23,866 bases of DNA from a virus: IMG/VR virus record IMGVR_UViG_3300030406_001027, positions 15,407 through 39,272 of that record; one strand, given 5' to 3'. Position numbers and translations under genes: made by a program. This document shows positions 1 to 23,866 of the stretch, piece by piece (the stretch's first letter is position 1; every line of letters starts with the position of its first letter). The notes below the pieces were generated by a model, which did no database searches, was not told the origin of the DNA, and was given only the letters and a program-made list of their open reading frames with translations.

Positions 1-375
1 GGAGTCAGGATGATCAGCTCCAAATATTTGAAGCGTAGATCCGTTAAACAATTCTATTTTTAATTCTGTTTCGTTTTTTGTACCACCTAAATACATTAAT
101 GGCTTTGTATAAATTTTTAAATATTCCCATGCAATAGATTTACCTTGTCTGTAGGTTGGTGCTATGAATGCACACTTACGCATAGGTTTTGCGACTGCTG
201 TTTTAATTAATTGATTAATAGATAAAACAGACTTACCAAATCGTCTATGACATACCAGTACATTAAATCTTTTTAAATTATTATGTACTTCTCTTTGTAA
301 TGGACGAGGCGTGTAAGGTATTACTATAGACTTACTTTTCGTCTCCCCATTTGATGTTGATTTTGATTGGGCCAT
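1..375 (-). CDS. terL: Terminase large subunit, N-terminal part (cut by window edge)
   Basis: ATPase/nuclease motor that packages DNA into the prohead. I translated the first 125 residues from the ATG at 375-373; the frame stays open to base 1. Residues about 24-50 read RPLQREVHNNLKRFNVLV then CHRRFGKS, the Walker A-like motif of phage terminases (compare HRRxGKT). CAFIAPTY at about 73-80 and the FNGSTLQIFGADHPDS stretch at the edge are also typical of TerL ATPase domains, the latter just before the Walker B region. It overlaps the small-subunit gene by 44 nt in another frame, an ordinary TerS/TerL arrangement. No clear Shine-Dalgarno sequence precedes this start, so translational coupling is likely. 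The nuclease domain and C-terminus lie outside the window. Confidence 0.9.
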   Translation of the reverse strand, partial: MAQSKSTSNGETKSKSIVIPYTPRPLQREVHNNLKRFNVLVCHRRFGKSVLSINQLIKTAVAKPMRKCAFIAPTYRQGKSIAWEYLKIYTKPLMYLGGTKNETELKIELFNGSTLQIFGADHPDS

Positions 376-613
376 CAGATCCAAGTTTTGTCGTAGTCGT
401 AGCTAGTTTTGCATGAACGTAAGGTGCAGCTTTCTCTGCTGCCATCATCTTTCTTTCAGGAGATGACATTGGGTTATTTAATATTGATAACATATAATCT
501 AAAGGGGAATGGTTATACTTGACTGCTAAATCATCAAGCATTTTCCATTTCTTTGCACAAGTAGATCCTTTGGGTCTACCTGCACCCTCTCTTTTACCAC
601 CACGTTCTGCCAT
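332..613 (-). CDS. terS: Terminase small subunit
   Basis: DNA-recognition subunit of the packaging motor. The 93-residue product has a basic Gly-rich start (GAGRPKGS, residues 10-17), then SPLDYMLSILNNP and an RKMMAAEKAAPYVHAKLAT stretch, a pattern common to phage small-terminase-like proteins. It lies directly upstream of, and overlaps, the large subunit, which fixes the assignment. Its ATG is only 2 nt beyond the stop of the preceding small membrane-type gene, and there is no strong Shine-Dalgarno sequence, so it is probably translated by coupling. Assignment is by sequence pattern and position; no structure was computed. Confidence 0.8.
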   Translation of the reverse strand: MAERGGKREGAGRPKGSTCAKKWKMLDDLAVKYNHSPLDYMLSILNNPMSSPERKMMAAEKAAPYVHAKLATTTTKLGSDGPIKINIKWGDEK

Positions 614-615
614 AA

Positions 616-846
616 TTATTTAAAATAAGTTCTTATATCAGGTTGCGATACAATTTGATTTCGTAGATCTCTACCTTCTCCTGGTTTTGGAGCTTTTTTG
701 TATCTTCTTTTTTTAGCACCTGCTAAATACAATCCTCCAGCACCAATAGCTGCAAGTCCACCGAACTTAATACCTTTTTTTACAAAACTTCTAGCTCTTG
801 ATAGCATTGCTTTTGGTTTTGAGTATTTAACAAGTGCTTTTTTCAT
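616..846 (-). CDS. Small basic protein with one hydrophobic segment
   Basis: Not recognised. The 76-residue product has a Lys/Arg-rich N-terminus, a Gly/Ala-rich hydrophobic stretch at about residues 28-44 (GGLAAIGAGGLYLAGA) that could span a membrane, a basic KKRRYKK patch and a polar tail. The gene sits in the late operon between tiny Lys-rich genes and the small terminase, with 1-nt overlaps upstream (TAATG). A virion-associated or membrane role is possible, but nothing in the sequence decides it. Confidence 0.65.
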   Translation of the reverse strand: MKKALVKYSKPKAMLSRARSFVKKGIKFGGLAAIGAGGLYLAGAKKRRYKKAPKPGEGRDLRNQIVSQPDIRTYFK

Positions 847-944
847 TATTTTTTACCTTTTTTTGCTTTTTTCTTCTTCATTTTAGCTTTGATTATCTTT
901 TTTTGCAAAGCCATTGGAAGTTTACTTTGTTTTCCTATTAACAT
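846..944 (-). CDS. Tiny lysine-rich protein, 32 residues
   Basis: A short ORF from the ATG at 944-942 to TAA at 848-846. It overlaps both neighbours by one base in TAATG junctions, which argues that it is translated by reinitiation. The product starts MLIGKQSKLPMALQKK and ends in an almost pure Lys/Ala/Gly tail; 14 of 32 residues are lysine. It has no recognisable fold. It could bind nucleic acid and be packaged with DNA, but that is inference from charge and operon position. Similar tiny basic genes flank it. Confidence 0.55.
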   Translation of the reverse strand: MLIGKQSKLPMALQKKIIKAKMKKKKAKKGKK

Positions 945-1054
945 TAGTACCCTTTCATTTTTTTCATCTTCTTACCAGACTTTTTTGCATAAGCTTTAGC
1001 AGCTTTTTTACCTTTTTTGGTATATGCAAACTTTTTCTTTCCTACCATTGGCAT
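944..1054 (-). CDS. Tiny lysine-rich phage protein, 36 residues
   Basis: The product starts MPMVGKKKFAYTKKGKKAA and continues with KAYAKKSGKKMKKMKGY; 15 of 36 residues are lysine. I recall very similar 35-40 residue proteins in many marine phages, always unnamed. The start at 1054 has an excellent Shine-Dalgarno sequence (AAAGGAGAA, 6-7 nt upstream), so this is very likely expressed despite its size. The stop overlaps the next ATG by one base. Function is unknown; a DNA-binding or condensing role would fit the charge. Confidence 0.7.
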   Translation of the reverse strand: MPMVGKKKFAYTKKGKKAAKAYAKKSGKKMKKMKGY

Positions 1055-1056
1055 AT

Positions 1057-1134
1057 TTATTCTCCTTTATAGTTTTTAATGATACGTTTTATACAATCAA
1101 TACACTTTTGTATGTATTTTTTCAATAGTTTCAT
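1057..1134 (-). CDS. Possible 25-residue cationic amphipathic peptide
   Basis: A short ORF from the ATG at 1134-1132 to the TAA at 1059-1057. It overlaps the stop of the upstream gene in an ATGA junction, and its 3' end carries the Shine-Dalgarno sequence of the next gene. The peptide, MKLLKKYIQKCIDCIKRI plus IKNYKGE, would form a helix with alternating Lys and Ile/Leu faces and two cysteines (C11, C14). It fills an otherwise empty 76-nt gap. The tight junction supports translation, but it is too short to be sure. Confidence 0.35.
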   Translation of the reverse strand: MKLLKKYIQKCIDCIKRIIKNYKGE

Positions 1135-1367
1135 CGTAATAACCCCTGCATTCTGACATCTCGTTGCGTGGCAGCACGAGGTGCCATTGGTTGTCCTCTA
1201 CCCATCTGCATTAGCTGTGGGTTTTTTGACATTTGATCATTCAGTAAGCCACGTTGCCTCTCGACTTCAGGTAATAACTTAGCTTTTATGATATTCTGAA
1301 GTTGTTGAGCCTCATCTTGCGATAAGTTCATAAGGTCGTCTGCTAGTTTTTCTAGTCTATTCGCCAT
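1131..1367 (-). CDS. Small hypothetical late protein, 78 residues
   Basis: Not recognised. The N-terminal half (about residues 4-40) is a predicted amphipathic helix rich in Leu/Asp/Gln, followed by a Met/Gln/Pro/Arg-rich flexible tail (MQMGRGQPMAPRAATQR). There is no membrane segment or catalytic motif. It lies in the tight late operon, 2 nt downstream of the 45-residue basic gene. A small structural or scaffolding-type protein is possible; this is inference from size and position only. Confidence 0.6.
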   Translation of the reverse strand: MANRLEKLADDLMNLSQDEAQQLQNIIKAKLLPEVERQRGLLNDQMSKNPQLMQMGRGQPMAPRAATQRDVRMQGLLR

Positions 1368-1369
1368 TA

Positions 1370-1507
1370 TTAGCGTCCTTGTCCTTTATATCGTTTACGT
1401 TTAGGTATACGCTTAGAATAACTCTTAGCATGTCTACCTGGTCTTTTACGTGGCTTTTCACGTTCCCACGTTATTTTACCTATATCGGCCTTTTTCTTTT
1501 TGGCCAT
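1370..1507 (-). CDS. Small Lys/Arg-rich phage protein, 45 residues
   Basis: An ORF from the ATG at 1507-1505 to TAA at 1372-1370. The product starts MAKKKKADIGKITWEREKPR and continues KRPGRHAKSYSKRIPKRKRYKGQGR, with 20 Lys/Arg residues in total. I recall closely similar short proteins in marine podoviruses, without a known function. The ATG overlaps the upstream stop by one base (TAATG). The strong positive charge and the conserved central WERE/RKRPGRH stretch suggest a nucleic-acid-binding virion component, as inference. Confidence 0.6.
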   Translation of the reverse strand: MAKKKKADIGKITWEREKPRKRPGRHAKSYSKRIPKRKRYKGQGR

Positions 1508-1773
1508 TAGTCATCTAGTATGTCTTTTATGAAAGACGTAGCTAGAACTCCACTCGTTACTTTTCTACGAGTTGATGTGCCTAGTGTTGATGCATAGGCA
1601 GTCCTATAGCCTTTACTGATTTTGTCAGTAGCACCTGCTGCCATAGTTGAAGCTTTACCTGCTGGTATCTTCTTCATGACTTTGTCAGCTGTAGGCTTTA
1701 TCATTTTTTTGATTTTGCTCGGCCTTAAGCTTTTTGCTATGCCATAGCCAAATCTTGCTAATGATGCGTACAT
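1507..1773 (-). CDS. Small basic hypothetical protein, first gene of this late transcript
   Basis: Not recognised. The 88-residue product is basic (many Lys and Ser/Thr) with a weakly hydrophobic N-terminus (ASLARFGYGIAKSL) and no motif that I know. The start at 1773 has a good Shine-Dalgarno sequence (AGGAGAAAACAAT before ATG). It is the first minus-strand gene after the divergent control region, so it should be the promoter-proximal gene of the terminase-side late transcript. Confidence 0.65.
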   Translation of the reverse strand: MYASLARFGYGIAKSLRPSKIKKMIKPTADKVMKKIPAGKASTMAAGATDKISKGYRTAYASTLGTSTRRKVTSGVLATSFIKDILDD

Positions 1774-1940
1774 ATTGTTTTCTCCTATTGTTGTTTATAA
1801 TGATTCTAAACTAAAACCCCCCATTGGGTCTAGCTGTAACAAACCCCCCTATATTTATTCTCACGCATTACTACGTATTGCTTGGGGTAGATCTAAAACC
1901 CTCTGTTTGAAACTCTAAGATTTATATTACATTCGTCTAC

Positions 1941-1967
1941 GAGTTGCGTTCACTTGTGAACGAACTC
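1941..1967. promoter_or_regulatory. Hairpin/palindrome, candidate operator
   Basis: CGTTCAC (1947-1953) and GTGAACG (1956-1962) form a perfect 7-bp inverted repeat separated by TT. GAGTT (1941-1945) and AACTC (1963-1967) extend it to 12 bp with one bulged G at 1946. A two-fold-symmetric site in a divergent region is what a dimeric HTH repressor would bind; the Cro/CI-like gene at 3458 is the obvious candidate. As RNA it would form a CUUG-tipped hairpin, but no U-run follows, so a terminator is less likely. Confidence 0.55.
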
Positions 1968-1995
1968 TTCGACTTGGGTTTGTTTATGGATAAAG

Positions 1996-2050
1996 ATCCG
2001 ACAGTTACACTACTCTGAACTAAAAATCATTGATAGTTTGATTGTCGGAT
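1996..2050. repeat. Spaced inverted repeat ATCCGACA / TGTCGGAT
   Basis: ATCCGACA at 1996-2003 is the exact reverse complement of TGTCGGAT at 2043-2050, with 39 nt between. The right arm sits just after the -35 box of the rightward promoter, so paired binding at the two arms could control it. Possible roles are operator half-sites, or a DNA loop at an origin. Confidence 0.45.
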
Positions 2051-2067
2051 TTGATTAATACTATTAT
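2038..2067 (+). promoter_or_regulatory. Candidate early promoter (TTGATT, 18 bp, TATTAT)
   Basis: TTGATT at 2038-2043 and TATTAT at 2062-2067 are separated by 18 bp, a reasonable sigma70-type promoter. Transcription would start near 2074 and reach the first early ATG at 2095, leaving a short leader with GAGGGA as ribosome-binding site. An overlapping alternative (TTGATA 2030-2035, 19 bp, TTAATA) is weaker. Confidence 0.5.
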
Positions 2068-2094
2068 CAACACTAACAAATGAGGGAATCTGAT

Positions 2095-2253
2095 ATGAAT
2101 AAGCTACATGGAAAGAGGCTAAATCAGCTAGTTTATGACTACAAGATAAGCCATCTAGATATAATACCTACACCAAAGAGACTATCGTTAGATAGAATAT
2201 TTGCTAGGTATATACGTAGATATAACACCTATGCAAAGAAAGGAGTTAAGTAA
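2095..2253 (+). CDS. First early gene, small basic protein of 52 residues
   Basis: An ORF from the ATG at 2095 to TAA at 2253. The product starts MNKLHGKRLNQLVYDYKISH and ends RYIRRYNTYAKKGVK; it is rich in Tyr, Lys and Arg and has no known motif. GAGGGA 8-13 nt upstream is its ribosome-binding site. It is the promoter-proximal gene of the early operon, so its product would be made immediately after infection. Function is not recognisable; early position and positive charge fit a regulator or host-takeover factor, as inference. Confidence 0.55.
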   Translation: MNKLHGKRLNQLVYDYKISHLDIIPTPKRLSLDRIFARYIRRYNTYAKKGVK

Positions 2254-2254
2254 T

Positions 2255-2377
2255 ATGGATATACTAATAGGTATAGTTCTAGTTCTGTTAGCGTGTAAGT
2301 TGTTAATCGAACTGGTCGGATTTTTTGTCGGTATGAAACTGATAAAAAACATCACAAAAGATTGGAAGAATGACTGA
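2255..2377 (+). CDS. Small single-span membrane protein, 40 residues
   Basis: An ORF from the ATG at 2255 to TGA at 2377, one base after the previous stop. The product has a hydrophobic stretch at residues 3-27 (ILIGIVLVLLACKLLIELVG) and a Lys-rich C-terminus (KLIKNITKDWKND), so it should be a membrane peptide with one span. AAAGGAG in the end of the previous gene (2238-2244) lies 10 nt upstream of the ATG. Its role is unknown; tiny early membrane proteins in phages sometimes alter the host envelope, but nothing here shows that. Confidence 0.5.
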   Translation: MDILIGIVLVLLACKLLIELVGFFVGMKLIKNITKDWKND

Positions 2378-2430
2378 TGAGGTTATATATTCTATTTGTG
2401 ATTGTAATGATAATAATAATACTAACATAA
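2377..2430 (+). CDS. Possible 17-residue hydrophobic peptide
   Basis: The ATG at 2377 overlaps the previous stop (TGATG) and reads MRLYILFVIVMIIIILT before TAA. It is almost entirely hydrophobic. The overlap allows reinitiation, but the ORF is so short that it could simply be leader sequence for the gene at 2441. Confidence 0.25.
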   Translation: MRLYILFVIVMIIIILT

Positions 2431-2440
2431 GGAGATGTAT

Positions 2441-2620
2441 ATGAATATGGTAATGACAGCAGTAGGTTTGTTATTAGTTGTATTATCTGTCGAGATGCAT
2501 CCTGATTACTGGCCTATGGAATTAGGTATGTTAATTGGGATCATTGGGATAGTACTTGTGTATATCCCACTAATCAACGAACGAAAGGAATGTGATGACT
2601 GTAAAGACAGATATTACTAA
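2441..2620 (+). CDS. Small two-span membrane protein, 59 residues
   Basis: An in-frame ATG at 2435 directly abuts the Shine-Dalgarno sequence AAGGAG (2429-2434), so the ATG at 2441, 6 nt downstream, is the more likely start. Two hydrophobic stretches (about residues 4-16, VMTAVGLLLVVLS, and 29-44, LIGIIGIVLVYIPLI) flank a short HPDYWPME loop. The C-terminus is charged and has a CDDC pair. No family is recognised. It overlaps the next gene by 26 nt. Confidence 0.6.
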   Translation: MNMVMTAVGLLLVVLSVEMHPDYWPMELGMLIGIIGIVLVYIPLINERKECDDCKDRYY

Positions 2621-2780
2621 AGCACCTAAGTTGTACAGAAATGGTAAGACATATGCACAGAATGTTGCAGATGGTACATTTCAACCAATCGGTGCGTTGA
2701 AGTTTCAGACAGAGATGAAGTCTGAGATAGCAGATCTGAAAGAGATGTTATCAAATATCGCTGAAAAGTTGGCGAAATAA
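2595..2780 (+). CDS. Small hypothetical early protein with coiled-coil end
   Basis: AAAGGAA (2584-2590) sits 4 nt before the ATG at 2595; a GTG at 2592 in the same frame is the alternative. The 61-residue product has a soluble N-terminal part (KLYRNGKTYAQNVADGTFQP) and a C-terminal heptad-like helix (SEIADLKEMLSNIAEKLAK) suited to dimerisation. Not recognised. It is the last gene before the structured gap at 2781-2925. Confidence 0.6.
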   Translation: MTVKTDITKAPKLYRNGKTYAQNVADGTFQPIGALKFQTEMKSEIADLKEMLSNIAEKLAK

Positions 2781-2787
2781 ATATGTT

Positions 2788-2818
2788 GGTCGCCCCCCAC
2801 TTCAATGTGGGGACGCCC
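2788..2818 (+). ncRNA. C-run/G-run RNA hairpin
   Basis: CCCCAC (2795-2800) pairs with GTGGGG (2807-2812) around the loop TTCAAT, with short outer pairing between GG-CG (2788-2792) and CG-CC (2814-2817). No U-run follows, so it is not a standard intrinsic terminator. It lies immediately after the stop of the gene ending at 2780. A closely similar hairpin occurs at 5177-5207. Confidence 0.5.
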
Positions 2819-2823
2819 ACAAT

Positions 2824-2911
2824 ATGAGATGAGTTAGATATAATGGTCTAATGTATTATAACAAAAGCATAGCTTAAATTTATAAACATAGTTATATCCT
2901 ACTCCTCTCAT
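2824..2911 (+). ncRNA. Long nested stem-loop, candidate structured RNA of about 88 nt
   Basis: ATGAGATGAGT (2824-2834) pairs with ACTCCTCTCAT (2901-2911) with one mismatch. After a 2x2 internal loop, GATATAA (2837-2843) pairs exactly with TTATATC (2892-2898). Inside, TGT-TTATAA pairs with TTATAAACA with one bulged A, and AAGC-ATA-GCTT forms the tip. A TATAAT at 2839-2844 could instead be a promoter -10, but I see no matching -35. It stands just upstream of the Shine-Dalgarno sequence of the gene at 2926. Confidence 0.45.
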
Positions 2912-2925
2912 TTAGAAAGGAATTT

Positions 2926-3150
2926 ATGAGTGATAATGTAGAAACTAAATACAGATGTATTATGGATATAGCAAAAACTTTAAGTATGGAAGAAATACAA
3001 GTACTTGAAAAGATGCTGCTAGAATTATGGTTTAATAAATTAGAATCAAAGAAACTTGAGAATAATATATCTTATGAAGATAAAAAAAGAGAGTATATCA
3101 AAGATATAAAAAAATTAGATAAATTAACTCAAGAGATGAAAAAATTATGA
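2926..3150 (+). CDS. Small coiled-coil-type early protein, 74 residues
   Basis: Not recognised. A strong Shine-Dalgarno sequence (AGAAAGGAA) precedes the ATG. The product is mostly helical and charged; the C-terminal half (residues about 40-74) is rich in Lys/Glu/Leu with heptad-like spacing, suggesting a coiled coil. It contains FNKLESKKLENN and ends LTQEMKKL. It is the first gene after the structured gap at 2781-2925, so that RNA may control its expression. It overlaps the next gene by a few bases. Confidence 0.6.
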   Translation: MSDNVETKYRCIMDIAKTLSMEEIQVLEKMLLELWFNKLESKKLENNISYEDKKREYIKDIKKLDKLTQEMKKL

Positions 3151-3458
3151 TGCACCATAGTAGAGTGATATTCAAGAACAGACTCAGAGGTAGAAAGATC
3201 TCTCTAAAGAAAGGACTTGAAATCATATATCAATTACCCTTCACAGGATTTATCAGATCAGATAAGTTTTGGTGGTGGCGTAATTACATAGATTGGATCA
3301 AGTACTTACCAATAGAGTATCCAAGCAAGGGTATGCTAATGGTCGTGAGATTAAATCTTGATAGTAAAGATCCAAATACTATTAGAGTGGTAACCACCGG
3401 TGGCATTGATAAACGAAAGCCACAGGTGCTTAAGAAACTATTTAGAAAGGAGCTATGA
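3147..3458 (+). CDS. Hypothetical early protein, 103 residues
   Basis: Not recognised. Starts at either of two adjacent ATGs (3147 or 3150). The product is basic and aromatic-rich, with a striking KFWWWRNYIDWIKYLPIEYP stretch at about residues 40-59, then a beta-type segment (MLMVVRLNLD; TIRVVTTGG) and a basic end. The Trp cluster looks like a protein- or nucleic-acid-binding surface. Its last codons carry the ribosome-binding site (AAAGGAG) of the HTH regulator that follows, and the two genes overlap. Confidence 0.6.
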   Translation: MMHHSRVIFKNRLRGRKISLKKGLEIIYQLPFTGFIRSDKFWWWRNYIDWIKYLPIEYPSKGMLMVVRLNLDSKDPNTIRVVTTGGIDKRKPQVLKKLFRKEL

Positions 3459-3802
3459 TGAACTATAGAAACAACATTGCAAACTATCTGTTTATATTTC
3501 GTAGATGGAATTATCTAACACAATCTGATTGTGGAGATATGATCGGCCATACATTTCAACAATGGCAGAAATACGAATCAGGTAGAAATGAAATGAAAGC
3601 ATCTAAGTTATTAGAGTGTGCAGCTGAGTTCAAAAGCAAAGGTAAGATATTTGATCTACATGCTGTAATAAATTTGTCTCCAGCACAATATCTAGAAAAG
3701 CTGGGAACAGAACACAATTATCCACCTTTGTATCATATAATTAGAAAGAAGTTATCACTTGATAATGCTAGTGTATCAAGTTCTAACGAAGGGATAAAAT
3801 GA
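3458..3802 (+). CDS. Cro/CI-like (XRE-family) HTH transcription regulator
   Basis: A DNA-binding regulator. The product has a helix-turn-helix at about residues 20-45, LTQSDCGDMIGHTFQQWQKY followed by ESGRNEM, matching the XRE pattern LTQxxLAxxxGxxxxxIxxxExGR. The rest is a short helical C-terminal part with no peptidase motif, so it is not a self-cleaving CI repressor. I prefer the second ATG (3458), 5 nt from GGAG; the first at 3455 is too close. The palindrome at 1941-1967 is a natural candidate operator. No integrase is present in this window, so its presence does not prove lysogeny. Confidence 0.8.
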   Translation: MNYRNNIANYLFIFRRWNYLTQSDCGDMIGHTFQQWQKYESGRNEMKASKLLECAAEFKSKGKIFDLHAVINLSPAQYLEKLGTEHNYPPLYHIIRKKLSLDNASVSSSNEGIK

Positions 3803-4029
3803 ATGCTATCATAAATATGTTAAAGTTTGTAGGTTTTACACTGGGATCTGTCCTAGTTCGTAAAGGCTATAACTGGTTAGTTGAAGATGTAGATCCCAAA
3901 CCAGGAACCAAAGAGTTCGCAAGGGAACTACGTGATACAGAAATAAAATACAAACGATTGAGGAGGAAATATGAATCGTATATCAAAAGCAACAAGTACA
4001 TTGCTAAAGATTCTGACCATACCAGCTAG
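3799..4029 (+). CDS. Small hypothetical protein with hydrophobic N-terminus
   Basis: Not recognised. ATGA overlap with the HTH regulator gene. The 76-residue product has a moderately hydrophobic N-terminal stretch (residues 2-20, NAIINMLKFVGFTLGSVLV) and a long charged helix (REL-RDTEIKYKRLRRKYESYI). The last 59 nt overlap, in another frame, a small ORF with a better ribosome-binding site (3971-4141), so one of the two may be misread near the 3' end. Confidence 0.55.
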   Translation: MNAIINMLKFVGFTLGSVLVRKGYNWLVEDVDPKPGTKEFARELRDTEIKYKRLRRKYESYIKSNKYIAKDSDHTS

Positions 4030-4141
4030 AGTAACAGTTGGTATTATCAGAGCTGTTCAGAAAGAAATGCCTGAACAAATAGAGTTTCCTTATGAACTAA
4101 GGAAAAAACAAGAAAAGGAGTCATATGACAGAGAAAGTTAA
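3971..4141 (+). CDS. Small overlapping early gene, 56 residues
   Basis: ATG at 3971 follows a near-consensus AGGAGG (3961-3966) at ideal spacing; it reads to TAA at 4141. The product starts MNRISKATSTLLKILTIPAR and continues with VTVGIIRAVQ, then a charged tail (RKKQEKESYDRES). It overlaps the 3' end of the upstream gene by 59 nt and the next gene by 17 nt, and it fills the gap 4030-4124 that would otherwise be empty. This gap-filling plus the strong Shine-Dalgarno sequence makes it probable. No function recognised. Confidence 0.6.
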   Translation: MNRISKATSTLLKILTIPARVTVGIIRAVQKEMPEQIEFPYELRKKQEKESYDRES

Positions 4142-4397
4142 AAAGACACAGAAAGAAAGAGTGTCTGAGAAGTATGGTGCTATGGTATCGTACTACGCAG
4201 AACTTCTTGGATTGTGTCATAAAGCTGTAGCAAAGAATGATGTGCTAAGTAAGCTAGATCCTATGGGTCAGAAAACTTCAGCGACTACATTATTCATCAG
4301 ATCTTGTGCAAGAATGGACAAGAGTGATGATGCTACAAGTGCAGCTCAAAAACTTATGAATATAGGTGATGAAGCTGCTAGTCAAAAGATTGCATAA
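4125..4397 (+). CDS. Hypothetical early protein, 90 residues
   Basis: Not recognised. AAAAGGAG lies 4 nt upstream of the ATG. The protein is helical and soluble, with a Lys-rich start (MTEKVKKTQKERVSEKYG), a middle containing LLGLCHKAVAKNDVLSKLD, and an Ala-rich end. Two cysteines (LCHK, RSCAR) do not make an obvious metal site. It is the last gene before the second hairpin-containing gap. Confidence 0.6.
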   Translation: MTEKVKKTQKERVSEKYGAMVSYYAELLGLCHKAVAKNDVLSKLDPMGQKTSATTLFIRSCARMDKSDDATSAAQKLMNIGDEAASQKIA

Positions 4398-4420
4398 CAT
4401 CGTTAGATCACTGTGCAATG

Positions 4421-4463
4421 ACCCCATGTGTTTGAAATCTTTTTTCCCTCGTTCGCATGGGGT
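4421..4463 (+). repeat. Inverted repeat ACCCCATG / CATGGGGT in an early intergenic gap
   Basis: ACCCCATG (4421-4428) is the exact reverse complement of CATGGGGT (4456-4463), with a 27-nt pyrimidine-rich loop. The 3' arm is followed by TTACAAACAGAAAGGAA and then an ATG, nearly the same order as after the hairpin at 5177-5207. The loop holds a T-run, but it is not downstream of the stem, so an intrinsic terminator is unlikely. Confidence 0.5.
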
Positions 4464-4483
4464 TTACAAACAGAAAGGAAACA

Positions 4484-5089
4484 ATGAAACCAATACGTAA
4501 AGATGAACAAGTATACTTAAAAGAGTACATCAATAGAAAGTTTGATCGTCATAGGTCACACTTGGAGTCTGAAAGACAAATTGATGTAGACAATTCTGTA
4601 GAAAGGAATCTATCAAAGTTTAAAAAGACATTGAACTTGAATGATATGATTAAAACAGTAACTAAATTATCATCAGATTATATTGATTTTGTAGATAACT
4701 ATGAATCACGTAAGTTAGATAAAAAAAGACGTTTAATTGAAGCTGGTGAGAAACTACAAAAAAAACTGAGTAAGTGGCAATCTATTAGAAGATGGGAGAA
4801 AACTCCTGATTTTGTAGGAAGATTGACAGGTGATGATAATCCAATAGATATAACTGATATAGATAAATTTCTTACATCAGTATGCGAAGAAGAAACTGTG
4901 AAAGCATACGATAGAAGTAAGAAAGGTCAAGCTATCAGAAAACTAGATGCACAAAGAGAAGAAGCAGAAAATGCATTATACTCTGGTGGATCTATTCAAG
5001 CTGTGAGACAATACATTAATAGTGTATTCACTCAAGCAGGAATTGCTGATAACGTTGCAAAGAATTTGTTGATGTTATCTCAAAAATAA
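4484..5089 (+). CDS. Hypothetical helical early protein, 201 residues
   Basis: The largest gene of the early block, not recognised. An in-frame ATG at 4457 lies inside the inverted repeat; the ATG at 4484, 4 nt after AAAGGAA, is the better start. The product is highly charged and mostly helical: Arg/Lys/Glu-rich residues 1-40, a coiled-coil-like segment around residues 75-100 (ESRKLDKKRRLIEAGEKLQK), a loop with WEKTPDFVGRLTGDDNP, then another helical part ending VAKNLLMLSQK. No membrane span or catalytic motif. Its leader hairpin suggests its translation is controlled. Confidence 0.65.
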   Translation: MKPIRKDEQVYLKEYINRKFDRHRSHLESERQIDVDNSVERNLSKFKKTLNLNDMIKTVTKLSSDYIDFVDNYESRKLDKKRRLIEAGEKLQKKLSKWQSIRRWEKTPDFVGRLTGDDNPIDITDIDKFLTSVCEEETVKAYDRSKKGQAIRKLDAQREEAENALYSGGSIQAVRQYINSVFTQAGIADNVAKNLLMLSQK

Positions 5090-5175
5090 TTACTACTACA
5101 AGAACAACCAAGTTATAGGACAAAGCTTTGCTCACTGTCATAACTGTAACGTAAGGGAGTAGCTACAGTAGTAAT
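5089..5175 (+). ncRNA. Candidate structured RNA of about 87 nt
   Basis: ATTACTACT (5089-5097) pairs exactly with AGTAGTAAT (5167-5175) to close the element. Inside, AGTTAT-GACA (5111-5116, 5119-5122) pairs with TGTC-ATAACT (5136-5145) with a 2-nt bulge, tipped by AGC-TTT-GCT. A weak third stem CTGTA/TACAG (5144-5148/5164-5168) competes with the other two. The gap has no gene. It lies directly upstream of the hairpin and gene at 5225. It is not a tRNA. Possible roles: leader RNA, small regulatory RNA, or processing site. Confidence 0.45.
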
Positions 5176-5176
5176 C

Positions 5177-5207
5177 GGTATCCCCCCACACTTACGTGGG
5201 GGTTACC
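5177..5207 (+). ncRNA. Strong C-run/G-run leader hairpin
   Basis: CCCCCAC (5183-5189) pairs with GTGGGGG (5196-5202) around ACTTAC, and GGTA (5177-5180) pairs with TACC (5204-5207), giving 11 bp with a small bulge. It ends 7 nt before AGAAAGGAA and 17 nt before the ATG at 5225. No U-run follows. The position suggests control of ribosome access or protection of the 5' end of a processed mRNA. Confidence 0.55.
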
Positions 5208-5224
5208 TCAACAGAAAGGAACTT

Positions 5225-5452
5225 ATGAAAAACGAAAACAACAATATAGTTTATTGTGTTGTACAAATCGATTGGACTTGGACAACTAATGAACCAAGAC
5301 CGAGTATAATTGCAACTTATGGCAATCGTGAAGATGCTATACAGAAGCAAGATCTTATGAAAAAGATAGCGACTATTGATCAAAGCAAGATGCAGTTCAA
5401 AGTAATATCTATAACTTACGAGGAGAAAGATGCATCCAAGAAAGCAGATTAA
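5225..5452 (+). CDS. Small hypothetical early protein, 75 residues
   Basis: Not recognised. AAAGGAA lies 3-4 nt before the ATG. The 75-residue product looks like a small alpha/beta domain: an N-terminal strand (NIVYCVVQIDWTWTTN), then a helix with REDAIQKQDLMKKIA and a second strand (FKVISITYEE). This strand-helix-strand order resembles short phage proteins of unknown role. Its translation probably depends on the hairpin immediately upstream. It overlaps the next gene by 23 nt. Confidence 0.6.
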   Translation: MKNENNNIVYCVVQIDWTWTTNEPRPSIIATYGNREDAIQKQDLMKKIATIDQSKMQFKVISITYEEKDASKKAD

Positions 5453-5588
5453 GATACTAAATGATGCTACTAAAAGAGCTTTGAAAGATGTAGATAAACA
5501 GCGTGGAGAAGCTCCACCTGACTACATCGCAGAGTTCTTTAAGTGGTGTAAGTTAGTAAAGAAATATATCAAGGAGGCATTGAACTAA
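5430..5588 (+). CDS. Small early protein, 52 residues
   Basis: ATG at 5430 after GAGGAG (4 nt spacing), TAA at 5588. The product starts MHPRKQIKILNDATKRALKD, followed by VDKQRGEAPPDYIAEFFKWC and a basic helix. It is helical with a single Cys and no known motif. The strong ribosome-binding site, the 23-nt overlap with its upstream neighbour and a TAATG junction with the next gene make it a probable gene although short. Confidence 0.6.
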   Translation: MHPRKQIKILNDATKRALKDVDKQRGEAPPDYIAEFFKWCKLVKKYIKEALN

Positions 5589-5755
5589 TGCCATTTACAC
5601 CTGATCCAAAAAAAGAAATAAATATCAAAGCAATAGAAAAGCTATTGAATGATAATAATTTAACATACGATATAACTTTGGTTACTGATCATTCGATATT
5701 AGTAAATATTGAAGTCATGCCTAAAGATTATGTAGAAGCAGAGGAGATAGAATGA
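5588..5755 (+). CDS. Small acidic early protein, 55 residues
   Basis: ATG at 5588 overlaps the previous stop (TAATG); CAAGGAGG about 8 nt upstream serves as ribosome-binding site. The product starts MPFTPDPKKEINIKAIEKLL and ends in an acidic stretch (YVEAEEIE). A helix followed by a strand pair (YDITLVTDHSILVNIEVMP) suggests a small alpha/beta fold. Stop and next ATG overlap (ATGA at 5752-5755). Function not recognised. Confidence 0.6.
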   Translation: MPFTPDPKKEINIKAIEKLLNDNNLTYDITLVTDHSILVNIEVMPKDYVEAEEIE

Positions 5756-5946
5756 AAAAACATAAACATGAAAATGTAGAAAGAGAAGAGCTACATGTAT
5801 ATATGTTCCAAAACATCAAGCATAATATTAGTTTGTTTGTTGATGCAAAGAGTGGGAACCATGCATGTGAGTTATTTGATAAATGTGATTTTCCAAACAG
5901 AACAGATTGGAAGATCTTTGTAGAACTAGGGAGTCAACCAACATGA
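5752..5946 (+). CDS. Small hypothetical early protein, 64 residues
   Basis: Not recognised. Product begins with a His/Lys/Glu-rich stretch (KKHKHENVEREELHVYMF), then a strand (HNISLFVDAKSG) and a helix with two cysteines (HACELFDKCDF). It follows the previous gene in an ATGA overlap with GAGGAG just upstream, so it is co-translated. It looks like another small alpha/beta early protein. Confidence 0.6.
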   Translation: MKKHKHENVEREELHVYMFQNIKHNISLFVDAKSGNHACELFDKCDFPNRTDWKIFVELGSQPT

Positions 5947-6302
5947 AACGAAAAACAGTATGGAATGTAATAATATGGAAAGCAAATGGTGATGAAAACA
6001 TTAGAGTATTTGTACAAAGACCTGACTTTGCAAATATTTATCCATTAATTGATACTGATATGATAGAATTTGCAAGAGGATATCATGAAGATCAAGGTGG
6101 TTATTTTGACATGCATTGTGATGAAGAAGCAAAGCTCAAAAATAAACCAGTTAATGAAAGAGCTACTAAAGCTTGGTATGCTTGGCAAAAGAAAACTGGA
6201 CATATGTCCTTACCAGGTGATACTATCAATGGCGATGTAGCCATATTAAAAGAAGTAAAGGAACCTAATGAGGAGGTACAAGGTGTCATTAAAGTTGCCT
6301 AA
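5943..6302 (+). CDS. Hypothetical early protein, 119 residues
   Basis: The start at 5943 overlaps the previous stop (ATGA) and has GGGAG upstream; an in-frame ATG at 5907 would overlap the previous gene more and lacks a ribosome-binding site. The product starts MKRKTVWNVIIWKANGDENI, a strand-type N-terminus, then a helix, a WYAWQKKTGHM stretch (residues about 78-88) and a C-terminal strand. No family recognised. Aromatic-rich central part suggests a compact soluble domain. Confidence 0.6.
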   Translation: MKRKTVWNVIIWKANGDENIRVFVQRPDFANIYPLIDTDMIEFARGYHEDQGGYFDMHCDEEAKLKNKPVNERATKAWYAWQKKTGHMSLPGDTINGDVAILKEVKEPNEEVQGVIKVA

Positions 6303-6495
6303 AACTAAAATAGTTAAAGAAGCAGAACAACAAGTGGCTAATTTAAAGACTTCTATCGACTTGATGTCGAATATCATTGAATTAGCTGCTGTATCTGATA
6401 AACATGCATTACAGTTACAACAATGGATAAAAGAATATTCTTTAGACATTGAGTTACTTGATGCACAAATAACGGAGGTTGCAACACATGATTGA
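6283..6495 (+). CDS. Small helical early protein, 70 residues
   Basis: A GTG at 6283 lies 6 nt after an excellent GAGGAGG (6270-6276); the in-frame ATG at 6268 is upstream of this site and therefore unlikely. The product (from MSLKLPKTKIVKEAEQQ) is a long helix with heptad-like Leu/Ile spacing, ending in LDAQITEV. Possibly a dimeric coiled-coil protein. Not recognised. It overlaps the end of the gene before and the start of the gene after. Confidence 0.6.
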   Translation: MSLKLPKTKIVKEAEQQVANLKTSIDLMSNIIELAAVSDKHALQLQQWIKEYSLDIELLDAQITEVATHD

Positions 6496-6664
6496 TAAAA
6501 ATGCTGCGATGAAAGCTGATTATCTTAGAGTGTTAGCTGAAAATAAAAAGCTAAAACAAGAGAATGCTAATCTTCAAAAGGAGATCCATGTGATGAAATC
6601 TATTATCCCAAAGGATGAGATGGAGTCATGGCCAACTGGGTTAGGAGATAAAAAGGATGAGTGA
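6488..6664 (+). CDS. Small coiled-coil early protein, 58 residues
   Basis: ATG at 6488 after ACGGAGGT (8 nt spacing). Residues about 10-45 form a clear coiled coil (DYLRVLAENKKLKQENANLQ), like a leucine-zipper spacer or short DNA-associated adaptor. No basic DNA-binding region precedes it. The C-terminus is short and charged (LGDKKDE). It overlaps both flanking genes. The paired coiled-coil genes 6283 and 6488 might form a complex; this is inference. Confidence 0.6.
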   Translation: MIDKNAAMKADYLRVLAENKKLKQENANLQKEIHVMKSIIPKDEMESWPTGLGDKKDE

Positions 6665-6947
6665 TGAATATACAATAGGTTCTGATCGTGTAGTTCGTTT
6701 GGAAAAACGAGGTAGAGGATTCAGAAGATTAATCACAGCGATAAATGATTTACCATTATATGGTATCATACACGCTACACATCCTAGTTTGGTAAATGAA
6801 CTAGAGCTGCTTAAAGATAAATTGAAAACTCTTATTGCAGAAAACAATAAGTCTTTATCAGAATATTATTTACCAAGAGAAGAATCGATAAACTCAGATC
6901 CTTTGAAGGATAACATAATTAATCAGTACACACAGAAAGGTACTTAA
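6657..6947 (+). CDS. Hypothetical early protein, last gene of the first early block
   Basis: Not recognised. The ATG at 6657 is preceded by GGAG. The 96-residue protein has a basic start (RVVRLEKRGRGFRRL), a middle with ITAINDLPLYGIIHATHPSL and a helical C-terminus. RKxxGRGxRRL-type sequence could bind RNA or DNA. It ends 4 nt inside the stop of the convergent minus-strand gene (6944-7222), so this is where the early block meets the minus-strand island. No terminator hairpin is seen there. Confidence 0.6.
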   Translation: MSDEYTIGSDRVVRLEKRGRGFRRLITAINDLPLYGIIHATHPSLVNELELLKDKLKTLIAENNKSLSEYYLPREESINSDPLKDNIINQYTQKGT

Positions 6948-7222
6948 ATCCAATTTTTTGGAATACAGAGTACTTCACCGAACTCGATTATATTATCATT
7001 TTCGTCTTTAGAGTAAGTACCGAAAGTGGTAATATAGTCGTCTGTTTCTTTATAAATCCAACCTTTAGTTTTAGACACAGCAGGTCTAAACTTTTCCATT
7101 TGTTCTTTAGATAACCAACCAGTTTCAGATTGAGCATCAAGCCATGTTATATGATCTCTAATGGGTCTATACGGAAACTCTTTAGAAAGTTTCTTTTTTT
7201 TAGTGTATCGTCTCGCTGCCAT
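6944..7222 (-). CDS. Hypothetical protein of minus-strand island, 92 residues
   Basis: Not recognised. The product starts MAARRYTKKKKLSKEFPYRP, is basic at its N-terminus and has a beta-rich C-terminal half (GWIYKETDDYITTFGTYS; EFGEVLCIPKNWI), perhaps a small beta-barrel. It is the last gene of the five-gene minus-strand island and overlaps its upstream neighbour by 23 nt; its end overlaps the convergent plus-strand gene by 4 nt. The start has only weak ribosome-binding sequence. Confidence 0.6.
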   Translation of the reverse strand: MAARRYTKKKKLSKEFPYRPIRDHITWLDAQSETGWLSKEQMEKFRPAVSKTKGWIYKETDDYITTFGTYSKDENDNIIEFGEVLCIPKNWI

Positions 7223-7481
7223 GATCTAGATAATTTAAGTGAGTGTATTCATCATATTCTTTTGATGGTACAGATAGACCATGCTCTTCCAATAATAATT
7301 GAAGATGTGTAGATGTTATAATAGCAAGAGACATAGACTGAGCTACATCTTTTGGTAAACAAGGATCTTGTGCCATAAGAAATTCAGTTACTTTCTTAGC
7401 ACTCACTTTCTCTATAAAGTGCTGAGAGTAAGGGTCTTTCTTCTTACGTTGTTTTGGTACAAATTTGTATATTATTGCCAT
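7200..7481 (-). CDS. Hypothetical protein of minus-strand island, about 93 residues
   Basis: I prefer the ATG at 7481, about 9 nt after AGAGGT; an in-frame ATG at 7490 lies directly on that site. The product has a basic start (IIYKFVPKQRKKKDPYSQHF), then helices with KKVTEFLMAQDPCLPKDVAQ and a terminal acidic region. No known motif. It follows the HNH nuclease gene and may assist it, but only position suggests so. Confidence 0.6.
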   Translation of the reverse strand: MAIIYKFVPKQRKKKDPYSQHFIEKVSAKKVTEFLMAQDPCLPKDVAQSMSLAIITSTHLQLLLEEHGLSVPSKEYDEYTHLNYLDHGSETIH

Positions 7482-7513
7482 AATGAACATACCTCTAGCG
7501 AGGATAAATTAAG

Positions 7514-7885
7514 CTAATATTTGACCTGCATTAAGAAGTCAATATGGGATTTGCATATTGGTAAAAGTTTGTCATAGATCTCTTTTTGGACATATTCTAT
7601 GTTATTTTTATCGTTTTTATCCCATAAAATGTAGAATTTACTAGCATAATCCATAGGATCTATACCTAATTTTTGCCAAAATTTACGTTCACCAGTCATA
7701 TGTAATTGATGATGATGTGCGTAGCATAAAGGTATAGTCCAGCAATCACTAACTTTTTGTGATATGCCACGTTTCTCAGCTATAGTTATATGATGTGCCT
7801 GGCATTCGTGATACATACAAAGTAGACATTGCTGACTAGCTATCCATTGTAAGTATTTTTTTGACTTCCAATTTTTTTTTGACAC
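7514..7885 (-). CDS. HNH-type nuclease (DUF968/YbcO/Ref-like)
   Basis: A metal-dependent DNA endonuclease of 123 residues. Visible motifs: C20-x2-C23 (CLLC), HH at 31-32 (QAHHI), C54-x2-H57HH (PLCYAHHHQLH) and GERKFW at about 65-70. The CxxC...HH...C..HHxxLH order with GER-W matches the phage recombination-associated HNH proteins related to DUF968 and Ref. These act on recombination or DNA repair intermediates. The GTG start at 7885 has AAAGG 5 nt upstream and overlaps the upstream HTH gene by 50 nt, so the two are coupled. Confidence 0.75.
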   Translation of the reverse strand: MSKKNWKSKKYLQWIASQQCLLCMYHECQAHHITIAEKRGISQKVSDCWTIPLCYAHHHQLHMTGERKFWQKLGIDPMDYASKFYILWDKNDKNNIEYVQKEIYDKLLPICKSHIDFLMQVKY

Positions 7886-8333
7886 CCTGACCTTTTATAG
7901 TATTTCTTACTTTTACGTAACCAAAATATATGGCCAGACTGCGTAATGCATCGTGGACTAAATTACTGGCTTTACGTTCAGTAAGATTCATACATTTACT
8001 GATTTCAGTTATAGAGTAATTTTGGTAACAAAAGTACTTTAGAATGATTATAAACTGTGGCAGCAGCTCTTCTGATATTTTAGCCAGTATACTGAAAGCT
8101 CCAATCTTGGAGTCCATTATACCTTCAGATCCATAGTCTAGTTTAGGTTCATAGCTAGAAGCTCTACCACCTAGCTGTGATATTTCACATAATCGTCTAT
8201 ATCTAGATCCAGCTACAAATTCAGATTCTGTGATTAGCTGCCTATGAAACATATAATCAAGTCTAGATTCTCTTACATTTTTCATGACTGTTTTCTTATC
8301 AAATTGCTTTGCAACTAGCTCTAGTTTATCCAT
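7836..8333 (-). CDS. DUF6456-like HTH DNA-binding protein
   Basis: A 165-residue protein resembling the DUF6456 pattern: residues 41-50 read AGSRYRRLCE, followed by an intermediate linker, a helix at 75-100 (KIGAFSILAKISEELLPQFI) and a helix-turn-helix at about 107-136 (ITEISKCMNLTERKASNLVH, then LRSLAIYFGY). In such proteins the C-terminal HTH resembles sigma-factor region 4. It probably regulates phage transcription or marks DNA. Overlaps the HNH gene; AGGAAG in the end of the upstream gene is its ribosome-binding site. Match is by pattern, not by search. Confidence 0.65.
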   Translation of the reverse strand: MDKLELVAKQFDKKTVMKNVRESRLDYMFHRQLITESEFVAGSRYRRLCEISQLGGRASSYEPKLDYGSEGIMDSKIGAFSILAKISEELLPQFIIILKYFCYQNYSITEISKCMNLTERKASNLVHDALRSLAIYFGYVKVRNTIKGQGVKKKLEVKKILTMDS

Positions 8334-8622
8334 ACTTCCTTATATAAGATTGAATGGATTTATCAACAAGCGATTTGAATAGATCATCTTTATTGTATTT
8401 ACCTAGTAATCTATCCACACGATTACTAGATCTACAATTATGATAAAACAAGATTTTACTTTTACACCCATACCTTTTGGTAGGTTGTAAAAGGTAAGAC
8501 ATTATAATTGAGAGATTATATACAAAATAATCTTTCTCAGTTTTAATTGTTTGTTTACCTTGCAATATTTTGATAGAAGTATTGTACTTACTATTTAAAA
8601 AGTTATGAACGTTAATCAACAT
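8326..8622 (-). CDS. Hypothetical protein of minus-strand island, start uncertain
   Basis: The frame is open from the far side down to TAA at 8328-8326. It could start at ATG 8622, at 8658 (which would run into the plus-strand nuclease gene) or at ATG 8502. None has a clear Shine-Dalgarno sequence. The product is basic (TKRYGCKSKILFYH; RSSNRVDRLLGKYNKDDLF) with no motif I recognise. Its stop overlaps the ATG of the next gene with a good ribosome-binding site inside it, which supports a real gene. A plus-strand promoter candidate lies within its 5' part. Confidence 0.45.
   Translation of the reverse strand: MLINVHNFLNSKYNTSIKILQGKQTIKTEKDYFVYNLSIIMSYLLQPTKRYGCKSKILFYHNCRSSNRVDRLLGKYNKDDLFKSLVDKSIQSYIRKYG
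8570..8597 (+). promoter_or_regulatory. Candidate promoter for the nuclease-SSB operon (TTGATA, 16 bp, TATTTA)
   Basis: TTGATA (8570-8575) and TATTTA (8592-8597) have 16-bp spacing; transcription would begin near 8604, about 30 nt before the ATG at 8635. A weaker leftward signal (TTGATT near 8618, TAAATA near 8596) overlaps it, which would make a compact divergent promoter pair. Confidence 0.4.
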
Positions 8623-8634
8623 AAAGGATTTAAA

Positions 8635-9417
8635 ATGCTTAAAAAAGAATATTGTCATAGTCCTAGTTCAGCTAATGCATTCATAGATTCTCCAGCATAC
8701 TGGATTATTACGAAATTATATGATTTCGAAGGCCCTGTAAATGCTAGAATGTCTATGGGTACAGCAGCAGAACATGCAGCTAACGAAGCTATGAGTAATC
8801 TTGACATGGATGAAAGCCAAGTACAGAAGGTTACTGAAGCTAAGTTTGATGAAGAAACTAAAAATGAGTTCAAAGATGCACCTGAACGTGAGTGGGCAGT
8901 AGATATAGCTATGAGATTTGCACAAAATCTTACAGAGTTTGGCCCTTTAGTATCTTATCAAAAAGAAACTATTACCAAACATGATAGTTTAAAATACCCA
9001 ATTAAGACTTTAACAGACTTTGAGTTTGAAGATTTTATTGTAGATACTAAAGCTACTGCATATTTGAAAAGACTCAAGAAAGGTACACTAGATCCTAATT
9101 GGTATCCGAAAGCAGCTGATGTAAGACAACAGTTATTGTATCAGCATGTACGCAACAAACCTACGATGTTGCTATATGCTTCTCGGTCAGATCATGAAGC
9201 AATAGATATGGTAGATCGTGATGAACATATGCTCAAAGAGCTTATTCATGCTATGCAGACCATAGAACATATTACTTCTATAGCTAAAACCAAAGAGGAT
9301 ATAATCAGAATGTTTCCATTGAATATGGATAACTTCAGGTGGGGTAAAGAACCTGACTCCCCATACAAGGAGTTTGCCAAGAAGTTGTGGACTAAAGCAT
9401 TCGATTATACTATATAA
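8635..9417 (+). CDS. PD-(D/E)XK nuclease, RecB/Cas4-like exonuclease
   Basis: A DNA exonuclease or recombination nuclease of 260 residues. Visible motifs of the RecB-like/Cas4-like fold: SPSSANAFIDSPAYWIITK (9-27), G-x4-H at 42-47 (MGTAAEH), Asp 128 (LTDFEF), D137-x-K139 (IVDTKA) and Q165-x3-Y169 (QQLLY). Together these are the His, Asp, D-x-K and QxxxY set of this family (PF12705-type). The ATG at 8635 follows AAAGGA at 6 nt; an ATG at 8605 in the same frame lacks a site. Paired with the downstream ssDNA-binding protein, it suggests recombination-dependent replication or DNA processing. Confidence 0.8.
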   Translation: MLKKEYCHSPSSANAFIDSPAYWIITKLYDFEGPVNARMSMGTAAEHAANEAMSNLDMDESQVQKVTEAKFDEETKNEFKDAPEREWAVDIAMRFAQNLTEFGPLVSYQKETITKHDSLKYPIKTLTDFEFEDFIVDTKATAYLKRLKKGTLDPNWYPKAADVRQQLLYQHVRNKPTMLLYASRSDHEAIDMVDRDEHMLKELIHAMQTIEHITSIAKTKEDIIRMFPLNMDNFRWGKEPDSPYKEFAKKLWTKAFDYTI

Positions 9418-9473
9418 GGTATATGCAACAAATCGGTAAATTAATAAAACACATGAACAGAAAGAGGAAGAAC

Positions 9474-9971
9474 ATGACTCAAACAGAGACATATCAAGCA
9501 ACTGTCAAGGGTGTAAAGGACATCCATGACGATGAGAATCCAGTTAAATACTGGCTATCCGTAGAACTAGAGAATGGTATGGATAGAAGATTGTATGTAG
9601 ATCAAAATTGTAGACACATACAGAAAGGTCAAAAGGTTACTGTAACTGGTTATCCAATCAAGAAACCAGGCAGCAACAATCAAACTTGTGTAAAGATTGA
9701 AACAGATGGTGAAGCTCCACCTTCAGCTGTGGTTAATGCTACTGCTAGATCTAATGGTGCTAAATCTGTATCAAACACAATGGATGTTTGGAAAGAAAAA
9801 TATCGTTTGACTATGAGCAATCTATTAGCTGCTGCTATACAATCAGGTAACTTAACTAATGTAACAGCTTCAAGCAGTGAATCGTTGGATAAGGTAACCT
9901 ATGATGACATAGATAAATTCGTTCGTAAAATACTTGATGCTAAATATGATGGTGATGAGGCCCCATTCTAA
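9474..9971 (+). CDS. ssb: Single-stranded DNA-binding protein (OB-fold, SSB-like tail)
   Basis: A 165-residue protein. Residues about 5-77 form a beta-rich OB-fold candidate (YQATVKGVKDI; YWLSVELENG; KGQKVTVTGYPIKK). A linker and C-terminal helical region follow, and the extreme C-terminus reads DGDEAPF: an acidic tail ending in Pro-Phe like the DDDIPF tail of bacterial SSB, which recruits partner proteins. The ATG at 9474 follows AGAGGAAG; an ATG at 9453 and earlier ones lack a good site. It would coat ssDNA made during replication or by the upstream nuclease. I see no primary-sequence match to T7 gp2.5. Confidence 0.7.
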   Translation: MTQTETYQATVKGVKDIHDDENPVKYWLSVELENGMDRRLYVDQNCRHIQKGQKVTVTGYPIKKPGSNNQTCVKIETDGEAPPSAVVNATARSNGAKSVSNTMDVWKEKYRLTMSNLLAAAIQSGNLTNVTASSSESLDKVTYDDIDKFVRKILDAKYDGDEAPF

Positions 9972-10174
9972 TGGAAATCGTAGCTATCATAATGCATCTA
10001 GTAAATGGATCTGTAGTTGAGGCATCTGTCTCAGCTACTGTTCCCAAGATGTTATGCACTGAGGTAGTGAAACAACATGTTGTTTTAGATGTAGATAAAA
10101 GCAAAATGCTATACAAAGGTGAACCAGTACTTATGTATTATTGTAAAACTAAGAAAGGAAACTTAACATCATGA
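9971..10174 (+). CDS. Small hypothetical protein, 67 residues
   Basis: TAATG overlap with the SSB-like gene. The product is beta-rich and mildly hydrophobic at its N-terminus (EIVAIIMHLVNGSVVEASV), with a Lys-rich middle and a terminal TKKGNLTS. The ribosome-binding site of the next gene (AAAGGAA) lies near its end. Not recognised; it may accompany DNA processing by position. Confidence 0.6.
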   Translation: MEIVAIIMHLVNGSVVEASVSATVPKMLCTEVVKQHVVLDVDKSKMLYKGEPVLMYYCKTKKGNLTS

Positions 10175-10497
10175 TTACACAAGAACGACTAGAGAAAGCT
10201 TTAACATTTTTAGCAGATACTGATGAGCAACATGCCAAAGTAACTGCTGGTGTAGATTATATCAAAGATCTAGCTAAGTCTCTTAAAGGTAGGTTTATTC
10301 TTAATTGTGAAGATCAAAAATCTGTAGCAATGAAAGAACATGCTTGGTACGCTTCTGACCATTACAAAAAGCACATAGAAGAAAAACGTGCTTTAGTAGA
10401 AGAAGCAACTAAGCTAGAGAATAACAGAGCTAAAGAGAACTTAGTTATTGATGTTTGGCGTACACTAGAAGCTTCAAGAAGAAACGCAAAAGTATGA
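10171..10497 (+). CDS. Conserved phage protein, helical, 108 residues
   Basis: The product starts MITQERLEKALTFLADTDEQ, then HAKVTAGVDYIKDLAKSLKG, KEHAWYASDHYKKHIEEK, and ends LVIDVWRTLEASRRNAKV. I recall this arrangement (ERLEKAL-FLA-TD; A-YASD-Y; VWRxLxAxRR) from many phages near exonuclease and SSB genes, without a known function. All-helical; probably a small accessory of DNA recombination or replication, as inference. ATGA-type overlap with the previous gene. Confidence 0.65.
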   Translation: MITQERLEKALTFLADTDEQHAKVTAGVDYIKDLAKSLKGRFILNCEDQKSVAMKEHAWYASDHYKKHIEEKRALVEEATKLENNRAKENLVIDVWRTLEASRRNAKV

Positions 10498-10688
10498 AAT
10501 ATTTAGTCAAAGTGTGGGCGTGGAAACCTCTTAATGCAGAGGTAATCATTCATGCCCATACTGAACAAGAAGCATTAGAGAAAATAAAAAATTTAAAAGA
10601 AGGTGAAATAGAGTGGAGCAGTAATCCTCTCAAGGGAGATAGAGTAACTTATGAAGTCTTTTCTAAATCTGACAAAGACACAGACTAG
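10494..10688 (+). CDS. Small hypothetical protein, 64 residues
   Basis: The ATG at 10494 overlaps the previous stop (ATGA), while the in-frame upstream ATG at 10455 lies inside that gene, so 10494 is preferred. The product has a strand (KYLVKVWAWKPLNAEVIIHA) then a helix (EQEALEKIKNLKEGEIEW), an alpha/beta look, and a short C-terminus. Not recognised. The next gene starts inside its last 38 nt. Confidence 0.55.
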   Translation: MKYLVKVWAWKPLNAEVIIHAHTEQEALEKIKNLKEGEIEWSSNPLKGDRVTYEVFSKSDKDTD

Positions 10689-11013
10689 CCAGTATGACAA
10701 ATCTCCTGAAGAAAGACTTTTTATGTGTGTCATCACACAAGCATTTCAAGATGCTACTTATACTGGCCCATATCGAGAACTAATACAATACAAACGTAAT
10801 GCAAAAGATTGGTTTGAAAATCAATCAAGAGATTTTAAATTAGTATGTACTTTATCTAGTTATGATTGGGAGTACGTAGCTTATGCTTACAAAAAGGCAC
10901 AAAAAAAAGGTTTAACCTCATATACAGAATACCAATATAAATTTCTGTATGGTGAAGATAAACCTATTAAAAAAGATAAGTTTGTGTTAAGAGTACGAGA
11001 TGAATACTTCTAA
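10651..11013 (+). CDS. Conserved phage protein, 120 residues
   Basis: Helical and aromatic-rich: residues 20-40 read EERLFMCVITQAFQDATYTG, then RNAKDWFENQSRDFKLVCTL and VAYAYKKAQKKG. The ERLF-xVxxQA-xDAT...A-xWF...FxxVC pattern is one I recall from phage genomes, near replication genes, always unnamed. Possible small transcription or replication accessory; not proven. Starts at 10651 within the previous gene and overlaps the next by 14 nt. Confidence 0.65.
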   Translation: MKSFLNLTKTQTSQYDKSPEERLFMCVITQAFQDATYTGPYRELIQYKRNAKDWFENQSRDFKLVCTLSSYDWEYVAYAYKKAQKKGLTSYTEYQYKFLYGEDKPIKKDKFVLRVRDEYF

Positions 11014-11257
11014 AATGAAAAAGGCAGATAGTATACTTAGTCAAGTACTGATAGACCATATTAAACGTCATGAAGCTGGTCAAAAGAAATATGGTGGATC
11101 TATGGATGATAACCATAAATCTTTAGCAGCATGGATAAAAGATGCCAAAGAAGAACTTATGGATGCTGTTGTTTATTTAACCAAAGTAGAGAAGCTCCTG
11201 ACTGGTGATAACACTTCTGACAAGCTTTACTACGATTCGGAAAAGAAACAAAAATAA
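11000..11257 (+). CDS. MazG-like nucleotide pyrophosphohydrolase (weak match)
   Basis: The 85-residue product contains HIKRHEAGQKKYGGSMDD and LAAWIKDAKEELMDAVVYLT (about 44-63), a KYG...EELxDAxxYL pattern like MazG/dATP-dGTP pyrophosphohydrolase-type phage proteins, whose acidic residues bind metal and nucleotide. Such enzymes would cleave NTPs or (p)ppGpp to tune host physiology. Only a minimal core helix pair is present, so a related unknown helical protein is possible. It is the last gene of the early transcript; a convergent minus-strand ORF overlaps its last 101 nt. Confidence 0.45.
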   Translation: MNTSKMKKADSILSQVLIDHIKRHEAGQKKYGGSMDDNHKSLAAWIKDAKEELMDAVVYLTKVEKLLTGDNTSDKLYYDSEKKQK

Positions 11258-11333
11258 CGTTTGTAGTTAACTCTTTTTTGCAGTTTCTACAGACACCAAC
11301 CCTAGTAGCAATGTATCGTTTTTTCTTGAGCAT
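11157..11333 (-). CDS. Candidate small zinc-ribbon protein, antisense to the end of the MazG-like gene
   Basis: An ATG at 11333-11331 opens a 58-codon frame to TAA at 11159-11157. The product starts MLKKKRYIATRVGVCRNCKK, and two Cys-x2-Cys pairs are visible: C15-x2-C18 (CRNC) and C38-x2-C41 (CQKC), 19 residues apart, the spacing of a zinc ribbon. It lies at the end of the minus-strand late operon, after the gene at 11344, and fills the gap 11258-11343. Against it: no Shine-Dalgarno sequence, and 101 nt lie antisense to the previous gene. Chance is possible but the double CxxC is suggestive. Confidence 0.4.
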   Translation of the reverse strand: MLKKKRYIATRVGVCRNCKKELTTNVIFVSFPNRSKACQKCYHQSGASLLWLNKQQHP

Positions 11334-11343
11334 AGGCTAGTCA

Positions 11344-11556
11344 TTATTTTAATATAAGTTTCTTTATAGTTATTGAGCCATCAATATTCTTTTCAAGCTC
11401 TGCTTCGGATACAATACATCTATATTCTATACCATCTTTGATAGTTCTAGATGCTTCTCTTTTGTGTTTTAGACACATACTCATGTTGTCTTGTATTCTG
11501 TGTTCTTTGATCTCGTGATCTATGATCATCAATAATGCTATAATTTCTGCAACCAT
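11344..11556 (-). CDS. Small late protein with conserved Cys, 70 residues
   Basis: The product starts MVAEIIALLMIIDHEIKEHR, a hydrophobic N-terminus, then MSMCLKHKREASRTIK and a beta-type tail (YRCIVSEAELEKNIDGSITI). Similar proteins with CLKHKRxASR and YxC stretches are familiar from marine phage genomes, unnamed. The two cysteines (about 28 and 47) might bind metal or form a disulfide. Next-to-last or last gene of the late operon. Confidence 0.6.
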   Translation of the reverse strand: MVAEIIALLMIIDHEIKEHRIQDNMSMCLKHKREASRTIKDGIEYRCIVSEAELEKNIDGSITIKKLILK

Positions 11557-11558
11557 AA

Positions 11559-11888
11559 TTATTGTCCATTTAATTTTTTCTGTAACATATCTACCTGTTC
11601 TTTGAGGTGATCTATGTTTACTTTGTTATATCTTGATTCTTCAATCTCTTTTTGAATAGTCTCAATCTCACCTGCAAGGTGTTCAATAAGCATATACATC
11701 TCTAAATTTTTAGGTTCTTGCTCGGCTTTTTTTAAAAGATCAGCTTGAAATAGAGTGTCTGCTGTTTCTAATCTATTGAGTCTTTCTTCTACACCAAAGT
11801 AAGCCCATACCCCTACAGCTACTGCTGCTACAATAGCTATTAGATTCCTTAATGGTAAGGAGATTGCTGTATTATCTGATATTTTCAT
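11559..11888 (-). CDS. Single-span membrane protein with coiled coil, lysis-type candidate
   Basis: Residues about 13-32 form one membrane span (RNLIAIVAAVAVGVWAYFGV), followed by a long charged helix with coiled-coil spacing to the C-terminus (ETIQKEIEESRYNK; LKEQVDMLQKKLNGQ). An N-terminal anchor plus long helix resembles an i-spanin or an accessory holin. It overlaps the 3' end of the holin-like gene upstream by 4 nt, which supports a lysis role. No sequence-level family is recognised. Confidence 0.6.
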   Translation of the reverse strand: MKISDNTAISLPLRNLIAIVAAVAVGVWAYFGVEERLNRLETADTLFQADLLKKAEQEPKNLEMYMLIEHLAGEIETIQKEIEESRYNKVNIDHLKEQVDMLQKKLNGQ

Positions 11889-12271
11889 TTTCTCTTTTTA
11901 AACATATCCATACCTGGTTTTAAACCATATATAGATCCAAAGATTCCAAGAACTAACCATTTGTAAAACTCAGGAAAGTTATTGAAATATTCAAAGAATA
12001 AATCTAACTTCTGTTTCGCTTCAGGATCTCCACTAAATACTGACCAACTGAGTACAACTATCGGCAAAACTACAATAATGAGTACCAGCTCATCTTTCCA
12101 CCCTTGTTTATTGTCGTTGAGTACGGCTTGTTTGTATTCTAATTCGCCACGAGCCATCTTCTCTGCATGTACTTTTTCTGCGTCAGACATAAGCATTTTA
12201 GTTTGCTGTCTATTTTTATAGATATGCGAACCTGCTTGGATAGCCATCTTAGCTAATGAAAACCACGCCAT
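11885..12271 (-). CDS. Putative holin (two to three membrane segments)
   Basis: Residues 1-18 are amphipathic, 61-79 are a membrane span (ELVLIIVVLPIVVLSWSVF), and 103-118 are a second, weaker span (YKWLVLGIFGSIYGLK). The order WKDE-LIxxxLP...FPEFYKWLVLGIFGSIYGL is like holins of gene-transfer-agent and marine phage type (3-TM holin, PF11351-like). A holin makes lesions that release endolysin. Lys-rich ends fit a cytoplasmic C-terminus. Neighbours are the coiled-coil membrane protein and, further upstream, the peptidoglycan hydrolase. Confidence 0.6.
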   Translation of the reverse strand: MAWFSLAKMAIQAGSHIYKNRQQTKMLMSDAEKVHAEKMARGELEYKQAVLNDNKQGWKDELVLIIVVLPIVVLSWSVFSGDPEAKQKLDLFFEYFNNFPEFYKWLVLGIFGSIYGLKPGMDMFKKRK

Positions 12272-12272
12272 A

Positions 12273-12557
12273 TTAACACTTCCATCTTCTTCTAGCTTGT
12301 CTTAGTCTAGAGTTGGGATCCCTAGCAGCTTTAGGAAACTTCTTCATTTGTCCTGCACTTCTAGCACAGAATGATTTACGTCTCTTAGCAGCTTTAGATC
12401 CTGGTTTAACTTTACCTGTAACAGCAGTCTTCAATTTAGATCCAGGATTCATTCTACGATATGCAGCAACACCTGCTCTTGTCATACCTGCACCTGATTT
12501 AGTAGACCTGAAGTTACGTTTGTTTCTTTTAGGCATTCGATCTTGTTTACGTGCCAT
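12273..12557 (-). CDS. DUF6321-like basic protein
   Basis: The 94-residue product contains GAGMTRAGVAAYRRMNPGSK, LKTAVTGKVKPGSKAAKRRK and SFCARSAGQMKKFPKAARDP. This GMTxxGVxAYRRxNPGSKLKTAVTG...FCARSxGQMKK pattern is that of DUF6321 proteins, found in phages and marine bacteria. Function unknown; the very high Arg/Lys content and the conserved Cys suggest a nucleic-acid-binding protein. TAATG junction with the next small basic gene upstream. Confidence 0.8.
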   Translation of the reverse strand: MARKQDRMPKRNKRNFRSTKSGAGMTRAGVAAYRRMNPGSKLKTAVTGKVKPGSKAAKRRKSFCARSAGQMKKFPKAARDPNSRLRQARRRWKC

Positions 12558-12691
12558 TATCTTTTCCTTGCTGTCTGAGCTGCACGTCTAAAGTTTGCAG
12601 CAGTAGGCGCACCCTTTGCACCTTTTTTTCTCATCTTACCACCACGCTTTCTCTTTGCGTGTATGTTTGCATATAAACCTTTTCTAGCCAT
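12557..12691 (-). CDS. Small basic phage protein, 44 residues
   Basis: ATG at 12691-12689, TAA at 12559-12557. The product starts MARKGLYANIHAKRKRGGKM and continues RKKGAKGAPTAANFRRAAQT before ARKR. I recall near-identical MARKGLYANIHAKRKR proteins in many phage genomes beside DUF6321 genes. More than a third of residues are Lys/Arg. One-base overlaps join it to both flanking genes. Function unknown; probably one of a set of small basic proteins expressed together. Confidence 0.7.
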   Translation of the reverse strand: MARKGLYANIHAKRKRGGKMRKKGAKGAPTAANFRRAAQTARKR

Positions 12692-12936
12692 TAAAAACTC
12701 CTATATCTTTTTACCTTTTTAGCAATACGTTTAGGTTGTTTACTAAATTGTTTACCTTTACGTTTTGCTTTTCTTTTTGCTCTTGTAGTAGCAGCATATT
12801 CTGCTGGACTTAGATTCTTGATAGCTGCCGTTGGCAAGTATCTTTCTCCAGTAACACTTGATTTTTTCCCAGACTTTGTTCGCCATTTCTGTTTCCCCCA
12901 AGCTTTTAAACTCTGTTGTCGTCTTGATAGTGCCAT
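12691..12936 (-). CDS. DUF5872-like basic protein
   Basis: The 81-residue product has SLKAWGKQKWRTKSGKKSSV, TGERYLPTAAIKNLSPAEYA and TTRAKRKAKRKGKQFSKQPK. The WxKQKWRTKSGK...TGERYLPxxAIKxLS..EYAATTRAKRK order is the DUF5872 pattern. Function is unknown. Basic throughout; it lies between two other tiny basic genes with one-base overlaps, and a coordinated role in DNA condensation or virion assembly is inference. Confidence 0.8.
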   Translation of the reverse strand: MALSRRQQSLKAWGKQKWRTKSGKKSSVTGERYLPTAAIKNLSPAEYAATTRAKRKAKRKGKQFSKQPKRIAKKVKRYRSF

Positions 12937-13130
12937 TATATATTTTTGATTATTGATAGTTTGTCTTTAGCTTCACCAATCTTATGAATGATTTTATCCA
13001 TCTCTTCTATATGTTGTGGATGTTCACCAATTCCTACTGGATTAGTAAGGTATATATTTAATGTTGCTGTGTTCTCTGCTATTTCAGCTTCATACTTTTT
13101 AATTAAAGCATCAATAAGTATATCTCTCAC
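12936..13130 (-). CDS. Conserved small helical phage protein, 64 residues
   Basis: The product starts MRDILIDALIKKYEAEIAEN, contains LTNPVGIGEHPQHIEEMDKI, then an Ile/Lys helix. The pattern DILxDALIxxYExxIAExxA...NPxGIGEHP is one I recall from many phages, unnamed. It is helical and acidic-neutral, unlike its basic neighbours, and could form a small oligomeric partner of them. ATGA-type overlap with the gene upstream. Confidence 0.65.
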   Translation of the reverse strand: MRDILIDALIKKYEAEIAENTATLNIYLTNPVGIGEHPQHIEEMDKIIHKIGEAKDKLSIIKNI

Positions 13131-13312
13131 TTGTAGCCACCACCTGCTGCTTTATATCTTTTCGCTAGAAGTTGCGCTTTTCTCGCACTCCACTTTCCAG
13201 CAGCTGTACCTTGTACATTAGCAGCTTTAATTTGATTGAATAATCTTTTTCTCATACCAGGCTTTGTGTAGTTACCTGACTTATTTACTGTACTCTTTTT
13301 TTTCTTTTTCAT
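13127..13312 (-). CDS. Small basic phage protein, 61 residues
   Basis: The product starts MKKKKKSTVNKSGNYTKPGM and continues RKRLFNQIKAANVQGTAAGK with the WSARKAQLLAKRYKAAGGGY end. The MRKxxFxxIKA...GQWSARKAQxLAKxYKxxGGGYK pattern is recurrent in phage genomes, including myoviruses, and usually unnamed. About 17 of 61 residues are Lys or Arg. Overlaps neighbours by 4 nt on both sides. Its place in the late operon directly below the peptidoglycan hydrolase is unusual for a DNA-binding protein. Confidence 0.7.
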   Translation of the reverse strand: MKKKKKSTVNKSGNYTKPGMRKRLFNQIKAANVQGTAAGKWSARKAQLLAKRYKAAGGGYK

Positions 13313-13746
13313 TTAGTTGGATGTCCTTCCCATGCTTTATACATACCTTGAACAATGACATCATCTTCATATGGTTGATCACCATTTTCCATTCTTATAA
13401 TTGCTTTTACCAAAGGTAAATAATCTTCTATACTGTTTTCAAGTTCTTCATCTTTTTCTTTAGATGTAGCTGCACAAACATATTTGATGTAATTATCAGT
13501 ATCATTTTCAATAGGGGGAGCCCATCTATGTATAATTTTTTCTATAGTTTTAATATCATAGTTAAATCTATAAGTTAAAAGAATACGCACTAATGCACGT
13601 AAGCCCCATACTGGTTCTTTAAATTGGCAAAAGACATCATCATTCTGTTCATCAGAAAGACCATCCCATGCAGTGCCTAATTTGATATTGCCAGGATTAT
13701 GATTTCTTATACCTCTAGGTAATGATTTTTTTGATCCATCGTCCAT
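13309..13746 (-). CDS. Peptidoglycan hydrolase / endolysin-like protein
   Basis: The product has RGIRNHNPGNIKLG at 11-24, an FCQFKEPVWGLRALVRILLT segment (39-58) and RWAPPIENDTDNYI at 74-87. The RGxRNxNPGNI...F..P..GxRALxRIL...W(A/S)PPxEN-T..Y pattern occurs in phage structural lysozymes and lytic transglycosylases that cleave the cell wall during entry or lysis. The catalytic Glu cannot be placed with certainty; E43 and E80 (PPIEN) are candidates. It overlaps the phosphoesterase gene upstream by 32 nt and the holin-like genes lie downstream in the same operon. Confidence 0.75.
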   Translation of the reverse strand: MDDGSKKSLPRGIRNHNPGNIKLGTAWDGLSDEQNDDVFCQFKEPVWGLRALVRILLTYRFNYDIKTIEKIIHRWAPPIENDTDNYIKYVCAATSKEKDEELENSIEDYLPLVKAIIRMENGDQPYEDDVIVQGMYKAWEGHPTK

Positions 13747-14416
13747 GTTTATTTAATACCATTGGTATGAGCTTAGGTAAACCATTGATTATAGCTGCAC
13801 AACCTATGATTGGTCTAGCTCTTTGTGTTTTATTATATCGAAAAGCAAGAGAATCCTTATCAACAAGGCATCCTACTTGTAATCCGTAATACAAACCTAA
13901 TGAATTTCCATAATATTTTATATTGTAGGAACTGTGGTAATGTCCTTGTACGCAGCTCATACCCATAGATTGAGCTAGTTTAAGCACATCAGCTACCTTC
14001 CCATGACAAAAATACACTGGGCCATTAGAAGTCTGTATGGTTAAATCATCATGCCATTTCCAACCTTTGCCTACTTTTAAAAACTCATTATAGTCTCTCA
14101 AGTATGCTTTTGGAATGCCATGCTTTAATGCTCTACGATAAACTAAACTACCATGATTAGAGTCTAACAGATCCATTTTTGGAAATAGAGTCTCTATCTG
14201 TTTAATTATCGGTAAAGATTGTTTTAATTCATCACCAGCACTAGGTAGATCAGGATCGCTATCGTGAAATGACATAGCGTGTTTATCTACTTCATCGCCT
14301 ATATGAATAACCCTATCAGGTTTATAAATTTCTTTTAAGTCTTTTAAAAATGGAATCAAATCAGGATGATGATACGGAATATGAGTATCTGAAATAATTA
14401 ATATTGATTTGTTCAT
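13715..14416 (-). CDS. Calcineurin-like metallophosphoesterase
   Basis: A 233-residue two-metal phosphoesterase. Motifs in order: D10-x-H12 (ISDTHIP), G40-D41 (HIGDEVD), N87-H88 (SNHGS, standing for GNHE), H138 (CHGK) and G158-H159-x-H161 (GHYH). All the metal ligands of the family are present. Substrate is unknown; phage members are often next to late genes and might act on phosphorylated nucleotides or DNA ends. The start at 14416 follows a 48-nt gap with TATACT/TATAAA sequences that could act as a local minus-strand promoter; there is no strong Shine-Dalgarno sequence. Confidence 0.85.
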   Translation of the reverse strand: MNKSILIISDTHIPYHHPDLIPFLKDLKEIYKPDRVIHIGDEVDKHAMSFHDSDPDLPSAGDELKQSLPIIKQIETLFPKMDLLDSNHGSLVYRRALKHGIPKAYLRDYNEFLKVGKGWKWHDDLTIQTSNGPVYFCHGKVADVLKLAQSMGMSCVQGHYHSSYNIKYYGNSLGLYYGLQVGCLVDKDSLAFRYNKTQRARPIIGCAAIINGLPKLIPMVLNKHGRWIKKIIT

Positions 14417-14444
14417 ATCAAATCTGTACTACAATTTATACGAG

Positions 14445-14474
14445 AAGTATAGTGTTAGGTAAAACTATATACTT
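14445..14474 (-). other. AT-rich hairpin before the phosphoesterase gene
   Basis: AAGTATAGT (14445-14453) pairs with ACTAT-AT-ACTT (14464-14474) with a 2-nt bulge and a 10-nt loop. It overlaps the stop of the gene that ends at 14465, in the only gap of this operon section. No T-run follows on the minus strand, so a weak processing site is more likely than a terminator. The stem is short and AT-rich and could be chance. Confidence 0.3.
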
Positions 14475-14674
14475 TCTACTTTTGTACAATCAAACTGTAC
14501 AGTTAATTTAAGTCTATTTACATTATCTTGACCAAAGTCTTGATTGATTGTCATACCATTAAGATACCCAGCAGTAGCACAATCATAGTAGCTATTATAC
14601 TCACCCATAGGCTTTTCTTGGCCACATTCCATGTTAGTTACAGAGCAAACTGTAACAACTAAAAGCCATTTCAT
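14465..14674 (-). CDS. Small exported-type phage protein with conserved Cys, 69 residues
   Basis: The product starts MKWLLVVTVCSVTNMECGQE, a hydrophobic N-terminus (residues 2-12) followed by Cys 10 and Cys 17; more Cys at about 32 (YYDCATAGYLNG) and 63 (FDCTKVES). I recall the MKW-L...C....EC...YDC...G pattern from small marine phage proteins of unknown function. It could be a membrane-anchored lysis factor or an exported disulfide-bonded protein. Cys 10 is not in a classical lipobox. One-base overlap with the next gene upstream. Confidence 0.6.
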   Translation of the reverse strand: MKWLLVVTVCSVTNMECGQEKPMGEYNSYYDCATAGYLNGMTINQDFGQDNVNRLKLTVQFDCTKVESI

Positions 14675-14880
14675 TAAAGAACCTTATTTAATAGAACAAA
14701 TAGCTCACCTAGAACAACTAATCCAACAGCTCCTAAAACATATAAAATACGATCTATGTCCTTTTTTATATGTGCTAAATGGTTGTTTTCTATTGTATCT
14801 ATCTTAGAGTGCAGTAATTTTACTTCACCTTTAAGCTCTATTATATCAGTTTTATCTTTATCTTTTTGGTATTGTTCCAT
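14674..14880 (-). CDS. Tail-anchored coiled-coil membrane protein, lysis-type candidate
   Basis: Residues about 4-45 are a charged coiled coil (KDKTDIIELKGEVKLLHSKI; ENNHLAHIKKDIDR) followed by one C-terminal membrane span at about 46-64 (LYVLGAVGLVVLGELFVLL). This topology is that of XhlA-like holin accessory proteins. It sits upstream of the lysis-like and endolysin genes, so a lysis role is plausible. It overlaps the giant virion gene by one base. Confidence 0.6.
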   Translation of the reverse strand: MEQYQKDKDKTDIIELKGEVKLLHSKIDTIENNHLAHIKKDIDRILYVLGAVGLVVLGELFVLLNKVL

Positions 14881-17800
14881 TAAAATAACGTCTCATAAGG
14901 GTTTCTTATAAGACCTCCTAGTTTATATTGCGTATATCTTGGCCCTTTGTATCTTGGATGACCTGATTGACCTAACACAAAATCTAATGCTACATCAGCA
15001 GCTATATCACTTGGTATTCTACCAGCTTCTAACTGCTCTTGTATAGATCTTACACTACTTTGTAGCCAAATAGGTAAGAATCGCTGACCTGCTTGACCAC
15101 CCATTTTCAAGGCTTTTTCGATAGCAGTATCATCTTTAACTGTAATATTAGGCGAGTAGCCTGTAGTTAAATATTGTTTATTAGTAAACACCTCAGTAAC
15201 AGTACGAGGTAATGAACCAATCTTTTTGAGTCCTGTTTTTTGTGGATCTGTGATCCAATGAAACGGCTCCATAAGTTGCTTAGAAAACGTAAGTACATCT
15301 CCATTACCTAGATCTATTCTAGTAGGATCTTTGTTTTCTAATATTGATTTGCCTGAAAATGCATAGTTCAATGCACTACCAGCTACTGCATATATTAATG
15401 CAGCTCTAGCAAAGTAATATCCATACATACGTCTAGCATCTGTAGCATTCTCAAATGCTGGTAATGATTTACCAATGATACGTAAGTTAGATATAGTCCA
15501 ATCAGGAGCAAATAATAATAACTGTAAATAACCTCTAGATCCTGGTTGGAATGTAGTTTGTGCTAGTTTTTTAAATAATGGTGTTTGTATTCTTCTAGTC
15601 ATAGCAAACCAATCTTGACCACCAAAAGCGTCATTTGTAAATTGTGCTGCTAGTCTAGCTTTACGATAGATCTGTGCTTGTGTTTTATCTACAGCAGGAT
15701 CTAATGTTTTGTTAAGCTGTGTTAAGAATGTATATAGTTTTGCATGAGTGAAGATACGATCCCATGTTATTCTATCAAAAAACTTAAATACGTTTTCTAT
15801 TTTCTCACCTGTTTTGATACCAAACTGATGTTTTAATAATCTGTCAAATTTACGCATTTGTGCGTAGAATCTATCAAATCCAACATCTTCAGGTGTTGAG
15901 ATTGTTAATCTGTTTGCTTGTGCAAATCTTACAACATCGTTAAATCCAGCGTCTTTGATAGCTTGGTTTGCATGTGTAAACTCTGTAAGGTATTTGCCTG
16001 GATTATTAATTAACTCTTCTATTTCAGTACCTTTTCTACTAAAAGCTTGTTTAATAAATTTACCAGTTACCTTCATAGGTACACCAGCAAATATCATACT
16101 TTCAGCTAAAGCTCCTGCATGAAAGAATGAAAAACCAACAGCTAATCTTTTCATCATTAGATTAGTGGTAAAGATACCTGCCATCAGTTGACCTTCTGTA
16201 GTAGCATCAAATACCATACGTAATGATTTTTCTGTACCACGTATAATATATACTTGATCTCTTTTACCTAAAAAAGGATGATTAAATTTTGTATAATGTG
16301 ATCCTAAAAATCTACCATATGTACCAGCTTGTCTAGAATTATTAATCATTATAGGTAGCTTTGCTGTAAAGCCTTGACCAACAGGTACAACGACTGGACT
16401 ATACTGAGCTTCAGTCAAGTACTTAACCATTTGTCTTGTGACTAATGCTCTATTAAGAGAAGTAGTATAAATACGTATTAATTCAGCAGGATCATCCATA
16501 CCTTTTTTCAGGGTATAACCTGCTTTGTAACCTTCGTTTATATCTCTAAATTTTCTTTCTTTACCAAGTCTAAATACACCTGATAAACCAGTAATTTTTT
16601 CATCAAACTGATTTGCAAATAGTAATGGTTCACGACTAAACTGATCCCATAATAAAGGTAGGTAGTTAGTTCTGTATGATTTAATAAGAGTGGGGTCTAA
16701 CTTATCTACTTCTTTATAAAGATCATCTAATGTTTTTCTAATATAGAAAGCTGCTTGTCTTTCTCTTTTAGTTAAATCTTTTATAGTAAGTTCTTTACCA
16801 TTCAAATCAAACTTAAGATTTTTATTTACTTTAGTACCTTGTATGTAATGAAACACTTTAGATCTAGAAGTTTCATCAGGTAAAAATTCTTTTATTCTAT
16901 TAACTACAGGTATAGCTGTACTTGTAAGTTTATTATTATATACATGTGCAGCATCTAAAGCATTCTCAATAGTTTTAATACTTTGTGTTTCAAACTCGGC
17001 AGGTAGAGTTCTCATTAGTCTGAATAGACCTTTAGCTCCAAGATAAATACCTGCACCTACACCAAACCCAATAGCAGATTCTTCTAGCTTATCTTTTGGT
17101 TCAGTTAAAAACTGTGCAGTAGCTCCTATGGCTCCAAAGGATGCTGCCTTTAGTGCTGTTGCTTTTGCCATATCTAAACCTTTTTCAATAGGTTCAGTCA
17201 AAGCAATATCCATAGTATTTGCTAATCTATTAAACTCTTCTGTAGATACGTCTTTGTATTGTTTTCTTAATTCTTTTATTAATGCTCTTGTGGCTACTCT
17301 ATTACCATCAGGAGTTAGCTCTAATAGTTTATCAGGATTAATATTTTTTGTAGCGTTTACAAAAGCCTGTCTAACCTTTGGTTCAGCAATATTAAGATCT
17401 CGAGCTGCAAGAGCTGGTATTCCACCAAATATAGTACTTAATACTAATCCAGCAGTAGCTCCTATTGTAGTTTCAGTAGTAGTTCTACCTAAAGAGATCT
17501 CTCCCTTTTCACCTAGCTGTAGTCCTGTAGAAAATGCTAGTGGCGTAAACAATGCAGCAGCTGCACCATATTTAATATCTTTACGATATGCTTGTTTAAA
17601 TTTATCATCTACGTACTTAAATCTTTTTGAGTACTTAGCACGTGTAGCATTTACCACCCCCCTGCCTAATCTTGTAAAAAATAAACTAGGTATAGCTAGT
17701 AAGTATGGATCGGCTACTATCATATTAACTAATTCTGCACCCATTATTCCTGGATGTTTCTTAGCTAACTTAACTACTTCACTAAATTCAAATTGTTGAT

Positions 17801-18119
17801 CACCTTCTTCTAATAGATAACCAAACTTTTTATAGATACGTTCGGCTTCTTGATACTGACCACTACCTCTTAAATTAGGATTACGTTGTAAGAAACGCAA
17901 AGCATCTTGTGCTTGTCGTTTTTTAGTATTACCTGTAATCCATTGGTAGAGTGATGCTGGTAATGATTCTTCAAAAATCAATTCCATCGGATTTCTTAAT
18001 GATGAAAAAAATCCAGGTGGTTTTTGTATATTAGATTGTAAAGGATCTCTTAGTGGATCTCTAATATCAACGACTGGATCCTTGAGATTTACATCATCAA
18101 GTTTAAATCCATTTGCCAT
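14880..18119 (-). CDS. Large internal virion / DNA-ejection-type protein, 1079 residues
   Basis: By far the largest gene in the window. Hydrophobic Gly/Ala-rich segments occur at about 184-201, 217-239, 325-338 and 348-365, and again near 901-921 (ARAALIYAVAGSALNYAF), so the protein could enter or cross membranes. The C-terminal DPTRIDLGNGDVLTF and SKQLMEPFHW (about 931-955) is a signature I recall from big late structural proteins of podovirus-like phages. The charged middle is helical. Probably ejected with DNA to build a channel, comparable in role, not in sequence, to T7 gp15/gp16. No transglycosylase motif is visible to me. Confidence 0.6.
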   Translation of the reverse strand: MANGFKLDDVNLKDPVVDIRDPLRDPLQSNIQKPPGFFSSLRNPMELIFEESLPASLYQWITGNTKKRQAQDALRFLQRNPNLRGSGQYQEAERIYKKFGYLLEEGDQQFEFSEVVKLAKKHPGIMGAELVNMIVADPYLLAIPSLFFTRLGRGVVNATRAKYSKRFKYVDDKFKQAYRKDIKYGAAAALFTPLAFSTGLQLGEKGEISLGRTTTETTIGATAGLVLSTIFGGIPALAARDLNIAEPKVRQAFVNATKNINPDKLLELTPDGNRVATRALIKELRKQYKDVSTEEFNRLANTMDIALTEPIEKGLDMAKATALKAASFGAIGATAQFLTEPKDKLEESAIGFGVGAGIYLGAKGLFRLMRTLPAEFETQSIKTIENALDAAHVYNNKLTSTAIPVVNRIKEFLPDETSRSKVFHYIQGTKVNKNLKFDLNGKELTIKDLTKRERQAAFYIRKTLDDLYKEVDKLDPTLIKSYRTNYLPLLWDQFSREPLLFANQFDEKITGLSGVFRLGKERKFRDINEGYKAGYTLKKGMDDPAELIRIYTTSLNRALVTRQMVKYLTEAQYSPVVVPVGQGFTAKLPIMINNSRQAGTYGRFLGSHYTKFNHPFLGKRDQVYIIRGTEKSLRMVFDATTEGQLMAGIFTTNLMMKRLAVGFSFFHAGALAESMIFAGVPMKVTGKFIKQAFSRKGTEIEELINNPGKYLTEFTHANQAIKDAGFNDVVRFAQANRLTISTPEDVGFDRFYAQMRKFDRLLKHQFGIKTGEKIENVFKFFDRITWDRIFTHAKLYTFLTQLNKTLDPAVDKTQAQIYRKARLAAQFTNDAFGGQDWFAMTRRIQTPLFKKLAQTTFQPGSRGYLQLLLFAPDWTISNLRIIGKSLPAFENATDARRMYGYYFARAALIYAVAGSALNYAFSGKSILENKDPTRIDLGNGDVLTFSKQLMEPFHWITDPQKTGLKKIGSLPRTVTEVFTNKQYLTTGYSPNITVKDDTAIEKALKMGGQAGQRFLPIWLQSSVRSIQEQLEAGRIPSDIAADVALDFVLGQSGHPRYKGPRYTQYKLGGLIRNPYETLF

Positions 18120-18712
18120 TATTTTCTCTTTTTAGGTTTAAATATGTTAAAGTCGCCTCTAGCTGTATTTTTAAAAGTTTTATAAGTTCTACCTCTCATA
18201 CCTGAAACAGTTCTATCTTCAAGACCCATAGCTGCTAAACTTTCTTGATTTATTTTTCTAGGTTTGACTACAATAGATCTATCTTTAAACATACTAGCTT
18301 TAGCTCTATCTGTATATCTTTGTGTAATTTTTGTAAATGCTGCTTGTGATTTTGTTTCAGCAGCACCTAAAGCTTTTAATGCACCTTTATCTTTTGCTTT
18401 TTTCAAAGCTATTTTAGATACAGGTTTATTTGTAGATCTAAGTCCTTTAACTCCAGCAGCAGTTCTTTGTCTACTAGCTTTTAACTCTTTTTTAAGAGTT
18501 CTAAAAAACATCTTATTTTCTGCTTTCATAGCGTAGCTTTCAGCAGCAAGATCTGTCATAGACTTTTGACTCATACCCATATACTCAGGTGCTTCACCAA
18601 ACTTAGCACGTGCTGATTTTTCAGCTACTTTACTAGCTTCCATTCCAGCAAATCTACTAGGTGATTTTTGAGCAGGTAACTTAGTTACCTTGAACTTTTT
18701 CCATTTGATCAT
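18119..18712 (-). CDS. Basic hypothetical virion-type protein, 197 residues
   Basis: Not recognised. The product is Lys/Arg/Ala-rich and helical, with SPSRFAGMEASKVAEKSARA, LKASRQRTAAGVKGLRSTNK and a basic end (TARGDFNIFKPKKRK). A strong AGGAGA 5 nt upstream of the ATG shows it is well translated. It lies between the 1079-residue ejection-type gene and the tape-measure-like gene, so it is likely a packaged DNA-associated or ejection protein; function by position only. Confidence 0.6.
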   Translation of the reverse strand: MIKWKKFKVTKLPAQKSPSRFAGMEASKVAEKSARAKFGEAPEYMGMSQKSMTDLAAESYAMKAENKMFFRTLKKELKASRQRTAAGVKGLRSTNKPVSKIALKKAKDKGALKALGAAETKSQAAFTKITQRYTDRAKASMFKDRSIVVKPRKINQESLAAMGLEDRTVSGMRGRTYKTFKNTARGDFNIFKPKKRK

Positions 18713-18720
18713 ATTGTCTC

Positions 18721-19719
18721 CTAAAAGTAATCAGGGAATCTATTTTTTAGAATCTTTGTAGCTCTATCTAGAGATACGTTTTTAAGTTGTGGATTAGCAT
18801 CTAATAGCATAGCAACAACATTACTATCATCATTACTTACTACTTTACCAGTTGCTTTTGGTGTAAAGAACTCAGGGCCTTCTTCACCTACAACATAAGT
18901 TTTACCAGCTTCTGCCATACCACCTTTAGCTAAACCTCCTGATGTAGATTGTGCACCTCTTCCAAAGAAGAAAGACATAATACCTTTTTCAGATATATCT
19001 ATCTTACCATCTTTTCTCATTTTCTTAACTGCTTCTTCAATAATGTTTCTATCTATTCTTACTTCTTTTCCTGGTTTAGCTCTTTTCTTAGCTATTTTTT
19101 CTGCTTCAGCATAAATATCATCTAATGCTCTTCTATTTAAAGCTTCTGTATTTTTACCTGTAAAGAAGTTTTTAAATTTTTGACCAACACTACCTTCAAA
19201 AATATCACTCTCTGCAAGTACAGCTCTTACTTCATCTCTTTGTTGATCAGTAACTGGGCCAAGTACTTTAGATCTTTCTTTAATTCTATCTGCATATTCA
19301 CCTGATATTGCACCAGCTGTTACTGCATTATTTAATAATGATTGTGATATAGGTTGTCCTGTAGCAGATGATTTCATTAATCCAAGTCCTAATGTAAACA
19401 TAGGATTAGCCATAAGTGCTTCAAAACCACCTTTATCTTTCCATTGTGATTGTATACCAGCTAGATCCATACCAAAAAATCTTTTAGCTTGATCATTATT
19501 TATACCCATAACAGAATCAGGTACATTTGTATTTTGTGTATTTCTCTTAAAGGGATCTACATTTGGATTTCTAAATGGTGATTCTTTTCTATCATAACTA
19601 GGATTAGGAACTATACCTTGTTGATTTACCATAGGTGGCATAGCATCAGAACTTAATCCTGAAGGATCATCTGCTAATATACCTGTCGCTTTTCTTCTCA
19701 AATCATCTAAAAATGACAT
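18721..19719 (-). CDS. Internal virion protein with tape-measure-like C-terminal motif
   Basis: A 332-residue protein. The N-terminal third is polar and Pro/Asn-rich; a hydrophobic helix (ALMANPMFTLGLGLMKSSAT, about 100-119) follows, then a charged helical part. Residues 277-294 read VGEEGPEFFTPKATGKVV, close to the conserved VGExGPELxxPxxxGxVVxN segment found near the C-terminus of many phage tail tape measure proteins. A last small helical segment (MLLDANPQLKNVSLDRATKI and the end PDYF) resembles a UBA/CUE-like fold at best. Strong AGGAGA precedes the start. Confidence 0.6.
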   Translation of the reverse strand: MSFLDDLRRKATGILADDPSGLSSDAMPPMVNQQGIVPNPSYDRKESPFRNPNVDPFKRNTQNTNVPDSVMGINNDQAKRFFGMDLAGIQSQWKDKGGFEALMANPMFTLGLGLMKSSATGQPISQSLLNNAVTAGAISGEYADRIKERSKVLGPVTDQQRDEVRAVLAESDIFEGSVGQKFKNFFTGKNTEALNRRALDDIYAEAEKIAKKRAKPGKEVRIDRNIIEEAVKKMRKDGKIDISEKGIMSFFFGRGAQSTSGGLAKGGMAEAGKTYVVGEEGPEFFTPKATGKVVSNDDSNVVAMLLDANPQLKNVSLDRATKILKNRFPDYF

Positions 19720-20552
19720 TATAATATTCTCCTATCTAAGTTTCTTGATTTTAAAAAATCATAATATGGACTATCAGATACAGCTAATAATCCTTGTGTT
19801 GATCTTGGTGTATTTAATATACCTTTAACATCTGTATACAAATCTTGTATATAACTTTTTGATCCTACAAAATTAGATAAAAATTTTGAAGGTTCAGGTA
19901 ATCCTGTACTAGCAGTATCAACTGCTCTTATATTATTACCTACATTATTACCTACTTGTCTAATGTTATCCATTGTATCTTGTAATGTAACATTATCTGT
20001 ACCTGTGGTAACTAATCCACCAGTATCTAAAATACCTGTTGTCATAGGTCTGCCCATTTCTCTATTAAATTTAGCAGTTTGATACATTCCTTTAATACCT
20101 TGACCTACAACAAAATTTATTGGATTGCTTAAAACTTTTGTTACTGTTCCTAATGTTCCTGTAACTGTTGATGTATCGGATGCTATATTAGCTCTAATAT
20201 TATTAACAAGGTTAGAGCCAGTATCATTAGGGTTAATATAAGAAGTGCTTTTAGTTCCTATATTTGTATATGGACTTGGTACTCCTGGATCTTGTCCACC
20301 AGCATCATACGTTGTATCATTTCTTGTTGATGTTTCAGCATCTCTAGCTTGTTGTTCTTCATTATCTAATGATGGATAATCATCAAAATCTGTGGTACTT
20401 GTGGTACTTGTGTTATTTGAAGGACTTGTGGCAAATTCATCTATTGATACTGATGAATCTACTAAATCTGTAGAACCAGTATTGTAATCTTCTTCCATTG
20501 TAGCTTCTTGAGAAGTGCTACCTGCATCTCCTGCTGAACCTCCACCTGACAT
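19719..20552 (-). CDS. Ser/Thr/Asn-rich virion-type protein, 277 residues
   Basis: Not recognised. The N-terminal half is low-complexity and acidic (GSTSQEATMEEDYN; TSTTSTTDFDDYPS), the middle has a segment GTLGTVTKVLSNPINFVVGQ, and the C-terminus is more folded. It lies between the tape-measure-like and glycine-zipper proteins, joined by one-base overlaps, with a strong AGGAGG ribosome-binding site. Its place suggests an internal or tail-associated protein. Confidence 0.55.
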   Translation of the reverse strand: MSGGGSAGDAGSTSQEATMEEDYNTGSTDLVDSSVSIDEFATSPSNNTSTTSTTDFDDYPSLDNEEQQARDAETSTRNDTTYDAGGQDPGVPSPYTNIGTKSTSYINPNDTGSNLVNNIRANIASDTSTVTGTLGTVTKVLSNPINFVVGQGIKGMYQTAKFNREMGRPMTTGILDTGGLVTTGTDNVTLQDTMDNIRQVGNNVGNNIRAVDTASTGLPEPSKFLSNFVGSKSYIQDLYTDVKGILNTPRSTQGLLAVSDSPYYDFLKSRNLDRRIL

Positions 20553-21271
20553 TATAACAATCCTCCTAGTAATCCAAAGCCTCCACCTATTGCTGCACCC
20601 ATACCAGGTCTGCCAAACATATCACCAAGAGCTGCACCTGTTAATGCACCTCCAGCTGCCATACCTATTGGATTAGATTCAAATGATTGTGTTCCTTGTT
20701 GTACAGGGAATCCTGATGCAATAGGTGTAACTACATTAGAAAATCTTTGTAAGTTTTGATATGGAGCTAAATTTTGTTCTTGTTGTAATGATCTTAGTTC
20801 TTCACCAACAGCTGTTAAACTTGGTACTGCTCTTGCAGTTTGCAATTGTCTATTTCTTTCTGCATTGTATGCTTGAAAAGCTAAAGGTAATGCTTGTCTA
20901 CCTACTTGACTAACAACTTGCTGTTGAGACATAGGACTTCCAGGTGTTCTGCCTGCACCACTAAATTGTTGTGCAACATTTGTATAAGCACTTGATGCTA
21001 CGTCTGCAATTAATGGAGATAAAAATGGATTAGAATATTGTCCTGAAATTGTATTTGCTATTTCAGTATTTGCTAAATTTGCAAGATTCTCTTGTGCAGC
21101 TAAACCTTGCATTTGTTGTGTTGTAGGTGCAACATATTGTGGCCCTTGACCATAGATAGCACTAGCATCAGATATAATCTGATTTAAAGCTGGTTGAGCT
21201 GGTGCATATGGTTCATTACTTTGTATAGTAGTTCCACCACCACCTGATGAGCTTCCTCCTCCAAATGACAT
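20552..21271 (-). CDS. DNA-ejection-type protein with C-terminal glycine zipper
   Basis: A 239-residue protein. Gly/Ser-rich start (MSFGGGSSSGGGG), then Gln/Ala-rich helices (LNQIISDASAIYGQGPQYVA; NPFLSPLIADVASSAYTNVA), with AYNAERNRQLQTARAVPSLT around 133-152. The last 40 residues (AAGGALTGAALGDMFGRPGM and then IGGGFGLLGGLL) contain GxxxG repeats able to insert in membranes. This NPFL-SLI...AYxxERN...glycine-zipper order is one I associate with podovirus ejection proteins. AAGGAG precedes the ATG. Confidence 0.6.
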   Translation of the reverse strand: MSFGGGSSSGGGGTTIQSNEPYAPAQPALNQIISDASAIYGQGPQYVAPTTQQMQGLAAQENLANLANTEIANTISGQYSNPFLSPLIADVASSAYTNVAQQFSGAGRTPGSPMSQQQVVSQVGRQALPLAFQAYNAERNRQLQTARAVPSLTAVGEELRSLQQEQNLAPYQNLQRFSNVVTPIASGFPVQQGTQSFESNPIGMAAGGALTGAALGDMFGRPGMGAAIGGGFGLLGGLL

Positions 21272-21272
21272 A

Positions 21273-21707
21273 TTATTTTTTCTCCTTATTGTTTTTTTCT
21301 AATAAGACATGAGTTCTATTGTACCCAAATCTACTTAATACTTTTTGCCAACCTGGTCTAGCAATGAGTTCCATAGAATCACATTTGTTATCCCAAGCAA
21401 ACTTTTCTATATTTTTAATTAAGTGTTGCCACTTTTCTCTATGATGTCCTGTCATTATTCTAATGTTTAAACATCGTTTTAATGGTCTTTGTAAAATCTC
21501 AGTAACAACAACACCATAATATGGTGCTTCTTTGTTATCATTATCCCACAATATCCAAAGCTGCATCTTTTTATCTTTAATCCATTGTTTGATATTAGAT
21601 GCTAGAGCATAGCCATTTGATCTAGCTAATGCATCTGCAACATCTTTCTCAACATGTTTCCATGATCCATCGACCATATCTTCAGGTATATATACCAATT
21701 CAATCAT
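21273..21707 (-). CDS. GNAT-fold (acetyltransferase-like) phage protein
   Basis: A 144-residue protein. Residues 50-80 read LWILWDNDNKEAPYYGVVVT then a basic helix start; RIMTGHHREKWQHLIKNIEK (83-102) and CDSMELIARPGWQKVLSRFG (109-128) follow. The LWxxxD...xGVxxTE...GxxxxxWxxLxxxIExxAxxxxCxxxELxARxGWxxxLxxxGY order is the phage GNAT-like family that resembles T7 gp13. It may be a virion assembly factor or a true acetyltransferase; the acetyl-CoA loop is not the classical Q/RxxGxG/A. The ATG overlaps the upstream stop. Confidence 0.65.
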   Translation of the reverse strand: MIELVYIPEDMVDGSWKHVEKDVADALARSNGYALASNIKQWIKDKKMQLWILWDNDNKEAPYYGVVVTEILQRPLKRCLNIRIMTGHHREKWQHLIKNIEKFAWDNKCDSMELIARPGWQKVLSRFGYNRTHVLLEKNNKEKK

Positions 21708-22045
21708 GCAGACTTTTCGTCAAATATTTCCAAATAACTTATTATTATATCTACTGAATCTGTAGCACTCATAGTAGCTTTTAATATATCATTTTCTTCT
21801 AAAACTAAAGGCTTACTTACGACTTCTGTACTGGTATTAGCAGATAAGCTTTGTGTTCTTAAATATTCAAATGTAGCAGATCCTGAGCTATCTGTTACAA
21901 ATAACGTAATAGTTGGTGTATTTCCTGTTTTATTACTTATTCTAACAGATCTAATTATAATAGTTCTACCACTAGCAACTGTTAATAAACTTGTCTGAGC
22001 TGTTGTAGCTAGATTTACTCCTTTAACTTTATAATTATTAGCCAT
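21704..22045 (-). CDS. Beta-rich virion structural protein, 113 residues
   Basis: The product starts MANNYKVKGVNLATTAQTSL and consists of alternating short strands (RTIIIRSVRISN; PTITLFVTDSSG; DSVDIIISYLEIFD), probably a beta-sandwich. The pattern of MANxYKVxG..AxTxxxxLxTVxxG and later ExDxLxxT....V is common in small fibre-associated proteins of marine phages. It lies directly after the fibre genes, so it is likely a tail or decoration protein. One-base overlap with the fibre gene upstream. Confidence 0.65.
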   Translation of the reverse strand: MANNYKVKGVNLATTAQTSLLTVASGRTIIIRSVRISNKTGNTPTITLFVTDSSGSATFEYLRTQSLSANTSTEVVSKPLVLEENDILKATMSATDSVDIIISYLEIFDEKSA

Positions 22046-23091
22046 TATTTTGCCGTAGCTGGAATGTTATTAGATGATACTAAAGGTTCTGCTGCAAATG
22101 CCATATATACTATTGTATTACCGCTAGAGTTTGTCGCTGTATTTGCACTTCTCCATTTAAAACCATTTGATAAAATATCCATTTGGTTACTTGTATCTAA
22201 TTCAGCACCATTATTACTTGGTTGTAAAAAATCATTTGTTAAATTAAATCCAGGTCTTTTTGTATCATGTAATTTCCAATCTTCACTTCCTGTGCTAGAC
22301 AATTTTGTTAAAATAAAACCAGGTTTAAATCCTGTGTAAATAAATGCACCATTTGCATTTCCATTACCTGTATAAGAACCAAACTTACTAAATCCTTTTT
22401 TTGGTGCAAAAGCATAAACCATATAATCTTGACCAGAAGTACCAGTAGTTCCTACTTTTACTCCAACTGTGCTAGAGGTCATTCCAGCACCCCAAATAGC
22501 TGTCGCAGAAGCAACCGAATTATATGAATTAAGTTGATAATAATTATTTTGAGGTGTTGCACTTGATTTATGATGATAAACAAACCAAGCCTCAGCATGA
22601 CTTGTACATTTAAAAATAACAAATTCAGGTGTAACACCTAAACCATGTCCAATAGTTTGATTTCCTGAACCTGATAATGTTACTTTACTAATACTTATCC
22701 CTGCTGTCGTATTAACTGAAGTGTATGTTGTATTAATTGTTCCATCTGTGTTAGATGAGCCTTGACCACCACCAGCTTTCCAATTCCAAGAAACGAAAGT
22801 TTGACTTGAAGCATTTAATGGTGACCAATCTCCTAAGGAAAATCCATCACTATCAAAAGAAGTAATTGCATTAGTTAAACCTGTGCTTTCTGAATTATTT
22901 AAATTAGGAAATATGGCAGTTGATAATCCTTGTACAGATGTTTGAATTACATGATTAGTTGTTGTTGATCTAGCTTTACCCCAAGTCATATCAGGTTGAA
23001 ATCCAACTCCTGTTATAGATTGTGTTGAACCATTACCTGTATAAAGTTTAGTATTAAAATGATCTGATGGTTGAAAAGTTATATAAGCCAT
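22045..23091 (-). CDS. Tail fibre / receptor-binding-type protein, DUF7483-like, with three internal repeats
   Basis: A 348-residue Ser/Thr/Asn/Gly-rich beta-protein. Three degenerate repeats are visible: about 17-108 (YTGNG...GFQPDMTWGK...WNWKAGG), 139-232 (LSGSG...GVTPEFVIFK...YAFAPKK) and 240-338 (YTGNG...GFKPGFILTK...YMAFAAEP). Each repeat has the G(F/V)xPxxxxxK core and an aromatic/Ala end strand. This is the DUF7483-like fibre domain order I recall from marine phages, here as repeats. Probably binds the host surface. It overlaps the previous fibre gene by one base. Confidence 0.7.
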   Translation of the reverse strand: MAYITFQPSDHFNTKLYTGNGSTQSITGVGFQPDMTWGKARSTTTNHVIQTSVQGLSTAIFPNLNNSESTGLTNAITSFDSDGFSLGDWSPLNASSQTFVSWNWKAGGGQGSSNTDGTINTTYTSVNTTAGISISKVTLSGSGNQTIGHGLGVTPEFVIFKCTSHAEAWFVYHHKSSATPQNNYYQLNSYNSVASATAIWGAGMTSSTVGVKVGTTGTSGQDYMVYAFAPKKGFSKFGSYTGNGNANGAFIYTGFKPGFILTKLSSTGSEDWKLHDTKRPGFNLTNDFLQPSNNGAELDTSNQMDILSNGFKWRSANTATNSSGNTIVYMAFAAEPLVSSNNIPATAK

Positions 23092-23866
23092 TATCCAAAC
23101 TCCTTTATATTTTTAGTACATAACGCATAATACCCTGTAGGTACAGCATATTCAAATGCTCCAAAACCATTTCCATCTGCATTAGCTGAAGCTACGGCAG
23201 TTGTGCCAAAAAATCCTGAACCAAAGTTCCATTCTGTCCCCATTGATTTTCTATTTCCATTTAAAAATGTATATGTTCCATTTGAACCTAAGTTTGATAG
23301 TGCTAAACCACCTGTGCCACCTGATGTTGCTGGATTTGCTGAATTAAACCAAGTTCCATTTTTACCCCAATATAAATAACCATTATCTAAATCCATAGCT
23401 AACATAACAATATCGCCATTCGATAAAGCACCAACTGAACCTAAATTAGTTCCTGTTGAATGAAGTATTTGACCACCACTATCGTACAAACCTGCTGACA
23501 TATTATTACTTCCACCATAATAATCAGTAGCATTAAAATCAGCCGTATCTAAATTAACAAAACCTGATATTGAACTATCTGTTGAGCTTAAATTAGGTTT
23601 ATATTCTGCATACCATTTTCCAACACTAGCAGCTAAAGTTGCTGGAGTAGATGAAAAATTTGATGTGCTAGAAGTTCCTGTGCCTTTTGTATTTCCATTA
23701 GAATAAGTCGTTGCAGTGTTGTTTTGCTGTAAAGGATTTAATGTAGCAAAATTATTTGAAGGACTATCTATATTTTGAGTTACTGAGTTATTTACAGTAA
23801 ATGTGTTTGATTGACCTGAACTATCTGTTCCCATAGCAGCACTATTTTCAAATTTTAAAAAGAAAC
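23091..23866 (-). CDS. Fibre protein, C-terminal part with SPRY-like domain (gene continues past the right edge)
   Basis: The frame stays open from the right window edge; the ATG at 23834 is internal, because upstream residues FFLKFENSAAMGTDSSGQSN continue a lectin-like pattern (FxFxxSxAxGxDSSGxxNxF). A DSPSNNFATLNPL segment follows, then at about residues 70-240 from 23834 a SPRY/lectin-like domain: GKWYAEYKP, SGFVNLD, GDIVMLAMDLDNGYLYWGKN, NPATSGG and a terminal PTGYYALCTKNIKEFG. It is probably a tail fibre or host-binding protein cut by the window, and its true start lies outside. Confidence 0.7.
   Translation of the reverse strand, partial: FFLKFENSAAMGTDSSGQSNTFTVNNSVTQNIDSPSNNFATLNPLQQNNTATTYSNGNTKGTGTSSTSNFSSTPATLAASVGKWYAEYKPNLSSTDSSISGFVNLDTADFNATDYYGGSNNMSAGLYDSGGQILHSTGTNLGSVGALSNGDIVMLAMDLDNGYLYWGKNGTWFNSANPATSGGTGGLALSNLGSNGTYTFLNGNRKSMGTEWNFGSGFFGTTAVASANADGNGFGAFEYAVPTGYYALCTKNIKEFG

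Follow-up and report, generated by a model that had tools for sequence, protein, structure and literature searches.

Lambdoid phages carry morons, accessory units that lie between genes and are exchanged among related phages; these are protein genes with their own promoters and terminators. Structured RNAs of marine phages include the cyanophage motifs manA and wcaG, which have been described mainly as 5' UTR elements (PMC2864571). In the cluster K mycobacteriophages, the ESAS are hairpins located just 5' of conserved start sites, at some non-structural genes (PMC3203893). A review of phage-derived small RNAs (PMC12197685) deals with phage RNA proposed to work apart from its neighbors, as is suggested below for the element that we call A. 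For pelagiphages, no paper on hairpins or noncoding RNAs of this kind was found in a search of titles and abstracts, and the words "noncoding," "intergenic," and "small RNA" are absent from the pelagiphage transcriptome paper PMC12753301.

The stretch of DNA analyzed here (the window; 23,866 nucleotides, bases 15407 to 39272 of the 39,272-base virus record IMGVR_UViG_3300030406_001027) belongs to a virus referred to below as W. Given that its phosphodiesterase is 79% identical to the homologue from Pelagibacter phage HTVC026P and that its 201-aa gene has the pelagiphages EXVC032P and HTVC023P as its sole cultured relatives, we infer that W is a pelagiphage-like virus related to the phages of SAR11, its presumed host. 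The 201-aa gene (positions 4484-5089, plus strand) encodes a protein with predicted long helices and without a known family; its MKPIRKDE start (4484-4507) is kept without exception in the whole family, down to 24% overall identity. The predicted structure of this protein is helical and has no match in the PDB, so a role as an RNA-binding regulator is unsupported. Comparison of the genes on either side of the gap with PHROGs and Pfam revealed nothing useful. Elsewhere in the window, the minus-strand gene at 7836-8333 encodes a 165-aa protein with a weak match to the sigma-70 region 4 (E value of 5e-4, below the curated cutoff), which is possibly a phage transcription factor.

Between the 201-aa gene and the next gene, which starts at 5225 and encodes a putative 75-aa product (5225-5452, plus strand), lies a gap (5090-5224) that consists of two distinct units, element A (5090-5174) and element B (5177-5207), followed by AACAGAAAGGAA (5210-5221, plus strand), the extended Shine-Dalgarno sequence of the 75-aa gene. 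As the earlier note on this DNA had it, no gene fits in there: no plus-strand open reading frame of at least 40 aa was found in the gap. A coding or readthrough role for it was dropped; judged by eye, the frames are soon closed and differ between members.

The outer stem of element A had been placed at 5089-5097/5167-5175, and its pairing is indeed exact (AUUACUACU/AGUAGUAAU). However, position 5089 still belongs to the upstream stop codon, as its final A, and the module proper was therefore taken to span 5090-5174, with an outer stem of 8 to 9 bp at 5090-5097/5167-5174 on the plus strand. Enclosed by this stem are the two conserved strands of the internal loop, ACAAGAACAA at 5098-5107 and GAGUAGCUAC at 5157-5166; a clamp, in which 5104-5105 pairs with 5159-5160 and 5108-5109 with 5155-5156; and an inner hairpin (5112-5150) that varies. 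The inner stem previously described at 5111-5122/5136-5145 (GUUAU/AUAAC plus GACA/UGUC) is present but represents only one of two near registers; in the minimum-energy fold, 5112-5122 is paired with 5136-5139 and 5144-5150. The short clamp and the 6x6 internal loop, which had been overlooked, are the most conserved parts of the element. The loop letters GAA and AGUA would be compatible with a motif of the loop-E/sarcin-ricin type.

Folding of the complete gap gives -40.9 kcal/mol, compared with -25.2 ± 3.5 kcal/mol for its shuffled versions, none of which (0 of 200) is as stable. Much of this stability is contributed by element B (-19.6 kcal/mol, with 1 of 200 shuffles as stable). For element A alone (-20.1; z score of -2.2), the excess is modest, with 6 of 200 shuffles being as stable, and the fold of its minus strand is unremarkable (z score of -0.8). 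The claim of a stability beyond that of shuffled sequence thus holds for the whole gap and for B and only modestly for A, which makes comparison, rather than stability, the main argument for the latter.

Five members of A are known: those of W and of the related contigs L002, L003, L005, and L116. In their alignment, which was fitted to a covariance model and in which three of the five sequences are very similar, all 12 core pairs form in every member (60 of 60 pair cells), two-sided changes are seen at 6 of the 12 pairs, and the covariation score is not reached by any of 500 shuffles. With four sequences only, two-sided changes are limited to 3 of the 12 pairs. The compensatory changes anticipated in homologous gaps are therefore there, in the stems of A as well as in those of B (see below). 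The member in L116 was found in a viral scan that fixed only the loop letters, so its loop identity is partly by construction; it scores 46.5 bits with the covariance model (E value of 4.7e-8). Its outer stem, UCUUAACUGU/AUGGUUAAGA, is mostly unlike UUACUACU/AGUAGUAA, yet 10 bp are paired; the clamp is GU/AC, as in L003, and the inner arm is a 13-bp hairpin. Among the remaining new matches of the same scan, the structure is not formed. Relaxed loop patterns, run against the viral and GTDB collections, returned almost exclusively chance matches without a pairing outer stem, and the covariance model detected no additional member in ten whole records.

Neither A nor the entire gap reached the gathering threshold of any family in Rfam 15, and searches by E value yielded only chance-level matches. 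ARAGORN reported no tRNA or tmRNA, and DNA similarity searches of cultured phages produced no match to the gap or to three slot regions. Element A is a genuine, previously unlisted structured RNA. A mere chance fold, or a relic in a gap of close genomes, would be in line with the modest stability of A alone and the small number of members; the conserved loop and the covarying stems in five members, one of them in an independent context, make such an explanation highly improbable.

All five copies run the same way as the early operon. The wobble pairs of the outer stem (one in L002 and two in L116) are G-U on the plus strand and A-C on the minus strand, and the minus strands fold more weakly than the plus strands; on these two grounds, A was read as a plus-strand RNA. 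The same observations bear on the idea that A represents a very small mobile element of DNA, of the miniature inverted-repeat type, whose RNA fold would be a by-product of its inverted ends. Its clean presence or absence and its altered position would fit such an element. However, the ends of A vary and its middle loop is kept, which is the reverse of what such elements do, and the wobble pairs favor a plus-strand RNA, with 5 of 5 copies in the operon direction; a DNA element of this kind is accordingly considered improbable.

The search with the 201-aa gene returned 40 loci, and the gap 3' of the gene was read at each of them. Behind this gene, A was found only in W, L002, L003, and L005, in each case directly 3' of the stop codon; it is missing from L004, L006, and L015, and in L007 through L014 there is no gap after the gene. 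In L004, the B hairpin follows the stop codon almost immediately, without a trace of A. The 75-aa gene is kept without A in L006 and, behind another gene, in L004 and L015. The copy in L116 (1331-1411) is located where the early operon ends, ~100 nt past its last rightward gene. The gene that precedes it is a homologue of the one at 6657-6947 of the window, a leftward convergent gene follows at 1508-1789, and the next called rightward gene starts only at 3225, which leaves 1.8 kb past A without a same-strand gene.

These contexts speak against one of the two functions that the earlier note had offered, that of a leader. A riboswitch, thermosensor, or attenuator acting on the 75-aa gene would be expected to accompany it, and A does precede this gene in four contigs, but the gene occurs without A in three others, the L116 copy contradicts any such arrangement, and B and the Shine-Dalgarno sequence lie between A and the start codon. 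A leader is thus quite improbable. The other function offered, that of a trans-acting RNA, is the better candidate of the two. Similarly to manA and wcaG, A is a structured marine-phage RNA detected through covariation; those motifs, however, typically lie in possible 5' UTRs and have been read as cis-regulators (PMC2864571), whereas A does not depend on the gene that follows it. The possibility that A and the hairpin at 5177-5207 form one RNA is not borne out: both structures are real, but each is a unit of its own and is distributed differently among the relatives.

The main rival explanation has A acting in cis as a 3'-end stabilizer or exonuclease block for the preceding gene, together with B and with no role in trans. 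RNA ends are commonly protected by closed stems, A follows the stop codon directly in four contigs, and in L116 it lies about 100 nt past the last early gene, all of which would suit a stabilizer. On the other hand, a plain stabilizer would not require an internal loop that is fixed, A is preceded by different genes (the 201-aa gene versus the homologue of window positions 6657-6947), and B alone suffices in many relatives. A purely cis-acting stabilizer therefore appears possible but doubtful.

The interior of A has also been exchanged. W and L002 are ~97% identical around the locus and 97 to 100% identical after B, but only 47% identical over positions 5114-5143, inside A. L005, which is farther from W, has an L002-type inner arm combined with a W-type B. 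Because identity collapses locally and L005 shows this mixed combination, the sequence comparison indicates that the inner arm was replaced and did not drift.

Element B is a GC-rich gene-boundary hairpin on the plus strand, and its description as a strong hairpin just before a Shine-Dalgarno sequence proved correct: it comprises 4 outer and 7 inner pairs. B itself, or a similarly built hairpin at the homologous position after the 201-aa gene, is found in L002 through L006, L015, and L016 through L026, and such hairpins end shortly 5' of the next gene's ribosome-binding site. Among eight different hairpins, 9 of the 11 pairs show two-sided changes and 98.9% of the cells are paired, a result matched by none of 500 shuffles; as loops and bulges were cut out by hand and only the paired parts of the arms retained, the percentage of pairing is partly by construction, which does not apply to the diversity of pair types. 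Sliding the partner arm abolishes the covariation signal. B was also considered as an intrinsic terminator and rejected: the hairpin is followed by UCAACAG, with no U run, and is absent from the sites of a terminator scan.

In W, hairpins accompany two AACAGAAAGGAA sites, and a further one of the B kind is found at slot 1 (2788-2817, plus strand); analogues occur in relatives, and the arms share no consensus. A B-like placed hairpin of 11 bp with a long loop precedes the 201-aa gene (4420-4464, plus strand). It is also seen in L003, L004, L005, and L115 and is broken in L002; its long conserved loop contains CUCCCUCG or a similar sequence that resembles an anti-Shine-Dalgarno. The combination of B and AACAGAAAGGAA may be comparable to the ESAS/SAS, in which inverted repeats with a variable spacer lie just 5' of a conserved ribosome-binding-site sequence, but the arms of ESAS follow a consensus within one genome, while those of B vary freely with pairing kept, and nothing resembling element A is described there (PMC3203893). 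B is a separate gene-boundary hairpin, whose likeliest role would be to protect mRNA ends and keep the ribosome-binding site open.

Further RNAs occupy other gaps of the early operon, namely slot 1, which follows the hairpin at 2788-2817, and slot 3, at the operon end. Slot 1 of W contains an 88-nt closed-stem RNA (2824-2911, plus strand; z score of -3.7) that is not related to A. It recurs in L115 (3430-3516) with a single substitution, by which a U-C mismatch becomes a U-G pair; between these two phages, the gene before the RNA is 67% identical in DNA sequence, and the one after it is unrelated. The slot is empty in L002, L005, and L109, and a different RNA is common to L003 and L004. In L003 (3986-4425) and L006 (5722-6070), it holds ~350 to 440 nt of foldable, apparently non-coding sequence in place of the small protein gene of the relatives, apparently an array of several closed-stem RNAs, so that slot 1 of these two phages would be RNA only. 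In L113, the slot-1 RNA is followed by a 101-aa gene (2799-3104) whose product looks by eye like a GIY-YIG nuclease; it had no Pfam match at an E value of 0.01.

Slot 3 is closed in W and L115 and holds ~150 to 440 nt in L003, L006, L015, L116, and several of L016 through L025, with blocks that are common to phages in varying combinations. These blocks are called modules for recurring and moving and not for proven folding, several of them being no more stable than shuffles. One of them defines a second RNA family (model R3), with the consensus AGGTAAGYTAG.AACCTG ... AGCTAAAG.CCT around a variable interior, for which RNAalifold found no two-sided changes. It occurs in slot 3 of L006 (10350-10437), L015 (2919-3006), L018 (6480-6559), L022 (10562-10642), and, weakly, L025, as well as directly 3' of distant homologues of the 201-aa gene in L030 through L033 and L036 through L039 (for example, 8584-8672 in both L030 and L036). 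The blocks of L006 and L030 are 96% identical over 70 nt; the L030 homologue of the 201-aa protein is only ~24% identical to that of W. Two places, the gap after the 201-aa gene and the end of the operon, are thus each occupied by A in some phages and by the R3 family in others. A hairpin, CACCCATCAGGGAGACTTGGTGGGTG, is nearly invariant, loop included, in slot 3 of very divergent relatives, at L003 8547, L006 10442, L015 3011, L017 4254, L018 6565, L020 10683, and L025 2924. W and its relatives thus carry further unlisted, probably structured RNAs in three slots.

The reading that we favor, at a probability of roughly one-half, is that A is an exchangeable accessory structured RNA module of the pelagiphage-like early transcript that works as RNA itself. 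It would be a plus-strand module residing in non-coding gaps of the early transcript and presumably co-transcribed with the early operon, with a core formed by the conserved internal loop between the outer stem and the variable inner hairpin. It comes and goes among related viruses, sits at different sites, and has had its inner arm swapped, and it appears to be one of several unrelated RNA modules that fill the three slots. The independence of the module from its neighbors is the reason for taking it as an RNA that acts in its own right. Since a fixed loop between free helices fits an RNA that offers a binding surface, A would most likely present this loop to a protein or RNA of the host or the phage and would not switch a neighboring gene. 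Like a moron, A is an accessory, exchanged unit; it differs from morons in being non-coding RNA and in having no obvious promoter. A broader and more tentative proposal is that the early-operon slots accommodate an accessory set of interchangeable RNA modules, replacing protein genes or lying beside them, each of which would have its target, in trans, in the host or in competing genetic elements.

Few phages in the ocean are as abundant as pelagiphages, in which many early genes have no assigned function. A mobile RNA motif family, together with the other RNAs of the slots, would make part of the pelagiphage equipment RNA, which would have escaped notice because annotation looks for proteins only. 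The five members of A and their motif provide a concrete probe for metatranscriptomes.
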